DNA of 62,804 nucleotides, taken from NCBI GenBank assembly GCA_947630755.1, contig CANRIU010000008.1, forward strand, positions 1 through 62,804. Direction: 5' to 3'. This DNA comes from an uncultured Oscillospiraceae bacterium (lineage in GTDB: Bacteria > Bacillota > Clostridia > Oscillospirales > Oscillospiraceae). The translations under genes were made by a program, and so were the position numbers. Shown here in pieces: positions 1-62,804 of the stretch (positions within the stretch are counted from its first letter, which is position 1; each line of letters begins with the position of its first letter). The notes under the pieces were generated by a model. That model worked only from the letters and a program-made list of their open reading frames with translations. It was not told where the DNA came from and ran no database searches.

Positions 1-150
1 CTCCTCTTTGTTACTTTCTTCCTCTTTTGTCAACACAAAAGAGGAGAAAGTAAATGTCCCGTCCACCACCGATGGTGGACATATCGCACCGCCCTCCGGG
101 CGGAATACCCCGCCTTTTCAAGGCGGTTTTCCCGTCCACCTCCGGTGGTC
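1..150. repeat. Hairpin-rich intergenic region with terminator
   Basis: A long inverted repeat (about 9-53, TTACTTTCT... paired with ...GAAAGTAA around a CAAC loop) is followed by small palindromes: TCCACC-type, CGCCC/GGGCG, CCGCCTT/AAGGCGG and a second TCCACC/GGTGGT. It lies just downstream of the minus-strand phage gene, so it probably ends that operon. The same palindrome modules recur at 8315-8690. Confidence 0.7.
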
Positions 151-3100
151 TCACCTCACATACCCCGTCCCCCGGACGCGAATATCCGCCGACACCACCG
201 TCGCCGTCCTGTCCGGGGTGTTGTTTCGCAAAATGAGCTTGTAGTATGTGAACTTCTTCGCCTTCAGCTTTATCCGGTCCATCTCCGGCACCGCCCCGGC
301 GTCCGATGTCCCGAGGCTGTACACCGCAAACTCCGACTTCCTGTCAGTCTTTGCCGTCACCTCCAGATACCCGTTGTCCTCCGGCTTTATCCCCACCCAC
401 AGCATCGCCGAATACTTCCTCCGGAAGTCCTCGCCAAAGCTCATGGCGCCGGATTCCCAGTAAGCGTCTATCTCCGCGCCGTTGTCGGAAAAATACTCGT
501 CCGAAAAGTGCCTCAGGTACCCGTCCCGGGTCCCGTAGTAAAGCCCGTCCCGGTAGTTTATCATGCACGTCACGTCAAGGCCCGTGTACACATACCAGGC
601 GTCCACGTCCAGATTCTGCACTATCGCCGTACCGTCCTCGCCTATGACGAAATACTCGTGGCTGAATTTGTCATAGAAGGTCCGGGCCTTCGTCAGGTCG
701 AACCGCCGAATCGATGAATCCACCCTCTGGCTCACCCGTTCGGCGTTGCGCTGGTCCCCGGTTATCCCGCTGGAGCTGGTGGACTTCCACTCTATGACGC
801 TCCGCCCGTCCAGCGTCCGCGGCCTGTTGAGCACCAGCCTCGCCTGTCCCCAGGCGCAGTTGCCTATTGCCCTGTTCACCGGGGCCACATAGAACCCCGC
901 CGTCACGCTCCCGTCCACCAGCGTTATGGTGTCGTACCCGATGGACCATGCGGAATCCAATTTGAACGCCAGAAGCCTGTCGTAGTGCCGGATCATGGCG
1001 GTGATGGGCGTGTTGGCGTCCCCGACAGACACCTCGTACAGGTCCGGGAAGTAGTCCGCCCGGGGCCTCCCCTCGTGGTCAAGGCCGGAGTAAAACGCCC
1101 TGTTGGTCCCGTCGCCGTATAGGAACACCCGGGAATCCTGCGCCCCGTTATAAAGCTCGGCAAACCTCATGGCGCACACCTGCGCCCGGTAGTCCTCCCT
1201 GACGCTCCAGGCTATCTCCAGCGTATTTACGCCCTTCGCCGGAGCCTCCTTAAATGTAACCGTACCCTCCGCAGGGTCCACGGTGTAATCCGACAGGGCG
1301 ATGAGGCCCACGCCCGGCGTCGATCCCACGAAATTGCCGTCGTCCTGCCGTGCGTTTTCCCCGTCCATTACTTGCGGTCCCTCCGCGCCCTCATCTGCCG
1401 CGGCAGGCGCGGCGGTGAGATCCGTTACCCAGTCAACGCTCGCGATGTCCCTCTCCGGCAGGTGGAAAACCGTGGCCTCCCCGTCCGGGGAAAACCGGCA
1501 CCGTCTCCCGGCGGTGAGCCGGTTCACGCTCTCCAGAAGCGTCCCTCCGCCGGAGGGCTCCACGCTCACAGACACCAGCGGCCTGTAGCCCGCGACCTCC
1601 TCCAGCCTCTCCCCGTCCCACACGAGGTACTTCTCCCCGTTTAAGATATACAGCTTCTCGTCAAAGCCGAACATGTCCACATCCTCCGACGTGTCCATGT
1701 CCCCCGCCGGGACCTTCCCCCAGACGCCGTTCTCGTCAAGCCGCAGCTCCCAGAGGTACCCGCCGCAGGCGGCGCAGACCACCTCGCGCCCGCCCACAAA
1801 GCCCGACCATATCCCCCGGACCGCCGTGTCCGTCTTCTCGTTGGGCGTGGAGTATGTCCCGTTAAAATACCAGTCGTATCTGTCCGCGGACACGCTCATG
1901 GGCCGGGCGTGGAAGCTGTAGGACCTTGTGTACTCCGCCGCCCCCGCGCTCTCGTCCTTTATGTAGCAGTAATACTCCTGTCCCTGGAGCATCACCGTGT
2001 AATATCCCCCGTCGTAGTAAAAGCTCGTGACATAGCTTCCCTTCCCCGCCTCCGGGTTCTCTCCCTCCGGCACCGTCACGGTGCCGATGTAATCCCCCCG
2101 GGAGTAGGTGGTGTAGTAGCTGTAAAACGGCCCGTTGGCGGATTTGGTGGAATATCTGCAATATGACGACCCCTCTTTTCCGCCTTTTGAAACGTTACAG
2201 CAGCTTATTGTCGCCCCGCCGCCAAAGTATCCCTTTCCCGTGGACCCCGCCGGGATGTCCAACACGCCGCCCGTGGTGGAGAAGGTCCCGTTGGAGCTGT
2301 TGAAGGTGTAGCTCTGCCAGCCCATGAACGCTGTCTCCGGTGCGTGCGCCATTTCAGACCCGGCAAATTCCCAGTCCCCTTCCGTGTAGTAGGTGCTGGA
2401 GTAGCTGTTCACGCTGCATTTGTATTTCTTCCATGAAAAGCTCTGGGCATAGCTGTCCACTCTGGCGCCGTAGTACCTGTAAAGCCGCCCGCTTTGAAGA
2501 AAATATCCCCCCACGTCCGTCGTCTCAAAGCCAACGGAAGTGCCCCCGGGGGCGGACCGCCTCACGGACGCGCCGCTCACCGCCGCGCCCCCGCCGGAGA
2601 CGGAGACATCCGGATATGTCACGACCTCCCGTGTCCCCGTGTAGCTGCTCCCGCCGCTCCTTGTCCAGCGCTCGGTGCCCGAATAGACCTGCGCCACATC
2701 CCCCGGCGTCATCCGCCCGCCGGGCAGCTCCTCCGAACCCGTCCCCGGGGTCACGACGCACCTGTCAAGCTGCCAGCACCCGTTTCTCTCGTAGTAATAT
2801 CCCCGGTAGTCCTCCGCGTTCCCGCTCGTCACCTCCGCCGGGGAGCCCGCGGGCTTCACCGCCCCCGTCTCGTCGGCTATCATGCGGGGGTACATCTGCC
2901 GGGCCGTGCTGCCGCCGTACTCGGTGAACAGCACACCGGAGGCCCCCTCCCGGACGTGGGGTATGTACGCGCTCAAAAGCCCCGCCACATTCATGCTCCC
3001 CGGCCGCTTCTTCAAAGCCCCGCCGGACGTCACCCGGAAGTTGCGCATCTGCGCTGCCTCTCCGAATTTCAGCGACGCCTCTCCCTCCGCCGCCTCGTTC

Positions 3101-3162
3101 ACTCCCCGCCACTGGGCGATGCTGAATATCTTCTCCCCCACGTTGGAGGTTATCCTCGCCAT
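151..3162 (-). CDS. Phage virion protein, P22 gp10 (DNA stabilization)-like
   Basis: 1003-residue protein, last gene of the minus-strand packaging operon and 24 bp downstream of TerL. The N-terminus (SIAQWRGVNEA, then LKKRPGSMNVAG) has the look of phage tail or adaptor proteins that begin by initialising a beta-propeller. The middle third contains repeated aromatic beta-strand motifs (LYILNGEKYLVWDGE, RVFLYGDGTNRAFYSG, FKLDSAWSIGYD), as in propeller-type packaged-DNA stabilization proteins. The first 450 residues are rich in Tyr, Ser and Gly and may be a separate fibrous or receptor-facing part. There is no signal peptide or membrane segment. The family call is from overall resemblance only; a tail or tail-fibre protein is the alternative. 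Confidence 0.6.
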   Translation of the reverse strand: MARITSNVGEKIFSIAQWRGVNEAAEGEASLKFGEAAQMRNFRVTSGGALKKRPGSMNVAGLLSAYIPHVREGASGVLFTEYGGSTARQMYPRMIADETGAVKPAGSPAEVTSGNAEDYRGYYYERNGCWQLDRCVVTPGTGSEELPGGRMTPGDVAQVYSGTERWTRSGGSSYTGTREVVTYPDVSVSGGGAAVSGASVRRSAPGGTSVGFETTDVGGYFLQSGRLYRYYGARVDSYAQSFSWKKYKCSVNSYSSTYYTEGDWEFAGSEMAHAPETAFMGWQSYTFNSSNGTFSTTGGVLDIPAGSTGKGYFGGGATISCCNVSKGGKEGSSYCRYSTKSANGPFYSYYTTYSRGDYIGTVTVPEGENPEAGKGSYVTSFYYDGGYYTVMLQGQEYYCYIKDESAGAAEYTRSYSFHARPMSVSADRYDWYFNGTYSTPNEKTDTAVRGIWSGFVGGREVVCAACGGYLWELRLDENGVWGKVPAGDMDTSEDVDMFGFDEKLYILNGEKYLVWDGERLEEVAGYRPLVSVSVEPSGGGTLLESVNRLTAGRRCRFSPDGEATVFHLPERDIASVDWVTDLTAAPAAADEGAEGPQVMDGENARQDDGNFVGSTPGVGLIALSDYTVDPAEGTVTFKEAPAKGVNTLEIAWSVREDYRAQVCAMRFAELYNGAQDSRVFLYGDGTNRAFYSGLDHEGRPRADYFPDLYEVSVGDANTPITAMIRHYDRLLAFKLDSAWSIGYDTITLVDGSVTAGFYVAPVNRAIGNCAWGQARLVLNRPRTLDGRSVIEWKSTSSSGITGDQRNAERVSQRVDSSIRRFDLTKARTFYDKFSHEYFVIGEDGTAIVQNLDVDAWYVYTGLDVTCMINYRDGLYYGTRDGYLRHFSDEYFSDNGAEIDAYWESGAMSFGEDFRRKYSAMLWVGIKPEDNGYLEVTAKTDRKSEFAVYSLGTSDAGAVPEMDRIKLKAKKFTYYKLILRNNTPDRTATVVSADIRVRGTGYVR

Positions 3163-3186
3163 TTTTCTTCCTCCCTCAAATTTCTC

Positions 3187-4572
3187 TCATCCGCCGTAAA
3201 GTATGTAGTCCCTCGTGGGCTCGGGGCCGAACAGGAAGCCGTACTCCTGACTCTCCTCCTCAGTCTCCCCCTCGCCAAGTCCCGGAGAAACTCTCGACAC
3301 GCAGAAATACCTCAGCGCGTCCACCGTGTGGGTTATCTCATGGGGTTCTTTTGCGCAGTCCCCGGGGTTCGCCCGGTCCTGCTGAATGGCCCCCAGGTCC
3401 GATAAAAGCCTCCCGCACTCCCTTGAGATGCGAAGCCCCGGCTCCCCGTCCGCCCCTGACGCGAGCATATCCTTTATCATCATGTGCCCCTGCACTCTGT
3501 TGCTCTCCGCCCTTGTCAGCGCCACTCCGCAGGACCTGAATATCTCCTCCATGGTCCGCCCGCTGTCCTTCTGCCGACTCCACAGGTCCGGCGGGGCGAA
3601 GGTCGCGGCTATCTCCTCCCCGGGAAGGGTCCTCTCCAGTATCCCCCTCGCCGCGTCCCGGACGATGAGCCCCTCCTGAGTCCACTCCCGGTAGACCCAG
3701 GCCCTGCCCTCCTCGTCCACAGCCACCCACAGCACCGCCAGCATATCGAGGCCGTAGTCCAGCGCCCTGTACCTTCTCCACCGCCCCGGCATCCGCCAGG
3801 GCTCGAAGGTGTGTATGTCGTACCGAAGCTCCGAGAAGTAGCTCCCTCCCAGAGCGTTCCAGTCCCCGTACCTGTAAGCCCTGCGCAGGTTCTCCGGCAT
3901 CTGTGCCAGCATCCTCATGTAGTTTGGCGACTCCTTAAGCAGGTACCTGTTGTCCTCCACCGTCGCCGGAATAAAGACATAGTCCTCCGGGTCCTCGTTC
4001 TCCTCCGGGTTTTTGGAGGAGCGCCTGAAGTCCCTGTCAATAAACAGCCTCTTCACCCATCCGTGCCCCACTCCCCCGGGGTTGCAGGTGAGGTACATCC
4101 GCTTCTGATATGGGCTCACTCCTCTGAGGCACCCCTTTAAATAGTTGAATGTCCTCTCGGTGAACTGCGTGGCCTCGTCTATGAATATCCAGTCGAACTC
4201 CTGCCCCTGATATTCAAGCTCCGACTGCTCCCCGGCCCAGTGGCCGAATTTGATAGTGGAACCGTTAAAAAAACTCATCCGTCTAACCGACGCGGTATAC
4301 GTCCCTATCTCCTTCGGCACTGCCGCCGCTATGGGCCTTATGTGGTTCTCCTCCAGCTCCGGGTATGTCCTCCTCATAATGAGCACCCGAAGCCCCGGAT
4401 TCACCGCGGCCCCGCCCATGGCCTTTGTCCTGACAGCCCAGGTCTTTCCCCCGCCCTTGGCCCCGCCGTAGGCGACGAAGGGCGCGCGGGCCATGAAAAA
4501 CATCCTCTGCTTCTCATTCGCCCTCCCCAGGTCCCAAACCGCCCCCGGGCTCTTTCCCCGGTCCTTCCTCAT
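3187..4572 (-). CDS. terL: Phage terminase large subunit
   Basis: 461 residues, normal for the family. Walker A is GGAKGGGKT (residues 36-44), Walker B is IFIDEATQF (about 129-137), and the C-terminal half has an RNase H-like nuclease start (RALDYGLDMLAVLWVAVDEE, near 265-285). It would pump DNA into the procapsid and cut it at the headful or cos site. Its ATG overlaps the TGA of the upstream TerS-like gene (ATGA), so the two are translationally coupled. It is followed directly by the virion protein; portal and capsid genes, which usually come next, are absent from the visible operon. Confidence 0.92.
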   Translation of the reverse strand: MRKDRGKSPGAVWDLGRANEKQRMFFMARAPFVAYGGAKGGGKTWAVRTKAMGGAAVNPGLRVLIMRRTYPELEENHIRPIAAAVPKEIGTYTASVRRMSFFNGSTIKFGHWAGEQSELEYQGQEFDWIFIDEATQFTERTFNYLKGCLRGVSPYQKRMYLTCNPGGVGHGWVKRLFIDRDFRRSSKNPEENEDPEDYVFIPATVEDNRYLLKESPNYMRMLAQMPENLRRAYRYGDWNALGGSYFSELRYDIHTFEPWRMPGRWRRYRALDYGLDMLAVLWVAVDEEGRAWVYREWTQEGLIVRDAARGILERTLPGEEIAATFAPPDLWSRQKDSGRTMEEIFRSCGVALTRAESNRVQGHMMIKDMLASGADGEPGLRISRECGRLLSDLGAIQQDRANPGDCAKEPHEITHTVDALRYFCVSRVSPGLGEGETEEESQEYGFLFGPEPTRDYILYGG

Positions 4573-4982
4573 TTAAGGGCCTCCGCCCCGCCCAGGCCCT
4601 CAACCTTAATCGTCACGGGCGGTTTTTTCTCCTTTTCCGTCCTGGCCTCCCGCTCCCGGTATCCGCCGTTCTCCGACTGCATCAGATTGAACCGGGCAAA
4701 GCTCCCGGTCTTGGAGTCCTTCCGCTCCCGCTCCAGCCAGAAGAAGGTCTTGAACTCCTCCCACCGCTTCGCGGCCTGGTATCTCCCCATGATCTCCCTG
4801 CCCCTGTTTATCTCCCCCCGGAGCGCCGCCTCGCCCTTCTCGATATAATCGCCGAGCATCTCCTCCGGCACATCCGTGAACTGGTGGAGCACAAACGCCA
4901 CCGGCGCCTGCCCCGTCCTGATGCAGTGGTCGATGCACCTCTCCACCGCCTCCCGGAGCTCATCCGCCCTGTAAACCTTCAC
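4569..4982 (-). CDS. Probable terminase small subunit
   Basis: About 137 residues, mostly charged helix (ADELREAVERCIDHCIRTGQAP, then REIMGRYQAAKRWEEFKTFFWLERERKD). It sits immediately upstream of TerL with an ATGA overlap, the usual place for TerS, and the size fits. I chose the GTG at 4982 because AAGGAG lies 5 bases upstream; a GTG at 4988 is possible but has the ribosome site on top of it. No sequence motif proves the assignment, so the call depends on position. Confidence 0.6.
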   Translation of the reverse strand: MKVYRADELREAVERCIDHCIRTGQAPVAFVLHQFTDVPEEMLGDYIEKGEAALRGEINRGREIMGRYQAAKRWEEFKTFFWLERERKDSKTGSFARFNLMQSENGGYREREARTEKEKKPPVTIKVEGLGGAEALK

Positions 4983-5218
4983 AGCCACTCCTTCGATCCC
5001 TCCGTGTCAAATCCCAGCATCTCAAGCTTCTCCCTCTTTGTGAGCTCCGCCCACTCCTCGTCCACGCACTCGGCGCATACCACCCTCCCCCCACACTCCC
5101 CGTAGAGCTCACCCTTTTGAAGCTCCGTAAGGCACCTGGAACACCTCACCCCGGCGTACTCCGGCTCCTCAGGCTCCAGCCCCGGCTGCCGCAGTCCCCG
5201 CCTTACATTTCCTCCCAC
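4979..5218 (-). CDS. Small zinc-ribbon-like phage protein
   Basis: 79 residues, GTG start with a strong GAGGGGGGAG ribosome site. Four cysteines are arranged as CSRC (about 26-29) and CAEC (about 48-51), consistent with a single zinc ribbon or knuckle. Acidic C-terminus. It overlaps the TerS-like gene by a few bases and is the first gene after the minus-strand promoter at 5408-5436, so it heads the packaging operon. Role unknown; small Cys4 proteins upstream of terminases are often DNA- or RNA-binding. Confidence 0.6.
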   Translation of the reverse strand: MGGNVRRGLRQPGLEPEEPEYAGVRCSRCLTELQKGELYGECGGRVVCAECVDEEWAELTKREKLEMLGFDTEGSKEWL

Positions 5219-5236
5219 ATTCTCCCCCTCATTCGG

Positions 5237-5265
5237 TTGACTTTTTCCCGCGCCTCAGGTATAAT
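5237..5265 (+). promoter_or_regulatory. Sigma-A promoter facing the XRE/ImmA pair
   Basis: TTGACT, 17-bp spacer, TATAAT. Predicted start near 5272, giving a leader of about 210 nt before the XRE start at 5482. It points at the minus-strand promoter 143 bp downstream. Confidence 0.75.
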
Positions 5266-5407
5266 TACAGTGTGTGCGTAAAGCTCCCGCCCGCCCCGCT
5301 GTAAATTATCCGGCACAGCGGCGCAATATTGCGTCTCGTTCCGCTTCAGCCCTGTTTTTAGTGTGTGTCGACTGCTTGAACTTACGCTTTATTGCGCTTA
5401 CGGGCAT

Positions 5408-5436
5408 ATTATAGCGCCCTCGTCCCCGTTTGTCAA
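5408..5436 (-). promoter_or_regulatory. Sigma-A promoter of the phage packaging operon
   Basis: On the minus strand: TTGACA (5436-5431), 17-bp spacer, TATAAT (5413-5408), a perfect consensus. Predicted start near 5401, about 180 nt ahead of the GTG at 5218. Two direct copies of CCGTAAT lie just upstream (5444-5460) and are candidate operator boxes. Confidence 0.8.
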
Positions 5437-5481
5437 CCCCATTCCGTAATAATCCGTAATATTTGTGGAGGTGTACAAATC

Positions 5482-5847
5482 ATGTACTCGATTTTTGTGC
5501 AGCTTTGTAAGGATCACAATATCACGACCTATCAGGCGGCAAAGGAGGCCCACATCGGGCAGTCCACCATAAGCGAGTGGCGTCTGGGCACCTCCGTCCC
5601 CCGGGACAAGACCCTCCGGAAGATAGCCGACTACTTCGGCGTCACGCTGGAGTATTTAAAGGGCGAGTCCCCCGACCCCTACCCTGACGGCCCCACCGCC
5701 TCGGAGCTCCGCGAGCTTCTGGAGGTCCTGCGCAGCCGCAGCGATGTCAGGATGCTCTTCTCCCTTGCAAAGGACGCCACCCCCGAGGACGTGCGCCGCG
5801 CCGCCGCCATAATCGAGGCGCTGAGAAATTCGGAGGCGGAAGGCTGA
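5482..5847 (+). CDS. XRE-family transcriptional repressor
   Basis: 121 residues from the ATG at 5482 (GGAGGTG 10 bases upstream); the longer frame back to 5392 lacks a ribosome site. N-terminal helix-turn-helix of the Cro/CI type (FVQLCKDHNITTYQAAKEA, IGQSTISEWRLGTSVPRDKTL), then DYFGVTLEYLKGE, then a short C-terminal part without a peptidase motif. It overlaps the ImmA-like gene by one base (TGATG). Likely the repressor of the face-to-face promoter pair upstream; five CGTAA boxes between 5275 and 5460 are plausible operators. Confidence 0.88.
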   Translation: MYSIFVQLCKDHNITTYQAAKEAHIGQSTISEWRLGTSVPRDKTLRKIADYFGVTLEYLKGESPDPYPDGPTASELRELLEVLRSRSDVRMLFSLAKDATPEDVRRAAAIIEALRNSEAEG

Positions 5848-6197
5848 TGTGGAGCCCCGACTACTACGTCCACCTTGTGGACCTGGGCCACGGCGTCAAC
5901 GGCGTCACTGTGCCAAACTCCGACGGCACCTTTGACATCTACTTAAACTCCGCCCTCCCCGAGGGCCAGCGCCGTCTCTGCCTTGAGCATGAAAAGCGCC
6001 ACATCCTCTCCGACCACTTCTACCAGCCCCGGGACGTGAATACCCTTGAGCAGGAGGCTGGCGGCGCCCAGGTCCGCCCGAACCGTCTGACGGTGTTCGA
6101 CCTTCCAACCTCCACCCACATCCCTCTCTTCTCCTCCCTCCGCGCCCTTAACGCCTACCTCAACTCCCTCGACGCCTCCCTCCCCCTCCCCAAATGA
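5847..6197 (+). CDS. ImmA/IrrE-like metallopeptidase
   Basis: 116 residues with a zinc-peptidase motif HEKRH at residues 48-52 inside LEHEKRHILSDHF, as in ImmA/IrrE family proteins that cleave a partner XRE repressor. Shorter than the typical member, so only the catalytic core is present. The start codon overlaps the XRE stop, which is the standard repressor/anti-repressor arrangement. The C-terminus is proline- and leucine-rich and overlaps a possible minus-strand frame ending at 6160. Confidence 0.75.
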   Translation: MWSPDYYVHLVDLGHGVNGVTVPNSDGTFDIYLNSALPEGQRRLCLEHEKRHILSDHFYQPRDVNTLEQEAGGAQVRPNRLTVFDLPTSTHIPLFSSLRALNAYLNSLDASLPLPK

Positions 6198-6525
6198 ACT
6201 GCTCCCGATTCCCCTTTCCCCGGAGCATCTCATCCATGCCATTTAATTTAATATCCGAATTGCTCTCCTGTATCGCCCTGAACTGCCGCTCCTTGAAATC
6301 CGCGTCGCCGGAAATTTGGGTCTTGACATCCCCTCCGGCTTTGGATATACTGTTAACAAGAGCAATTCCGTCACGCGGAGAGGTGTTGGAACTTTTGTTC
6401 CCTCTGGTATTCGGGTTGCTCTTTCCATATTTGTTCGAGTAATCGCTTTGGCACTTTTCGTCTGAAACGCCAAACGCATTTTTGAACTGCACCGCGCCCC
6501 TGCTCTTTGATACGCCCTCTATCAT
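6160..6525 (-). CDS. Hypothetical polar protein, doubtful
   Basis: Open frame of 121 codons, convergent with the ImmA-like gene. The encoded protein is very polar (rich in Ser, Asn, Lys, Asp) with no motif I know. Local base composition is clearly more AT-rich than the flanks. No convincing ribosome site precedes the ATG at 6525 and its last 13 codons overlap the opposite gene. It may be a phage remnant or a chance frame. Confidence 0.3.
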   Translation of the reverse strand: MIEGVSKSRGAVQFKNAFGVSDEKCQSDYSNKYGKSNPNTRGNKSSNTSPRDGIALVNSISKAGGDVKTQISGDADFKERQFRAIQESNSDIKLNGMDEMLRGKGNREQFIWGGGGRRRGS

Positions 6526-6566
6526 AACGATTTTACCATTCTCAATATGTATTTATCGGTGTGCAT

Positions 6567-6604
6567 AAAAAATCCCCATCGGCATAATTGCCAATGGGGA
6601 TTTT
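6567..6604. terminator. Bidirectional terminator hairpin
   Basis: AAAAATCCCCAT stem pairs with ATGGGGATTTT around a short loop containing GGCATAATTGCC. A-tract on one side and T-tract on the other. Confidence 0.75.
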
Positions 6605-6680
6605 CAGAGTGTTGAAAAGCTTCGCTTAAAATCAGCGCCCGCCCCACAAGGGGATCCTTCGGTCACAGCGCGAAAATAAT

Positions 6681-6927
6681 CATAACCCCCGGTTCAACCG
6701 GGGGTTTGGCATACCCCCATAATGGGTTATTATCTGCCAAGCCCCTTTAAGGGGCACTGGATCACATTGCAGCATCACACGCACCACGACCCGTAAACGG
6801 GTAGGTCCCGTTAGTGCAGCGCGGTTTTCCCTGCCAATTACTCATTGTATCGGCTTGCATTCAGCTCGCCGATTATTTTTTGCTCAGCTATTATTCTCCC
6901 CCCGGTAGAACCGGGGCTTGTTTTCCG
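6681..6927 (+). repeat. Divergent member of multi-hairpin element family
   Basis: Ordered small palindromes: ACCCCCGG/CCGGGGGT, TACCCCCAT/ATGGGTTA, GCCCC/GGGGC, GACCCGTAAACGGGT, then CCCCCGGTAGAACCGGGG. The GACCCGTAAACGGGT unit and terminal CCCC/GGGG hairpin match the order seen in the near-identical copies at 51557 and 62428, but the sequence between has drifted. No credible coding frame spans it. Confidence 0.6.
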
Positions 6928-6994
6928 CGCATAAACGCACCAATTCAATGCAAAATCCGGCGGCATGTGCGTCGGATTTTGCCCCTATTTTGCG

Positions 6995-7231
6995 TCACGC
7001 GAACCCCCGGCTTTGCCGGGGGGCAATAAGGGCTTTAGCCACAGGCATCGAGCGAAGCGAGTAACTATAAAACCGAGTAGAAGATACCGACATGTCTCAA
7101 ACAAGGGGATAAACCCGTTTACGGGTCATAGGGCAAGTGATGCACACGCCAGAACCTCAGCGCGTCCTGAGACGCTTGCCGATAACAGGCCCTTTCAGGG
7201 CCAAATCAAGCCTCCGGCTTAGCCGGAGGCT
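6995..7231 (-). repeat. Multi-hairpin intergenic element, copy 1 (reverse orientation)
   Basis: The reverse complement matches the 242-bp repeat at 51557 and 62428 along its length, including CCTCCGGCTTAGCCGGAGG, the AGGCCC/GGGCC unit, GCGTC..GACGC, ACCCGTTTACGGGT, GAGCGAAGCGAG and the terminal CCCCCGGC/GCCGGGGG hairpin. It differs at scattered positions, mostly in loops. It lies just downstream of cysK, with an extra AAAGGCTAAGCCTTT palindrome at about 7243-7258. Confidence 0.85.
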
Positions 7232-7268
7232 CAAGCCGTCGACAAAGGCTAAGCCTTTGCCAGGCCTG

Positions 7269-8213
7269 TCACATCTCTCCGTCCTCTCCGGAATACAGCT
7301 TCGTGGACAGGTATCTATCCCCGGTGTCGGGCATCAGCGCCACAATGGTCCGCCCCCGGTTCTCCGGCCTCTTCGCCAGCTCCAGCGCCGCCCAGAGCGC
7401 CGCGCCGGATGAGATCCCCACAAGGACCCCCTCGCGCCGCCCCAGCAGCCTCGCCGCCGAGTACGCCTCCCCGGTGCCCACGGTGATGATCTCGTCGTAA
7501 ATTTCGGTGTTCAGGACCTGGGGCACGAACCCCGCGCCGATGCCCTGGATCCCGTGGGGCCCCGCCTTGCCGCCGGAGAGCACGGGCGAATCCGCGGGCT
7601 CCACCGCCACGATCCTGACGCCGGGCTTTTTCATTCTGAGGTACTCCCCCACGCCCGTGATGGTCCCGCCGGTGCCAACGCCGGAAACAAAAATGTCCAC
7701 CTCGCCATCGGTGTCCTCGAAAATTTCCGGCCCGGTGGTCTCAAAGTGCGCCTTGGGGTTGGCGGAGTTGACAAACTGCCCCGCGAGGAATCCTCCGGGC
7801 AGCTCCTTCGCCAGCCTCTCCGCCTCGGCGATGGCGCCGCTCATGCCCTTTTTCCCGTCAGTCAGCACAAGCTCCGCCCCGTAGGCGCGCATAAGCATCC
7901 GCCGCTCCACGGACATGGTGTCCGGCATGACGATAATAACTCTGTACCCCTTCGCGGCGGCGATGGAGGCAAGTCCAATCCCCGTGTTGCCGCTGGTGGG
8001 CTCGATAATGACCGACCCCTCCTTGAGTACCCCCCGGGCCTCGGCGTCCTCGATCATAGCTCTGGCGACGCGGTCCTTCACCGACCCCGCCGGGTTGAGA
8101 TACTCAAGCTTGAGAAGCACCCGTGCCTGGAGGCCCAGCTCGCGCTCGATGTTAGCCGCCTCCAGAAGCGGCGTCCCCCCGACAAGCTCCCCCGCGCTCT
8201 TAAAAATCCTCAT
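7269..8213 (-). CDS. cysK: Cysteine synthase A (O-acetylserine sulfhydrylase)
   Basis: 314 residues, the normal length. Makes L-cysteine from O-acetyl-L-serine and sulfide using PLP in the cytoplasm. The PLP lysine is K46 in NPAGSVKDR, the substrate loop is PTSGNTGIG (about 72-80), and the phosphate-binding glycine loop is SGVGTGGTITG (about 175-185). The ATG at 8213 has AAAGGA nearby. Monocistronic, followed by multi-hairpin repeats. The upstream 100 bp is AT-rich with weak -10-like TATATT boxes, so its promoter is probably there, but I see no clear regulatory site. Confidence 0.95.
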   Translation of the reverse strand: MRIFKSAGELVGGTPLLEAANIERELGLQARVLLKLEYLNPAGSVKDRVARAMIEDAEARGVLKEGSVIIEPTSGNTGIGLASIAAAKGYRVIIVMPDTMSVERRMLMRAYGAELVLTDGKKGMSGAIAEAERLAKELPGGFLAGQFVNSANPKAHFETTGPEIFEDTDGEVDIFVSGVGTGGTITGVGEYLRMKKPGVRIVAVEPADSPVLSGGKAGPHGIQGIGAGFVPQVLNTEIYDEIITVGTGEAYSAARLLGRREGVLVGISSGAALWAALELAKRPENRGRTIVALMPDTGDRYLSTKLYSGEDGEM

Positions 8214-8314
8214 AGTAATCGATCCTTTCCAAAAGATTTTATATTAATAAATATATACCAGGATATATGCATATGCAATCAAAAATATGATTTCCCGCCC
8301 AAAATATGAAATAG

Positions 8315-8690
8315 TCAATGGATAAAGGTCCGCCCGAAGGGCGGAGGGAGAGGTCCCCGAAGGGGACCGGGGGGACCGGGGGGACCCGCCGATAGGCGGG
8401 GGTATTCCGCCCGAAGGGCGGAATACCCCCGCCTTTTCAAGGCGGCTTCCCGGTTCCCTTCGGGGACCTTCTCCTGTCCACCTTCGGTGGAATCACCCCG
8501 CCTATCGGCGGGTCCCGGTCTCCTCCGGAAACCTCTCCCTCCGCCCTCCGGGCGGAATACCCCGCCTGTCGGCGGGTCCCCGGTCCCCTCCGGGGACCTT
8601 CCCCCGTCCACCTCCGGCGGACTACTTACCCCCCGCCTGTCGGCGGGCCCCTCCGCCCTTCGGGCGGTCTTCCCGGTCCCTTACCATTGT
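8315..8690. repeat. Array of modular short palindromes
   Basis: About 370 bp made almost wholly of small stem-loops joined in varying order: CGCCC-tyc-GGGCG, GGTCCCC-tyc-GGGGACC, CCCGCC-trt-CGGCGGG, TCCACC-tyc-GGTGGA, CCGCCTTTTCAAGGCGG. Loops are often TTCG-like. The same modules appear at 60-150. The right-hand end runs into the 3' end of tex and supplies its last codons. Confidence 0.85.
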
Positions 8691-10802
8691 AAGGGATATT
8701 CTCTTTCTCGCGGGGTCGCACTCCACGACCCAAACCTTCACCACATCGCCCACCTTCACCACCTCCGAGGGGTGCCTTACGAACCTCTCGGACATCCTCG
8801 AGATGTGTACAAGTCCGTCCTGATGTACGCCTATGTCCACAAACGCCCCGAAGTCTATCACGTTCCGCACCGTCCCCATAAGCTCCATCCCTGGCTTCAG
8901 GTCCTTTATGTCCATGACATCCCGCCTGAGCTCCGGGCGGGGAAGCTCATCCCTTGGGTCGCGGCCCGGCTTTTTAAGCTCCGACAGTATATCAGCGAGG
9001 GTCGGAAGGCCCACTCCCAGCTCCCGGGCGAGCCTCTCCCTGCCGTACTCCCGCGCCCGGTCCTCGATTTCCGGGATGCCTCCCCGGCGAAGGTCCTCCG
9101 GCCTGAAGCCGAGCCTTGACAGTATCCCCCTCGCCGCGGCGTAGCTCTCCGGATGGACGGCGGTGGCGTCCAGCGGCTCCCGGCCGCCGGGTACGCGCAG
9201 GAAGCCCGCGCACTGCTCAAAGGCCCTGGGGCCGAGCTTCGGCACCTTTTTCAGAGCCGCCCTGGAGCTTATGCCGTTCTCCTCCCGGTAGGCCACGATG
9301 TTCCTGGCAAGGGCCGGACCGATCCCGGCGACCCGGGAGAGGAGCTGGGCGGAGGCCGTGACGGCGTCCACGCCCACGTCATTGACGCACTGCTCCACCA
9401 CCCCGTCAAGGGCGGCGGCGAGCTCATTCTGCTTTAAATCGTGCTGGTACTGGCCCACGCCGATGGCCCGGGGCTCTATTTTCACAAGCTCCGCCAGGGG
9501 GTCCTGAAGCCGTCTGGCGATGGACACTGCGGAGCGGAGCGTCAGGTCCAGCTCCGGGAGCTCCTGGGCGGCGAGGGGCGAGGCGGAGTAGACCGACGCC
9601 CCGGCCTCGCTGACGATGGCATAGGCCGCGCCGGGTAGCTCCGGGAGGATGGATGCGATAAACTCCTCGCTCTCCCGGGAGGCGGTCCCGTTGCCGATGG
9701 CGATCACCGTAACGCCGTGGCGGGCAGCCATGCCCTTTATCAGCTCCGCCGCCTCGGCGCGCCGGGCCTCCTGCCCGGGAATTGTGAAGTATCCCACGCC
9801 CGTCTCCAGCACCCTGCCGCTCTCGTCCACCACCGCGAGCTTGCACCCGGTGCGGTAGCCCGGATCGACGCCGAGGATCACCCGTCCCCTGACCGGGGGC
9901 TGCATCAGAAGCTGCTTTAAGTTCCGGGCAAAGACCTCCGTGGCGCCCTTGTTCGCCCTGTCGGTGAGCTCCGAGCGGAGCTCCCGCTCAAGGGATGGAA
10001 ATATGAGCCTGTCCCAGGCGTCCTCGCAGGCCGCTGAGAGCTCCTCCCTCGCCGCGGCGGCGGGGTGGACAAAGGCCCGCTTTATCACGGGCTGCGCCTT
10101 CTCTTCCGGCACAGAGAGTGTAACCTTGAGGTATCCCTCCCGCTCGCCGCGGTTTATCGCCAGCACCCTGTGTGGGGCGAGGGTCCGGGCGGGCTCGGTA
10201 AAGTCGTAGTACATGCTGTAAACGCTGTCCTCGTCCTTCGCCCCGCGGACGCATATTACGCCCTCCCGGGCGGTGAGCTCCCGGAGCCTGCCGCGCAGAG
10301 CCGGGTCGTCGCTTATCATCTCCGCAATGATGTCCTTCGCCCCCGCTATGGCGCTTTCGGCGTCGGGCACATCCTTTCCGATGTATTTTTCCGCCTCGGC
10401 AGGGGCGCTGCCGCTCTTCGCCAGAAGCATCCAGCTGGCGAGGGGCTCCAGTCCCCGCTCCCGGGCTATCGCGGCGCGGGTGCGGCGCTTCGGTCGGAAG
10501 GGGCGGTATATGTCCTCAAGCTCCGCAAGGCTCCCGGCCCCGGCGAGGGCTCTCTCAAGGTCCTCATTTATCACGCCAAGGTCTGTCAGGGACTTTCGTA
10601 TCTCCTCCCGGCGCTTCTCCAGCCCGCGAAGGTACTCAAGCCTCTCCGCCATGGACCTGAGCGTCTGGTCGTCGATGGACCCGTGGGCCTCCTTGCGGTA
10701 GCGGGCGATAAAGGGGATGGTGTTGCCGCTGTCAAGAAGCTCCACCACGGCCTTTGCCTGCCAGAGCTCCAGCCCGAATTCCCCTGCCAATTTTGAAATC
10801 AT
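8622..10802 (-). CDS. tex: Tex-family transcription accessory / RNA-binding protein
   Basis: 726 residues, the usual size. Domains in order: Tex N-terminal helical region (starts ISKLAGEFGLELWQAKAVVE; GNTIPFIARYRKEAHG is typical), YqgF-like RNase H fold (VILGVDPGYRTGCKLAVVDE, about 320), helix-hairpin-helix segment (VNDVGVDAVTASAQLL, VAGIGPALARNIVAYREENG), and a C-terminal S1 RNA-binding domain (GMELMGTVRNVIDFGAFVDI, VHQDGLVHISRMSERF). A cytoplasmic nucleic-acid-binding protein linked to transcription and RNA surveillance. The last 15 or so residues (RPKGGGARRQAGGK) are encoded by two modules of the palindrome array. Confidence 0.95.
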   Translation of the reverse strand: MISKLAGEFGLELWQAKAVVELLDSGNTIPFIARYRKEAHGSIDDQTLRSMAERLEYLRGLEKRREEIRKSLTDLGVINEDLERALAGAGSLAELEDIYRPFRPKRRTRAAIARERGLEPLASWMLLAKSGSAPAEAEKYIGKDVPDAESAIAGAKDIIAEMISDDPALRGRLRELTAREGVICVRGAKDEDSVYSMYYDFTEPARTLAPHRVLAINRGEREGYLKVTLSVPEEKAQPVIKRAFVHPAAAAREELSAACEDAWDRLIFPSLERELRSELTDRANKGATEVFARNLKQLLMQPPVRGRVILGVDPGYRTGCKLAVVDESGRVLETGVGYFTIPGQEARRAEAAELIKGMAARHGVTVIAIGNGTASRESEEFIASILPELPGAAYAIVSEAGASVYSASPLAAQELPELDLTLRSAVSIARRLQDPLAELVKIEPRAIGVGQYQHDLKQNELAAALDGVVEQCVNDVGVDAVTASAQLLSRVAGIGPALARNIVAYREENGISSRAALKKVPKLGPRAFEQCAGFLRVPGGREPLDATAVHPESYAAARGILSRLGFRPEDLRRGGIPEIEDRAREYGRERLARELGVGLPTLADILSELKKPGRDPRDELPRPELRRDVMDIKDLKPGMELMGTVRNVIDFGAFVDIGVHQDGLVHISRMSERFVRHPSEVVKVGDVVKVWVVECDPARKRISLTMVRDREDRPKGGGARRQAGGK

Positions 10803-10944
10803 GCTCCAACGCCTCTCTTTTTTTCCTTATGCCGGGGATCCCCGGCGAGACTACATTATAGGAGCTTTTGATGAAATTGGCAAGAGGATTCCCCGGGAAG
10901 GTCAGTTCCCGGGGCGGTTTTCGGAATTTTCACCTTCCCGGCGG

Positions 10945-11733
10945 TCAGCCGGCGTCGGCGGGAAACTGCCTTCCCGTGACGTCGATGGTGTAGTCGCCAC
11001 GAAGTATGAGCTCAGATATGGGGACGATGTCGTAGCCCTCGGCAATCAGATATTTCAGTATGTCCTCCAGCGCCTCCGGGGTGTGCTTCGCGGCGTTGTG
11101 GAAGAGGACTATGGACCCGGGGCGGACCTTGCCCGTGACCCGGGAGTATATCTCCCCGGCGGATAGGTCCTTCCAGTCGAGGCTGTCCACATCCCACTGT
11201 ATGGGCTCCACGCCGAGAGAGCGGACGGCGGCTATCACCGTGTCGTTATACTCCCCGTAGGGGGGCCTGAACAGCGTGGGGCGCACGCCTGTTATTGCCT
11301 CTATTTTGTCGGCGCAGGCGTTGAGATTCTCGGCTATCTGGTCGGCGGAGAGCGTGTTGAAGTGGGCGTGGTCGTTTGAGTGGTTCATCACCTCGTGCCC
11401 GGCGTCGTGGAGGGCCTTCACGGACTCCGGGTACTTGTCTACCCACTGCCCCACCACGAAAAATGTGACCTTTACATCGTATTTTCCGAGTATATCGATG
11501 AGTGTCTGGGTGTCCTCGTTGCCCCAGGCGGCATCAAAGGAGAGGGCCACCATCTTCTGGTCCCGCTCCACACTGTAAATTGGCAGAAGTCTTGTGCTGC
11601 CCACGGCCTGGGCCGCGCTACCCCGGGAGACTATCATCACCATCCCCGCCGCCAGCGCCGCGAGCCCCGCAAGGACAAGCAGCCTCCTGCGGGTACTCAT
11701 CCGCTTAAGTTCCGTTATGAGCCTTTCCAGCAT
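10945..11733 (-). CDS. Polysaccharide deacetylase, PdaB-like
   Basis: 262 residues: cytoplasmic basic start, one membrane segment at about 18-36, then a NodB-type carbohydrate esterase 4 domain. Catalytic motifs visible: SFDAAWG (65-71), metal pair H118 and H122 in MNHSNDHAHF, RPPYGEYN, and a terminal IVLFHNA. It removes acetyl groups from an extracytoplasmic glycan. Size, topology and the IYSVERDQKMVALSFDAAWG stretch fit the sporulation cortex protein PdaB. A GAGGTGAT ribosome site precedes the ATG. A peptidoglycan N-acetylglucosamine deacetylase is the alternative. Confidence 0.85.
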   Translation of the reverse strand: MLERLITELKRMSTRRRLLVLAGLAALAAGMVMIVSRGSAAQAVGSTRLLPIYSVERDQKMVALSFDAAWGNEDTQTLIDILGKYDVKVTFFVVGQWVDKYPESVKALHDAGHEVMNHSNDHAHFNTLSADQIAENLNACADKIEAITGVRPTLFRPPYGEYNDTVIAAVRSLGVEPIQWDVDSLDWKDLSAGEIYSRVTGKVRPGSIVLFHNAAKHTPEALEDILKYLIAEGYDIVPISELILRGDYTIDVTGRQFPADAG

Positions 11734-11848
11734 GGCTTTTCATCACCTCGGAAAAGCTTATGACGCGGCTCCCCGGGTTATACCCGGTGACAGGTCCGAG
11801 CAGTCAGGCATCTGCGCCAATGTGCTATCTGTTATTCTCCGATTCGCT

Positions 11849-12394
11849 TCATACAGCTTCAGCCAGGGCCGCGGCCCTTGCGCAGCCGTCGGTTTTGCCT
11901 ATGTCCCCAACGTTCAGCACCCCGGGAACAAGGACCTCGCCCACCATATCCCACTTGTTCAAAGCGCACATGCGCTCCATGGGGATACGGACGCCGTCCA
12001 TGACGGACTCATCCGCCTCCTCACAGCAGCAGATAAGGGCGCACTCCTTGCCGGAAATATCCTTGCCTCCCACCACAAGGGAGTATATGCGGTCTATTAC
12101 GCCCTTGATCTGCGCCGGGATGGAATACCAGTAGACGGGCATGGTGAACACGATAACGTCCGCCTCAAGGATAGCCGGGGCGATGGCGTTGAAGTCGTCG
12201 TCAAAGGTGCAGGCCTTCCCGGTGGAAAAGCAGGTCTCGCAGGCGCGGCAGCCGCCCACCTTTTTAAACGCCGCGTCAAATCGCGTGACAGTGTGCCCCT
12301 TTGCCTCCGCCGCTTTTATGAAAGCGTCTGTCATGGCGAAGCTGTTCCCCTTTTTCCGGGGACTTCCGGTGATAACAAGAATTTTTTTGCTCAT
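11849..12394 (-). CDS. NADPH-dependent FMN reductase / flavodoxin-family protein
   Basis: 181 residues with a flavodoxin-like fold: phosphate loop TGSPRKKGNSF (9-19), cysteine-rich segment GGCRACETCFSTGKAC (about 47-62), and PVYWYSIPAQIKGVIDR typical of this family. Likely an FMN-bound oxidoreductase, possibly with an iron-sulfur site at the cysteines. GGAGGTAG ribosome site. It is divergent from an HxlR regulator whose promoter and operator lie in the shared 128-bp gap, so it is a likely regulatory target. Confidence 0.85.
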   Translation of the reverse strand: MSKKILVITGSPRKKGNSFAMTDAFIKAAEAKGHTVTRFDAAFKKVGGCRACETCFSTGKACTFDDDFNAIAPAILEADVIVFTMPVYWYSIPAQIKGVIDRIYSLVVGGKDISGKECALICCCEEADESVMDGVRIPMERMCALNKWDMVGEVLVPGVLNVGDIGKTDGCARAAALAEAV

Positions 12395-12420
12395 GAGCTC
12401 TACCTCCAGTTTATACGGGA

Positions 12421-12449
12421 TTGACTTTTCTCCCGAATTACACTATAAC
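12421..12449 (+). promoter_or_regulatory. Promoter of the HxlR gene, with operator-like inverted repeat
   Basis: TTGACT, 17 bp, TATAAC. Downstream at 12474-12500 an imperfect inverted repeat begins AAGTA and ends TACTT, with inner GCACA/GTGTG arms; it is the kind of site a winged-helix HxlR dimer binds. Confidence 0.65.
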
Positions 12450-12522
12450 TGTATCAGAAATAAATAACAACGCAAGTACGCACATCAAGGTGTGATACTT
12501 ACCGAAAGGAAAGTGTAAAGCT

Positions 12523-12858
12523 GTGAGCATCGAATGTATCCGTGACGTGAAGCTGGAGGACACCGGCTTTTCTTACACCATGTCCCTTATTCAGGGGAAG
12601 TACAAGATGTTTATTCTCTACACCCTGGCGTGGTTTGAGGTCGTGCGATTTAATGAGATGAAAAAGTTCATCGGCGGCATCTCCTACAAGACTCTCAGCT
12701 CCACCCTGAAGGAGCTGGAGGCAGACGGTCTGGTCCACCGGGAGGAGTACCCCCAGATCCCGCCGAAGGTGGAGTACAGTCTGACCGAGCGGGGACGGTC
12801 CCTGATACCGATTTTGGACCAGATGTGCACCTGGGGCGAGGAGCATATGCAGAAATAG
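12523..12858 (+). CDS. HxlR-family transcriptional regulator
   Basis: 111 residues, normal for the family. GTG start with GAAAGGAAA upstream. Winged helix with GKYKMFILYTLAW (26-38), RFNEMKKFIGGISYKTLSSTLKELEADGLVHREEYPQIPPKVEYSLTERG split across helix 2 to the wing, and a C-terminal dimer helix. A single cysteine at residue 5 is placed like the N-terminal redox-sensing cysteine of YodB/HypR-type members. Together with the divergent flavin reductase this suggests a quinone- or oxidant-sensing pair; that role is inference. Confidence 0.88.
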   Translation: MSIECIRDVKLEDTGFSYTMSLIQGKYKMFILYTLAWFEVVRFNEMKKFIGGISYKTLSSTLKELEADGLVHREEYPQIPPKVEYSLTERGRSLIPILDQMCTWGEEHMQK

Positions 12859-12870
12859 ATTAAAAACGCG

Positions 12871-12906
12871 GCGCCGGGGCGATGTGATGTCACATCGTCC
12901 CGGCGC
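12871..12906. terminator. Bidirectional terminator between HxlR and RibU genes
   Basis: Near-perfect 16-bp stem GCGCCGGGGCGATGTG / CACATCGTCCCGGCGC with a 4-base loop, preceded by an A-run and followed by ATTTT; it separates convergent genes. Confidence 0.8.
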
Positions 12907-12942
12907 ATTTTCGCATCAAGCCGCTTTTATCCGGGAACAGTA

Positions 12943-13650
12943 TCAGTTCGCGTCCATGCCGAGGATGGCCTTTACCCGCTTATAGAGGGGCAGGGTTATG
13001 ACTGACACCACCACCGCCTTCACCAGATTGAAGGGCACCACGGCAAGGGCCACCAGCTTCCCCACGGAGTCTATCTTCTCGTTCACGGCGCTTGCCATGC
13101 CTATTATCTGACTCATGTCGCCGCCGGCAAAGAGCCGGGCGAAGGTGGGGATGAGATACACGCCGTTGAAAAGGCTCCCAAAGACGGTCATTATAAGTCC
13201 GCCCACGGCGAGGGAGATCACCGCCTGATTAAAGGTCTTGTTCATGTGGTAGATTATCGATGCCGGGAGCACAAAGGAGCAGCCCACGGCGAAGTTTGCA
13301 AAGTCCCCCACAAAGGCGGTGGTGGTGCCCTTTAAGAGGAGCTTTATCACGACCTTCAAAAACTCGCACACCACCCCGGCGGTGGGACCCATGGAGAAGG
13401 TGCAGATGAGCACGGGGATCTCCGACAGGTCCAGCTTATAAAAGCTGGGCGCGAAGAAAAGCGGAATCTCAATGAGCATCAGCACCCCGGCGAGGGCGGC
13501 GAACATCCCCATGTATGCCACCTTCCTCGCGGGCGGGAGCTTGCGCCTGTCCTTTATGAGCAGCTTCTCCGCCGCCATCGCCGCCAGGACGAGAACGGCG
13601 AAGATTCCGAGGCACACGAGCAGGAATCCGATGTTTTCTTTGATGAGCAC
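12943..13650 (-). CDS. ribU: RibU-type riboflavin ECF transporter S component
   Basis: 235 residues, about six membrane segments. It captures riboflavin at the membrane and pairs with a shared EcfAA'T module not present here. The family core is visible: YMGMFAALAGVLMLIEIP, FAPSFYKLDLSEIPVLI and GPTAGVVCEFLKVVIK. The FMN riboswitch directly upstream supports riboflavin as ligand. There is an N-terminal extra segment (residues 1-40). GTG start at 13650 with AAAGGGG before it. Confidence 0.93.
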   Translation of the reverse strand: MLIKENIGFLLVCLGIFAVLVLAAMAAEKLLIKDRRKLPPARKVAYMGMFAALAGVLMLIEIPLFFAPSFYKLDLSEIPVLICTFSMGPTAGVVCEFLKVVIKLLLKGTTTAFVGDFANFAVGCSFVLPASIIYHMNKTFNQAVISLAVGGLIMTVFGSLFNGVYLIPTFARLFAGGDMSQIIGMASAVNEKIDSVGKLVALAVVPFNLVKAVVVSVITLPLYKRVKAILGMDAN

Positions 13651-13664
13651 GGTTAAGACCCCTT

Positions 13665-13701
13665 TACAAAAAGATTGCGCCTGAACGGAGCGTCCAGGCG
13701 C
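13665..13701 (-). terminator. Riboswitch expression-platform terminator
   Basis: On the minus strand: GCGCCTG(G)AC ... GTTCAGGCGC stem followed by a T-rich tract (AATCTTTTTG), between the FMN aptamer and ribU. Fits FMN-dependent premature termination. Confidence 0.8.
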
Positions 13702-13733
13702 TTTATCTGCGCAAAAAGGTCTACAGCAGGCTG

Positions 13734-13848
13734 TACATCTTCTCCCATCCAGACTTTACTGTCGGTATCGGAATCACACCGATTCAGCGCTTCGCGCTCG
13801 CGGACTTTAACCGCCGGTCGGGAATCTCACCCTGCCCTGAAGACGGAC
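13734..13848 (-). ncRNA. FMN riboswitch aptamer
   Basis: Reads on the minus strand from TCTTCAGGGCAGGGTGA, through ATTCCCGACCGGCGGT, to AGTCTGGATGGGAGAAGA: the hallmark conserved blocks of the RFN element. It lies between a consensus promoter and ribU with a terminator in between. FMN binding should turn ribU off. Confidence 0.97.
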
Positions 13849-13867
13849 CGTATCAAGTTGTGCCACC

Positions 13868-13896
13868 ATTATATTCTTCAGCGCCCTGAATTGCAA
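13868..13896 (-). promoter_or_regulatory. Promoter of the FMN riboswitch-ribU transcript
   Basis: Minus strand: TTGCAA (13896-13891), 17-bp spacer, TATAAT (13873-13868), about 20 bp upstream of the aptamer. Confidence 0.75.
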
Positions 13897-14013
13897 TAGT
13901 TTTCTCAACATTTTTTTGCCGTCCCCCCAATGCGACGTGTTTCTCATAACCGCCCGGTGTAAAATTATGGTAAACCAAATGGGAGCAGTCCCATACGCGA
14001 AAGGGAGTTTAAT

Positions 14014-16305
14014 GTGAAGTCTTTGGAAAACACAAGAGCGGGCCTGCGGGCGCGGCCCATCGATAAGGCCAGGGCGGCGGAGCTCGGGGTGCGGTTCGCA
14101 ATGGGCTTTTTACTTGGCAGGACGAGGATATTCGGCTCCTTCGCCCCCTTCGGTCCGGCGCTGGTGGGGGCGGCCCCCCAGGGCGCCCCGGCGGCGGTGT
14201 CGCTTCTGGGGGTGTGTCTCGGGGCGCTGACGGCTGGCAGCTTCGGCTGGAGCGTCAAGTACATAGCCATTTCCATTCTCATCTGGGCGGCGGACCACTT
14301 TTTCGCCGACGGCTTCGGCGGCTGGTTCCCCATGGCTGTGACCTTCGGGTTTTCCCTCCTCATCGGCTTTGTGTACGCCTGGGACTCCGGCTTTGAGGTC
14401 CGTGCCACGGCCATGTGGGCGGTGGAGTGCTTTACGGCGCCGGCATTCGTGTACTTCTACGGGGCTGCCCTCTCCCCCTGGTCGGACCGGGCGGGCAGGG
14501 ACGTAAGGTCCGCCCACACGGCGGGGGCGGTGCTCACTTTGGCGACGCTGCTCATGGCGCTCACATCGCCGATGCTCTTCGGTGTGCTCTCCCTCGGGCG
14601 GGCGGCGGCGGTGACGGCGGTGCTCTTCGTGATATACCGCGGCGGGATCTCCATGGGCTCGGTGGCGGCTGCGGCGCTGGGTGCGGCCATGGACCTTGCC
14701 CAGGGCGGCGCGCCCTTTTTCCTCACCTCCTATGTGTTCTCCGCGCTCCTCGCCGGGGTGTTCCAGCGCTCCGGGCGGCTGCGGTTCTGCCTTGCATGGT
14801 GCGCCTCCACAGCGCTCACGGTGCTGTGGTTCTGGAGCTGGCGGCGGTGGCTTCCCGCCCTCTATGAGACTTTTGCCGCGACGGTGGTGTTCATGCTCCT
14901 GCCGGACCCGGTATTGGCGAGAGCCGCGGTGTACCTCCCCTCAGAGAGCGCCGGCCTCGGATTCATGAAGGCCCGGGAGTATGCGAAAGACCGGGTGGAG
15001 CGGTGCGCCGACGCCTTCTCGGCGCTCTTTGAGGCCGTCCGCGCCCGGGCCGGGGACTCCCCGGCGGAGGACGTGTCGGAGATATTCGACGGCGCGAGCA
15101 ATCAGGTCTGCCGCTCCTGTCCCCACGCCGCAAGGTGCTGGCAGGAGCGCTATCAGGACACGGTGGACGTGATGAACAACCTCATCCCCCAGCTTCTGTC
15201 CTCCGGAAGCGTCGGGGTGCAGGAGCTGCCCGAGCATTTTCTCACATCCTGCGAGCGCTCCGGGGAGCTGGTAAACGCCATAAACTCCGAGACCCATGCG
15301 TTTCTCACCCGCAGGCAGTACCGCTCCCGGCTGGCTCTCGGCCGGACGGCGGCCTTCAGGCAGTACGGCGACGTGTCCTCGGTGCTGAGGTCCCTCGCCC
15401 GGGAGCTGGGGAACGAGATTGAGGTGGAGCCAGGGCTCGAGCGTAAGCTCCAGAAGTACCTGCGGGGCCTGGCCATCGACGGCTCCGCCGCGGTGTTCCG
15501 GGTCCGTGGCGGCAGACTCCGGGCGGAGATACGCTCCCAGAGCCTGCACCTTCTCCGGCGGGACAAGCTGTGGCTGGACAAGCTCTCCGCCGTACTTGGC
15601 ACGCGGCTGTGCACAGGCTGTCAGGACGCCGCATCCGACAGGCTCGTGCTTCTGGAGGCGGAGCCCTACGCCGTGCGCGTGGGCGAGGCGGGCATAAAAA
15701 AGCCCGGAGAGGCCGTCTCCGGCGACGTGACTGCCTGCTTTCGCACCGACGAGGGCTTTTTGTACGTCATTTTGTCCGACGGCATGGGCTCCGGGGAGGC
15801 GGCGTCAAGGACGGCGTCCCAGGTCTCCGGCATACTGGAGCGCTTTCTCTCCGCCGGGGTGCGCCCGGAGCTGGCGCTGAAGATACTCTCCGACCTCATG
15901 CTCCTGCGCTGCGACGACGAGCTGGAGAGCGCCTCGGTGGACCTTCTCGCGCTCAATATGTTCACCGGGGAGGCGGCGCTTTATAAGTACGGCGCGGCGC
16001 CCTCATACCTAAGACGCGGCGGCGCGGTGAGGCGCCTCTCCGGCGGAGCGCTCCCGGTGGGCATCGACGACCGCTCCCGCCGGGCGGGGACGCGGCTCCC
16101 CCTGCCTCCGGGGTCGCTGCTCGTCCTCACCTCCGACGGGCTCGACTTCGGGGATGGCGGCAAGTGGCTCCGTGGGCTCATATCCGGCTTCTCCGCCTCC
16201 GACCCGAAGGAGCTGGCCTCCGCCATAATCGACGAGGCCGCAAAGCGCTTGCAGATTTCTGACGACGTCACCGTGGTGGCGATAACCGTGGAGGACCGGG
16301 CCTGA
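14014..16305 (+). CDS. spoIIE: Stage II sporulation protein E (SpoIIE)
   Basis: 763 residues. A serine phosphatase that dephosphorylates SpoIIAA and so activates sigma-F in the forespore. N-terminal half is a block of about ten hydrophobic segments (residues 25-310), then a regulatory region with clustered cysteines (CRSCPHAARCW near 365-375), then a PP2C-type phosphatase domain with SDGMGSGEAASRTASQ (near 590), DLLALNMFTGEAALYKYGAAPSY and a terminal SDDVTVVAITV. GTG start with AAAGGGAG 7 bases upstream. Its presence marks an endospore-forming lineage. Confidence 0.96.
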   Translation: MKSLENTRAGLRARPIDKARAAELGVRFAMGFLLGRTRIFGSFAPFGPALVGAAPQGAPAAVSLLGVCLGALTAGSFGWSVKYIAISILIWAADHFFADGFGGWFPMAVTFGFSLLIGFVYAWDSGFEVRATAMWAVECFTAPAFVYFYGAALSPWSDRAGRDVRSAHTAGAVLTLATLLMALTSPMLFGVLSLGRAAAVTAVLFVIYRGGISMGSVAAAALGAAMDLAQGGAPFFLTSYVFSALLAGVFQRSGRLRFCLAWCASTALTVLWFWSWRRWLPALYETFAATVVFMLLPDPVLARAAVYLPSESAGLGFMKAREYAKDRVERCADAFSALFEAVRARAGDSPAEDVSEIFDGASNQVCRSCPHAARCWQERYQDTVDVMNNLIPQLLSSGSVGVQELPEHFLTSCERSGELVNAINSETHAFLTRRQYRSRLALGRTAAFRQYGDVSSVLRSLARELGNEIEVEPGLERKLQKYLRGLAIDGSAAVFRVRGGRLRAEIRSQSLHLLRRDKLWLDKLSAVLGTRLCTGCQDAASDRLVLLEAEPYAVRVGEAGIKKPGEAVSGDVTACFRTDEGFLYVILSDGMGSGEAASRTASQVSGILERFLSAGVRPELALKILSDLMLLRCDDELESASVDLLALNMFTGEAALYKYGAAPSYLRRGGAVRRLSGGALPVGIDDRSRRAGTRLPLPPGSLLVLTSDGLDFGDGGKWLRGLISGFSASDPKELASAIIDEAAKRLQISDDVTVVAITVEDRA

Positions 16306-16311
16306 TACTAT

Positions 16312-16466
16312 TCCCAGATAAAAATATCAATTTATATCTGGGAAGGCCGTGCTACGCACAGCCCATTTAAGCGCTGGAAGCGCTTAAATGACGTCTCATA
16401 CTAACCTTGCGCGCCTTCGGCGCTATAAAAAGTGCTTTGCACTTTTTAACAGGTTTTAGTATGAGA
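16312..16466. repeat. Multi-hairpin region with enclosed three-way junction
   Basis: Five stems in a row: TCCCAGATA/TATCTGGGA (16312-16343), GGCCGTG/CGCACAGCC, ATTTAAGCGCT/AGCGCTTAAAT, GCGCC-ttc-GGCGC and AAAAAGTGC/GCACTTTTT. The last two are enclosed by an outer stem CTCATACTAA.../...TTAGTATGAG (16394-16466). It follows spoIIE, so the first stems may stop its transcript. Confidence 0.65.
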
Positions 16467-16541
16467 AGCATTTTCCGCCAGACGTGTATATCTCTGGAAA
16501 AATCGGGCAAAATTAGAGCAAACGTTCTTCGAGGTGGTCAG

Positions 16542-16808
16542 GTGGTCAAAGGAATAACCCGCCGGGTGGTGCTGATAAAGTCCCCGGATCCGAAGCTTTT
16601 TGACGAGGCCATATTCATCGTCCGCGAGGACGTCGGGCGCTCCGGCGTCACCTGTGAGCAGATACTGCGTCAGGCCATGGACACGGCGGAGGAGTACGTC
16701 CGGAGCAAAATGTCCCCGCCCCGCCGCCATCCCCTGCCCTTCTGGTTCTGGACCCTCGCCGGGGCGCTCCCCACCGGGCTCATCTGGCTTCTGACGGCGA
16801 TTTTGTAA
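16542..16808 (+). CDS. Small C-terminally anchored protein of unknown function
   Basis: 88 residues from a GTG at 16542 with GAGGTGG just before it; upstream codons of this frame lie in the hairpin region and are not used. Basic N-terminus (VVKGITRRVVLIKSPDPKLF), a soluble alpha/beta stretch with EDVGRSGVTCEQILRQAMDTAEEYV, a short Pro-Arg linker, and one C-terminal membrane helix (FWFWTLAGALPTGLIWLL). Tail-anchored layout. I do not recognise the family. Lies between spoIIE and a strong terminator. Confidence 0.7.
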   Translation: MVKGITRRVVLIKSPDPKLFDEAIFIVREDVGRSGVTCEQILRQAMDTAEEYVRSKMSPPRRHPLPFWFWTLAGALPTGLIWLLTAIL

Positions 16809-16822
16809 GGGCCAAAGGCACG

Positions 16823-16857
16823 AAAAAGGACCGAAATTGAGTTTCGGTCCTTTTTTG
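16823..16857 (+). terminator. Rho-independent terminator
   Basis: AAAAGGACCGAAA / TTTCGGTCCTTTTTT hairpin with T-tract, between convergent genes; the A-run on the other arm lets it work for mtaD too. Confidence 0.9.
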
Positions 16858-16866
16858 CATCCCATT

Positions 16867-18165
16867 TTATTTTCCCGTCAGCCTTAAGGCGCGCTCCCGT
16901 GCGGCGGATATTATTCTTTCGGCGTCGAGGGTGAGGAATTTACCGTCCTCGTAAAGGATTTTTCCGTCCACCATCGTCATCCTCACGTCGGGGCCCTGTG
17001 CGGAGTAGCACAGGAGCGCCAGCGGGTCAATATTCGGCGTCATGTGCGGGGCAGTGGTATCAATGGCCGCGATGTCCGCCCTCATGCCGACGCGAAGCTG
17101 CCCGGTGTCCGCCCTTCTCTGAACCCGGGCGCCGTTGACCGTCGCCATTTTGACAGTCTCTGCGGGCTTCACCGCCGTGGGGTCGCAGGCGTATCCGTTG
17201 TGTATGACGCTGGCAAGGTGCAGCTCCTCCAGCATATTGAGGTTGTTGTTTGACGCCGCGCCGTCCGTGCCCAGCGCCACGTTTATGCCCAGATCCATCA
17301 TCCGCCGCAGTGGGGCAAAGCCGCTGCCAAGCTTCATGTTGCTGGTGGGACAGTGGACGGCGCTGACGCCCCGGCGGGCCATGAGCTCCATGTCCCCCTC
17401 AGTCACCCAGACACAGTGGGCGGCAAAGGCGTCGGAGCCGAAGGCGCCGAGGGAGTCAAACCACTCCGCCGGGGTCATGCCGTATCGCTCCACGCACTCT
17501 GAGTGCTCCTTTTTTGTCTCCGACATGTGTATGTGCAGGTTCCCGCCCCGCTCCCGCAGCAGGTCCGCGTAATATGCCACGGCCCGGGGCTTACAGGTGT
17601 ACTCCGCGTGGACGCAGAAGTCAATCAGCACCCGCCCCTCCCCCGCGCCGTTATATCTGTCAAAGAGCTCCAGTGACTGGCGGATGCGGAGGTTGTCCTC
17701 CGGCCGCTCATTTTCATCAAAGCACTGCACCGGGCGGCAGATGTTGGCCTTCATTCCGGAGCCCAGCACCGCCTCCACAGTCTCCTCCGGCATCATGTAC
17801 ATATCCGTAAAGCTGGTGGTCCCGGTGGAGAGCATCTCCAAAAGGGCAAGCTCCGACCCCGCGCGCACGTCCTCCGGCGTCAGGCGGTCCTCCAGAGGGA
17901 AAATTTTGTCAAAAAGCCACTCCTGAAGCGTAAGGCCGCTGCCCACCCCCCGAAGGAGCGTCATGGGCGTGTGGGTGTGGGCGTTTATGAGCCCGGGGAT
18001 GAGCATGGTCCCGGTCATGTCCCGCTCACGCTCGTATCCCTCCGGCTTTTTTTCACCTATGTAGTCGATGCTTTTCCCGTCAATGCCGAGAAATCCCCGG
18101 GGGATGTACTCAAAGCCCCCCTCGCCGGAGGCCAGAATCCCGCAGTTTGAAAGAAGAAGCTTCAT
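16867..18165 (-). CDS. mtaD: MTA/SAH deaminase (amidohydrolase)
   Basis: 432 residues. Amidohydrolase that deaminates 5'-methylthioadenosine, S-adenosylhomocysteine and often adenosine. Metal ligands visible: H63 and H65 in NAHTHTP, a later HIHMSETKKEH, HCVWV and LGTDGAASNN (the metal-site Asp). C-terminal beta-sandwich with VRMTMVDGKILYEDG. GAGGTGACG ribosome site. First member downstream of PNP in a minus-strand run and near the divergent sahH, so the set handles nucleosides left by SAM-dependent methylation. Another cytosine/adenosine-like deaminase is possible but less likely. Confidence 0.9.
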   Translation of the reverse strand: MKLLLSNCGILASGEGGFEYIPRGFLGIDGKSIDYIGEKKPEGYERERDMTGTMLIPGLINAHTHTPMTLLRGVGSGLTLQEWLFDKIFPLEDRLTPEDVRAGSELALLEMLSTGTTSFTDMYMMPEETVEAVLGSGMKANICRPVQCFDENERPEDNLRIRQSLELFDRYNGAGEGRVLIDFCVHAEYTCKPRAVAYYADLLRERGGNLHIHMSETKKEHSECVERYGMTPAEWFDSLGAFGSDAFAAHCVWVTEGDMELMARRGVSAVHCPTSNMKLGSGFAPLRRMMDLGINVALGTDGAASNNNLNMLEELHLASVIHNGYACDPTAVKPAETVKMATVNGARVQRRADTGQLRVGMRADIAAIDTTAPHMTPNIDPLALLCYSAQGPDVRMTMVDGKILYEDGKFLTLDAERIISAARERALRLTGK

Positions 18166-18174
18166 CTCGTCACC

Positions 18175-18996
18175 TCAAATATTTGCAATAATGTCCTTCA
18201 CATACTCCGTGAAGGGCGCCTCGATGGCGTTTGCCGTCTCAATGACCTCCTCGCTTGTCAGCGGCACGGGCAGCACCCCCGCCGCCATATTCGTCATCAC
18301 CGACAGCGCCAGCAGCGGCAGGGAGCAGTGTGAGGCTGTGAGGGCCTCCGTCACCGTGCTCATCCCCACGGCGTCGCCGCCGAGGGCGCGGATGGCCCGA
18401 ATCTCCGCCGGGGTCTCGTACTGCGGCCCCGGGGCGTACCAGTAGACCCCCTCGTGGACGGTGAGCTTTGAGCGCTCGGCAAGCTTCAATGCCAGGGCGC
18501 GAAGGTTTGGCGTGTAGGCGGAGCCCATGTCAAAAAATCTCGGTCCGAACTCGTCCACATTCGCCCCCCGCATCGGCGAGCCGAGGGAGAGCTTAATGTG
18601 GTCGGATATAACCATTATGTCCCCGGGTTTGTAGTCAAGGTTCACCGCCCCGGCGGCATTCGTGAGGATAAGCGCCCGGATGCCGAGAAGCTTCAACACC
18701 CTCACGGGGATGCTCAGCTCCTCAAGGCTGTACCCCTCGTAGTAGTGGAACCTGCCCGACATGCAGACCACCTTTTTCCCGGCCACTGTCCCGAACAGCA
18801 TCTGCCCGGCGTGGCCCACGGCGGTGGAGCGCAGGAAATTCGGTATCTCCCCGTATGGCACGGTTACGGGGTCCTCAAGCTCTCCCGCGAAGTGCCCGAG
18901 CCCGGAGCCGAGAATTATGCCGATCTCCGGCCTCTCCCCGAACCTTTCAAGGAGAAAGTCCGCTGATTTTTTGTAGTAATCATAGGTGAAGGTCAT
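18175..18996 (-). CDS. Purine nucleoside phosphorylase, type I
   Basis: 273 residues from the ATG at 18996, whose ATGA overlaps the kinase stop; the longer frame to 19215 lies inside the kinase gene. It splits purine nucleosides (inosine, guanosine and likely products of the neighbouring deaminase) with phosphate. Motifs of the trimeric PNP/MTAP family: IILGSGLGHFA (phosphate loop), MSGRFHYYEGYS, ILTNAAGAVN, DHIKL, YWYAPGPQYETPAEIRA and GMSTVTEA. 9 bp from mtaD, so co-transcribed. DeoD-type hexamers lack these motifs, so trimer-type is clear; exact substrate range is not. Confidence 0.92.
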   Translation of the reverse strand: MTFTYDYYKKSADFLLERFGERPEIGIILGSGLGHFAGELEDPVTVPYGEIPNFLRSTAVGHAGQMLFGTVAGKKVVCMSGRFHYYEGYSLEELSIPVRVLKLLGIRALILTNAAGAVNLDYKPGDIMVISDHIKLSLGSPMRGANVDEFGPRFFDMGSAYTPNLRALALKLAERSKLTVHEGVYWYAPGPQYETPAEIRAIRALGGDAVGMSTVTEALTASHCSLPLLALSVMTNMAAGVLPVPLTSEEVIETANAIEAPFTEYVKDIIANI

Positions 18997-19487
18997 ATTT
19001 TTGCTCCTTTCAGCCAGTCCCACGCCTCCGCGCGGGTGTGGAAGATGTGTATTTCCCTGCCCTCCCGGTATTTCTCCAGAAGCTCGTATGTTCTCGGAAG
19101 CTTCTCCGTCGGAAAGCTCCTTATCCACTGGGTAAACTCCGGGTCCTCCTCCGTCTCCACCCAGGGCATGTCCTCCCGCGGCCTGCCCCGGCGGCTCTCC
19201 ACCCCGGCAAGGCACTCCTCCACTGGCAGATCAAATAAAAACACCGTGTCGCAGGGTATGAGCCGCGTCTCAAGGGTCCGGGAGTAGTCCCCGTCCATTA
19301 TCCAGAGTGGCTTCCGGAGAAGCTCCGAGAGCCTTTCGTCAAACTCCTCCCTCGTTACTGTCGTCCTGTCCGGCCTGTGCCAGAGCATGTCGAGGTATAT
19401 GAGAGGAAGCCCCGTCCTGTCCCGAAGGGCCCGGGCGAAGGTGGACTTTCCCGCCCCGGAGGGACCTATGATCAATACTCTTTTCAT
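18993..19487 (-). CDS. AAA-type P-loop kinase (adenylate kinase-like, FlaR family)
   Basis: 164 residues with Walker A GPSGAGKST (8-16), LIYLDMLWHRPDRTTV, DGDYSRTL, and VFLFDLPVEECLAGVESRRGRPR as in the DNA topology modulation (FlaR-like) kinases related to adenylate kinase. Substrate unknown, perhaps a nucleotide or nucleoside. Four-base overlaps join it to the DUF5655 gene before and PNP after, making one operon. Confidence 0.85.
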   Translation of the reverse strand: MKRVLIIGPSGAGKSTFARALRDRTGLPLIYLDMLWHRPDRTTVTREEFDERLSELLRKPLWIMDGDYSRTLETRLIPCDTVFLFDLPVEECLAGVESRRGRPREDMPWVETEEDPEFTQWIRSFPTEKLPRTYELLEKYREGREIHIFHTRAEAWDWLKGAKI

Positions 19488-19864
19488 CTCCCGCCCTCCG
19501 AAAGCTCAAAGGACTCCATTATCCAGCCCGTGAGCTCGTCGTCTATCTCCTGAGGCGACGTCACAAGGACGTGGTGGGTCCAGCGGGTGGGCCGGACCTC
19601 CGCCGCGGCGTCTATGCGCGGTGAGATTTTTTTGTACCCCAGCCCGAAGGTCACGGTGAGATATACCCTCGGCCTCTGGGCCGCCCGCCTTACCGGGAGA
19701 AATGACGCGCAGGCGAAAAGGTGCCGCCCTTTGAAGCTTATCTGTGTCCTTGCGGCCTCGACCCTCGTCCCCGGAAGCGCCGCGAGGACGCGCCTCTCCA
19801 GCTCCTCGTATATCGGCAGGGCGCCGGGGTTTTTTGAAAAAAACATGAGAACGTCGTCGCTCAC
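19484..19864 (-). CDS. DUF5655-like protein
   Basis: 126 residues, GTG start with GGGAGGTG. Sequence blocks TQISFKGRHLFACASFLPVR, YLTVTFGLGYK, RWTHHVLVTSPQEIDDELTGWI match the small DUF5655 proteins, which have no proven activity. First gene of the four-gene minus-strand operon ending in mtaD. A GC-rich hairpin sits in its leader at about 19889-19912. Confidence 0.75.
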   Translation of the reverse strand: MSDDVLMFFSKNPGALPIYEELERRVLAALPGTRVEAARTQISFKGRHLFACASFLPVRRAAQRPRVYLTVTFGLGYKKISPRIDAAAEVRPTRWTHHVLVTSPQEIDDELTGWIMESFELSEGGR

Positions 19865-19955
19865 GCTTACACCTCCCGCCTCATCCGCCCCCGGCTGCGC
19901 CCGGGGCTTTTTTCGGATATTCTACATCATTTTTATCAAAAACACAATACGGCCC

Positions 19956-19984
19956 TTTACTTGGCGGGCGTATCGTGATAAAAT
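19956..19984 (+). promoter_or_regulatory. Promoter of sahH
   Basis: TTTACT, 17-bp spacer, TAAAAT; predicted start about 22 nt before the ATG at 20013, so a very short leader with no room for a riboswitch. Confidence 0.6.
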
Positions 19985-20012
19985 TCCCCTATTATTGATT
20001 TTGGAGGCGCCT

Positions 20013-21260
20013 ATGAGCGAGATACGCGATATTAACCTCGCCCCGTCTGGGGAGAAGAAAATTGCCTGGGCAAAGAGATATATGCCCCTTTTGAGCTCCA
20101 TCGAGGAGGATCTCAGGCGCGACCGCCCCTTCGCGGGGCTGAAGATGACTGTCTCATTGCACCTTGAGGCCAAGTCCGCCGTTCTGTGCCGGGTGCTCAT
20201 GGAGGGCGGCGCGGACCTTAGAATAACCGGCTGCAATCCCCTCTCCACTCAGGACGACGTGACCGCCGCGCTGGTGTCCCGGGGCGCACAGGTCTGGTCC
20301 GTCTACGGATGCACTCAGGATGAGTACGACCGCCACATGGCGGCGGCGCTGGACTTCGGGCCCAATATAATCATCGACGACGGCGGGGACCTTGTGTCCA
20401 TGCTCCACCGAAATATGCGCTCTCTCCTGCCCGGGGTCATCGGCGGGTGCGAGGAGACGACCACGGGGATAATCCGCCTTCACGCAATGGCCCGGGAGGG
20501 CGCTCTGCGCTTTCCCATGCTGGCGGTGAACAACGCCCGCTGCAAGCACTTCTTCGACAACCGCTACGGCACCGGGCAGTCTGTCTGGGACGGTATAAAC
20601 CGGGCCACGAACCTTGTTGTAGCCGGTAAAAACGTGGTGGTCGCGGGCTACGGCTGGTGCGGCAGGGGCATTGCCCTCCGGGCCCGGGGTCTCGGCGCCA
20701 GGGTCACAGTCACGGAAATAGACCCCGTGAAGGCCCTGGAGGCCATGATGGACGGCTACGAGGTCAAAACCATGGACGAGGCCGCCGGGTACGGCGACAT
20801 TTTCGTCACCTCCACGGGCTGCTGCAAGGTGATAACGGAGCGCCACTTTGAGAAGATGCGCGACGGCGCCATACTTTGCAACGCCGGGCACTTCAACGTG
20901 GAGGTGGACGTGGACTGGCTTGAAAAAAACGCCGAAGGCGTATCCGAGGGCAGGAGCGGCGTCACAAAGGGCTACACCCTTAAAAACGGCCACACCGTCT
21001 TTGTCCTGGCGGAGGGGCGGCTTGTGAACCTCGCCTCCGGCGACGGGCACCCGGTGGAGATAATGGACATGTCCTTCGCCATTCAGGCTCTCGCCGCAAG
21101 GTACATCGCCGACCGCCGTGGGGAGCTGCCCCTCGCCGTCATAGATGTCCCGGACGAGATAGACTACGACGTGGCCCGCAGAAAGCTCGCCTCCTCCGGC
21201 ATGACCATCGACAGCCTCACATCGGAGCAGGAGCGGTATCTTGACTCCTGGGCCATATGA
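20013..21260 (+). CDS. ahcY: Adenosylhomocysteinase
   Basis: 415 residues from the ATG at 20013 (TTGGAGG 7 bases upstream); the long in-frame extension to 19587 is antisense to another gene. Hydrolyses S-adenosylhomocysteine to adenosine and homocysteine with bound NAD. Visible: NPLSTQDDVTAAL, DDGGDLVSMLH, GGCEETTTGI, NNARCKHFFDNRYGTGQS, NAD loop GYGWCGRGIA and the C-terminal YLDSWAI. Slightly shorter than the eukaryotic enzyme, as in bacterial/archaeal short forms. Divergent from the mtaD operon, which can use the adenosine released. Confidence 0.96.
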   Translation: MSEIRDINLAPSGEKKIAWAKRYMPLLSSIEEDLRRDRPFAGLKMTVSLHLEAKSAVLCRVLMEGGADLRITGCNPLSTQDDVTAALVSRGAQVWSVYGCTQDEYDRHMAAALDFGPNIIIDDGGDLVSMLHRNMRSLLPGVIGGCEETTTGIIRLHAMAREGALRFPMLAVNNARCKHFFDNRYGTGQSVWDGINRATNLVVAGKNVVVAGYGWCGRGIALRARGLGARVTVTEIDPVKALEAMMDGYEVKTMDEAAGYGDIFVTSTGCCKVITERHFEKMRDGAILCNAGHFNVEVDVDWLEKNAEGVSEGRSGVTKGYTLKNGHTVFVLAEGRLVNLASGDGHPVEIMDMSFAIQALAARYIADRRGELPLAVIDVPDEIDYDVARRKLASSGMTIDSLTSEQERYLDSWAI

Positions 21261-21281
21261 GCATAAGGCTCTTCCCGCAGC

Positions 21282-21749
21282 TTACATGGGTGGGGACTCA
21301 TTGAGCAGCTTCTGATAGTCCATAAGCGCCACTCTGTTGTGGCTCAAAAGATTTTCGGGGAGGGCGTCCAGGGAGAACCATCTCACCTCGGCGACCTCCT
21401 CCTTTTGAAGCCTCAGCTCCCCAAGCACGCAGTGGCAGTAGTGGACGATGTCCACTACCATCACCTCGTCCCCGTTGGGGTAGACATGGCGGAACTCCGG
21501 ACCGGAGTACACCTTCAAAAGCCTCGGCAGCACAGGCCGCAGGCCCAGCTCCTCGCCGACCTCGCGGCGAAGGGCCTCCTCTACCGTCTCCCAGAGCTCG
21601 ATTGCGCCGCCGTGGTTGGCCCACTGCCCATCGTCCGCCCGGCGCTGAAGGAGCACGCTCCCCCTGCCGTCGCCGATGATAAGGCAGGCGCAGGGCATGA
21701 TAAGCGCCCTGTGCCCCACAAGACTGCGGAGCTCCTGAATGTACCCCAT
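21282..21749 (-). CDS. NUDIX hydrolase
   Basis: 155 residues with a complete NUDIX box: G48, E54, then REVGEELGL at 62-70. Preceded by SVLLQRRADDGQWANHGG and followed by VYSGPEFRHVYPNGDEV, a form seen in small nucleotide-diphosphate hydrolases. Substrate cannot be read from the sequence. It starts one base after the trmB stop, so they form one transcript. Confidence 0.92.
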   Translation of the reverse strand: MGYIQELRSLVGHRALIMPCACLIIGDGRGSVLLQRRADDGQWANHGGAIELWETVEEALRREVGEELGLRPVLPRLLKVYSGPEFRHVYPNGDEVMVVDIVHYCHCVLGELRLQKEEVAEVRWFSLDALPENLLSHNRVALMDYQKLLNESPPM

Positions 21750-21750
21750 A

Positions 21751-22389
21751 TCACCGCCTCTTTCTGGCGACGAGCCTGTTTATGGGCACACCCTGCTCCC
21801 GGAATTTGGCCTCGTAGTCCGTCATACAGCCCCCCGCCCCGTCGGCGTGGAGGTCGTTTGTCACCTCTGTCAGGTCCCACCCCTCGGCAGTAAACTGCTC
21901 CACCGACCAGTCGAAAAGGGGCCTGTTGTCAGTCTTGAACCATATCTCCCCATCGGGCTTCAGAATGTGCTCGTATATTCTCAAAAATGTGGGCGCGGTG
22001 AGCCGACGCTTGAACTGCCGGGACTTTCGCCATGGGTCCGGGAAGTTTATGTAGATCCTGTCAACCTCCCCCGGGGCAAAGATGCTCTCGCACCCGGCGG
22101 CGTCAAAATCGAGGAAGCGGACGTTTTGAAGCTCCGCCGCCTTTGCCCGCTCCATGGCCATGACCATGGCGTCCAGCACCCGCTCCACCGCCACAAAAAG
22201 TACAGCGGGGCTTGCCTCCGCCATACCCACGGTGAAGCGCCCCTTCCCGCAGCCAAGCTCCAGATGGAGCGCCGTAAAGCCGGAAAAATTTTCAAGCCAC
22301 ACGCCCTTGAGCTTCTCCGGCTCCCGCTCCAGAAGCTCCGAGCACCGCTCCACGCGGGGAATAAGGTTCGGCTTTTTTCTCATTCGCAT
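21751..22389 (-). CDS. trmB: tRNA (guanine-N7-)-methyltransferase
   Basis: 212 residues from the ATG at 22389 with GGGGTGAT before it. Makes m7G46 in tRNA from SAM. SAM-binding HLELGCGKGRFTVGMA, AVERVLDAMVMAMERA, then the family signature YINFPDPWRKSRQFKRRLTAP cut by the usual DPWxKxRHxKRR pattern (here Q for H), and TDNRPLFDWSVEQF. Lies beside a tRNA gene. Confidence 0.95.
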   Translation of the reverse strand: MRMRKKPNLIPRVERCSELLEREPEKLKGVWLENFSGFTALHLELGCGKGRFTVGMAEASPAVLFVAVERVLDAMVMAMERAKAAELQNVRFLDFDAAGCESIFAPGEVDRIYINFPDPWRKSRQFKRRLTAPTFLRIYEHILKPDGEIWFKTDNRPLFDWSVEQFTAEGWDLTEVTNDLHADGAGGCMTDYEAKFREQGVPINRLVARKRR

Positions 22390-22442
22390 AAAATCACCCC
22401 GCCCCATTCTACCACACCCGCTCAAAAAATCCAACCCACCCC

Positions 22443-22471
22443 TTGCCAAAAAGTCAGGAATGCATTATAAT
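22443..22471 (+). promoter_or_regulatory. Promoter of tRNA-Pro
   Basis: TTGCCA, 17 bp, TATAAT; the tRNA starts 50 bp downstream. Confidence 0.75.
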
Positions 22472-22520
22472 ACGTTTTAGCCGCCGTCGGTCGCAATAAA
22501 CCGTGCGGAAAACTGAATAT

Positions 22521-22596
22521 CCGGGTGTAGCCCAGTTGGTAGGGCGCGACATTTGGGATGTCGAGGCCGTGGGTTCGAATCCCGCCACTCGGACCA
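22521..22596 (+). tRNA. tRNA-Pro(TGG)
   Basis: Cloverleaf with acceptor CCGGGTG/CACTCGG (one G-U pair), D-arm with AGTTGGTAG, anticodon stem CGACA/TGTCG around loop TTTGGGA (anticodon TGG), T-arm GTGGGTTCGAATCCCGC, discriminator A and encoded CCA. Confidence 0.95.
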
Positions 22597-22640
22597 AATC
22601 TCCACTACGAAAATGATAAAATCGTAGTGGAGATTTTTTG
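22597..22640 (+). terminator. tRNA-Pro terminator
   Basis: ATCTCCACTACGA / TCGTAGTGGAGAT stem directly after the tRNA, then TTTTTT. Confidence 0.9.
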
Positions 22641-22690
22641 TACTCATTCGCCTGAAAAGGGCTGTTTTTAGTGAATATTTCTACTTTTGC

Positions 22691-22732
22691 GCTCCTGCCG
22701 GGTCTTTTCGTGGCGTGGCAGGAGGCTTTTTT
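22691..22732 (+). terminator. Second terminator-like hairpin
   Basis: GCTCCTGCC...GGCAGGAGG stem with an internal GGCGTGG region, then TTTTTTGC. It isolates the following accessory island from tRNA read-through. Confidence 0.65.
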
Positions 22733-22760
22733 GCTTTCTTTGGGGGCGCTATCTTGTCTG

Positions 22761-22853
22761 TAATCGTTAAACAGCCGGAAATCGTTAAATTTTAGGGTAA
22801 TCGTTAATTTTTTGTGAAAACCTCTTGACAGGCCCTACCCCACGCTGTATACT
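22761..22853 (+). promoter_or_regulatory. Three AATCGTTAA repeats and promoter of the XRE/ImmA operon
   Basis: Direct repeats of (T/A)AATCGTTAA at 22761, 22779 and 22798 (18-19 bp apart) precede a promoter TTGACA (22825) - 17 bp - TATACT (22848). GCATAC boxes around 22857-22891 may be operators for the XRE protein. The evenly spaced repeats could bind an activator or repressor upstream of -35. Confidence 0.65.
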
Positions 22854-22994
22854 ATGTACGCATACTTGCTTACACGCTTGTGTGCATACGCTTCACCGCT
22901 GTTAATGTTAAGGCCCGAACATTATGAATGAACGAATACGCGACTAAGCGGAAAAATGAAAAAACGAAAGGGCAAAAACGAAGAAAAGGTGAAC

Positions 22995-23372
22995 ATGATG
23001 AAAAACGAATATCAAACATTTGGAAGTTTTCTGCAAGCAAAGCGTGTGGAAAAGAGAATCTCTCTCCGGAAAATGGCTGAGACCTTTGGTATCTCTCCGG
23101 TGTACCTGAGCGACATTGAAAAGGGCCGCCGGAACCCTCCGGAGATCGAGAAGCTGCGTCAATTCAGCCGGATTCTCAATCTCTCCGACGAGGAGCAGAC
23201 TATCATGCTCGACCTGGCCGGGAAAGAGCGCAACTCCCTGGCGCCCGACCTGCCGGAGTACATTCTCGGTCACCAGTATGTTGCCACGGCTCTCCGCACC
23301 GCCCGCGATCTGGAGGCGGACGAGGAAGACTGGCTGCGCTTTGTTAAGGAACTCCAAGACCGAAAGGGGTAA
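22995..23372 (+). CDS. XRE-family regulator
   Basis: 125 residues from the ATG at 22995 (GAAAAGGTGAAC upstream). Helix-turn-helix in FGSFLQAKRVEKRISLRKMAETFGISPVYLSDIEKGRRNPP split as helices 1-4, followed by LDLAGKERNSLAPDLPEYILG and a short acidic tail. 8 bp before an ImmA/IrrE-type peptidase gene, so it is probably the repressor that peptidase cleaves. Phage or ICE origin. Confidence 0.9.
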   Translation: MMKNEYQTFGSFLQAKRVEKRISLRKMAETFGISPVYLSDIEKGRRNPPEIEKLRQFSRILNLSDEEQTIMLDLAGKERNSLAPDLPEYILGHQYVATALRTARDLEADEEDWLRFVKELQDRKG

Positions 23373-23380
23373 TAGCTTAA

Positions 23381-24166
23381 ATGTACCAGCCCGAGTTCAG
23401 AGTTAATAAAAGCGGTGTCCCTGTTCTAAATAACCGGAGCATAGACATTATCGGCGAACGGTATGTGCGGGACTTCCAGCCCGAGGTCCTGACGGACCCC
23501 TGCCCTGTGGATATCGACGGCTTTGTGGAGTATTACCTCGGTATGACGCAGGATTTCCAATATCTCTCCCACAACGGCGTCTACCTGGGTATGACTGTTT
23601 TCAATGACACGGACAAGATTCCGGTCTGGTGCCCTGAAACGAATACCGCCGAATACATCAGCGCAACCGCTGGTACGGTCATCATAGACAACAGGCTTCT
23701 TGAGGAGAAGCAGCACCATCGCTACCGCTTCACTATGGGGCATGAGGGCGGTCACGGGGTTTTCCACACATCCGTATTTGCCTATGACCCCAACCAAATC
23801 TCGCTCTTCAGCTCGACACAGCAGCCTGCGATCCAATGCCGCGTAGACAGCGCAAAACGGAAGGACCCAAGCCTCTGGACCGACCGGGACCGGATGGAGT
23901 GGCAGGCAAACCGCTTCGCTTCCGCTGTCCTTATGCCGGAGTCCGCCGTCCGGCTTGTTGTCAGCCGTCGGAACGATGTAATCGGCCTGTATAGGGAGTT
24001 CACCCTGGTGAGCGACCTGGTCCAGACCTTTGACGTTTCTATGGAGGCTGCGGCATACCGGTTGAAGGACATGGGCATTACTTTAAGGGCACATTTGCAA
24101 GAAATATTGAATTGTTCCAACTACGCCTCGATAATTGATAAACTTTGCCTACCATTCAAAATATAA
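23381..24166 (+). CDS. ImmA/IrrE family metallo-endopeptidase
   Basis: 261 residues. Zinc motif HEGGH within FTMGHEGGHGVFHT (near 127-140), then WQANRFASAVLMPESAVR, the third-ligand region typical of the family. N-terminal part has no clear homology that I can name. Presumed to cut the XRE partner during an inducing stress, releasing the mobile element; only the pair remains here. Confidence 0.9.
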   Translation: MYQPEFRVNKSGVPVLNNRSIDIIGERYVRDFQPEVLTDPCPVDIDGFVEYYLGMTQDFQYLSHNGVYLGMTVFNDTDKIPVWCPETNTAEYISATAGTVIIDNRLLEEKQHHRYRFTMGHEGGHGVFHTSVFAYDPNQISLFSSTQQPAIQCRVDSAKRKDPSLWTDRDRMEWQANRFASAVLMPESAVRLVVSRRNDVIGLYREFTLVSDLVQTFDVSMEAAAYRLKDMGITLRAHLQEILNCSNYASIIDKLCLPFKI

Positions 24167-24252
24167 GGACTCTCATTTCAATCAGGAAAGCATCTATCAG
24201 AAATGATAGGTGCTTTCCTTTTGCCCATTTATGAAAGGACGGTGATTTACCC

Positions 24253-24562
24253 TTGGGCATTTTCAGCAGTATCTTCCGTTCGCGGGTTTCTCCCCGGGAC
24301 CGTACCAGCGGGAGCGCCTACAGCTTTTACTTCGGCGGCACGACCTCCGGCAAGGCCGTGACGGAGCGCTCCGCCATGCAGATGACTGCCGTGTATTCCT
24401 GCGTCCGCATTCTGGCGGAGGCGGTGGCGGACGCCTTCTGCGCGGCGGCGCCCCGGACGACACCGGGCAGGACGCCGCCGGCATGAACTACGACATCCGC
24501 TGGCTCTACCGACTCCACGGGAAGGCGCTGAAGGAGGTGGAGGGCATCATAAGCGAGGAATA
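24253..24562 (+). pseudogene. Phage portal protein remnant fused to another phage fragment
   Basis: From a TTG at 24253, about 60 codons match the start of HK97-type portal proteins (MGIFSSIFRSR, GKAVTERSAMQMTAVYSCVRILAEAVA). The frame then drifts and stops at 24486. In the +1 frame a second fragment (MNYDIRWLYRLHGKALKEVEGIISEE) runs to a TAA at 24562. A large internal deletion joining two phage genes explains this. Confidence 0.75.
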
Positions 24563-24565
24563 AGG

Positions 24566-24598
24566 AAAATCCACCAGGTTTTGCGCCTGGTGGATTTT
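24566..24598 (+). terminator. Terminator
   Basis: AAAATCCACCAGG / CCTGGTGGATTTT hairpin directly after the phage remnant; may act in both directions. Confidence 0.85.
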
Positions 24599-24657
24599 CT
24601 CATGCATTAGTCGTTGAGGTTCCGCCTCCACAAACGGGAAGTGTCAATCTCTATAAA

Positions 24658-24853
24658 TTAGTTGAACTTCATGCTCTCCAAATCGCTGTTGAACTCCTTT
24701 GTGACTTCCAGTATCACCTTATCTCCATCAGCGGTGATCTTGTAGTCCTTCAACACGGGGAATTTCTCACCCTTGAATTTCAGCACCATTTCCTCGGCTT
24801 CCCGCTTCGATGCCAATTCAAACGTCTCTGTGGTTTTTTATCAGCTTTGCCAT
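24658..24853 (-). pseudogene. Small phage-type ORF with a one-base frameshift
   Basis: Begins MAKLIK at 24853 and continues, after a run of six A, in another frame as TTETFELASKREAEEMV...KEFNSDLESMKFN with its stop at 24658-24660. Deleting one A gives a clean 64-residue protein; the span of 196 bases is one more than a multiple of three. As sequenced the start frame belongs to the upstream XRE gene, which reads into it. Confidence 0.55.
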
Positions 24854-25060
24854 GGTATCATTCCTTTCCAAGCCCAGCAAATAGTCTGTGGTCACTTTGA
24901 AATATATGGCAAGTTGAGGGAGCAAAGACAAATCAGGGGCATTTACTCCGTTTTCCCAGCGCGAAACTGTCTGGACAGACACTCGCAACGCATCCGCCAA
25001 TTCCTCTTGTGTAATACCTCTTTTTTGCCTTAATTCTTTTATTGTTCTGCCAATGTTCAT
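24818..25060 (-). CDS. Short XRE-family regulator
   Basis: 80 residues from the ATG at 25060, which has AGGAGGTCATAT in front; the frame to 25132 is not needed. MNIGRTIKELRQKRGITQEE, LADALRVSVQTVSRWENG and DLSLLPQLAIYFKVTTDYLLGL form a complete helix-turn-helix. The last dozen residues come from read-through into the frameshifted ORF downstream, so the original protein probably ended elsewhere or was longer. Confidence 0.8.
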   Translation of the reverse strand: MNIGRTIKELRQKRGITQEELADALRVSVQTVSRWENGVNAPDLSLLPQLAIYFKVTTDYLLGLERNDTMAKLIKNHRDV

Positions 25061-25260
25061 ATATGACCTCCTGAGCTTTGCATCATTATGATAGCAGAGC
25101 ATGGCTTCAAAAACCAACACGCAGAATGCCATTTAACTTAACACTGTTGTTAAGTCAGAAAATCCCGATTTGTGATACGATTTGCAACCCAATTATAGCA
25201 TAACAACTTCTGCGGTACAACCTGAAAACACGCCAGTAAAAGCCATTGAAAGCCACCTTC

Positions 25261-25368
25261 CCCATCTGGTATCATTACAATCACGCGCAGTCCAATCTGA
25301 TGGCCCTTTGCAAGCCGTGCCACTCCCGCATCACCGCCCAAATGGGCGACCGCTGGCACGACCGCTGA
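25261..25368 (+). pseudogene. HNH endonuclease C-terminal remnant
   Basis: About 35 codons ending in TGA at 25366-25368 encode SNLMALCKPCHSRITAQMGD, the C-terminal His-Asn-His/zinc part of phage HNH nucleases found next to terminases. No start or N-terminal half is present. Together with the portal remnant it marks a deleted prophage. Confidence 0.7.
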
Positions 25369-25380
25369 CCGGGAGGGGCT

Positions 25381-26418
25381 TTATTCATCAAGGGATGACT
25401 TCAGGTCCTCCATGTCGGTATAGCCTTTGATGTCAGGGTCGCGGGAAATCCGCTTTGCCTCCTCCATAGCGCGGAGCGTTCTGTCTTTGTATGGGGGTGT
25501 CTCTTCCGGGGAGCGCATATCAAACATGGCCATCAGCCTTTTGAATGTATCCTGACCATCGAGGCAGGTATCCGTCAGGTAGCCTTTCTCGTGTTCCCAT
25601 TCGGACAGTCCCCGATAATAGAACGCTTTCCTGGAGTCCTCGATGATAAAGGGAATGATGCCGTAACGCAGACACTCCTTCAGAGCGATCAGTCTTCCTA
25701 CTCTGCCATTCCCGTCCTGGAATGGGTGGATACGTTCAAATTCATAATGAAAGCGAATGATGTCGTTGATTGTCACTGTGTCAAGGGCTTCGTATTCGGA
25801 AAGCAACTTTTTCATGCAAGTCGGCACATCTTTAGGCGCTGCAGTCTCCCTGCCGCCAACGACGTTCGCTCTCCTCTTGTAATCTCCAACGGCAAACCAG
25901 GTAAGAGTGGCATCTTTTGTGCCCTGCTTCAAAATGCGGTGCAGTTCTTTGATGATGGTCTCGGTAAGAGGTTCCTCCGCCGTGTCGATCACATAGTCAA
26001 TGGCGCGGAAGTGGTTGACCGCTTCGATGATGTCATCGACCGGGATACTCTCCCCCGCATCGACCATGTTCGTTTCAAAAATGCGCCTTGTCTGGTCCTC
26101 ACTGAGTTTGCTGCCCTCAATGTGGTTTGAGTTGTAAGTCATACGCACCTGAAGCTCATGATACAAACCTCCCGGCATACGGATACTCTTTTCGTCCCGG
26201 AGCGTTTGCAGCAAAACGTTGTCAGAAATCGTGCGGTACAGGTCGGTGACAGAACAGCCTAAAAATTCAGAAATTTTTTCCAGTACATGGTCCGCAATCT
26301 TCTCTCCACGTCCGATTTTGGCAACGGTCCTGGAAGAGATGCCGACCTTTACTGTAAGCGCGCTTTTCGTCAGCCCTCTCTCGTTCAGCTTTTGCATCAG
26401 CCCTGCGTAGGAAATCAT
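25381..26418 (-). CDS. HTH-Fic protein (probable AMP-transferase)
   Basis: 345 residues, ATG at 26418 with GGAGG upstream. N-terminal XRE helix-turn-helix (1-62), an inhibitory helix with the S-x-x-x-E-G motif at 97-102 (SNHIEG), and a Fic domain with the full catalytic motif HPFQDGNGRVGR at 231-242. The motif predicts transfer of AMP (or another nucleotide moiety) to a target hydroxyl, held off by the inhibitory glutamate. The DNA-binding domain and repeated CTTTAC boxes at the promoter suggest it represses its own gene. It sits among abortive-infection-type genes. Confidence 0.92.
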   Translation of the reverse strand: MISYAGLMQKLNERGLTKSALTVKVGISSRTVAKIGRGEKIADHVLEKISEFLGCSVTDLYRTISDNVLLQTLRDEKSIRMPGGLYHELQVRMTYNSNHIEGSKLSEDQTRRIFETNMVDAGESIPVDDIIEAVNHFRAIDYVIDTAEEPLTETIIKELHRILKQGTKDATLTWFAVGDYKRRANVVGGRETAAPKDVPTCMKKLLSEYEALDTVTINDIIRFHYEFERIHPFQDGNGRVGRLIALKECLRYGIIPFIIEDSRKAFYYRGLSEWEHEKGYLTDTCLDGQDTFKRLMAMFDMRSPEETPPYKDRTLRAMEEAKRISRDPDIKGYTDMEDLKSSLDE

Positions 26419-26442
26419 CTTACCAGCCTCCGTTCTTTACTT

Positions 26443-26497
26443 ATTATACCACAAAACGTGAAAAAGTAAAGGCATAGGTGAACAAAAGTAAAGGCCC
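26443..26497 (-). promoter_or_regulatory. Promoter and operator boxes of the HTH-Fic gene
   Basis: Minus strand: TTTACT (26470-26465), 16-bp spacer, TATAAT (26448-26443). CCTTTACTTTT occurs twice in direct orientation (about 26462-26472 and 26484-26494), one copy on the -35; an inverted GTAAAG lies near the start site. Confidence 0.7.
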
Positions 26498-26620
26498 AGG
26501 GGCGGTCAAAATCTCTGTGACCTGCGCTCCGGGCAACGGGCGTGGGGGGCCACGCAAACAATTTTCTATTCAAACGGGGTATAAGGGAAAGCTCGTCAGA
26601 CTGCCTGTCCGAGTAAAAAT

Positions 26621-27514
26621 TTAGTTTGACAGCACTTCTTTCCAATCCTCCGGGAACCCCATAAACGAAAGCCGCACTACATCACTGTACTCGTCAATCA
26701 ACGTTTCGAGCTGTGTCTCAAAGTTTTGCCAACGCGTATCATTATTCAACATTCGCTTGATTGAAAGCAACGCAGGAAAGACCTTGTTGATTCCTCCTGC
26801 CCGATATTTCTTATGCTCTGGATACAGATGCGGCGACTGCTTTAACGGCATATTGTAGAGCCGGCTATAATGCGCGCAAATATTTCGTATTTCAACAAGA
26901 GCCAAAATCCAGCTTCCAAGATATTTCGGTTCGGTGTTGTAAAGCTTGGCGATTTCTTTGCGGTCCTCCAGGGTCATGATGCTGTATAAAGAAGAAAGAT
27001 TTCCAAAAGTAAAAAGCTCAACTGCCACCCAAACCGGAAAGTGCCCACCGTATTTGTCCATGTGGTGCTTTACAAAAGGGGCATTCTTCTGATGACCGCA
27101 CTCTTTTTTGAAATTTGCTATCACCGCCGCATGAACAGATTCTCCATCTTTCGTCTTCTTGTCCGTGAAGAGCGTGCTGTCCATATAGCCTTCTGACCCA
27201 TATTTCAGCGCGAGAAAATTAGAAATTTGAGTGCGGAGTTGGATTTCGAGCTGCTCAATTACATGAACGAGAATATTGCGAAAACGGCTGTCAAATTCAT
27301 AAAGCCTGAAAATATGTTCAAGGGAAATGCCGTCAAGGTATTTCTCTTTATCGTTTTTCTGCGTCAATCCGAGGCCATAGGCGCTTAGGCGATAGTAATT
27401 TACTTTCTTTAGTATCTCAAATGCCACAGCGTCATCCGAAATGGTCAGATTATGTACGTTTTTCAATCGTTCTATCTGCTCTGGGTAAGTCAGGGCGGGT
27501 TTTAACGGATACAT
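26621..27514 (-). CDS. Abi_2/AbiF-type abortive infection protein
   Basis: 297 residues from the ATG at 27514 (GGAGGG upstream). Abi_2 family: LTYPEQIERLKNVHNLTISD, LKKVNYYRLSAYGL, IEQLEIQLRTQISNFLA, MDKYGGHFPVWVAVELFTFGNLSSLYS. R210-N-I-C-A-H215 (EIRNICAHYSRLYN) is a canonical HEPN RNase motif, so it is probably an RNase toxin triggered by phage. Expressed from its own strong promoter through a leader that forms a terminator-like structured RNA, a plausible RNA antitoxin or guard. Divergent from an unknown 437-aa gene. Confidence 0.9.
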   Translation of the reverse strand: MYPLKPALTYPEQIERLKNVHNLTISDDAVAFEILKKVNYYRLSAYGLGLTQKNDKEKYLDGISLEHIFRLYEFDSRFRNILVHVIEQLEIQLRTQISNFLALKYGSEGYMDSTLFTDKKTKDGESVHAAVIANFKKECGHQKNAPFVKHHMDKYGGHFPVWVAVELFTFGNLSSLYSIMTLEDRKEIAKLYNTEPKYLGSWILALVEIRNICAHYSRLYNMPLKQSPHLYPEHKKYRAGGINKVFPALLSIKRMLNNDTRWQNFETQLETLIDEYSDVVRLSFMGFPEDWKEVLSN

Positions 27515-27530
27515 TTTTCCCTCCACAAGC

Positions 27531-27589
27531 AAAAAAAGTCCCACCGTGGTCCGCAGTGCGTTTCCGCCTTATGCGTGGTGGGCTCTGTC
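27531..27589 (-). ncRNA. Structured leader RNA of the Abi_2 gene (abiF-RNA-like candidate)
   Basis: On the minus strand, downstream of the -10 box, a stem GCCCACC...GGTGGGAC closes an inner CGC-rich region (AAGGCGGAAACGCACTGCGG) and is followed by seven T, leaving 17 bases to the Abi_2 start codon. Transcription from the promoter should mostly stop here, giving an RNA of about 60 nt. From memory, structured RNAs have been reported upstream of abiF-type genes; whether this one belongs to that class needs a covariance search. Confidence 0.65.
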
Positions 27590-27595
27590 ACTTAC

Positions 27596-27624
27596 AGTAT
27601 ACGCAATCCCTTAAAGAATGTCAA
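27596..27624 (-). promoter_or_regulatory. Promoter of the leader RNA and Abi_2 gene
   Basis: Minus strand: TTGACA (27624-27619), 17 bp, TATACT (27601-27596); near-consensus. Confidence 0.8.
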
Positions 27625-27692
27625 CAGCATTTGAAAAAATGTTTTAGAAATTGGACGACAGTGGTTTTTCCTGCAAACGGCAGAAAATTATC

Positions 27693-27721
27693 TTGACTTC
27701 TCCTCCCCGGCAGGGTAACAT
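27693..27721 (+). promoter_or_regulatory. Possible promoter of the 437-aa gene
   Basis: TTGACT, 17 bp, TAACAT; start about 110 nt before the ATG at 27838. The -10 is weak. Confidence 0.45.
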
Positions 27722-27837
27722 GGGTTTATTATCCAGCCCTCTCATTTTGACACGGTCGGACAAGCCGCGCCTTATTGGGTCTCTTTTTTATTCATGTTTT
27801 CCCATACCGGAGCTTTGACGGAACGGAGGATTACGGA

Positions 27838-29151
27838 ATGGCAGTTTTTTGGGAGAATCTCGGTCTTGATTTTATACGGGAATCTAATGAAACCATTGCA
27901 GGATTATTAAGTCATGTGGCGGAGACCGGAAGCCCTGTCGTGGGATATTACGGCTGCCTGTATTTAAACCGTCACTACGGAAGCGTGCAGGTCATCGCCC
28001 GTGTCCTCCGCAATGACGCGGAGAAAACACTCGAGTTCACAGGTCTCGACACCCACGTCTCCGGCGACTGTGTCTGGACGGTTCGGCTGAGCGGGATGCA
28101 AATAAACCGCAGTGACGCGGACATCCTTGAGCGGCGCGTCGCCGTAAACCGCCTTGACGGCAAAGGCGGTTTGGCTGTCGTCAATCTTGTCAACGCGGAT
28201 GTGCTGCCCTCATTTCTCGAGGGCGACATTGTAAAAATGCAAATGACAGCGTTCCCCACCCTCGTTAAATATTATTGCGACGAGGCCGCATACGAGGCCG
28301 ACCAGCCTCGCGGCCGCGGCGGCAGGCTCTTTCTTCTCGCCCCGGGGACGATTTTCCCCAGCGGGCTTCTGAATAACCGCTCTCCCGACAATAAGAATTT
28401 AAACATAAACGAGTATAACGACGACTTTGTCCTTGTGCGCGGGCCCGTAAAGCGTCTGAGCCCGGGTGATTTTGAGCTGGAAGGCGAAACTGCGAAACCA
28501 TACTTAAGGTGTGTCATCGACACGGAATTCGGTGAGCTCGAGCTCGCCCACACCTTAGAGCAGGTCCCCAGTGAAATGCGGGAAAACATAAAGGTCGGGG
28601 CGACAGTCAGCTGCGTCTGCGTTCTCTCCGGCAATGTGGCAATAGACGAGTATGCGAATGGCCTTATTTTTGACGAGGAGCACGACCTTGCGGCGCTGCG
28701 CGGCGTTCTATCCGGCGGCGACCCCAAGCGTCTCTCGGTGATATTCTCTCAGAATGCAAAGCTCAGCGCGAAGGGAGAGGCCGACAAATGCGGCGCCGAC
28801 AGCATCATCGGATTTATTGCCGACCTCACTGCCGCCGCCAAGTCGAATAACGTGTCGATTCTCGCGCGGATGGGCCGTGTCGTCTCTGTTAAGGACGCAG
28901 CGGCGTCAAAATTTGCTCCCGGGAAAAGATGCCTCTCGGTGTCTGTCGGCGAATCCGACCCGGCCCCCACTTACTTCTTCGTTAACGTCGATGAGTCCGG
29001 CAAAATAGCCGAATTGTACTACGACTCCTGCACGGGCTGTCAATTTGAGCTTGACAAGGCTCCCGTTGAGAACGCCCCTCCCGCAGATTTCAAAATTCCG
29101 GAGAGCATCGAGGAGCCCATTTTCCTCCGTGCCCAGTTTCATGGCCTTTAA
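27838..29151 (+). CDS. Unknown 437-aa protein
   Basis: Starts at the ATG at 27838 (CGGAGGATTACGG before it). Soluble, mixed alpha/beta, no signal peptide or transmembrane helix. Begins MAVFWENLGLDFIRESNETIAGLLSHV; later VGYYGCLYLNRHYGSVQVIARV and EDGD-free beta stretches such as VVNLVNADVLPSFLEGDIVKMQM; near residue 250 TVSCVCVLSGNVAIDEYANG could be an OB-like strand set. Base composition resembles the chromosome more than the neighbouring phage genes. I do not recognise it. Location beside Abi_2 and Fic suggests, but does not prove, a defence or conflict role. Confidence 0.75.
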   Translation: MAVFWENLGLDFIRESNETIAGLLSHVAETGSPVVGYYGCLYLNRHYGSVQVIARVLRNDAEKTLEFTGLDTHVSGDCVWTVRLSGMQINRSDADILERRVAVNRLDGKGGLAVVNLVNADVLPSFLEGDIVKMQMTAFPTLVKYYCDEAAYEADQPRGRGGRLFLLAPGTIFPSGLLNNRSPDNKNLNINEYNDDFVLVRGPVKRLSPGDFELEGETAKPYLRCVIDTEFGELELAHTLEQVPSEMRENIKVGATVSCVCVLSGNVAIDEYANGLIFDEEHDLAALRGVLSGGDPKRLSVIFSQNAKLSAKGEADKCGADSIIGFIADLTAAAKSNNVSILARMGRVVSVKDAAASKFAPGKRCLSVSVGESDPAPTYFFVNVDESGKIAELYYDSCTGCQFELDKAPVENAPPADFKIPESIEEPIFLRAQFHGL

Positions 29152-29216
29152 AGCAGGAGCTGACCCTGGAGGAGTTTCACAAGTCCCTGGAGAGCTGCCC
29201 GAAAGCCGCCGTATAC

Positions 29217-29594
29217 ATGTCTATCATGTCTGAAAAGCCCCGGGATCTGCACCCCAACGAGGAGGAATATTTCTCCAATCTTTTTGGCTATCTCCTCGCC
29301 AAATCCGCGGAGACGGAGTATGCCAGGACCCACCGCACAGGGCTTCTCAGGCTTCGTCCAAAGGTGACCGTCACCCCCTCCGACGCCTGGGCCGGGCGGT
29401 ACGGCTCGGCTTTTAAAGGCGAAACGCATAAGTCGCTCGCGGAGCTCATGGAGCTCGGGAAGCAGTTTCGAAAGGATTACTCCTTCTACCGTGAGCAGAA
29501 TGGGCTGGAAGTCCTCTGGGACGACCCGGACCTGGAAAAGGCCCTGCGCGCGGTGTGCCTGATCGGGGAGATCTATTCAAGGGAAAACCTGTGA
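29217..29594 (+). CDS. Small unknown protein, start uncertain (possible frameshift)
   Basis: 125 residues from the ATG at 29217, but its frame stays open upstream and encodes a sensible helix (KQELTLEEFHKSLESCPKAAVY). An ATG at 29141, overlapping the end of the preceding gene, would give MAFKQELTLEEF if one A of TTTAAAG were missing, so the real gene may start there and be frameshifted. The product is soluble and helical, with no known domain (FSNLFGYLLAKSAETEYART; LEVLWDDPDLEKALRAVCLI). Probably in an operon with the 437-aa gene. Confidence 0.6.
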   Translation: MSIMSEKPRDLHPNEEEYFSNLFGYLLAKSAETEYARTHRTGLLRLRPKVTVTPSDAWAGRYGSAFKGETHKSLAELMELGKQFRKDYSFYREQNGLEVLWDDPDLEKALRAVCLIGEIYSRENL

Positions 29595-29645
29595 TATTAA
29601 CGCGTTCAAAATCGCAACACCGCAGTCGAGGCGCTGAGCACAGCG

Positions 29646-29680
29646 ACCCCCCGGGCGCCGCCCGGGGGGTCCGCTTTTTT
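29646..29680 (+). terminator. Terminator
   Basis: ACCCCCCGGGCG / CGCCCGGGGGGT very GC-rich stem, then CCGCTTTTTT. Confidence 0.9.
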
Positions 29681-29682
29681 CT

Positions 29683-31428
29683 TCACTTCTCATTATGATA
29701 TGCGGCGGACTGGGTCCTCCACATGTCCGCAAATATGCCGTCTGCCTTTAAAAGCTCCTCTCTTGTACCGATTTCCGCGATTTTTCCCTTTTGAAGGACT
29801 ATTATGCGGTCGGCAAGCTTCACCGTCCCGAGGCGGTGAGTCACTATTATCCCGGTTTTGCCCCAAAGCTCCCTTTTAAATTCGTCGTAGACGGCCTTTT
29901 CCCGCATTGGGTCGATAGCGGAGGTCGGCTCGTCCAGGACCACAAAACCGCCATCCTTGTAAAAGCCCCTGGCACAGGAGAGCCTTTGCCACTGCCCTCC
30001 GGAGAGCTCCCTCCCGCCAAACTCCTTTCCCAAAAGCGTATCGGTCCCCACATCCCCCTCCGGGAATATCTCCGCGACGCGCCGATTGATCTCTCTGCGG
30101 TCCCCTTTTGCAAAGTCTCCTATGGATACATTATCACCGACGGAAGTTTTATATCTGCAAAAGCTCTGAGATACCGCAGATTGCAGCCGATGGAGCGCCG
30201 TCTCCCTCACCGTCAGAATATCCACGCCGTCGTAGAGGACTCTCCCCTCACCCGGGCGATATAGTCCCAGCAGCACATTGACAAGTGTGGACTTCCCCGC
30301 GCCGTTTTCCCCAACTATGGCTGTGATTTCCCCCCTCTTGATCGTAAGGTCCACGCCGTCCAGGGCCTTTTCCGTTTGATTCGGATATGTGAAGGACACA
30401 TTCTCCAGCGTGATTGTGCTTTCAAATGTGCATTTTTCCCCCACTCCGCCCCTCTCCGGCATATTCAAGTACCTGAAAAAGGGTTTAATAAGGTGCCTGA
30501 ACTGTATCTCATTCCCCACCGTGCCCCCAAGTCCCCCCAGTATCGCCGTAAGGGAGGCGTAGGCCGCGACTCCCGCGGTGAAGGCCGGAAGGTCTATGCG
30601 CCCCCGGCGTAGAAGCAGTATGCATACAACAAACCCGCCTATGTCCCCGGCACATTCGGCAGGGCTGAGAGAGAGCTTGAGGTACAGCATCTTTTTTGAT
30701 TTTCCGTCCTCAACACTGTCCCGCTTTGCCCTGCTCGAGCGCCACTTTCGCAAAAGAAGTTCGTCTGCCCCCGACGCCCGGCTCTCCTTGCAGGCGGCCT
30801 CGTCAACGATGGCCTTCTCAAGCTCCGCCTCCTCCCGCTGGCACTGAGTCACAGTCTCATAGCCTCGGTTCCAGAGTCTTGCTCCATACAGCATCTCCAT
30901 CAGCGTCGGCAGAAAGGACAGCGGCAGAAGCAGTAAAAACATCCCATGAAACCTTCTGACGTATGCCGCCACCATCGCCGCCTCAAGGAGAGTCATCACC
31001 GCCTCCACATATATCTGACCGAAGCGAAAAAGGTTCTGCCGGGCGCCGTCCGCCTGACGGATAAAGGCGTAGGCATCGGGGGTCTCCAGAACCTCATTTG
31101 ACATGCGGCCGCTTTTGGCGTGGAGTATCCGCCTGGTACTCTCCTCAAAATCCATTATCGCGAAAAACTGCACATGGTATCTTATGTACCATACGGAGTA
31201 CCCGGCGGAGAGCACAAGGGCCGCGGCATAAAGCCCAAGATACCCAAAGAGCTCCCACCCGTACCCCGCCCCCACAAGGGAGAATATCTCTTTTGTCGCA
31301 AAAATCCCGAGGATCGACGCCCCGCCGTTTCCCAGCCCCGCGAGGGCCATGAGGGCAAAGCTCCGGGGCGCCGCCCGGAGAATGTACCACAGGGCCCTTC
31401 CCGTGCTCACCTGTCCATCTCTCATCAA
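29683..31428 (-). CDS. ABC transporter, fused permease/ATPase, subunit 1
   Basis: 581 residues: six-helix exporter membrane domain (about 15-310), then an ATPase with Walker A GENGAGKST, signature LSGGQWQRLSCARGFYK, Walker B FVVLDEPTSAID and switch IVTHRLG. Its ATGA overlaps the second exporter gene, so the two form a heterodimer in the membrane. Both ATPases look catalytically complete. Substrate unknown; no peptide or lantibiotic genes are adjacent. C-terminus ends LKADGIFADMWRTQSAAYHNEK. Confidence 0.93.
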   Translation of the reverse strand: MMRDGQVSTGRALWYILRAAPRSFALMALAGLGNGGASILGIFATKEIFSLVGAGYGWELFGYLGLYAAALVLSAGYSVWYIRYHVQFFAIMDFEESTRRILHAKSGRMSNEVLETPDAYAFIRQADGARQNLFRFGQIYVEAVMTLLEAAMVAAYVRRFHGMFLLLLPLSFLPTLMEMLYGARLWNRGYETVTQCQREEAELEKAIVDEAACKESRASGADELLLRKWRSSRAKRDSVEDGKSKKMLYLKLSLSPAECAGDIGGFVVCILLLRRGRIDLPAFTAGVAAYASLTAILGGLGGTVGNEIQFRHLIKPFFRYLNMPERGGVGEKCTFESTITLENVSFTYPNQTEKALDGVDLTIKRGEITAIVGENGAGKSTLVNVLLGLYRPGEGRVLYDGVDILTVRETALHRLQSAVSQSFCRYKTSVGDNVSIGDFAKGDRREINRRVAEIFPEGDVGTDTLLGKEFGGRELSGGQWQRLSCARGFYKDGGFVVLDEPTSAIDPMREKAVYDEFKRELWGKTGIIVTHRLGTVKLADRIIVLQKGKIAEIGTREELLKADGIFADMWRTQSAAYHNEK

Positions 31429-33152
31429 ATATACATTCCCTTCTGGGTGTTGAAAAGCTCAGAATAATACCCATCCTTCGCCATGAGCTCCTCGTGGTCG
31501 CCTCTTGCGGCAAGTCGTCCGCCCCGGAGCACAAGTATCTCGTCCGCCATTCGCACACTGCCCAGGCGGTGGGAGATAAATATCGTCGTCTTCTCCCGAA
31601 GCATTTCCCGGCAGGCGGCATAGACCGCCGCCTCCGCCATCGGATCGAGGGAGGCGTTTGGCTCGTCCAAAATTCCGATCTGCGCCTTTGACAGGATGCA
31701 CCGCGCCACTGCGAGCTTCTGCCACTCCCCGCCGGACAGCCCCACGCCGGACTTATATAACGGCAATGGGACTGCGTCGTACCCGGCCTCCCCCTCCACC
31801 GCCACGGGATGGAGGTCAAGGCTCTCAAATATTTTCTCAATCTCCTCGTCCCTGGCTGCCCTGTCCATGCCCAGGGACACGTTCTCCCGAATAGTGAGCG
31901 GGTAGCGGTAATAGTCCTGAAATACTACGCAAATCATTCTCTGCCGCTCTTCAGGCGATAGTGAGCTTACCTCCCTTCCGTTCACCAGCACCTGCCCGCT
32001 GTCGGGCTTATATAGCCCTGCGATGAGCTTCACCAGCGTGGATTTTCCGCACCCGTTCTCCCCCACCAGCGCGTAGTGGTGCCCCGGCTCAAGCCGGAAG
32101 CTCAGGTGCTCCAGCACCGGTCCGCCTGCGCCGGGATAGGTGAAGGTGACATCCCGAAGCTCGATGCTCCGCAGCGGCTCATCACCCGCCGCGCCATTCG
32201 CCTCGTCCTCCTCAAGCTCCATAAATTCAAAATATCCTCCAATTCTCCGCCGGGAACCCATAATATCGTACAGCGCGGCGCAGGCCTGCCCGCAGCTCCG
32301 CTCAAGCCCCGACGCGGCGTAAAATGCGGAGGTAAACAGCCCGAGGGTTATCCTTCCGTCAAGGAGGGGACGCATAAGCATCAGCACCACCATCACGCTG
32401 TACGCGGCAAACATCAGCTTCATAAGCGCCTCTATCCGAAATCTCCCCCGCCCGAGCTTCGCGTTCTCCATCTTTGCCTTAGAGAATGCCTCGGCGTATC
32501 TCCGGTCGATCTCTTCGTCAAATGAGAACAGCTTTCTCTCCCCGGCATACTCCCTTTGCATGAGGAGCGAGGAGAGGTAATTCGTCCGGCGCATATTTTC
32601 CCGGTATTTGGGCCAGAAGCCCTCGGTATTCCGGGCAAGCTCCCTGTTGAGCAATATTCCCGCTGTCAAAAGGAGGACGATTCCCCCGGCGATTCGCGGG
32701 TCCATTGTCCACAGAACATACAGAGACAGGCCGAGCCTCACAAAAATCTCCGTAAGGTCCCCGGCTGCCCTGAATATCCTGTCGTCAAGCTCCGGCGCGT
32801 CGGCGGAGCTTCGCCACAGCGCGTGAAAGCGCTCAGTCTCTGTCACGGGAAATGCCGTCCTCGCGGCCTTTTCTAACCTCTCAGCGTCGATTTTTGCCAG
32901 GGCGCGTATCCTGTGCCTCTCCGACAGCCGCTCTTTCCCGGCACGACACACCGTCCCAAAAAACGACATCCCAATAAGCAGCGCCAAAAGCCCGAAAAAC
33001 CCCGATTCCCCAGCCTCTACGCCTGATGCCAGATCAATAAGCCCGCCCCGCAGCTTTATTGTCATGGCGGGTATCGCGCCGGAAACAGCTGCGATGAGAA
33101 TATAGGGCAGATAATCTCCCGCGCACGGCAGCCGTCCTTTTCTTTTGCTCAT
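31425..33152 (-). CDS. ABC transporter, fused permease/ATPase, subunit 2
   Basis: 575 residues from the ATG at 33152 (GAGGAGGGACGGC upstream); the frame back to 33275 has no ribosome site. Exporter membrane domain followed by ATPase with Walker A GENGCGKST, signature LSGGEWQKLAVARCIL and Walker B IGILDEPNASLD, where the usual Pro-Thr-Ser is Pro-Asn-Ala. Partner of the gene overlapping its 3' end. An AT-rich -10-like TATAAT lies near 33182-33187 on the minus strand, but its -35 is poor. Confidence 0.93.
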   Translation of the reverse strand: MSKRKGRLPCAGDYLPYILIAAVSGAIPAMTIKLRGGLIDLASGVEAGESGFFGLLALLIGMSFFGTVCRAGKERLSERHRIRALAKIDAERLEKAARTAFPVTETERFHALWRSSADAPELDDRIFRAAGDLTEIFVRLGLSLYVLWTMDPRIAGGIVLLLTAGILLNRELARNTEGFWPKYRENMRRTNYLSSLLMQREYAGERKLFSFDEEIDRRYAEAFSKAKMENAKLGRGRFRIEALMKLMFAAYSVMVVLMLMRPLLDGRITLGLFTSAFYAASGLERSCGQACAALYDIMGSRRRIGGYFEFMELEEDEANGAAGDEPLRSIELRDVTFTYPGAGGPVLEHLSFRLEPGHHYALVGENGCGKSTLVKLIAGLYKPDSGQVLVNGREVSSLSPEERQRMICVVFQDYYRYPLTIRENVSLGMDRAARDEEIEKIFESLDLHPVAVEGEAGYDAVPLPLYKSGVGLSGGEWQKLAVARCILSKAQIGILDEPNASLDPMAEAAVYAACREMLREKTTIFISHRLGSVRMADEILVLRGGRLAARGDHEELMAKDGYYSELFNTQKGMYI

Positions 33153-33251
33153 GCCGTCCCTCCTCAAATCAGAATAACCCCCATTATAGCCGAAATAAGC
33201 CTCATTACCAGTCTTGTTCTTCGGTGATTTTTCTGCTATAATATATACTGG

Positions 33252-33294
33252 AAAAAGGCACAGGGCGGGAAGCAATTTCCCGCCCTGTGCCTTA
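33252..33294. terminator. Terminator after the sigma/anti-sigma operon
   Basis: AAGGCACAGGGCGGGAA / TTCCCGCCCTGTGCCTT, a 17-bp perfect stem with an A-run on the left that reads as a T-tract for the minus-strand operon. Confidence 0.88.
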
Positions 33295-33308
33295 TGGTAT
33301 TAATTTTA

Positions 33309-34100
33309 TTAATTGAACACAAACCCGCCCATTACGTTTTGGATGACCTCATCCGTGATGCCGGAGGGCTGTCCCTCGGTGTCATCGTCAGGCCAGTCGT
33401 AGAACCACACCGTGTAGCATATGCCGTCCACAACCATCGGGAAGCCCGCCGCGTAGGAGTCCTCCCGGGCGTAGGGTATCCACACCTCCGTGCCGTCTGA
33501 GAGGGTGAAGGGGTAATACGACTCGTCGTTCACGGGCACTGAGACCGTCTCCGCCTCCTGCTCACCATAGCTTAAGGACGCCAAAACCTGCACCGTCACG
33601 CCGCCCACCATGTGGCACCGCCGGATGCTGACGCAGCTTTCGGGGAAGCCCGCGTCGTATCCCCCCAGCACCCCATCCTCAACGGCTGGGAAGCCGTCAA
33701 GGTATGCGTTGTCCAAAAGGTCCACGCCGATGTAGTCCTGAAGCTCCTGCCAGCTGTCAAAATGTTCATGGTCGACCGCGCTGTTCCCTTCATTCTCCGC
33801 TATCCGCTTCAGGACGGCATCGGAGAAGTCGCCCTCCACAAAGGTCCTTGTGGTGATGTCCGCCCACCGCTCGCCATTCTCGTCTGTGCGCGCCGTAATG
33901 CCGAAGTGCACCACCGCCGCGGCGGACACCACCAGCGCCACCGCCAGCGCCGCCACCACTGCCGCAATAAGCAGCGGCCTGCGGCTGAAAACATGCCGTC
34001 TCTCCGGGGCGGAGGCGATGTCCCGGATTATCTCCGCCCGCTTTTCACTGCCAATTATCTCGTTTTTCATGGCTTCCCTGTAACTCTCCTTAAAATTCAT
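33309..34100 (-). CDS. Membrane-anchored anti-sigma-like protein
   Basis: 263 residues from the ATG at 34100 (AAGGAG upstream), overlapping the sigma-factor stop by 11 bases. N-terminal cytoplasmic helix (MNFKESYREAMKNEIIGSEKRAEIIRDI), membrane helix at about 45-68 (PLLIAAVVAALAVALVVSAAAV), then an extracytoplasmic domain with aromatic beta strands ending DEVIQNVMGGFVFN, similar to DUF4367-type sensors. Likely holds the sigma factor at the membrane until an envelope signal arrives. No zinc-binding ZAS motif is present, so the mechanism is inferred from layout. Confidence 0.78.
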   Translation of the reverse strand: MNFKESYREAMKNEIIGSEKRAEIIRDIASAPERRHVFSRRPLLIAAVVAALAVALVVSAAAVVHFGITARTDENGERWADITTRTFVEGDFSDAVLKRIAENEGNSAVDHEHFDSWQELQDYIGVDLLDNAYLDGFPAVEDGVLGGYDAGFPESCVSIRRCHMVGGVTVQVLASLSYGEQEAETVSVPVNDESYYPFTLSDGTEVWIPYAREDSYAAGFPMVVDGICYTVWFYDWPDDDTEGQPSGITDEVIQNVMGGFVFN

Positions 34101-34551
34101 AGTCAAGCTCCTTCCTCAGCATCGCCCTCGCCCGCTGGAGGCGCGTCTGCACACATGTTTTGGTGACCTTAAGTATCCGCGCCGTCTCCGTCTGGTCCAT
34201 GCCCTCGAAGCAGTATAGATGTACCACTGCCCGGTACTTCTCCGGCAGGCGCCACACCGCCTCCAGGACCTCGTCCCCATCCGCGCCGGGCCTGTCCGGG
34301 ATAAGCTCGCTGAGCTCCTGTCCCTGCCTGTCCGGCGAGCGCAGCATATTCCTGCACTGGTTGGCCGCGCATGTGAGCAGCCACGCCTTATCGCTGCCCT
34401 GCCGGCGCCTCATCCGCCCCTCGCATAGCTTCAGGAACACCCCCTGGCACACATCCTCGGCATCCTCCCGGGAGCCCAGCATACTGAGTGCAAGGCGGTA
34501 CACATCGTCCCCGTAGAGCCCGAATAGCCGCAGGATCTCGTCCCTGTCCAT
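34090..34551 (-). CDS. ECF-type RNA polymerase sigma factor
   Basis: 153 residues from the ATG at 34551 (GGAAGGTGA upstream). Region 2: YGDDVYRLALSMLGSREDAED and VCQGVFLKLCEG; region 4: LPEKYRAVVHLYCFEGMDQTETARILKVTKTCVQTRLQRAR in the usual order. Directs RNA polymerase to a small regulon; usually autoregulated, but I could not define a matching upstream promoter. Overlaps the membrane partner gene, the usual sigma/anti-sigma arrangement. Confidence 0.93.
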   Translation of the reverse strand: MDRDEILRLFGLYGDDVYRLALSMLGSREDAEDVCQGVFLKLCEGRMRRRQGSDKAWLLTCAANQCRNMLRSPDRQGQELSELIPDRPGADGDEVLEAVWRLPEKYRAVVHLYCFEGMDQTETARILKVTKTCVQTRLQRARAMLRKELDYEF

Positions 34552-34628
34552 ACTGTCACCTTCCTTGTCGCGACACCCATATAACAACCCTGCCCCCGGG
34601 ATTATCACAAAGAAACCAAAATATTCTT

Positions 34629-34666
34629 AAAAAAGCGGCGTATGGAGCTCCATACGCCGCTTTTTT
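34629..34666. terminator. Bidirectional terminator
   Basis: AAAAAAGCGGCGTATGGAG / CTCCATACGCCGCTTTTTT, a perfect palindrome next to the stop of the ATP-grasp gene. Confidence 0.9.
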
Positions 34667-35859
34667 CACTGACACGCCAGCGTGTCCTTATAAAACTGGT
34701 CCATCTCCTCCCGGGTGGAGAACACCGCGATATACATCTGGTTTCCCATCGCCCCCGCCAGCACCTGCGGTATGGTGCCCATGAGCTTCATCCGCGTGCC
34801 GTATTTGCGCATGATGTCCTCGTGGCTCATGACGAACCTCTTCCCGTCCCGGCGTCCCAGGTACGCGCAGAAGTAGTGGTCCTTCTCCGGGATGCTCGTC
34901 TTGTCAAAGGCTATCATGTCCGCCCAGACCTTGTACACGTTTGTTCCGTGGGCGTAATCTATCATATCCGGGGTGTATCCGCCGCTGGGGCGCATATTTA
35001 CCTCCGGCCCCACAAGGTCCCCCTTCTTCCCGAGCCCCTCCTGATCGCAGGTGAGGCGGAAAAACTCAAAGTGTATAAATCGGCTCCTGACGCCGAAGGC
35101 CTTCGCCGTGGCCCGCCCGGCGGCTCTGGTGTCCTCCGGCAGGTCCCGGAGGATGTAGTACACGGAGTTGTCGGCGTCGTTTACGATGTCCATGATGGAC
35201 ACCGGCGTCACGTTCCCCGTCTCGAGCATCGGCTCGCCGCGGGAGTCGTAGATGGCATCGTAGGAATTTACCTCCGCCCGGACATACTCCTCCATGATGT
35301 AGCTCACCTTCGGGTCACGCTTTTCAAAAAACCTGTCCAGGTCCCCGTCGGACTTCAGCGCGTGTGTATCCGAGGCCCCCACGCCGTTGTCCGGCTTCAC
35401 CACCACGGGGTAGCCGACCCGGGCGATAAACTCCCGGCAGTCCTCCGGCCCCTCCACGATGTGCCACCGCGCCGTGGGTATCCCCGCCCTGCGGTAGTAC
35501 TCCTTCATCTGGGACTTAAGCTTTATTGCCGGCATGTCCGCCTCTTGGAACCCGGAGGTTATGTGGAACGCCGTCCTCAGCCTGGCGTCCCGTTCCAGCC
35601 AGTACTCGTTGTTTGACTCAAGCCAGTCTATGGGCCCGTGCTTGAATATCAGAAACGCCACCGCCCGGTAAACGGAGTCGTAGTTCTCCAGGTTGTCCAC
35701 CTTGTAATACTCGGTCAGATTCTCCCGAAGCCCGGGGCTGAGCCGCTCGTATCGCTCGTCGCCTATCCCCAGCACGTTCATGCCGTTTGCCCGAAGCTCC
35801 CGGCAGAAAAGCCAGTAGTTCGCTGGAAAATTCGGAGAGATGAATATTACGTTCTTCAC
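34666..35859 (-). CDS. ATP-grasp enzyme (ligase-like)
   Basis: 397 residues from the GTG at 35859; GGTGG lies close upstream. N-terminal Rossmann-like pre-ATP-grasp part (KNVIFISPNFPANYWLFCRELRANG split at 20), then ATP-grasp domain with VGYPVVVKPDNGVGASDTH, YIMEEYVRAEVNSYDAIYD, FIHFEFFRL and a metal-binding EVNMRPSGG. Would join a carboxylate to an amine or similar nucleophile using ATP; substrate unknown. Followed by terminator; 19 bp downstream of an esterase gene with which it is probably co-transcribed. Confidence 0.85.
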   Translation of the reverse strand: MKNVIFISPNFPANYWLFCRELRANGMNVLGIGDERYERLSPGLRENLTEYYKVDNLENYDSVYRAVAFLIFKHGPIDWLESNNEYWLERDARLRTAFHITSGFQEADMPAIKLKSQMKEYYRRAGIPTARWHIVEGPEDCREFIARVGYPVVVKPDNGVGASDTHALKSDGDLDRFFEKRDPKVSYIMEEYVRAEVNSYDAIYDSRGEPMLETGNVTPVSIMDIVNDADNSVYYILRDLPEDTRAAGRATAKAFGVRSRFIHFEFFRLTCDQEGLGKKGDLVGPEVNMRPSGGYTPDMIDYAHGTNVYKVWADMIAFDKTSIPEKDHYFCAYLGRRDGKRFVMSHEDIMRKYGTRMKLMGTIPQVLAGAMGNQMYIAVFSTREEMDQFYKDTLACQ

Positions 35860-35878
35860 TTGGCGCCACCCCCGGTAA

Positions 35879-36655
35879 TTATGTATTCTCCCCGTAAAAC
35901 AGCGTATCCATAAAAAACGGTATCTGCTTTTCCCAGCTCGCCTCGCAGTGCTCGCCGCCGGGGACAATCCTCGCGTTGACGAATACTCCCCGCTCCATGA
36001 GTATGGATGCCACCCTGCCGAAGCGCTTAGCCAGCCTCATGTCCGGCAGGAACCTCATCTCCCCGGAGCCGTAGTCCATGTAAACCACCGTCCCCGGCTC
36101 CAGCGGCGCCGTGCGCAGGAGCCTGTCCAGCTTCCCCGGCGCCACCACCACCGTGGGCGACAGCGCCGCGGCCCGGGAGAACACGCTGTTGTACGCCGTC
36201 ACGGCGTAGAGGCTCATAAGTCCCCCCATGGAGCTTCCCGCGATGAAGGTGTGCTCCCTGTCCGGAATGGTCGGGTAATGGCTGTCGATATACGGCTTGA
36301 AGGAGTTTACGAACCACTCCATAGTTTCCCGCCCCCGGCCCTTCTTATACCCGAGCCCCGGCGCGATGAAATCAAAGGGCGAGTACTCCGAAAGCCTCTC
36401 CCCGTTCTCTCCGTGGCTGCACTCCGCCGCCGCCACGATGAGCGGCAGGCCCGTGCGCTCCAGATACTCCTTCATGCCCCAGCTCTTGCCGTAGGTCGCG
36501 TCCTCGTCGAAGAACACATTGTGCCCGTCAAACATGTATAACACCGGAAACCGTGCCTCCGGGTCGCTCTTCGCCGCCTCCGGGATGTACGCGTACGCGA
36601 ATCTCTCCTTCTCCCCGGTGAGCTCCGGCAGAGTGACAGTCCACTTCTCGACCAT
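35879..36655 (-). CDS. Esterase, enterochelin-esterase-like alpha/beta hydrolase
   Basis: 258 residues from ATG at 36655 (AAGGAGTGATC upstream); the in-frame extension crosses a terminator. Esterase-D family: PVLYMFDGHNVFFDED, LIVAAAECSHGENGERLSEYSPF, nucleophile elbow AGSSMGGLMSLYA (Ser in G-S-S-M-G), and a late HCEASWEKQIPFF with the probable catalytic His. Cytoplasmic, no signal peptide. Pairs with the ATP-grasp gene; substrate unknown. Confidence 0.88.
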   Translation of the reverse strand: MVEKWTVTLPELTGEKERFAYAYIPEAAKSDPEARFPVLYMFDGHNVFFDEDATYGKSWGMKEYLERTGLPLIVAAAECSHGENGERLSEYSPFDFIAPGLGYKKGRGRETMEWFVNSFKPYIDSHYPTIPDREHTFIAGSSMGGLMSLYAVTAYNSVFSRAAALSPTVVVAPGKLDRLLRTAPLEPGTVVYMDYGSGEMRFLPDMRLAKRFGRVASILMERGVFVNARIVPGGEHCEASWEKQIPFFMDTLFYGENT

Positions 36656-36773
36656 TAAGATCACTCCTTTTTTTGTGTGCGCTGTTAGTGTACCACGCCG
36701 CGGGCGAAATTTCAACCCCGAACCCCCGCGAAAAAGGGCCGTCAACAGAGGCTTTGCCCTTGTCGACGGCCTG

Positions 36774-36813
36774 AAAAGCCCGAAACCGTCCGGTTTCGGG
36801 CTTTTTGCTTTTT
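36774..36813. terminator. Terminator with adjacent GTCGAC repeat
   Basis: AAAAGCCCGAAACC / GGTTTCGGGCTTTTT hairpin. The preceding TTGTCGACGGCCTGA resembles TTTGTCGACGGCTTGAG near 7232-7250 (opposite strand), a small dispersed repeat. Confidence 0.85.
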
Positions 36814-36864
36814 GAATCGGATTTGATTCTGATGAGAAGGCCCCATGCCGCATTGCCGGGCCCC

Positions 36865-37233
36865 TCATCCCCCCAGCACGGTCCGCCAGTATGTGAGTAC
36901 GATGTACAGCGCCAGGGCGTCGAAGGCGAGATAGGCGAGAAAGCACACCCACAGGCCCACACGCGCCAGCGGGCGGCGGCGGAAGTGGTAGAGGGTCCAG
37001 AGGGACGCGGGGATGAGGACAAACTTCAGCCCCAGCGTGGCCCAGGGGGTACTGAGGATTCCGCCGAAGAAGGGGTTCATCTCAAAGCTCCCCGGAATGA
37101 GCCGCAGGCCCACGGTGGTGTAGATGAAGTCCAGAAGGCTCAGGACCTGCGTACCCACGGCGAGGGCCAGGTATAGCCTTGCGTGTACCTGGCCCTTGCG
37201 AGCTTCCCCGGTTCGGTTTTCTGCTTGCGTCAT
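36865..37233 (-). CDS. Small four-helix membrane protein, DUF5658-like
   Basis: 122 residues from the ATG at 37233 (AAGGAG upstream). Membrane segments near 21-42, 52-75, 76-95 and 97-118. The LLDFIYTTVGLRLIPGSFEMNPFFG segment, cut at LDFIYTT and FEMNPFFG, matches the D..T..G....E.NP pattern of DUF5658 proteins. Function unknown. It has its own start, after a terminator, opposite the RAYT gene. Confidence 0.75.
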   Translation of the reverse strand: MTQAENRTGEARKGQVHARLYLALAVGTQVLSLLDFIYTTVGLRLIPGSFEMNPFFGGILSTPWATLGLKFVLIPASLWTLYHFRRRPLARVGLWVCFLAYLAFDALALYIVLTYWRTVLGG

Positions 37234-37307
37234 AAGGCGCGCTCCTTGCAATTATTTTCCGAAAATGATATGATACATGTAAGATTTTAACGTAAGGGGC
37301 GAGGGTC

Positions 37308-38132
37308 ATGCCCAGACGGTCCCGGAAAATGAGCGAAAGCGGTATCCACCACATCATGCTCCGCGGTATTAACCGCTCCGCGATTTTCCACGACGAGGAG
37401 GACTGCGAGGTCTTTCTCCAGTACCTCTCCGAGAGCCTCACGCCCCCGCCGGCGGGACTGAGTGACGGTTTTTTTGTCACACCGGAGCCGTGCGGAGGTG
37501 GGACTAAAGAACCGTCCCTCTGTAACGCCCGCCCCGCCCAGATCTACGCCTACTGCCTCATGGGCAACCACGTCCATCTGCTCATGAAGGCCGGGGACGA
37601 GCCGCTGTCCTCGCTTTTCAAGCGCTTCGGCGTCCGGTACGTCTACTGGTACAACCACAAGTATGACCGGGTTGGCCACCTCTTTCAGGACCGCTTCAAA
37701 AGCGCCCCCGTGGAGGACGACGCCTACCTCCTGGCGGTGTACCGCTACATTGCACAGAACCCGGTGAAGGCCGGCCTGTGCGAAAAGCCCGGCAGCTACC
37801 GCTGGGCCAGCTTCGGAAACCCGAGGCCCGACCTGCGCTGCGCCCCGCTGCCCGCGGACTATACGGAGGAGCAGCTGCGGGAATACGTCCTCTCCGATCA
37901 GCCGGACCTCCACCCCTTCCCGGAGCGCGTCACCGACCGGGAGGCGGAGGCGCTGCTGAAAAAGGTGACGGGGGTAAAGTACGCAGGGGAGATGCAGGGG
38001 ATGCCCCCGGAAAAGCTCGGGGAGTATTGCGCCGCATTGGCGGGTAGAGGCGTTACACTGAGACAAATTGAACGTTTGAGCGGAATATCCCGAAGAAATT
38101 TGGCGAGATATATGGAAAGATACGGGGACTGA
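37308..38132 (+). CDS. REP-associated tyrosine transposase (RAYT, Y1_Tnp/TnpA_REP)
   Basis: 274 residues. IS200-like Y1 nuclease fold: SGIHHIMLRGINRSAIFHDEE at the start, HUH motif HVH at 88-90 (MGNHVHLLMKAG), tyrosine-bearing helix RYVYWYNHKYDRVGHLFQDR (110-129), and YIAQNPVKAGLC. A C-terminal helix-turn-helix (LRQIERLSGISRRNLARYM) follows. It nicks and moves single-stranded REP hairpins; the repeats it should use lie directly downstream. Residues about 52-73 are encoded by a REP copy inserted in frame, absent from normal family members. Confidence 0.92.
   Translation: MPRRSRKMSESGIHHIMLRGINRSAIFHDEEDCEVFLQYLSESLTPPPAGLSDGFFVTPEPCGGGTKEPSLCNARPAQIYAYCLMGNHVHLLMKAGDEPLSSLFKRFGVRYVYWYNHKYDRVGHLFQDRFKSAPVEDDAYLLAVYRYIAQNPVKAGLCEKPGSYRWASFGNPRPDLRCAPLPADYTEEQLREYVLSDQPDLHPFPERVTDREAEALLKKVTGVKYAGEMQGMPPEKLGEYCAALAGRGVTLRQIERLSGISRRNLARYMERYGD
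37462..37526 (+). repeat. REP-like unit inserted in the RAYT reading frame
   Basis: GTGACGGTTTTTTTGTCACACCGGAG opens it (shown in parts: GACGGTTTTT, GACACCGGAG in the outside copies) and AAAGAACCGTCCCTC closes it, as in the downstream REP units. It adds about 22 residues without breaking the frame. Confidence 0.8.
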
Positions 38133-38352
38133 CAGGTAAGTCTCCGCATCAAACCCACCCCGGCGTCCCAAGGGGACGGTTCTTGTGAGTCGCTTCGCGC
38201 CCCACGATTAACCGTCCCCTTGAACCGCCTCCTCAAAAAACGAAACGCAAACTGAGCAGTCTCCCTGCCTCACGGGGACGGTTTTTGTGGGACACCGGAG
38301 CGTAAGCGCAGGTGGTTCACAAGAACCGTCCCCAGTGGGGCACGCGGAGAAT
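38131..38352 (+). repeat. REP/BIME unit, tandem copy 1
   Basis: 222-bp unit starting right at the RAYT stop (GACAGGTAAGTCTCC). Contains two inverted REP pairs: AAGGGGACGGTT / AACCGTCCCCTT and GGGGACGGTTTTTGTG / CACAAGAACCGTCCCC. Confidence 0.92.
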
Positions 38353-38572
38353 GACAGGTAAGTCTCCGCATCAAATCCACCCCGGAGTCCCAAGGGGACG
38401 GTTCTTGTGAGTCGCTTCGCGCCCCACGATTAACCGTCCCCTTGAACCGCCTCCTCAAAAAACGAAACGCAAACTGAGCAGTCTCCCTGCCTCACGGGGA
38501 CGGTTTTTGTGGGACACCGGAGCGTAAGCACAGGTGGTTCACAAGAACCGTCCCCAGTGGGGCACGGTGGGA
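38353..38572 (+). repeat. REP/BIME unit, tandem copy 2
   Basis: Almost identical head-to-tail copy of the preceding unit, differing at a few bases (for example GCGCAGG to GCACAGG). It ends at CCCCAGTGGGGCACG. Confidence 0.92.
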
Positions 38573-38611
38573 GGGTCAGTTAAAGTATGTCAGGTCGCGA
38601 CGGAAGTTGCC

Positions 38612-38686
38612 CAAAAGAACCGTCCCCTTGTATCTTCAAAAGAACCGTCCCCTTGTATCTTCAAAAGAACCGTCCCCTTGTATCTA
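38612..38686 (+). repeat. Three tandem 25-bp REP half-units
   Basis: CAAAAGAACCGTCCCCTTGT plus ATCTT repeated three times at 38612, 38637 and 38662; the third ends one base before the TGA of the pilin-like gene. Confidence 0.92.
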
Positions 38687-40015
38687 TCAATTCCCGCCAA
38701 ACAGGACATCAAGAATTGTGGAGAGGTCTTCGTCGCTAAACCCCTTTTCCAGTGCGCCGCTGCTTGTAAGTGACTCACTATTATCATTGATTGCCCGCAT
38801 TGCGGCGATATATCCGTTTATATCGTCCTTACCGCCGCCGTTTTCCAAATAATCGGTGAACATATCCAGATTTCCATTATTGGGATCGGTCAGTACAGCT
38901 GCCGCACTTTTTACATTCAGCAGCGCGGTTATGTCTGGGTTGGCGGTGTTTAGACCGTCAGAAATGGATTTATAATATTCCGCCACGGTCGTTTCGCTTC
39001 CGTCGTCAAGTACAATTTTGTCGCTTCCTCTATCAGAATTGGCATAGCCTGTCAGGACACCGTAAACTAACGCGGCTGTGGGTACAAGAGCAGTTGTATC
39101 ACTTCCAAACCCAAGAAGTTCGTAATCTCCCGTAGTCACCGCATTCATGACAGTATCGGCGGTCAGGTCTTTAGACTCTTGAGCAACGCTCATTACGATT
39201 GCGTTTAATTTTGCGTTGTTATATGCGTTGACAGCCGCTATATAACCTGGGTCATCTTCACCGCCATCATAATCAGCGGGGTTCGGAGCGGCAGTGTATC
39301 CGTTATCGCTTAAAAGTTGCTGCGCACTCGGTGACAGAAGCATGTCAATAAGTGCTGGAGAAAGGCTTTGCAATACTTTCCCCGCAGATTGTACAACGTG
39401 GTCTACCTCACCCAAAAGTTCGGGCATGGACATATTTTCACCAAATGAAGAGTTGGCAAAATTCTCTTTATCTTCACCTTCAAGCACATACTCGAATTTA
39501 TCTCCGTTCGGCATTTCGACTTCAACGACCGTCTTTCCATTCTTTTCAACAGGAGGACGGATTTTTACACCACTTGCGGTTGTAATCGTACCGTCGGGGA
39601 GTTCTCCGATAAACCCCCCTTTGTTGCGGTCATATCCGAGGCTCACAAAGCATTTAAAATTCTTATCTTCGTTTCCCTTATAGTACTTCATGAACGTATC
39701 GGTCAAATTCGTAAGCTCTACATCGTCTTTATTGCCGTAACCAATTTCACTGATTACTCCGTCAACAAGTTCTGCTTTGCCCTGCTCCGGCAGGCCCGCT
39801 ATGCCCTCCTCGGCGCAGGCCGAGGCGAAAGCGGTATTCACCGCTCCCAGAAGCTCCAGGTCCGCGGCCTCCCGCGCTTTTTCTATGTACCCGCTGTACG
39901 CCACTGCGCCCACGCCCGCCAGTATCGCCAGCACCGCAATGACCACCACCAGCTCCACCAGCGTAAAGCCCGCGTCGCCGTATCGGCGAACAGGTTTTGA
40001 AGAATCCCGTCTCAT
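38687..40015 (-). CDS. Pilin-like surface protein with type IV prepilin leader
   Basis: 442 residues, ATG at 40015 with GGGAGGT 7 bases upstream. Class III leader MRRDSSKPVRRYGDAG is cut before F17 (GFTLVELVVVIAVLAILAGV), with the conserved Glu at mature position 5; followed by a helix (GYIEKAREAADLELLGAV). The rest is a large hydrophilic domain without cysteine pairs I can assign, much bigger than a normal major pilin, so it may be a minor pilin or adhesin. No pilus assembly genes are nearby. Codons are GC-rich up to about residue 78 and then clearly AT-richer. Upstream is the invertible promoter segment, facing away here. Confidence 0.88.
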   Translation of the reverse strand: MRRDSSKPVRRYGDAGFTLVELVVVIAVLAILAGVGAVAYSGYIEKAREAADLELLGAVNTAFASACAEEGIAGLPEQGKAELVDGVISEIGYGNKDDVELTNLTDTFMKYYKGNEDKNFKCFVSLGYDRNKGGFIGELPDGTITTASGVKIRPPVEKNGKTVVEVEMPNGDKFEYVLEGEDKENFANSSFGENMSMPELLGEVDHVVQSAGKVLQSLSPALIDMLLSPSAQQLLSDNGYTAAPNPADYDGGEDDPGYIAAVNAYNNAKLNAIVMSVAQESKDLTADTVMNAVTTGDYELLGFGSDTTALVPTAALVYGVLTGYANSDRGSDKIVLDDGSETTVAEYYKSISDGLNTANPDITALLNVKSAAAVLTDPNNGNLDMFTDYLENGGGKDDINGYIAAMRAINDNSESLTSSGALEKGFSDEDLSTILDVLFGGN

Positions 40016-40102
40016 GCTTTTTACCTCCCTGTAAAATATTCGTCAGAGTGAATAAAAATATTGAAGAACCCGCCCTCAGCCCGCATCTCCCCGCCGGGAA
40101 CG

Positions 40103-40128
40103 GCGACATTATAAATATAATGTCACCA
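40103..40128 (+). repeat. Left inverted repeat (recombination site)
   Basis: Nearly palindromic core GACATTATA-AA-TATAATGTC with flanking GC and ACCA. Identical over 26 bp to the reverse complement of 40398-40423. Two half-sites around a 2-bp asymmetric centre is the layout of tyrosine recombinase sites. Confidence 0.88.
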
Positions 40129-40324
40129 CTTCCCCGCCCCGGGGCCTGCCCCGGGGCGCACGCCGGGGGGCGGATTTTCGCCGATTTGACGGCAGGGCGG
40201 TGTTTTGGACATGCTTTCGCCCGCCCTCGCCGGACTTTTAAAAACAAAGGTCCGGAGGGGGCGCGTCGCGGCGTGCTCTCTTATGTATCCGAATGAAAAT
40301 TTTTACGTTTTTTCTCGCCAGCTA

Positions 40325-40353
40325 TTGACATTTTCGTCATTTAGCCGTATATT
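40325..40353 (+). promoter_or_regulatory. Sigma-A promoter inside the invertible segment
   Basis: TTGACA, 17-bp spacer, TATATT (TATAAG follows 3 bases later). Points right, into the 3' end of the recombinase gene on its antisense strand. Confidence 0.8.
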
Positions 40354-40397
40354 TATAAGGAAGAATTTCATGAGGCTTGCGTTTTCCCGCCGTTGAA

Positions 40398-40423
40398 TGG
40401 TGACATTATATTTATAATGTCGC
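40398..40423 (-). repeat. Right inverted repeat (recombination site)
   Basis: Reverse complement is identical to the left repeat; here the 2-bp centre reads TT. Its last base is also the last base of the recombinase stop codon. Confidence 0.88.
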
Positions 40424-41313
40424 TATATTTTTTTGCCCTTTTTCCGCTTTTTCCGGCGCGGAGGTCCCGGGGGCTCGGGGCGTCCCGCAAGGCCAAGGCC
40501 CTCGATGATGCACCGCTGCTCCTCGCAGGGCGCCTTGAGGTATATGCGCGTCGTCTCCATGCTCCCGTGGCCCAGTATCGCCGCCAGCGCCGCCACGTCC
40601 CGGGTCCTGCCGTAGTAGCTTCTGGCAAAGAGCTTCCTTAGGTTGTGGGGAAAGACCTTCCCCGGGGCGACCCCGGCCCGCCGTGCCGTGCGTTTCATCA
40701 TCGCCCAGACGCTCCTTCGCCCGATGGGCCCTCCGTCCCGCCCGAGAAACACGGGGCCGGAGACGATGCCCTGCTCCCCGGCAAATTTCAGAAGCTTTTT
40801 CCGCAGCTGCCCCGGGATGAGTATCTCCCGGGTCTTGTTTTTGCACCTCACCCGCGCCCGCCCCTCTCTCGCCGCCTCCACGGTGATGTAGGCAAGCTCC
40901 GAGACCCGGATGCCCGTGCCGCCGATAGTCTCGATGATAAGCCTGTGCCGGGGCCTCGCGGCGGCGGTCAGCGCGTCGTACTCCGCCCGGGTGAGGCTCC
41001 GGTCCTCCGGGGCGAAGGGGCTGGGCTGGCTCCTCACCCGCTTTGTCCGGCAGTCCGTCCACCCGGCGAATTTGAAGAACGCATTCAGCGACGCGAGGAT
41101 GGTGTTGACGCTCCCCGCCGCGTACCCCTGGGCACACAGCCGCTCCTTGTACCCCCGTGTCCCCTCCGCGCTGGCAACCCCTTCACCCAGGTAAAGCGCG
41201 TAGCACTTCACATCGTGAAGGTATCTCTCAATGGTGTGGCGGCTCCGCTCCTCAGATATGAGGTGCAGATAAAAAAGTGACATCAGTTTTTTTGTGATTT
41301 TTCTCTGAATCAT
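40423..41313 (-). CDS. Tyrosine site-specific recombinase (probable DNA invertase)
   Basis: 296 residues, AAGGAGATCGAT then ATG. N-terminal SAM-like core-binding domain (LMSLFYLHLISEERSRHTIE), then catalytic domain with the complete set: R136 (GGTGIRVSEL), Lys near 158-160 (CKNKTRE), H223-x-x-R226 (PHNLRKLF), H249 (LGHGS) and nucleophile Y258 (TTRIYLK). XerC/D-like length. Its stop codon touches the right inverted repeat, so it is the obvious enzyme for the switch. A plain phage integrase is less likely since no att sites or phage genes are adjacent. Confidence 0.9.
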   Translation of the reverse strand: MIQRKITKKLMSLFYLHLISEERSRHTIERYLHDVKCYALYLGEGVASAEGTRGYKERLCAQGYAAGSVNTILASLNAFFKFAGWTDCRTKRVRSQPSPFAPEDRSLTRAEYDALTAAARPRHRLIIETIGGTGIRVSELAYITVEAAREGRARVRCKNKTREILIPGQLRKKLLKFAGEQGIVSGPVFLGRDGGPIGRRSVWAMMKRTARRAGVAPGKVFPHNLRKLFARSYYGRTRDVAALAAILGHGSMETTRIYLKAPCEEQRCIIEGLGLAGRPEPPGPPRRKKRKKGKKI

Positions 41314-41507
41314 ATCGATCTCCTTGCAGGTTTACCCAATTTTCTTCTTGAAACAGCGAAAATATATGATATTATTTGAATATAATTTAAAATTTAAAAG
41401 AAAAAAACGCGCATTTACCATATTTTGGGCTATAAATCCGCCCCCGAAGCCCAAATGAACGATATTTGGAGAAAAATCCGCCCCGTCCCGTTTTGGAGTG
41501 AAAAAGT

Positions 41508-43034
41508 ATGGAAAAATACGAAAATATCAAAAAAGAATACGATTCTCTGCTTGAATATCTTGAAAAAACCTGCCCCGGCGCCCGGGACGACTTCGAAAAA
41601 TATTATATCGCCTGCGCCCTTCGCATCTGGTCCGGCAACGAGCTCTACTCCGATTCCTACGGCGAGCTCCTCAAGGTGATTCAGCGCGGGAAAGTTTCTG
41701 ATGAAAAAGTGCACGGTGAAACCTTTTCTGTGCGGCAAATCGTAACCGCTTTGGGCTGTTGCGGCGAACCGGAGAGAAAGCTGCTCGTGCCGGGTTTTTA
41801 CCGCGCCATGGTCAGAAGCGACCTTAAAACCCGCAGCGCCCTCTCAGCGGGATTCATCGAGCAGTACAGCCGCCTCCTCGCCTCCACCGCCCTTGTGAAC
41901 GGCGACTTCACTCTCGAGGAGGCCCGCGCGCTGTCGGAGATAACCGGGGGCCTTGCGGCCTACGCCAAAGGCTCGAGGGTGAACACCGGGGCCGCGCCGG
42001 ACTACAACGGGCTTATTACGGAGAGGCTGTATGACAGCTACTACCGCGCCCCGGCGCCCCGTAAGGAGGAGCCCGTCGAGGGCGGCAGGTCCGCCGGGAC
42101 GCCGGAGGGCGAAAAGCCCGGCTCGGAGACGATAAACATAAGCTTCAGCATAGAGCCCGGCTGGCCCGGCATCTCCCCTCCCCCGGCGGAGTCCCCGGCT
42201 GTCCGAGAGCCGGAGGAAGAGTCTCTGGAGAGCCTTCTTCGGGAGCTTGACGGCCTTGTGGGGCTGGAGGGCGTGAAACGGGACGTGCACAGCCTCATGA
42301 ATTTCATAAAAATCGCAAAGCTCCGCCAGTCCCGGGGGATGAAGGTCCCCACCATCTCCTACCACCTGGTATTCACCGGAAATCCGGGGACGGGCAAGAC
42401 GACTGTGGCGAGGCTCTATTACCAGATGGGCCTTCTGCCAAAGGGGCAGTTTGTGGAGACGGACCGGGCGGCACTGGTTGCGGGGTACCTGGGCCAGACG
42501 GCGATAAAGACGAAAAAGGTCATAGATCAGGCCATGGGCGGCGTGCTGTTCATTGACGAGGCGTATTCCCTCGCCGCCGACGCGGAGGACAGCTACGGGC
42601 GCGAGGCTGTTGAGACGCTTTTGAAGGCCATGGAGGACCACCGGGATGAGCTGGTGGTGATAGTCGCGGGCTACACGGAGCTCATGCACAGGTTCATAAG
42701 CTCAAACCCGGGGCTCTCCTCAAGATTCAGCAAGTATTTTGAGTTCAAAGACTACTCGGGAGCGGAGCTTCTTGAGATTTTCCGGGGGTTTTGCGCGAAA
42801 AACGGCTATCGGCTGGATGAGCGTGCCGCCCTGGTGCTGGGCGCGGAGTTTAAGCGGCTTTTTGAGAGCCGCGACGAGCACTTCGGCAACGCCAGGACCG
42901 CCCGGAACATATTCGAGAGGGCCATAAACGCCCAGGCCGACCGGGTGGCGCAGCAGCCGGAGATAGCCGACGCGGACCTGGAGCTGCTGTGCTTTGAGGA
43001 TGTCAAAGCGGCGCTGGGAGGTGACGTGTCATGA
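41508..43034 (+). CDS. CbbX/CfxQ-type AAA+ ATPase
   Basis: 508 residues. N-terminal helical domain (1-165) of unknown type, a Pro/Glu-rich linker (about 185-235), then a single AAA+ module: LDGLVGLEGVKRDVHSLMNF, Walker A GNPGTGKTT (about 292), Walker B GVLFIDEAYSL, sensor VVIVAGY and arginine-finger region NPGLSSRFSKYF. Family members remodel protein complexes (CbbX, SpoVK). First gene of an eight-gene operon and joined by ATGA to the next, whose product is a likely partner. AT-rich promoter region upstream. Confidence 0.9.
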   Translation: MEKYENIKKEYDSLLEYLEKTCPGARDDFEKYYIACALRIWSGNELYSDSYGELLKVIQRGKVSDEKVHGETFSVRQIVTALGCCGEPERKLLVPGFYRAMVRSDLKTRSALSAGFIEQYSRLLASTALVNGDFTLEEARALSEITGGLAAYAKGSRVNTGAAPDYNGLITERLYDSYYRAPAPRKEEPVEGGRSAGTPEGEKPGSETINISFSIEPGWPGISPPPAESPAVREPEEESLESLLRELDGLVGLEGVKRDVHSLMNFIKIAKLRQSRGMKVPTISYHLVFTGNPGTGKTTVARLYYQMGLLPKGQFVETDRAALVAGYLGQTAIKTKKVIDQAMGGVLFIDEAYSLAADAEDSYGREAVETLLKAMEDHRDELVVIVAGYTELMHRFISSNPGLSSRFSKYFEFKDYSGAELLEIFRGFCAKNGYRLDERAALVLGAEFKRLFESRDEHFGNARTARNIFERAINAQADRVAQQPEIADADLELLCFEDVKAALGGDVS

Positions 43035-43945
43035 AGATGTGGAATTTCAACACCATGCTTTTAAACGAGCTCAACTCCAGCCGCATGGCGGTGACGGCGC
43101 TGCTGCAGGAGCGGGACAGACTGCTCTACGTCGAGGCCCCGGGGCTTAGAAAAAGGTACATGGAGCTCATCGGCGGCGAGGAGCAGAAGATATTGGAGCA
43201 GGAGCTGGAGCTGTCGCTTATGCGCCGCAGGGCGGAGCTTTTGCAGATAGCGGCGAACCGTCAGGAGAAGCCGGACATGGCTCAGCTCGAGGCAGAGCTG
43301 GCAAACGAGCGCAGGGCGCGGCTTCAGGAGCTGGAGGGCGGGGATGCCACCCTTCGGGATGTCCCGGAGCTCTCCGATGATGACGGAAAGAGGCTGGAGG
43401 AGCTCTACGGGGATGTTATCCGGGATTTCCACCCGGCGGTGAACAGGGACGTGACGAAGACCGAGCGGGAGCTTTATGACCGGGCGGCGGAGGCGTGCCG
43501 CCATCAGGATCTGGAGGCCATGAGCCTCATCCACGATGTCCTTTACAGCTCCGGTCCGGGGCTGGAGATAACCTTCACCGCCTCGGCGGGAGAGGACGGG
43601 CAGTCGCCGGAGGCGGTGCGCAGAGAGTATCTCGAGGCCGCGGACGAGCTCACCGCGGACTACTCCCTTGCCCGGACGCTGTACGGGTGCTTTGCCCCCA
43701 CGCAGGAGGACAAGGTGGTCCTCGAGGTCATAGACGAGCTCTCCGCAAAGCGCCGGGAGCTTCTTGACGCCATCGACGCAATGCGCGCGGGATTTCCCTT
43801 CAACGCCCGGGAGACCATGGACGATCCGGAAAAGACTCAGGATTATCTTCTGGAGCTCAAGGTCCGGGCAAAGCTATGCGCCCGGGAGCGGGAGGCTCTT
43901 TCCGGGCGCATTGACAGGCTTATGGAGGTGCTGGGCGTTGGCTGA
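43031..43945 (+). CDS. Coiled-coil protein with degenerate J-like segment
   Basis: 304 residues. Strong helical/coiled-coil stretches at 25-105 and 210-300 (heptads rich in Leu, Glu, Arg). Between them, residues 108-165 (KRLEELYGDVIRDFHPAVNR, then ELYDRAAEACRHQDLEAMSL) look like a J domain whose HPD tripeptide has become HPA, which would abolish Hsp70 stimulation. Overlaps the AAA+ gene by four bases. Probably an adaptor or scaffold; the J resemblance is by eye. Confidence 0.65.
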   Translation: MKMWNFNTMLLNELNSSRMAVTALLQERDRLLYVEAPGLRKRYMELIGGEEQKILEQELELSLMRRRAELLQIAANRQEKPDMAQLEAELANERRARLQELEGGDATLRDVPELSDDDGKRLEELYGDVIRDFHPAVNRDVTKTERELYDRAAEACRHQDLEAMSLIHDVLYSSGPGLEITFTASAGEDGQSPEAVRREYLEAADELTADYSLARTLYGCFAPTQEDKVVLEVIDELSAKRRELLDAIDAMRAGFPFNARETMDDPEKTQDYLLELKVRAKLCAREREALSGRIDRLMEVLGVG

Positions 43946-44381
43946 GATTATGAAGGCGGCGGAGGAGAGCCCCATACGCTCCGGTTTTTTCAACAGGGAC
44001 GCCTTTCGGGACAGGCGCAGGATGCTCCTTGTCCTTGAGACCGGGGTGGCGGGCCTCTCCTACAAGGTGGATATGGACACGCCCGAGGGCCGGGCGCTTT
44101 TGAGGTCCCTCAAGCCGGGGACGGAGCTCTTACTTTTGCGGGACACGGACAACGAGCACGACAGGTGGGCGGTATCCGTCTACACCATGGACAAAACGGA
44201 GCTCGGGTACATAACGCGCTTCAAAAACGAGACAGTGGCAAGGCTCATGGATCAGGGCAAGGTCTTTCACGCATATGTGGACAAGAAGCGTGAGCTCCCC
44301 AGCGACCCGGTCCAGCGCCGCAGGACCGCGGCAGCCACCGAGGATTTCGATTTACCCTTCTCGGTGTACATGGAGGACTGA
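43938..44381 (+). CDS. HIRAN-domain protein
   Basis: 147 residues from a TTG at 43938 (GGAGGTG 7 bases upstream, start overlapping the previous stop); an ATG at 43950 is possible. HIRAN domain from about 38-115: VAGLSYKVDMDTPEGRALL, LKPGTELLLLRDTDNEHDRWAV, YTMDKTELGYITRFKNETVARL. HIRAN binds DNA ends or stalled forks in larger helicases; here it stands alone. Its role in the signalling operon is unknown. Confidence 0.8.
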   Translation: MAEIMKAAEESPIRSGFFNRDAFRDRRRMLLVLETGVAGLSYKVDMDTPEGRALLRSLKPGTELLLLRDTDNEHDRWAVSVYTMDKTELGYITRFKNETVARLMDQGKVFHAYVDKKRELPSDPVQRRRTAAATEDFDLPFSVYMED

Positions 44382-44413
44382 GGCGCAGGCGCACTTTCGC
44401 GGGAGGCGGTATT

Positions 44414-45208
44414 TTGGGAAGCTTAAAATTGACTGTCTGGGGCGTGCGAGGCTCCTTTCCCCGTCCATCGCGGGACTTTCTGGAGTACGGGGGGAACACC
44501 TCCTGCTTCTCGATAAGGCTTGGGGAGAGCCTCGTGGTGCTTGACGCGGGGTCCGGTCTTTCGGCCCTCGGGGATGCCATCGCCCATTCGGAGGATATAA
44601 AGACCGTACATATCCTTCTAAGCCACGGACACCTGGACCATGTAATGGGCCTGTGCCCCTTTCTCGGCACGTTCGCCGGAGGCCGGGATGTGCATATTTA
44701 CGGCGGCTGCCTTGAGGGTATAAAGGCCCTCGCCGGGCCGCCCTTCTGGCCCGGTTCTGTTGAGAAGAGCGGCGCCGGCCTTCACCCTGTGCGCCCCGGC
44801 GAGACCTTCCGGCTTTCGGAGTGCGGGGCGCAGGTCACCGCCATGGAGGGGACCCACCCCGGCGGGTGTCTCTGGTACAGGCTGGATATTCACGGCAAAT
44901 CTCTTGTCTATATACTGGACTGCGAGACGGAGCCGTCACGGATGCCGGATATGCTCCGCTTTGCCCGGGGCGCGGACCTTGTTGTCTGGGACGCGGCCTG
45001 GCCCCCGGGGCAGGAGATTCCCGGCTGGGGCCACTCCACCTGGGTACAGGGGGCGGACTTCGGCAAAAGCTCCGGCGCGGCCCGGGTGCTCATGTCCCAC
45101 TACGCGCTCAGGCTGGACGACGTCGCACTCCGGCGGATGGAGCGGGAGGCAGAAAGCCACTGGGACGGGTGTATTTTCGCAAGGGAAGGAATGGAAATCG
45201 ACATATGA
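44414..45208 (+). CDS. Metallo-beta-lactamase-fold hydrolase
   Basis: 264 residues, TTG start with GGGAGGCGG. Metal motif HGHLDH in LLSHGHLDHVMGL (about 74-86), preceded by LVVLDAGSGLSALG; later EGTHPGGCLWYRLDI, LVYILDCET and a final MSHYALRL. Starts KLTVWGVRGSFPRPSRDFL and GGNTSC, the form seen in MBL proteins linked to cyclic-nucleotide or two-component signalling. Probably a phosphodiesterase, possibly for the cyclase product at the end of the operon (inference). Confidence 0.88.
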   Translation: MGSLKLTVWGVRGSFPRPSRDFLEYGGNTSCFSIRLGESLVVLDAGSGLSALGDAIAHSEDIKTVHILLSHGHLDHVMGLCPFLGTFAGGRDVHIYGGCLEGIKALAGPPFWPGSVEKSGAGLHPVRPGETFRLSECGAQVTAMEGTHPGGCLWYRLDIHGKSLVYILDCETEPSRMPDMLRFARGADLVVWDAAWPPGQEIPGWGHSTWVQGADFGKSSGAARVLMSHYALRLDDVALRRMEREAESHWDGCIFAREGMEIDI

Positions 45209-46647
45209 CACAGCTGGAGATAAACAAAATACTGGAGATCGGCGTGATGCTCTCCTCCGAGCGTGATCTGGACAGGCTCCTCGAGCGGGTGCTGGAGTGC
45301 GTCATGGAGCTGTCCCGGTGTGACGCGGGTACGCTGTACCTTTCGGAGGGGGACGCCCTGGCCTTCAAGCTCATGCGCAACCGCTCCCGGAAGCTGGGGA
45401 CCCTGCCGCCGGTGGAGCTCAGGCGTGAGAACGTCTGCGCCCTATCATTTTTGGAGGGCAGGACCATATCCATCGACGACGTGTACGAAAGCCGGGAGTG
45501 CGACTTCACCGGGCCCATGAAATACGACGCCCGGACCGGGTACAGGACCCGGTCCATGCTGGTTGTGCCCATGATAAGCCGGGAGGGGGAGAAGCTGGGG
45601 GTGATCCAGCTCATAAACGCCCTGGATGAGAGCGGCGCGGTGGTCCCCTTCCCCGCCGACATGGCGCTGGTGCTGGAGTCCGTGGCCTCTCAGGCCGCCG
45701 TCACCATCCAGAACGCCAGGTATATCGAGGAGATACGGGAGCTTTTCCACTCCTTCGTGCGGGTGATGTCCGCCGCCATCGGCGAGCTCACCCCTTACAA
45801 CGCCAGCCACACCCGGCACATGGCGGAAAACTGCGGGAGATTTCTTGACTACTTAAATGAAACGGCGGGATTTGAGCGCTTTGACCCCCAGCGCCGGGAG
45901 GAAATTATCATGAGCGTGTGGCTCCACGACGTGGGCAAGCTGGTGACGCCCCTCGACGTCATGAACAAGGCCGGGAGACTGAGCCCGGAGCAGCTCGGGG
46001 AGGTCCTGCACAGGCTTGAAAAAATAAGGCTTCTGGGCAAAATTGAAAACCTCCGCGGGGACCTGACGGCGGAGGAGCTCTCCGGGCTGGAGGGCGATGT
46101 CCTTGCCGCCGGGAAATTCATAAGTGGAATTAACGGGCTTGAGGCCCTTGACGGCGGGATGCTTGAGCGCGTGAACGCTCTGGCGGAGCGGACATACGCC
46201 GACGAGGACGGCGCCCTCCGCCCCTGGCTCACCCCGGAGGAGCACAGGATGCTCTCCATCCGCGGCGGCACACTCTCGCCGGAGGAGCGGCAGGTCATGG
46301 AGCGGCACGTCGAGTTTACCGACAAGCTGCTCTCCCAGATAAGCTTCTCGGAGAACCTGTCCCATGTGCGCCAGTGGGCCTCCTCCCACCACGAGCTTTT
46401 AAACGGCGGCGGGTACCCCAGACACCTCCGGGGGGATGAGATCCCGGAGGAGGTGCGGATAATCACCATTCTCGACGTGTTTGACGCCCTGGTGGCCTCC
46501 GACCGCCCCTACAAGAAGGGCAAGAGCGTTGGCGAGGCGCTGGATATACTTCACGGCATGGTCTCCGGCGGAAAGCTGGATAAGGAGCTCGTGGAGCAGT
46601 TTGAGCAGAGCAGATGCTGGGAGACGAAGGGAGAAGCTGAGCAATGA
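45205..46647 (+). CDS. GAF - HD-GYP phosphodiesterase
   Basis: 480 residues from the ATG at 45205, overlapping the previous stop (ATGA). GAF domain at 1-170 (LSRCDAGTLYLSEGDALAF; SMLVVPMISREGEKLGVIQL), then an HD-GYP domain: HMAENCGRFL, HDVGKLVTPLDV, HVEFTDKLLSQI, and HHELLNGGGYPRHLRG. The usual HHExxDGxGYP has Asn for Asp. An insert of about 110 residues (near 280-385) lies between HD and GYP. Would hydrolyse cyclic di-nucleotides under control of a GAF ligand; loss of the Asp may lower activity. Confidence 0.88.
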   Translation: MTQLEINKILEIGVMLSSERDLDRLLERVLECVMELSRCDAGTLYLSEGDALAFKLMRNRSRKLGTLPPVELRRENVCALSFLEGRTISIDDVYESRECDFTGPMKYDARTGYRTRSMLVVPMISREGEKLGVIQLINALDESGAVVPFPADMALVLESVASQAAVTIQNARYIEEIRELFHSFVRVMSAAIGELTPYNASHTRHMAENCGRFLDYLNETAGFERFDPQRREEIIMSVWLHDVGKLVTPLDVMNKAGRLSPEQLGEVLHRLEKIRLLGKIENLRGDLTAEELSGLEGDVLAAGKFISGINGLEALDGGMLERVNALAERTYADEDGALRPWLTPEEHRMLSIRGGTLSPEERQVMERHVEFTDKLLSQISFSENLSHVRQWASSHHELLNGGGYPRHLRGDEIPEEVRIITILDVFDALVASDRPYKKGKSVGEALDILHGMVSGGKLDKELVEQFEQSRCWETKGEAEQ

Positions 46648-48029
46648 TACGAAATTTTAGTTTTAAAAAAGCCCTGTGCCTCGTACTGGCGATGTCGATG
46701 GCCCTCTCCTGCGCCGCCTGCGGCGGCAAAGAAGGACCCTCCATCGTTGAGGAGGGTCCGGGTTCGGTAATTGAGGCCGCCAGCATGTGGCTTGTGAAAA
46801 CCGAGGGCAATGTCGCCGTCACCGACAGCGACGGGGCCGACGTGTCCTTAATTGACCGTCTGGGTCTATACAGCGGCTACGGTGTGAAAACGAAAGCCGC
46901 AAGCTACGGCTGGATAGATCTGGACGATGTGAAGCTCACGAAGATGGACGAAAACAGCGACATCGAGGTGGAGAAGGACGGCAGACATCTCACCCTCACC
47001 GTAAACCGCGGCGCGGTTTTCTTCAATGTGACAAGGCCTCTGGAGGAGGACGAGACGTTCGAGATCCGCGCCTCCACCATGGTCACAGCGATTCGCGGCA
47101 CCTGCGGCTGGGTGGAGGTACCGGACGACGGGCATATGAACGTCTATATCCTCGAGGGCACGGTAGAGTGCTCCGTGGGCGATGTGGCGATGCCTGTCGC
47201 CGCCGGGGAGAGCGCGGCGATAAGCAGGTCCGAGGAGACCATCGAAATCGGCACCTTCACCGCCGCCGACGCCCCCGCCTTTGTTACCTCCGAGGTGGAA
47301 AACGATGCCGCTCTTGCGGAGGAGATAATCGACGCCTCCGGCCTTGACATCTTAAACCCCGCCCCCGCCCCGGACCCCGCCGTCCTTTCCGGCGTGTACT
47401 TCGGCGACCCCGCCGCCTCCACGATGACTGCGGACCAGGCGTCTCAGCTCGCCCGGGTGCTGCGGGAGGTCATGGCGGAGGTTGACCGGGAATACGATCA
47501 GGCCAACGTCCGAGACCCCGAGCAGCGCAACGGCATGGGGCACTACGCCCGGATCTTTGACGCCGGGGACGGCCGCCCCGCCCTCTTCTATGCGGGAGGC
47601 GTGATGTATGACAGCGGCAGCGGGCCACGCATGGCCTACTATTTCACCTACCGGGCGTATCACTTCCCCGGGGAGCAGGTGGAGCAGTTCGGCTATGACG
47701 GTCAGATCATGTCCGTATACGACGGCTGGGTGCTCAGCGGCGGGACCACGCCCGGCGGGACATACCATGGCGAGGTCCACGAGCTCACGGGCTTCATCTC
47801 CCCCGAAGTGAGCTATTACGCCGAGGGCGACATTCCGAATGACACCTATACCCTGGATGGTCAGAACGCCGGCTGGGAACAGTTTGATCGGTGGCGGAGC
47901 ACCTGGGAGCCGGATACGGAGCTTCGCACCTTCGAGGAGGGGGACTTGGACGCCCACTACGACGGCTTTGTCCCGGCGGAGGACGTGCTCACGGCGCTGG
48001 ACATCTGGTCCGGGGAGGCTGAGCCTTGA
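46644..48029 (+). CDS. FecR-domain lipoprotein A
   Basis: 461 residues. Lipobox LSCAACGG gives a lipidated cysteine near residue 26. FecR-like domain at about 45-200 (LTVNRGAVFFNVTRPLEEDETFEIRAS in two parts; TAIRGTCGWVEV; YILEGTVECSVGD), then its own C-terminal domain (260-461) rich in Tyr/Gly (ARIFDAGDGRPALFYAGG). Extracytoplasmic, cell-membrane attached. ATGA links to both neighbours. The first 200 residues are nearly the same as those of the next gene. Confidence 0.85.
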   Translation: MIRNFSFKKALCLVLAMSMALSCAACGGKEGPSIVEEGPGSVIEAASMWLVKTEGNVAVTDSDGADVSLIDRLGLYSGYGVKTKAASYGWIDLDDVKLTKMDENSDIEVEKDGRHLTLTVNRGAVFFNVTRPLEEDETFEIRASTMVTAIRGTCGWVEVPDDGHMNVYILEGTVECSVGDVAMPVAAGESAAISRSEETIEIGTFTAADAPAFVTSEVENDAALAEEIIDASGLDILNPAPAPDPAVLSGVYFGDPAASTMTADQASQLARVLREVMAEVDREYDQANVRDPEQRNGMGHYARIFDAGDGRPALFYAGGVMYDSGSGPRMAYYFTYRAYHFPGEQVEQFGYDGQIMSVYDGWVLSGGTTPGGTYHGEVHELTGFISPEVSYYAEGDIPNDTYTLDGQNAGWEQFDRWRSTWEPDTELRTFEEGDLDAHYDGFVPAEDVLTALDIWSGEAEP

Positions 48030-49645
48030 TGAGGAGTGTCAAGAGAGCGCTTGCGCTCATTCTGGCGCTGTCGATGGCCCTCTCCTGCGCTGCCTGCGGC
48101 GGTGAAGAAGGGCCATCCGCAGTTGAGGATGGAAAAGAGAATGGACCGGGGGCGGAAATCAGCGCCGCCAGCATGTGGCTTGTGAGGACCGAGGGCAATG
48201 TCGCCGTCACCGACGGCGACGGGGCCGACGTGTCCTTAATTGACCGTCTGGGGCTATACAGCGGCTACGGTGCGACGACAAGAGCCGCAAGCTACGGCTG
48301 GATAGACCTTGACGATGTGAAGCTCACGAAGATGGACGAAAACAGCGACATTGAGGTGGAGAAGGAGGGCAAACACCTCACCCTCACCGTGAACAGCGGC
48401 GCGGTTTTCTTCAACGTGACACGGCCTCTGGAGGAGGACGAGACGTTTGAGATCCGCGCATCCACCATGGTCACAGCGATTCGCGGCACCTGCGGCTGGG
48501 TGGAGGTATCGGATGCTGACCATATGAATGTCTATATCCTCGAGGGCGCTGTCCGGTGCTCCGTCGGTGACGTTACCGAGTCCGTGGCCGCCGGGGAGAC
48601 CGCCGCCATAAGCAGGTCCGAGGAGACCATCGAAATCGGCGCCTTCACCGCCGCCGACGCCCCCGCCTTTGTTACCTCCGAGGTGGAAAACGACGCCGCT
48701 CTGGCAGAGGAGATAATCGACGCCTCCGGGATAGATTTTATCGGCATCGGCGACCCGGTCAAGCTTGCCATGACCCGCTACCGCCAGACCATCGACAGAG
48801 CGGAGACATACGAGTACGGCGTCAGGTCCACCGCGTCCTCCCAACAAATCGGCAGGGTCCCGACGGGGAAATACCGCTACGCCCTGGCGCGGATGGCGCC
48901 GGAGGACATCGTCCCCGCCCTTATTTTGGAGCAGCACACCACTGACGATCTGTACTTTGCCAGGGTATTTATGTATGATGTGGACTCCGGCGCCGTGGTG
49001 CTGCTCAGTACCGTAAATCTGGACGGCCTTGACACCGTGAGCGGCTATGATAACGTCCTCGCCATTGAGGGGGACGGTCAGGGTCTTGCCCTCACCACAA
49101 CAGGTCCCACCTCGGTAGTGAATGTGGTCCGCGTGACCCGGGAGGACGACTCCCTCAACTACGAGATACAGTGGGCGGGGACTGTCGGCGAGGACACGGG
49201 CGTCCCCACTCTGCCACTCCGGTGGTACGACGCCTCCGACCTCTCCGCCCTCGATGGCTGGACACCGCCCGCCGATGTAGACACGCCCCTTCCCCAGGAC
49301 GGGGACAGGATAGTCCTCACCGGGACGCTGGATGAGTTCACCTACGACGAGACGGTGGCCCTTCAGGGGGCGCCCGACCCCAACGCCATGTGGGCGGACA
49401 CCAGCCGGACCTACTGGATAATCCTCCTTGACGAGCCCCAGACTCTGGAGATAATGTCGGGCGGCGAGCTCGCATTTGTCACCGGGGAGACGTCCATGAT
49501 CTCCGTCAGCGACCCCTCGGGGATCAGTCAGTACGCCGGACAGCACATTATTTTCAGCATCGACCCCAACATGACCTTCTGGCCCAGCGACACATCCATG
49601 CCCGTGGGCTCGGCCCGGACAAACGACATACACGTTCTTGGCTGA
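48026..49645 (+). CDS. FecR-domain lipoprotein B
   Basis: 539 residues; lipobox LSCAACGG, FecR-like domain almost identical to lipoprotein A at DNA level, then a different C-terminal part (about 255-539) that begins VKLAMTRYRQTIDRAETYEYG and includes a short OB-like tail (RIVLTGTLDEFTYDETVAL). Tandem duplication with swapped C-terminal domain. FecR domains next to CHASE2-cyclases are thought to sense or tether at the membrane; the partner is probably the next gene. Confidence 0.85.
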   Translation: MMRSVKRALALILALSMALSCAACGGEEGPSAVEDGKENGPGAEISAASMWLVRTEGNVAVTDGDGADVSLIDRLGLYSGYGATTRAASYGWIDLDDVKLTKMDENSDIEVEKEGKHLTLTVNSGAVFFNVTRPLEEDETFEIRASTMVTAIRGTCGWVEVSDADHMNVYILEGAVRCSVGDVTESVAAGETAAISRSEETIEIGAFTAADAPAFVTSEVENDAALAEEIIDASGIDFIGIGDPVKLAMTRYRQTIDRAETYEYGVRSTASSQQIGRVPTGKYRYALARMAPEDIVPALILEQHTTDDLYFARVFMYDVDSGAVVLLSTVNLDGLDTVSGYDNVLAIEGDGQGLALTTTGPTSVVNVVRVTREDDSLNYEIQWAGTVGEDTGVPTLPLRWYDASDLSALDGWTPPADVDTPLPQDGDRIVLTGTLDEFTYDETVALQGAPDPNAMWADTSRTYWIILLDEPQTLEIMSGGELAFVTGETSMISVSDPSGISQYAGQHIIFSIDPNMTFWPSDTSMPVGSARTNDIHVLG

Positions 49646-49670
49646 CGATTACTTTTCGGAGGCATAAAAA

Positions 49671-51506
49671 ATGAAACCTTCCGACAAATCCCCCGGCGCG
49701 CCTCGCAGGGCACGCCCTTCGTCCTTAATTACAGCCGCCGCCCTTGCGCTGGTCCTGACGCTGATTGCCGGGCTTGGCGCGCTCAGTACGCCGGACCTCG
49801 CTCTGTCCGACCTTATCTACCAGCGGCACGGGGCATCCGATGGACAGATCGTCCTCGTGGGCATTGACCAGCGGGCGCTGGAGGCGCTGGGACCTTACGG
49901 CAAGTGGGACAGGAGCGTATTTGCCCGGGCGCTGGAGGCGCTGAACGCCCCGGAGGACGACCGCCCCGCCGTAATCGGCATCGACGTTTTATTCACAGGC
50001 GCCTCATCCCCGGAGGCTGACGAAGCTCTGGCCCGGGCGGCGGAAAAATACGGAAACGTGGTCACCGCCTCGGCGGCGGAGTTTGGCGGCGTTGAGGCCG
50101 ACGGGGCCGGGAGCTATCATATTGACAGCTTCTCCATACAGGGCTTTGACGAGCCCTACGCCGCGCTGCGGGATGTCACCACTCAGGGACACGTCAACGC
50201 CATGCTGGACAGTGACGGGGTCCTCCGCCACGCCATGCTGGAGCTCCGCCTGCCCGACGGCCGCACCGTCCCCTCCTTCGCCCTGACTATCGCCCGGAGA
50301 TACCGGGAGGCCACGGGTCAGCCGGAGCCGGAGCTTCCGGAGACGAACAGCCGGGGCTTCTGGTATCTGCCCTACACCGGGCTTCCCGGGGCGTACAGCG
50401 AGTCCATATCCATCGCCGACCTGCTGGACGGCTCGGTACCCTCCGACCACTTCCGGGGCAAAATAGTCCTCATAGGCCCCTACGCCGCGGGACTTGGCGA
50501 CAGCTATGTGACCGCCGTTGACCACGCCCGGCCCATGTACGGCATGGAGGTGCAGGCCAATACCATCGAGGCCATCCTCCGCGCCGACTACCCCCGGGAG
50601 GCGGGGACCCTGCCGCAGCTTGCCGCCCTCTTTTTTATCCTGCTTTTGTCCTTTTTCCTCTTTTATAAGCGCCACGCCCTCGTCTCCGCCCCGGCGCTCG
50701 CGGTGATAATTCTCTTCTGGACGGGGCTCTGCGCCATTTTGCGAAATCACGGCATTTTGCTCCATGTGCTGTGGGTGCCGGCGGGGGCGGCGCTTGTTTA
50801 CCTCATCACTCTCGCGGCAGGCTACATCCGGTCACGGCTGGAGACCCGCCGCGTCAGGGCGGCCTTTGAGCGCTACGTCGCGCCGGAGATAGTGCGGGAG
50901 CTTCTGAAAGCCCCCGATGCGCTGGAGCTCACCGGAAAAACCACCGAGATCGCGGTGCTCTTTGTGGATGTGCGGGGCTTTACGTCAATGTCCGAGGTCC
51001 TGACCCCCGTGAATGTGGTGGCAATACTGAACCGCTACCTCACGCTTATCTCCGACTGCATACTTCGTCACGGCGGGACGCTTGACAAATTCGTGGGCGA
51101 CGCCGCCATGGCCTTCTGGGGCGCTCCCCTGCCCTGTGACGACGCCGTGCTCCGGGCCGCCCGGGCCGCCACGGACATGGTCGAGGGCTCCCGGGAGCTC
51201 TCCGAGGAGCTCATGGCGGAGTTTGGGCGGACGGTCTCCTTCGGGATAGGCATACACGTCGGCATGGCGGTGGTGGGAAACGTGGGCTCGCCAAAGCGCA
51301 TGGACTACACCGCCATCGGCGACACGGTGAACACCGCCGCGCGCCTCGAGGCCAACGCCCCCGGCGGGAAAATATACATCTCCCGCGCCGTCGCCGACGC
51401 CCTGGGGGATAATGCCGCGGTCACATCTCTGGGGGACACCGTGCCCCTCAAGGGCAAAAAGGCGGGCTTTGAGGTGCTGACTCTCGACAGCCTCACAGGG
51501 CCCTGA
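49671..51506 (+). CDS. CHASE2-domain class III adenylate/guanylate cyclase
   Basis: 611 residues. N-terminal membrane helix (about 19-39), extracytoplasmic CHASE2 sensor (40-310; LVGIDQRALEALGPYGKWDR, GIDVLFTG, GKIVLIGPYA), three membrane helices (about 320-385), then a cyclase domain: VLFVDVRGFTSMSE and DKFVGDAAMAFWGAP carry the metal aspartates, DYTAIGDTVNTAARLE the transition-state Asn/Arg. Catalytically complete. Makes cAMP (or cGMP) on an outside signal. Last gene of the operon, followed by a terminator. Confidence 0.93.
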   Translation: MKPSDKSPGAPRRARPSSLITAAALALVLTLIAGLGALSTPDLALSDLIYQRHGASDGQIVLVGIDQRALEALGPYGKWDRSVFARALEALNAPEDDRPAVIGIDVLFTGASSPEADEALARAAEKYGNVVTASAAEFGGVEADGAGSYHIDSFSIQGFDEPYAALRDVTTQGHVNAMLDSDGVLRHAMLELRLPDGRTVPSFALTIARRYREATGQPEPELPETNSRGFWYLPYTGLPGAYSESISIADLLDGSVPSDHFRGKIVLIGPYAAGLGDSYVTAVDHARPMYGMEVQANTIEAILRADYPREAGTLPQLAALFFILLLSFFLFYKRHALVSAPALAVIILFWTGLCAILRNHGILLHVLWVPAGAALVYLITLAAGYIRSRLETRRVRAAFERYVAPEIVRELLKAPDALELTGKTTEIAVLFVDVRGFTSMSEVLTPVNVVAILNRYLTLISDCILRHGGTLDKFVGDAAMAFWGAPLPCDDAVLRAARAATDMVEGSRELSEELMAEFGRTVSFGIGIHVGMAVVGNVGSPKRMDYTAIGDTVNTAARLEANAPGGKIYISRAVADALGDNAAVTSLGDTVPLKGKKAGFEVLTLDSLTGP

Positions 51507-51511
51507 TACCG

Positions 51512-51532
51512 ACAGGCAAAAGCCTGTTTTTT
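51512..51532 (+). terminator. Terminator of the signalling operon
   Basis: ACAGGC-AAAA-GCCTGT stem then TTTT, 6 bp after the cyclase stop. Confidence 0.85.
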
Positions 51533-51556
51533 AAAAGAATCAGTAAGAAAGTCAGG

Positions 51557-51798
51557 ACCTCCGGCTAAGCCGGAGGCTTGATTAGGCCCTATAAGGGCCT
51601 TTTACCGGCAGGCGTCTCAAGACGCACCGAATATCCGTCACTCGCATCACTTGCCCTACGACCCGTAAACGGGTTTATCCGCTTGTTTGCAACGTGTCGG
51701 TATTCGTAGTCTGGCTTTATAGCGGCTCGCTTCGCTCGATGCTTTTAGCTAAAGCCTATTCTGCCCCCCGGCATAGCCGGGGGTTCATGTGACACAAA
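51557..51798 (+). repeat. Multi-hairpin intergenic element, copy 2
   Basis: 242 bp, apparently identical to copy 3 at 62428. Units in order: CCTCCGGCTAAGCCGGAGG, AGGCCCTATAAGGGCCT, GGCGTCTCAAGACGC, GACCCGTAAACGGGT, GCTCGCTTCGCTCGA, TTTAGCTAAAG, CCCCCGGCATAGCCGGGGG, then TTCATGTGACACAAA. No coding frame. Confidence 0.95.
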
Positions 51799-51805
51799 CA
51801 GAAAA

Positions 51806-51834
51806 CGCGCCCTCCGTTATATGCGGAGGGCGCG
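51806..51834 (+). promoter_or_regulatory. Leader hairpin in front of the SNF2 gene
   Basis: CGCGCCCTCCG / CGGAGGGCGCG 11-bp perfect stem, ending 10 bases before the ribosome site (GAGGTGAT). It could act as attenuator or processing site; no T-tract follows. Confidence 0.5.
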
Positions 51835-51853
51835 GGAATGATGAGGTGATACT

Positions 51854-54025
51854 ATGGCAAAGCCCTTTCGCACTGCCGACGCCCGTGGGCTCGTCTCCGG
51901 GCACCACGCTCTCATGGAGCGCCTCGGCGCGGCGGAGAGCGCGCTGGAGAGCTGCCGCCGGGAGGTAATTTCCGCCTCCGGCATGATGGTGGACCGTGAG
52001 GTTTTGGACGTCCTCCGGGCTGTCCCGGTGGAGGAGCTCAACCGCGACAAGCGGGGCATCCGCGTAAAGTCCCTGCGGGACGCGGGCTTTTGCTCCATTG
52101 CGGACCTGGCGTCGGCATCGGTCTACGCCATCGAGGCGGTGAACGGCATAAGCCGCGAGGGCGCCGTCACAATTAAGGGTATCGTGGCGGACATGGTGAA
52201 AAAGACACGTCAGGGGATGAAGATACGGCTCAGCCTCGACAGTAAAACGCCGGAGTCCACCGCCCTTGTGACGGCTGTGGCAAAATACCGGGCGCTCCGG
52301 CCCGTCGCCGATCGCTGCCGGAAGCTTCTGGCGGAAAATCAGCAGCAGACAGGCTACGCCATCGCGGGTCTCACTGCGGCGGAGGGCGGTCTTTCCTGGC
52401 TTTTCGCCTCTAAGCAAAAGCGCCAGCGTGCGGCGGAGAGCTTTGAGCTTTTGTCAAAGCTCATGAGCGGCGAGTACGGTCAAAACGCCCGGGCGCTTAT
52501 CCGCAGGGCGGAGGAAATAACGGGTCTTTCACCGGATACGGCCTGGAGAGATTTTGCCGCGGGGCCCGTTGGCTTTTTCAACACGATAGAGGACATAGTC
52601 CCCGGGATACTGGGCAACGATGACTCGGTGTACGGTCTCCCCGAGGACCTGGCGCAGGAGGTCCGGGAGGCGGAGCTTCTCCCCGAGGGGCTGCTGTGCG
52701 AGCTTCGCAGGTATCAGGAGTGGGGCGTCAGGTACATCCTCCATCAGGGGCGCGTGCTTCTGGGGGACGAGATGGGCCTTGGCAAGACGGTGCAGGCTAT
52801 CGCGGTCATGGTGTCCCTTAAAAACGCCGGGGCCACCCATTTTCTCGTGGTCTGCCCCGCCAGCGTGCTCACGAACTGGTGCCGGGAGGTGCGGAAAATG
52901 AGCACTCTCCCCGTCACCAGGGTCCACGGCCCTGACAGGGACGCGGCGCTGAATGAATGGCTTGAAAAGGGCGGCGTGGCGGTGACAACCTACGAGACCA
53001 CCTCCTCTCTCGACCTTCCGGAGGACCTTAAGCCGGAGCTTTTGGTGGTGGACGAGGCCCACTACATAAAAAATCCCGACGCCCGGCGCACACGGAGCGT
53101 GAAGCGCATCTGCGCCCGCGCCCGGCGGCTCCTGTTTATGACAGGCACGGCGCTGGAAAACCGGGTCGATGAGATGATAGAGCTTGTGAACATACTGCGG
53201 CCCGACATCGCCGTGACGCTCCGGTCCATGGCGTCCCTCTCCGCCGCCCCACGGTTCCGGGAGGCGGTGGCCCCGGTTTACTACCGAAGGCGCCGGGAGG
53301 ACGTGCTGACGGAGCTTCCGGAGCTCATCGAAAACCGGGAGTGGTGCTCCCTTTCGCCCGAGGAGGAGATGGCCTACGATTCCGCAGTCCTGCGCGGGAG
53401 CTTCACCGACGCGAGAAGGGTGTCCTGGAATATGCCGGACCTCTCCCTGTCCTCCAAGGCGCAAAGGCTTTTGGAGCTTGTGGAGGAGGCGGAGAGCGAG
53501 GGGCGGAAGGTAATAGTCTTCTCCTTCTTTCTGGACACGGTGCGGAAGGTGACGGGGCTTCTTGGCGAGCGGTGCATGAGCCCCATTACGGGCTCTGTCA
53601 GTCCCCCGCGGCGGCAGGAGATAGTGGACGAGTTTGAGAGCGCCCCCGCCGGGGCGGTGCTCCCGGCCCAGATACAGTCCGGCGGCACCGGCCTCAACAT
53701 CCAGTCCGCCAGCGTTGTGGTCATATGCGAGCCGCAGTTTAAGCCCTCCATCGAAAATCAGGCCATTTCCCGGGCCTACCGCATGGGCCAGACGAGGAAC
53801 GTGCTTGTATACAGGCTCCTTTGTGAGGGCACGGTGGACGAGCGCATCACGGCGCTTTTGGAGGACAAGCAGGCGGTCTTTGACGCCTTCGCAGACAAAT
53901 CCGTCGCCGCCGGGGCGGAGCCGGAGATCGACGAGACCACCTTCGGCGACATCATCAGGGCGGAAAAGGCCCGCATAAGCTTAAAGCGCGGCCTTCCGCC
54001 GGACAGAATATCCGGCAGAGCGTAA
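51854..54025 (+). CDS. SNF2-family DNA helicase/translocase
   Basis: 723 residues, ATG with GAGGTGAT upstream. N-terminal 280 residues are family-specific and include a helix-hairpin-helix-like VKSLRDAGFCSIADLASAS; then the SNF2 ATPase: LLGDEMGLGKTVQAIAVM (Walker A, about 305), VVDEAHYIKNPDARR (DEAH box), MTGTALENRVDE, and helicase C with FSFFLDTVRKV, QIQSGGTGLNIQSA and ISRAYRMGQTRNVLVYRL. Acts on duplex DNA as ATP-driven translocase. No nuclease domain is fused. Followed 29 bp later by an unknown gene, probably co-transcribed. Confidence 0.9.
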   Translation: MAKPFRTADARGLVSGHHALMERLGAAESALESCRREVISASGMMVDREVLDVLRAVPVEELNRDKRGIRVKSLRDAGFCSIADLASASVYAIEAVNGISREGAVTIKGIVADMVKKTRQGMKIRLSLDSKTPESTALVTAVAKYRALRPVADRCRKLLAENQQQTGYAIAGLTAAEGGLSWLFASKQKRQRAAESFELLSKLMSGEYGQNARALIRRAEEITGLSPDTAWRDFAAGPVGFFNTIEDIVPGILGNDDSVYGLPEDLAQEVREAELLPEGLLCELRRYQEWGVRYILHQGRVLLGDEMGLGKTVQAIAVMVSLKNAGATHFLVVCPASVLTNWCREVRKMSTLPVTRVHGPDRDAALNEWLEKGGVAVTTYETTSSLDLPEDLKPELLVVDEAHYIKNPDARRTRSVKRICARARRLLFMTGTALENRVDEMIELVNILRPDIAVTLRSMASLSAAPRFREAVAPVYYRRRREDVLTELPELIENREWCSLSPEEEMAYDSAVLRGSFTDARRVSWNMPDLSLSSKAQRLLELVEEAESEGRKVIVFSFFLDTVRKVTGLLGERCMSPITGSVSPPRRQEIVDEFESAPAGAVLPAQIQSGGTGLNIQSASVVVICEPQFKPSIENQAISRAYRMGQTRNVLVYRLLCEGTVDERITALLEDKQAVFDAFADKSVAAGAEPEIDETTFGDIIRAEKARISLKRGLPPDRISGRA

Positions 54026-54054
54026 TAATCTCTGCGGCCTGAGAGGTGATTTAA

Positions 54055-54774
54055 ATGAGTGTTGAATTTAACTATGAGCTTGATTTTCTCTGGTTTTCCT
54101 ACTTTGGTATCTCCCGGCAGGACGCCTTTAATAACAGGGACGAGGCCCTTCGCCGCTGCTGCGTCAGAGCGTATCTCGATTTGAGCCGCACGCTGGACTT
54201 CACCCATTCCGCGTCGGAGCTTGATTCGAAGATTTGGAAAACCCAATATGCCTCCCGGCGAAGTGAGTATTTAAAGATTAAGGACCATTTTAAGGAGCAG
54301 GCCGGGGAGCTCATATGCCGGGAGTGCGTTTCCGCGCCCCAGGACGAGGACGCCTTCGATAAGTGGCACTATGATCTATGCAAAAAAATAATCTCCCTCG
54401 CTAAAGACGAGGGAGATCTGTTCAGTACCCTTCCCACATATGGGCATTGTCAGAAGTGGGTCAACATGACCCTCAAAAATATGCTCCTCATGGGCATTTT
54501 TGGCACGGATAAGCTGAAGCCCTGTCTGCACGTCCCCCTTGACACCTATATTTTCAGGGCGGCAAAGCGGGACCTTAAAATCGTCTGCCCCTTCGGCACC
54601 TGGAGCGGCATACCTCTTCCAGAGAGATATGAGCCCGAGACGAACAGGTATCTTATATACCAGAAGTCCATAAAAAAGGCGGTCTTTAAAAAATACGGCT
54701 GCTGCCCCATCGACTGGGAGGGCCCGGAGTGGATACGCGAGGCCATGCTGGATAAGGCAAACAAGTCTCTCTGA
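54055..54774 (+). CDS. Unknown protein linked to the SNF2 gene
   Basis: 239 residues (GAGAGGTGAT before the ATG). Soluble, rich in Cys, Trp, Tyr and basic residues. The stretch YGHCQKWVNMTLKNMLLMG then KPCLHVPLDTYIFRAAKR resembles a widespread uncharacterised helical family whose members carry a G-x-AQK(W/L)xN..LK...L and a downstream (H)xPxD motif, reminiscent of HhH-GPD glycosylase folds. This resemblance is from memory. AT-richer than its neighbours. Possible DNA-processing partner of the SNF2 translocase. Confidence 0.6.
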   Translation: MSVEFNYELDFLWFSYFGISRQDAFNNRDEALRRCCVRAYLDLSRTLDFTHSASELDSKIWKTQYASRRSEYLKIKDHFKEQAGELICRECVSAPQDEDAFDKWHYDLCKKIISLAKDEGDLFSTLPTYGHCQKWVNMTLKNMLLMGIFGTDKLKPCLHVPLDTYIFRAAKRDLKIVCPFGTWSGIPLPERYEPETNRYLIYQKSIKKAVFKKYGCCPIDWEGPEWIREAMLDKANKSL

Positions 54775-54785
54775 CCCTCGCGGTC

Positions 54786-55670
54786 TCAAGCGTACCTTGC
54801 GGCGGCGGAGCTCACAGCGCCGAGGTATGCCGGACCGAAGAGATTTAAGTGGTTGAGCAGATGGTAAAGATTATACAGATCCCGCCTGCTGGCGTAGTCT
54901 CTGTCGATGGGGTTTACCTCATTGTAGGCGAGGTAGAACCGCTCCGGGAATCCGCCGAACAGCTCCGTCATGGCAAGCTCCGCCTCAAAGTGACCAACAT
55001 ACGCCGCGCAGTCAACTATCCACGCCCTGCCGTCGGGACCCGTCACGGCGTTGCCGCTCCACAGGTCGCCGTGAATCAGCGACGGAAGCTCCGGCTCCGG
55101 AAGGAGGCTGTCAAGGCGCTCCGCCACACGGGACAGGCTCCGCCGGGTCCCCTCGTCAAGCGCGCCCCAGGCGAGCTTCATCTGTGGCAGAAGTCGCCGC
55201 TCCCGGAAAAAATCCGCCCAGCTGTCCATGGGCGCGTTTTGCTGTGGTGTGAGGCCGATGTAGTTGTCCGTCGGAAAACCGAACCGCCCGCCGGGCATGG
55301 GCTCCCGGGGCGCCAGGTGCAGGGCCGCCAGCTCCCGCCCGAATATTTCCCAGTAGTCGGGGCGGCGTCTGCCGGCCTCCAGGTACTCCATGAGCAAAAA
55401 CGCCCCGTCCTCCCCCGCTCCCGCCGCCAGGGGCAGCGGGACGCCTATCGTCCCCGTCTCCCGGAGCGCAGAAAGCCCCCGGGCCTCCGCGAGGAACATA
55501 TCCTTATGCCCCGTCCGGCTTCGCTTTAAAAATACCTGCCCGCCGTTTGAAAGCTCCAGCATATATGAAAGGGCGATGTCCCCGCCGGACACCCTCTGCC
55601 GCCGGACCGGGGAGACCGACGGGCCGAAAACCCCTTTGACTGCCTCGTCTATCGAATCTGCGTAAAACAT
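54786..55670 (-). CDS. Fructosamine/ketosamine-3-kinase family protein
   Basis: 294 residues from the ATG at 55670 (GGTGGTGG upstream), family length. Aminoglycoside-phosphotransferase fold: FLKRSRTGHKDMFLAEARGL, FGFPTDNYIGLTPQQN (diagnostic for ketosamine kinases), catalytic LIHGDLWSGNAV and metal IVDCAAYVGHFEAELAM, where the usual DPA is DCA. Phosphorylates glycated amines for deglycation. Single gene, convergent with the SNF2 pair. Confidence 0.9.
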   Translation of the reverse strand: MFYADSIDEAVKGVFGPSVSPVRRQRVSGGDIALSYMLELSNGGQVFLKRSRTGHKDMFLAEARGLSALRETGTIGVPLPLAAGAGEDGAFLLMEYLEAGRRRPDYWEIFGRELAALHLAPREPMPGGRFGFPTDNYIGLTPQQNAPMDSWADFFRERRLLPQMKLAWGALDEGTRRSLSRVAERLDSLLPEPELPSLIHGDLWSGNAVTGPDGRAWIVDCAAYVGHFEAELAMTELFGGFPERFYLAYNEVNPIDRDYASRRDLYNLYHLLNHLNLFGPAYLGAVSSAAARYA

Positions 55671-55747
55671 TTTTCCACCACCGCAAAGCTGTTCCGTCCC
55701 GCTCCGATAAATGAGCGGCGTCGAAAGCGGCATTTCTTAAAAAACCG

Positions 55748-58084
55748 TTATTTACCGGAGGACAGAGTTAAAATCCCCTTCCTCACCGACTCCCGGAGCA
55801 CCAGGCGCCTCTCTCCGTACTTTTCGTCAAAGGCGACGGTGATCACCGCCCCCTCTCCGGAGCCCGAGACCTCCACTACCCTCCCCGGGCCGAAGCTCGT
55901 GTGGATGACCCTGCTCCCGGCCCTGAAGCTTCGGAGCGGCTCCGCCCTCACGCCAGCGGAGGATTTCTCCGCCCTCCCGGCAGAGGAGGCTTTTTTCTTC
56001 CCGGAAGGACGGGCCTGGACGTATTTTGCCGTCCTGTCCCGGTCCTCAGCCATCTGGGCAAGAGACAGCAGCTCCGTCCCGCCGCTTAAATACTTTATCA
56101 AAAACCTGTCTTCGCACTGGGCAAGGATCTCCCCCTGCCCTTTTTCTTTTTTCGTGTATGTCCTCCCCAGAAGGTCATCCCGCAAAAACGCGAACACATC
56201 CGTCACGGAGTATGCCTCCGTCGGCAGCGCCGCCAGAGCCTCGCTTATAAATTCCGAGCTTGAATCGGCGCAGGAGAAGAGGTAAAGCGAGGACTTTGCC
56301 CTCGTCATCGCCACATAGAACAGTCTCCTGTCCTCCTCATAATTTCGAATGCCGCTCTCCCTTTTGCACTCCGCCGCCGTCTTTGCCGGGAGTATGCCGT
56401 CTATAATGTCAAGCAGGAATACCCTGTCAAACTCAAGACCCTTTGCGGAGTGTATGGTGGATATTGTGAGCGCCCCTCCTTCCGGGCTTTTCGGGCTTTG
56501 TATTATCGACTGGAGCTCATCGAGCCTCGAGAGAAGGGACGTAATGCTCCCCTCGTTCCTCGCCAGCATCCGGAGGACAAAAAATTTATTAGTGTCAAGG
56601 TTATTTTGCTCAACGTACGCCATGTACTGAAGCTCACTCAGAATTATTCGAAGGGCGCTCCGGGCGTCGGCCCGCAGCAGCTCCGCGAAAGCCCCCGGCA
56701 GGGCCGCGGCCCGCTCCCTTGCCGCGGGCGGAAGGGAGGGCGCGCCCAAAAGCTGCGTCAGGATGTCCTTCCCCGTCCTCCCGGAGGCGTCGCAGGCGTA
56801 CTGGGCGGCGCTCTTTGAAATCGGCAGGCCCATTTTATAGTATATCTGCATGAACGGCTCCGGGTCGCGTGGGTTTTGGGCGAAGCGTACAAAGGCGCGT
56901 ATGTCGTTTATTACGCGGTGGGTGAAGAACGCGGCGTCAAAATTCCGGCAGCTGTACCTTACCACGTCCCGCTCAAAAAGGTCAATAAGCACCAGGGCGC
57001 TGTCGTTGTTGCGGTATAGTATCGCCGTCCCGGGCCCCTCCTCCCGGGCTTTACGGAGAAGGTAGTCATACTGGGCCTCCCGGTCAAGCGCCAGGATCTT
57101 CCTCACGCTCCCGCCGCTTTCCCGTGTGGGGCGGATGGTCTTTTCCCGGCGGAACCTGTTTCTCGCTGCGAAGGCGTTTGCCAGCGCCACGATTTCCGGG
57201 GTGGAGCGGAAGTTTTCCTCGATAAGCAGCACCTTCCCCCCGGGGTGGTCCTCCTCAAAGCTCATCAGCGCGTCGGGGTACGCCGCCCTGAAGCCGTATA
57301 TCGACTGGTCCTCGTCCCCGACCATAAAGAGATTTTCGCTCCTCGACGCCAGAAGCCTGATTATCTCATGCTGTATTTTGGAGGTGTCCTGGGCCTCGTC
57401 AACGCAGATGTATTTAAAGGTATTCCTAAAGTGCTCCAGCACCGACGGGACCTTTTCAAGAAACAGCAGCGCGTAGGTCATCTGGTCGTCGTAGTCCATG
57501 AGCCTCTGGCTTTTGAGGTACGCGCAGTACCGGGCGTATATCCCGGGAAAATCCTCCACTCCCACCTGAACGCTCCCCACCTCGTCCCCGGAGAGCATCA
57601 TATTCTTGACGTATGTTATCCCGGTCCTTATGTCCTTGACGGTGCCGGGCGGGGCGTACCTCTCCCCTGTCACCTCGCAGTACGCCTGTGCCGCCGCCCT
57701 GTTGAGCTCCCCCTCGCTTTCGAGGAGCCTGAAGGCCCTCTCCTTCCCGCAGTTTTTCTCGTAGTAGCTTATTATCTTTGACGAGAGGCCGTTTATGGTG
57801 CGAAACTCCATCCTGTCGGCAAGCTCCTGCCCGAATAGCGCCGCGAACCGCTGCCTCATCTCCCGTGTCGCCGCCACGGTGTAGGTCATGGTCAGTATGC
57901 TCTCCGGTGGGATATTCCGGCAGCAAACCATGTACCCCAGCCGCGAGACAAGCACCGTGGTCTTGCCGCTGCCGGGAACGGCGAGCAGCAGCACGGGCCC
58001 CTCCACCGCCCGCACGGCCTCCAGCTGCGACGGCGTATAGCCCTTTAAATATTTCTCCTCAAATTCCCTGTCAGTCATGCCCAT
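55748..58084 (-). CDS. UvrD/Rep/PcrA-like superfamily 1A helicase
   Basis: 778 residues. Q motif YTPSQLEAV, Walker A VPGSGKTT (about 36-43), TYTVAATREMRQRF, motif II VDEAQDTSKIQHE, motif III VGDEDQSIYGFRAAY, ENFRSTPEIV, ISTIHSAKGLEFD and motif VI VAMTRAKSSLYL. C-terminal 90 residues include RVIHTSFGPGRVVEVSGSG, the small Tudor-like tail of PcrA/UvrD. A 3'-5' DNA helicase in repair. Sequence is more diverged than housekeeping PcrA, so it may be an accessory paralogue. Start could also be the ATG at 58078. Confidence 0.93.
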   Translation of the reverse strand: MGMTDREFEEKYLKGYTPSQLEAVRAVEGPVLLLAVPGSGKTTVLVSRLGYMVCCRNIPPESILTMTYTVAATREMRQRFAALFGQELADRMEFRTINGLSSKIISYYEKNCGKERAFRLLESEGELNRAAAQAYCEVTGERYAPPGTVKDIRTGITYVKNMMLSGDEVGSVQVGVEDFPGIYARYCAYLKSQRLMDYDDQMTYALLFLEKVPSVLEHFRNTFKYICVDEAQDTSKIQHEIIRLLASRSENLFMVGDEDQSIYGFRAAYPDALMSFEEDHPGGKVLLIEENFRSTPEIVALANAFAARNRFRREKTIRPTRESGGSVRKILALDREAQYDYLLRKAREEGPGTAILYRNNDSALVLIDLFERDVVRYSCRNFDAAFFTHRVINDIRAFVRFAQNPRDPEPFMQIYYKMGLPISKSAAQYACDASGRTGKDILTQLLGAPSLPPAARERAAALPGAFAELLRADARSALRIILSELQYMAYVEQNNLDTNKFFVLRMLARNEGSITSLLSRLDELQSIIQSPKSPEGGALTISTIHSAKGLEFDRVFLLDIIDGILPAKTAAECKRESGIRNYEEDRRLFYVAMTRAKSSLYLFSCADSSSEFISEALAALPTEAYSVTDVFAFLRDDLLGRTYTKKEKGQGEILAQCEDRFLIKYLSGGTELLSLAQMAEDRDRTAKYVQARPSGKKKASSAGRAEKSSAGVRAEPLRSFRAGSRVIHTSFGPGRVVEVSGSGEGAVITVAFDEKYGERRLVLRESVRKGILTLSSGK

Positions 58085-58111
58085 ATCCCCAGCGCAAAAT
58101 TATTTACTGCC

Positions 58112-58140
58112 ATTATACAGTGTTTTCGGGAAAACATCAA
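58112..58140 (-). promoter_or_regulatory. Promoter of the UvrD-like gene
   Basis: Minus strand: TTGATG (58140-58135), 17 bp, TATAAT (58117-58112). Confidence 0.7.
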
Positions 58141-58244
58141 CAGTGCGGTTTGATCTGACGGGAGACCGACCTGCGCGGGCTCGACTCCCGCTGCATTATC
58201 GGCTACACCCCTCCAGGCCCACGCCAATGCAAAAAATGCACCTG

Positions 58245-58273
58245 TTGAAATTTCCGGAAAAACGGGGTATAAT
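58245..58273 (+). promoter_or_regulatory. Promoter of the 118-aa gene
   Basis: TTGAAA, 17 bp, TATAAT; start about 35 nt before the ATG at 58316. Between the two divergent promoters, at 58175-58191, is an isolated 5-bp stem with loop CTCGACT that looks like a tRNA T-arm, without the rest of a tRNA. Confidence 0.75.
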
Positions 58274-58315
58274 GTAAAAACCGATTATCGCGAAATGCAT
58301 TAAGGGGGAAAACAT

Positions 58316-58672
58316 ATGACCCTGGAACAGGCTGTCGATATTTTAAAGACTCTGGCAAACGGCGTGGACCCCTTCACCGGAGAGGTCCTTACCGACGACA
58401 ACGTGTGCAACAGGACGGAGTTTGTGCGGGCCGTCTACTTCATCCTTGACGAGCTCAGCTCCCGGAAAAGCAGGCCGTCCAAGGACTCGCCCGGAAACGC
58501 GGGGAAGCCCTGGACGAAGGAGGACGACATCAGGCTTGCGGAGATGTACGACCAGGGCTGCACCCGGGAGGAAATGGAGAGCGCCTTTCAGCGGACGGCA
58601 GGCTCCATATCGTCGCGCCTTGTGCGCCTCGGAAAGATAGAATTCCGGGACGAGTACCGCCGGAGAAAATGA
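58316..58672 (+). CDS. Small Myb/SANT-like DNA-binding protein
   Basis: 118 residues, AAGGGGGAA ribosome site. N-terminal LEQAVDILKTLANGVDPFTG, a motif found in small Clostridia proteins and some restriction/helicase partners; a Ser/Lys linker; then a tri-helical WTKEDDIRLAEMYDQG, TREEMESAFQRTAGSISSRL typical of SANT/Myb-like domains that read single-site DNA. Probable DNA-binding regulator or chromosome protein; targets unknown. Followed by a terminator. Confidence 0.7.
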   Translation: MTLEQAVDILKTLANGVDPFTGEVLTDDNVCNRTEFVRAVYFILDELSSRKSRPSKDSPGNAGKPWTKEDDIRLAEMYDQGCTREEMESAFQRTAGSISSRLVRLGKIEFRDEYRRRK

Positions 58673-58676
58673 GATA

Positions 58677-58716
58677 TAAAAATAAGCCCGGCCACGAGCA
58701 GCCGGGCTTATTTTTT
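58677..58716. terminator. Bidirectional terminator
   Basis: AAAAATAAGCCCGGC / GCCGGGCTTATTTTTT around CACGAGCA; separates convergent genes. Confidence 0.9.
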
Positions 58717-59807
58717 CACCTGCCGAAATACTCCCCTATCTCCCTCATCCTCTCCTCCTGCTTTACATGGAAGGGACAGCGGCTCTCGCAGTGACCGCAC
58801 CGAAGACAGGCTCCGGCGTGGACGGGGAGCTTCATATAGTGCCCCCTCGCAAGCTCGTCCCCCGCCCGGGCAAGGTCGTAATACTTGTTGATGAGCCCCA
58901 CGTTCAGCCCCGCGGGGCAGGGCTGGCAGTGGTTGCAGTAGACGCATATGCCCTCGGCGTCCCGGGGCATGAACTCACCGATAACCGAATAATCTATCTC
59001 CTCCGGCGTGGCGTCCATGAAGTGGAGGACTTCATGGAGGTCCGCCATGTCCCGCACTCCCGGCAGCACCGTCAGCACAGCCGGGCGGTCCAGGGCGTAC
59101 CGGAAGCACTGCGCGTGGGTGAGGGCCCTCCCGAAAAGCGAGCGTCTCCCGTCAAGAAGCTGCCCTCCCGCGAAGGGCTTCATCACGGAGATCCCCACGC
59201 CCATACTCTCGCAGTCCCGGTAAAGCGCGGCGCGCTGGGCGTTTTCCCCGATGGCGTACTCGCCCTTCTGGTAGTCGTAGGCCGGATTGATACTGAACAT
59301 GAATAAGTCCACAAGCCCGGTGTCCAGGACCCGCCTCGCGATAGTTGGGTCGTGGGAGGAGAATCCGAGATGCCTAATGACCCCATCCGCCTTAAGGTCC
59401 TTCATATAGTCCCAGAGGCCGCCCTTCAGGACCTTTTCCAGATCCTCCGCGTCGTCCACGCAGTGTATGAAGCCGAAGTCCGTATAGTCCATCTTAAGCG
59501 TTCTGAAATTCCAGCTTATCTGCTCTTTTATCTCGTCAAGGTCCCGGGTCCAGCCGTACTCGCCGCCCTTGTAGACTGCGCCGAAGTGCATCTGGGTGAA
59601 AAGTCTGTTCCGCCTCCCGGCGAAGGCCTCCCCGTAGGCGTACAGGGGCGCCTGCACCGACGGCGCCAGGTCAAAGTAGTTGATGCCGTTCTCGATGGCG
59701 GCGTTCAGCACCGCGGCCATCTCGTCCCTCGTGCCGGAGAGGCTCCCGGCGCCGAGGCCGATGACGCTTATCTTCTCCCCACCGTGGGGAAGCGTGCGAT
59801 ATTCCAT
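58716..59807 (-). CDS. Aldo/keto reductase with C-terminal 4Fe-4S motifs
   Basis: 363 residues from the ATG at 59807 (GGAGG 6 bases upstream). TIM-barrel AKR (1-265; IGLGAGSLSGTRDEMAAVL, NYFDLAPSVQ, FGFIHCVDDAED, LGFSSHDPTIARRVL), followed by a ferredoxin-like tail with CVYCNHCQPCP (near 287) and CLRCGHCESRCPF (near 335). Typical of anaerobe AKR-ferredoxin fusions such as those acting on ketones or alditols with electron bifurcation or transfer. Classical catalytic Tyr is not at its usual place, as in other members of this branch. Substrate unknown. Confidence 0.9.
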   Translation of the reverse strand: MEYRTLPHGGEKISVIGLGAGSLSGTRDEMAAVLNAAIENGINYFDLAPSVQAPLYAYGEAFAGRRNRLFTQMHFGAVYKGGEYGWTRDLDEIKEQISWNFRTLKMDYTDFGFIHCVDDAEDLEKVLKGGLWDYMKDLKADGVIRHLGFSSHDPTIARRVLDTGLVDLFMFSINPAYDYQKGEYAIGENAQRAALYRDCESMGVGISVMKPFAGGQLLDGRRSLFGRALTHAQCFRYALDRPAVLTVLPGVRDMADLHEVLHFMDATPEEIDYSVIGEFMPRDAEGICVYCNHCQPCPAGLNVGLINKYYDLARAGDELARGHYMKLPVHAGACLRCGHCESRCPFHVKQEERMREIGEYFGR

Positions 59808-59834
59808 ATGTAACCTCCGAATCATCCATTATAT

Positions 59835-60308
59835 TTATTCCAGGGAGAGCGTTATCGCCACATCCCCCTTTGAGAGCATCTCCGTCAGCTCCTCGTCGGT
59901 TTTGTCCGTGATGTGCCCGAGACGTGTGTACGCCCAGGAGTTGGAGCCGTAGAACACCACGATCTGGTCGCCGGAGTAGAGCACCATGTCGCCGCTCTCC
60001 GTCACGGTCTGCCTGTCGTCCCGCGGCAAATCTGTCCCCAGCGGCCCCACCTGCTCGAACCCGCCGTACATGGACATTTGCACCGTGAGCGGCCCGTCCT
60101 TCAAAAGCTCCCGCAGCGCCTCAACGGATTCGTTTTCCTCCCATTCAACCGAAACGTCCATATCTGAGATCTTCATTTTAATGCTGCTGTTTTCCACAAT
60201 GTCGTCCTCCTCCCGGGTAAGATCCCGCTCCCGCTCTCCCCCGCCGGAGCAGCCGACCAGCGCGGCAAGCATGGCGGAGACAAGCAGCAAACCGATGAGC
60301 TTTTTCAT
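59835..60308 (-). CDS. Cyclophilin-like lipoprotein
   Basis: 157 residues from the ATG at 60308. Signal peptide MKKLIGLLLVSAMLAALVGC with lipobox LVGC, then an acidic linker and a cyclophilin-like beta-barrel (VSVEWEENESVEALRELL; GFEQVGPLGTDLPRDDRQTV; GDMVLYSGDQIVVFYGSNSW; SYTR-like YTRLGHITD), the Cyclophil_like2 family. Attached to the outside of the membrane; enzymatic activity unproven for this group. Own promoter upstream. Confidence 0.88.
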   Translation of the reverse strand: MKKLIGLLLVSAMLAALVGCSGGGERERDLTREEDDIVENSSIKMKISDMDVSVEWEENESVEALRELLKDGPLTVQMSMYGGFEQVGPLGTDLPRDDRQTVTESGDMVLYSGDQIVVFYGSNSWAYTRLGHITDKTDEELTEMLSKGDVAITLSLE

Positions 60309-60350
60309 TTTTCTCTTCACCCATCTTCGCAAGTCAGGTTTTACATATAA

Positions 60351-60379
60351 ATTATACCCCCATGCCCCCGGGATGTAAA
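60351..60379 (-). promoter_or_regulatory. Promoter of the cyclophilin-like lipoprotein gene
   Basis: Minus strand: TTTACA (60379-60374), 17 bp, TATAAT (60356-60351). Confidence 0.75.
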
Positions 60380-60433
60380 GAGAGCTGATGCGCAAAAATC
60401 GCGCTGTTTTTAAGCCGGCGCAGAGGAAAACAG

Positions 60434-60462
60434 TTGTACTGCCTCAGGGAATGTGGTATATT
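60434..60462 (+). promoter_or_regulatory. Promoter of the GIY-YIG gene
   Basis: TTGTAC, 17 bp, TATATT; start about 60 nt before the ATG at 60529. Confidence 0.65.
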
Positions 60463-60528
60463 TTATTAAGATTTGTCAATATGCCGCGCCAAAATTCCTG
60501 CCTTAAGCGGACAATCAGGGAGGCCAAT

Positions 60529-61209
60529 ATGAGCACAGAGAAAAAAGCAGGCGTGATTTACATACTCACAAACCCGTCCTTCGAGAATTTTGTAAAAATC
60601 GGTTACGCCACAAATATCGAAAAGCGCCTTGCCCAGCTCAACAGGAGCGAGTGTATCCCCTTCGCCTTTCGCGTCTATGCAACTTATGAGGTCTCAAAGC
60701 CCCTTCAGGACAAGGAGCTCCACAGCCTTATCGACAGGCTCAACCCGGAGCTCCGCGCCATCGACACCTTTGACGGAAAGACGAGGACGAAGGAGTTTTA
60801 CGCCATGACGCCGGAGGACGCCTACGCCCTCCTTGAGAGCATAGCCAGGCTCAGCGGAACGGAGGACAAGCTCCGCCGCCTGACGCCTGAGGGGCACGAG
60901 ATACTTGACGAGCAGCTGGCGGCATCCGTTCAGGAGGAGGCCCGGGAGCGCAAATCCCCCTTCTCCTTCTTCAAGTGCGGCATCCCCTTCGGCGCGGAGG
61001 TGGTTCTTGAGGCCAGACCGGACGTGGTCGCCACCGTGAAGGACGAGCGGCAGATCGAGTATGACGGCAAAACCTGCTCCCTCTCCGCCCTGGCGCAGGA
61101 GATCCTCCAGTCCCCTTATCGCCTCCAGGGCCCGGTATACTGGACATACCGGGGCAGGAAGCTGAGCGACATTCGCCGCGAGCGGGAAAAGCAGGGGGTC
61201 TATAAGTGA
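60529..61209 (+). CDS. GIY-YIG (T5orf172-type) nuclease with RAMA-like tail
   Basis: 226 residues from the ATG at 60529 (GGGAGGCCAAT upstream); the frame to 60388 is non-coding. GIY-YIG-related domain of the T5orf172/MUG113 type at 8-100 (GVIYILTNPSFENFVKIGYA, NIEKRLAQLNRSECIPF, DKELHSLIDRLNPEL), then a variable linker and a C-terminal module VVATVKDERQIEYDGKTCSL + SALAQEIL that resembles the RAMA/DUF4357 DNA-modification reader. The combination suggests a nuclease reading modified DNA; activity not shown. Confidence 0.8.
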   Translation: MSTEKKAGVIYILTNPSFENFVKIGYATNIEKRLAQLNRSECIPFAFRVYATYEVSKPLQDKELHSLIDRLNPELRAIDTFDGKTRTKEFYAMTPEDAYALLESIARLSGTEDKLRRLTPEGHEILDEQLAASVQEEARERKSPFSFFKCGIPFGAEVVLEARPDVVATVKDERQIEYDGKTCSLSALAQEILQSPYRLQGPVYWTYRGRKLSDIRREREKQGVYK

Positions 61210-61341
61210 TAAAGCGATGAGGAGAGCATCCGCCCCCCGCCTGTGGCCCCGTGCGGCGCCAAATGGTCCCAGGACCCATGCATATTAAGATGACGGGATC
61301 TGAGATCTCCCCCGGACTTTACTTAGATGAAAGGAGGGCGT

Positions 61342-62358
61342 ATGAGAAGGATCGAAGATATAAAAGCAGGCAACTACGGCTACGGCGAGCTGGAAGACAA
61401 ACTGATTGCGGTTTTCAAATCGGGCAAGCCGGACTTTGAGACGGCGGACGAGCTTCTGCGCCGAGGCGCTGACGTCAACGCCGAGGGGAAGGATGACGGG
61501 GAAAATATCCTCTCTGAGATTTTGGGAGGGTATGAGAGCAACTGGGAGGGCGATTACCCCTGCCCCGAATGCGGAGAGGCCATGTTAGAGGTCATCCGGT
61601 ATTTTCTCAGTCACGGCTTCGATGTCCGAAAAAAGGACGGCAGATATGGAGCGCAGTGTCTTTTCTCTCTAACCTTATCGGTGTTTGACCGACACATCAT
61701 CGACGCCACAAAGCTCCTTTTGAAGGCCGGAGCTCAAAATATAAACATCACTTCAAATCCCGATGATGAAGAAACGCCGTGGGGCTTTATTGGAATGGAG
61801 ACCGCGGCGCAGGATGCCGTCTATCACGACTATCACATGAACAACATCTACGAGGCGGTCTATCAGATCTACCAGGCACTTTCAGACGGAAAGGACTACT
61901 CCGGGATAGACAGCTATGAGGAGTCCGTGGGCCGGAGGGTCGTGAGTATCCTCTCCGAAAAGCCGGAGGACGGCGAGCCTGTTTTTGACATGGTCAGCCC
62001 TGGACCGCCGCACAGAAATTGCTTCAAGCAGGACCTCTTTTTCGTCCTTGACAGGGGCATCCTCCGCATAACGCCCTACACGGAGTTCTGGTACGACAAA
62101 GCGCTGCCGGAGGTGGAGACGGTGGATATAACGGACCGTTTTCCGGGCGTCGCGGGGGCGGTCATCCGCAGCTTCCGCTTTGACCACCTTGAAATCCGAA
62201 AGGAAACAAATAATTACGGTCCGCCCATCACGTCCATTGAGACGGACAGCGGTAAAGTCCTGACCTTCACCACCAATTTCGGAGAGGTGGACGAGGAGCT
62301 CCGCGCCGCGTACTACTACTTTGGACTGCCCGGCAGCATGGAAAACGGCAGCAGCTGA
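61342..62358 (+). CDS. Ankyrin-like repeat protein, unknown function
   Basis: 338 residues from the ATG at 61342 (AAGGAGGGCGT; an upstream ATG at 61327 overlaps the ribosome site). N-terminal 140 residues have ankyrin-like units (TADELLRRGADVNAEGKDDG; MLEVIRYFLSHGFDVRKKDG; DATKLLLKAGAQNINITSNP); one unit carries a CPECGEAM zinc-like pair. The C-terminal 130 residues are a mixed alpha/beta domain. Related to SMI1/ankyrin immunity-type proteins by general look only. Followed by the third multi-hairpin repeat. Confidence 0.7.
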   Translation: MRRIEDIKAGNYGYGELEDKLIAVFKSGKPDFETADELLRRGADVNAEGKDDGENILSEILGGYESNWEGDYPCPECGEAMLEVIRYFLSHGFDVRKKDGRYGAQCLFSLTLSVFDRHIIDATKLLLKAGAQNINITSNPDDEETPWGFIGMETAAQDAVYHDYHMNNIYEAVYQIYQALSDGKDYSGIDSYEESVGRRVVSILSEKPEDGEPVFDMVSPGPPHRNCFKQDLFFVLDRGILRITPYTEFWYDKALPEVETVDITDRFPGVAGAVIRSFRFDHLEIRKETNNYGPPITSIETDSGKVLTFTTNFGEVDEELRAAYYYFGLPGSMENGSS

Positions 62359-62427
62359 AATCATGCAAAGCGGAAAAGCGCCGATACTAACACGTTACTA
62401 ACAATGTCACAATTTCCAGAAGTCATA

Positions 62428-62669
62428 ACCTCCGGCTAAGCCGGAGGCTTGATTAGGCCCTATAAGGGCCTTTTACCGGCAGGCGTCTCAAGACGCACCG
62501 AATATCCGTCACTCGCATCACTTGCCCTACGACCCGTAAACGGGTTTATCCGCTTGTTTGCAACGTGTCGGTATTCGTAGTCTGGCTTTATAGCGGCTCG
62601 CTTCGCTCGATGCTTTTAGCTAAAGCCTATTCTGCCCCCCGGCATAGCCGGGGGTTCATGTGACACAAA
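62428..62669 (+). repeat. Multi-hairpin intergenic element, copy 3
   Basis: 242 bp, apparently base-for-base equal to copy 2 (51557-51798), same orientation, 10.9 kb away; matches copy 1 in reverse with scattered changes. Confidence 0.95.
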
Positions 62670-62671
62670 AG

Positions 62672-62708
62672 AAAAATCCCTTGAAAACTCAAGGCTTTCA
62701 AGGGATTT
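62672..62708. terminator. Terminator hairpin
   Basis: AAATCCCTTGAAA / TTTCAAGGGATTT 13-bp stem between the repeat and the tRNA fragment. Confidence 0.85.
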
Positions 62709-62753
62709 GGTGGAGACTGCTGGACTTGAACCAGTGACCTCCTGCGTGTGAAG
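62708..62753 (-). tRNA. 3' half of a tRNA, probably tRNA-Val(CAC), truncated
   Basis: Minus strand: anticodon loop TTCACAC with CAC, stem half GCAGG, variable AGGTC, T-arm ACTGGTTCAAGTCCAG, acceptor half GTCTCCA and CCA. The 5' half is missing: upstream sequence (GCTAATCTTC...) cannot pair. Such 3' halves are left as att sites by tyrosine integrases. Confidence 0.6.
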
Positions 62754-62804
62754 ATTAGCTGGGGCATAATGCGAGTTTTTTTGAGGCATTTCTGGCCCTT
62801 TTCG

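Follow-up and report, generated by a model that had tools for sequence, protein, structure and literature searches.

A candidate phase-variation cassette joining an invertible promoter, a tyrosine recombinase gene and a type IV prepilin gene in an uncultured Oscillospiraceae bacterium

Genes, repeats and promoter at the locus

The window analysed here, a 62,804-nt stretch of DNA from an uncultured Oscillospiraceae bacterium, contains two genes on the reverse strand separated by a short segment bounded by inverted repeats. The first gene (38687..40015, -) encodes a 442-residue prepilin with the N-terminal cleavage/methylation motif GFTLVELVVVIAVLAIL (Pfam N_methyl, 3.3e-7), and a ribosome-binding-site-like AGGGAGGT was read from the sequence 5' of its ATG (40023..40030, -). 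The second gene (40423..41313, -) encodes a tyrosine recombinase of 296 residues, XerC/D-like but falling under the Xer equivalog cut-offs. Its product matches Phage_integrase (6.2e-20) and the SAM-like N-domain (2.8e-8), and residues R136, K158, H223, R226, H249 and Y258, which we take to be the catalytic set of a tyrosine recombinase, are invariant across 12 homologues. The gene is intact, and its assignment to the tyrosine recombinases is based on the Phage_integrase domain together with the six conserved residues, which the first-pass annotation had correctly considered complete. A chromosomal Xer resolvase was rejected as a candidate (119.9 bits versus 220 for NF040815, 93.8 versus 335.15 for XerC and 89 versus 329.6 for XerD), and so was a defence gene, PADLOC returning no match for the recombinase.

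The segment between both genes measures 321 bp including the repeat arms (40103..40423), as delimited by the repeats and by comparison with relatives. Its left arm (40103..40128) contains the core ACATTATAAATATAATGT and is followed by no U-tract on the pilin side, and its right arm (40398..40423) was defined by arm complementarity. The arms are complementary at 26 of 26 positions and enclose 269 nt, so the perfect 26-bp inverted repeats described in the first-pass annotation are real, and the recombinase stop codon (40423-40425) does adjoin the right repeat, sharing one base with it. Each arm is a near-palindrome, ACATTAT-AAAT-ATAATGT within GC..CA, with the asymmetry confined to the centre, and the 2.19-Mb assembly contains the 20-bp core pattern GACATTATAWWTATAATGTC nowhere but at these two sites. 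Recombinase gene, segment and prepilin gene follow each other in this order and are all co-oriented (-), with the pilin start located 88 bp past the left arm.

Within the segment, TTGACA-17-TATATT (40325..40353, +) matches a sigma-70-type promoter at 11 of 12 positions and is directed toward the recombinase. This promoter faces the wrong way for the pilin, as had been claimed. A scan of positions 39950-41550 returned five promoter-like sites, versus 1.2 (sd 1.2) in shuffles; a second promoter-like site on the forward strand (40400-40429, 10/12) overlaps the right repeat, and no pilin-directed site was found at the thresholds used between the pilin ATG and the right repeat of the window. By simple arithmetic, inversion would move the promoter to approximately 40173-40201, with a start near 40166 and the ATG at 40015, in agreement with the distance of about 150 nt proposed earlier. 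The locus presents two of the features of an inverton, namely repeats bounding a short segment and a promoter inside it.

A G+C-rich folded stretch (40154..40280, +) was detected 5' of the promoter, on the promoter's strand, with a fold z of -3.24 and in a loose scan. In three related segments (L118, L120 and L127), a highly stable hairpin with a run of T (-57 kcal/mol) is likewise present on the promoter's strand, upstream of the promoter. Such an element would travel with the promoter, and a role as insulator is possible. Searches for structured RNAs in Rfam gave no match up to E 0.5 across 38000-42000. On the far side of the prepilin gene, a REP-like repeat core, GGGACGGTTCTT, occurs eight times in 37507-38665, adjoining a REP-associated transposase-like ORF (37308-38132) that scores 58.5 bits, under the NCBIfam cut-off of 80. 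The same REP-like core is also present near many other pilin cassettes.

Related cassettes, their cargo and the orientation of the segment

The site pattern ACATTATNNATATAATGT was found in 7 of 34 same-genus genomes, in which 25 recombinase/repeat/promoter cassettes with both repeats were identified: two in the window's genome, 12 in G020, one in G270, two in G410, three in G412, four in G416 and one in G422. A dozen cassettes with complete repeats thus occur in one related genome. The recombinase faces the repeats in 25/25, and the cargo is a prepilin in 24/25, the remaining cassette (L118) being cut by a contig end. A SpoVK-like ATPase gene and the next ORF, which lie next to the cassette in the window, were considered as parts of a larger conserved element; a search of 25 loci, one of which (L119) lacks a cassette, located neither of them next to any of the 24 other cassettes, and hence no larger element is conserved there.

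The best promoter is directed toward the recombinase, an orientation here termed OFF, in 22 of these 25 cassettes, and toward the cargo (ON) in L036, L109 and L127, where it sits mirrored, at 96-101 from the segment edge. The segments of L120 and L127 are identical in 327 of 336 alignment columns when one of them is reversed, versus 165 of 355 when unreversed, and their flanks are collinear, with 89.7% identity over 1112 nt on the recombinase side (left) and 88.5% over 227 nt on the pilin side (right). The segments of L118 and L127 also align in reverse, with 97.9% identity over 288 nt. Both orientations are therefore observed between related genomes, which belong to different species. At the level of sequence comparison, these mirrored promoters and opposite orientations support the original interpretation of an invertible promoter and show that inversion occurred between lineages. 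The window segment aligns directly with copies in the OFF state, and its alignment to L127, which is ON, requires reversal, so the reading of this assembly as OFF holds; the two other cassettes of the window's genome (L033 and L034) are likewise OFF. In addition, the segment and pilin leader of L040 and L128 are 93% identical to those of L127 and their recombinases only 67%, a mismatch indicating that recombinase and cargo parts have been exchanged.

The N_methyl motif was identified in 19/19 cargo proteins scanned, only one of which has another match, a weak one, and no adhesin domain was recognised among them. When aligned, these 19 pilins diverge past the first 60-110 residues. Contig C40 of the window's genome carries two T2SSE ATPases, a T2SSF protein, a prepilin peptidase and four prepilins in one cluster, and the N-terminal motif and this machinery together identify the cargo as a type IV prepilin. 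The nearest relatives of the window pilin (69%), encoded in G270:C37 and G416:C59, follow a row of other prepilin genes, and neither a recombinase nor repeats were found beside them. These switch-less prepilin rows, together with the machinery on C40, suggest that the switched gene is a copy of an ordinary type IV pilus component, the product of which may be displayed. In another locus, the prepilin of a likely pilus operon (L131:6231-7229) bears a C-terminal CHAP (peptidoglycan hydrolase-like) domain.

Relatives of the recombinase at E <= 1e-30 are present in at least 113 of 400 same-family genomes, a lower bound with at most five candidates scored per genome. The set picked by recombinase alone comprises 123 loci including the window and leaves out 22 loci picked by repeat pattern; viral loci L223-L229 (<=33% identity) were excluded from all counts. 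Among recombinase-picked loci with at least 950 nt downstream, paired repeats lie within 260 nt in 98/101, versus 5/115 in a mirrored-upstream control. Three loci with enough DNA lack repeats (L051, L170 and L193). When the 22 repeat-pattern-picked loci are included, the figures become 108/111 for repeats, 6/127 for the control and 5/491 for random positions. A strong one-sided promoter was detected in 61/112 segments, versus 19/560 shuffled segments, with a median distance of 96 nt (IQR 93-99) between the -35 and the exit edge. These 112 segments divide into 79 OFF, 20 ON and 13 without a clear promoter direction (strong calls, 54 OFF and 7 ON), an OFF bias to which no simple probability can be assigned because the 112 entries are related. 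Contig ends fall within 300 nt after the recombinase in 19/123 loci and before it in 4/123; the downstream excess fits mixed orientations, and near-identical cassettes may produce the same effect.

Several other kinds of cargo were observed in this wider family. In L050, L054, L185 and L219 (and, by eye, in L065 and L070) the gene under the switch encodes a second recombinase of the tyrosine type; one recombinase may thus be switching another. The cargo in L188:2949-5096 and L194:1483-3515, and also in L052 and L175, is a helicase of the ResIII/DEAD type that also has helicase-associated domains and may be a phase-variable enzyme of defence or DNA processing. According to motif labels, L140, L143, L169, L182, L187, L207 and L064 include signal peptidase I-like and TasA-like fibre proteins in their cargo, with Peptidase_S26 found in L207 and the isolates Cuneatibacter caecimuris, Holdemania sp. 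and Hespellia stercorisuis among the loci with this type of cargo. A pyruvate:ferredoxin oxidoreductase gene located 506 nt past an OFF-type segment (L160:5679-8834) may be a chance neighbour. Lastly, eleven IMG/VR contigs (L212-L222) encode the recombinase at 41-58% identity, some of them with repeats, which suggests that phages may carry the cassette too, or that it may sit at prophage edges.

Across 94 loci, repeat-arm identity tracks recombinase identity (Mantel rho 0.49, 0/999 permutations), also for pairs less than 70% identical (rho 0.45). The central 6 bp contain one to three asymmetric pairs in 108/108 located cores, and the outer pairs are symmetric in 94-104 of the 108. The three cassettes of the window's genome present three different core centres, AAAT, TGAT and TTCG. 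In a tree of the 94 recombinases, in which the bootstrap had not settled, all 26 entries labelled pilin, plus L118 and L120, which are pilin cassettes missed by the label, share one side of a branch supported at 100/98.

These data bear on the possibility that flipping of the cassette has ceased in living cells, its orientation having been fixed long ago and species differing by rare ancestral events. In favour of such a scenario, the differences in orientation are seen between species only, and there is a bias to OFF, found in 24/28 pilin cassettes. Against it, the window repeats are still perfect, the recombinase frame is open with its catalytic residues kept, arms co-vary with recombinases, and L118/L120 differ in orientation from L127 at about 98% segment identity. 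We hence consider a frozen orientation improbable. The neighbouring recombinase very probably flips the promoter segment.

A putative terminator at the crossover site

On the forward strand, the right repeat can fold into a hairpin with a 13-bp stem (-14.4 kcal/mol) that is followed by an A and seven U (40397..40434, +), where the OFF transcript probably terminates. For the left repeat the folding energy is -23.5 kcal/mol, and this repeat has no U-tract. With a U-tract defined as at least five T in the eight positions following the hairpin, 28 pilin cassettes (the 25 described above plus L133, L162 and L167) present it on the recombinase side in 26/28 and on the cargo side in 0/28; according to the recombinase tree, these represent about ten lineages and are not independent cases. 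Among all 108 located cores, the tract follows on the recombinase side in 54 and on the cargo side in 13, with random 14-mers giving 27/216, and outside the pilin clade it is weaker (28/80 on the recombinase side versus 13/80 on the cargo side). Given the position of the tract, transcription from the OFF promoter probably meets a terminator.

In the window, the U-tract is formed by the end of the recombinase gene itself (GCA AAA AAA TAA). AAA predominates over AAG among the lysine codons of the last six (46 versus 13), as opposed to 154 versus 407 in the gene body, and in L123, L126 and L133, where the frame stops sooner, the tract GGGCAAAAAAATAA is kept as non-coding sequence. This codon bias at the gene end and the retention of a non-coding tract speak for selection on the nucleic acid. 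Furthermore, the two pilin cassettes lacking the tract (L036 and L109) are both ON and 24 of the 26 having it are OFF (Fisher 0.016, in a small sample and with relatedness ignored). The right repeat hence probably doubles as terminator of the OFF transcript, the main alternative being that the tract serves as an A-tract for DNA bending.

The same evidence is relevant to a different account of the switch, in which the segment does invert and the recombinase is its main target, with antisense RNA in the OFF state regulating recombination and pilin control being secondary. The promoter does face the 3' end of the recombinase gene in most assemblies (79 of 112 segments), but the U-tract lies on exactly the side where it should halt such an antisense RNA. 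Moreover, the far side of the promoter holds cargo with a ribosome binding site and not the recombinase, and the recombinases of 28/28 pilin cassettes fall on one branch, as expected if the cargo matters. An antisense switch acting mainly on the recombinase is, in our assessment, very unlikely. It is extremely unlikely that the repeats are a mere bidirectional terminator or protein-binding site next to the integrase of a mobile element, as could be suggested by the terminator score of the right repeat and the REP-like repeats and RAYT-like gene nearby, since repeats follow the recombinase far more often than in the mirrored control, are always paired around a promoter-bearing segment and include segments found reversed.

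Transcription on the opposite strand was also considered. A loose scan of the strand shared by recombinase and pilin found no terminator in 6/22 OFF cassettes, and the sole terminator-like match on this strand in the window is T-rich and lies inside the left repeat. The co-orientation of both genes and the sparsity of terminators on their shared strand make read-through into the pilin possible in the OFF state, and low pilin expression could thus arise from transcription originating in the recombinase gene or its promoter.

Proposed switch and its relation to known systems

The region 38687-41313 is best explained as a self-contained phase-variation cassette, a conclusion that we hold with considerable confidence. 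The recombinase, presumably as a tetramer, would bind the palindromic ACATTAT-N4-ATAATGT cores and flip the 321-bp segment, and the asymmetric core centre should favour inversion over deletion. In the OFF orientation, the promoter would fire toward the recombinase and the transcript would probably end soon past the right repeat, at the hairpin and U-tract, leaving the pilin with a ribosome binding site and no visible promoter of its own. Inversion to ON would place the promoter roughly 150 nt 5' of the pilin ATG, from where transcription would read through the left repeat, which lacks a U-tract. The large prepilin could then be processed and displayed by the type IV pilus machinery that this genome encodes, and such switching would presumably benefit the bacterium.

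Promoter inversion is a well-established mechanism of phase variation, with capsules, flagella and chaperone-usher fimbriae among the structures it controls. In Bacteroides fragilis, multiple invertible promoters with capsule cargo are under the control of one global invertase, Mpi. The cassettes described here share with this system the presence of many separately switched surface structures per genome, but have one recombinase per cassette and prepilins as cargo. In Escherichia coli, fimS is a promoter segment of about 314 bp that is switched ON and OFF by the tyrosine recombinases FimB and FimE and controls a chaperone-usher fimbria. Like fimS (PMC9993118), the cassette in the window combines a promoter segment, probably flipped by a tyrosine recombinase, with pilus-type cargo and predicted ON and OFF states; unlike fimS, it has a single recombinase instead of two, long palindromic repeats, a type IV prepilin and a putative terminator at the repeat. 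With one recombinase and a prepilin in place of a recombinase pair and chaperone-usher cargo, it does not belong to the fim type.

The cwpV switch of Clostridium difficile, as presented in PMC2784873, also involves a clostridial surface protein, recombinase-driven DNA inversion and an intrinsic terminator for the OFF state. Its promoter lies outside the segment, the proposed OFF terminator is located in the cargo transcript and the recombinase RecV is remote, whereas the window has its promoter inside the segment and a putative terminator toward the recombinase, the U-tract of which lies beyond the segment. A cwpV-type switch was consequently rejected. Invertible promoters beside a tyrosine recombinase, the class in which we place the present cassette, are already known in gut Clostridia from the hCom2 study (PMC11892184), where 32/33 invertons of group 139, associated with invertase group 35, belong to Clostridia and inversion was called from reads. 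Compared by description only, that group resembles the present cassette in its clostridial host, its invertible segment and a tyrosine-type recombinase within 5 kb; the cargo in the window is a prepilin, and the words pili and pilus are absent from the main text of the hCom2 study. As regards the cargo, PilB of Streptococcus sanguinis is described as a modular type IV pilin (PMC8179133) and is similarly a large pilin with an extra module, unlike the 19 cargo proteins scanned here in that no adhesin domain was recognised in these. In the open-licence literature, no match was seen for a clostridial switch that makes a type IV pilin phase-variable, for a set of multiple prepilin cassettes that each have their own recombinase, or for a terminator shared with a recombination site, which is weak evidence of absence.

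Taken as a whole, the results lead us to lean slightly towards a broader proposal. A genus of gut Oscillospiraceae would keep an arsenal of prepilins, with 12 complete-repeat cassettes in one genome, each under its own switch and recombinase, from which one clone could generate many pilus compositions. The recombination site would contribute one half of an intrinsic terminator, the U-tract of which is located beyond the segment, toward the recombinase; a single DNA word would then serve as crossover site, as OFF stop and as ON read-through leader. The terminator would explain how a promoter that is always active is kept, in the OFF orientation, from driving antisense transcription of its own recombinase gene. 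This idea is directly testable, and family members exist in isolates (Cuneatibacter caecimuris, Hespellia stercorisuis and Holdemania). If the proposal is true, type IV prepilins would be under inversion control in many copies, with a dedicated recombinase each, in common and mostly uncultured gut Clostridia, which would give a commensal a simple genetic means of displaying pili in many combinations.
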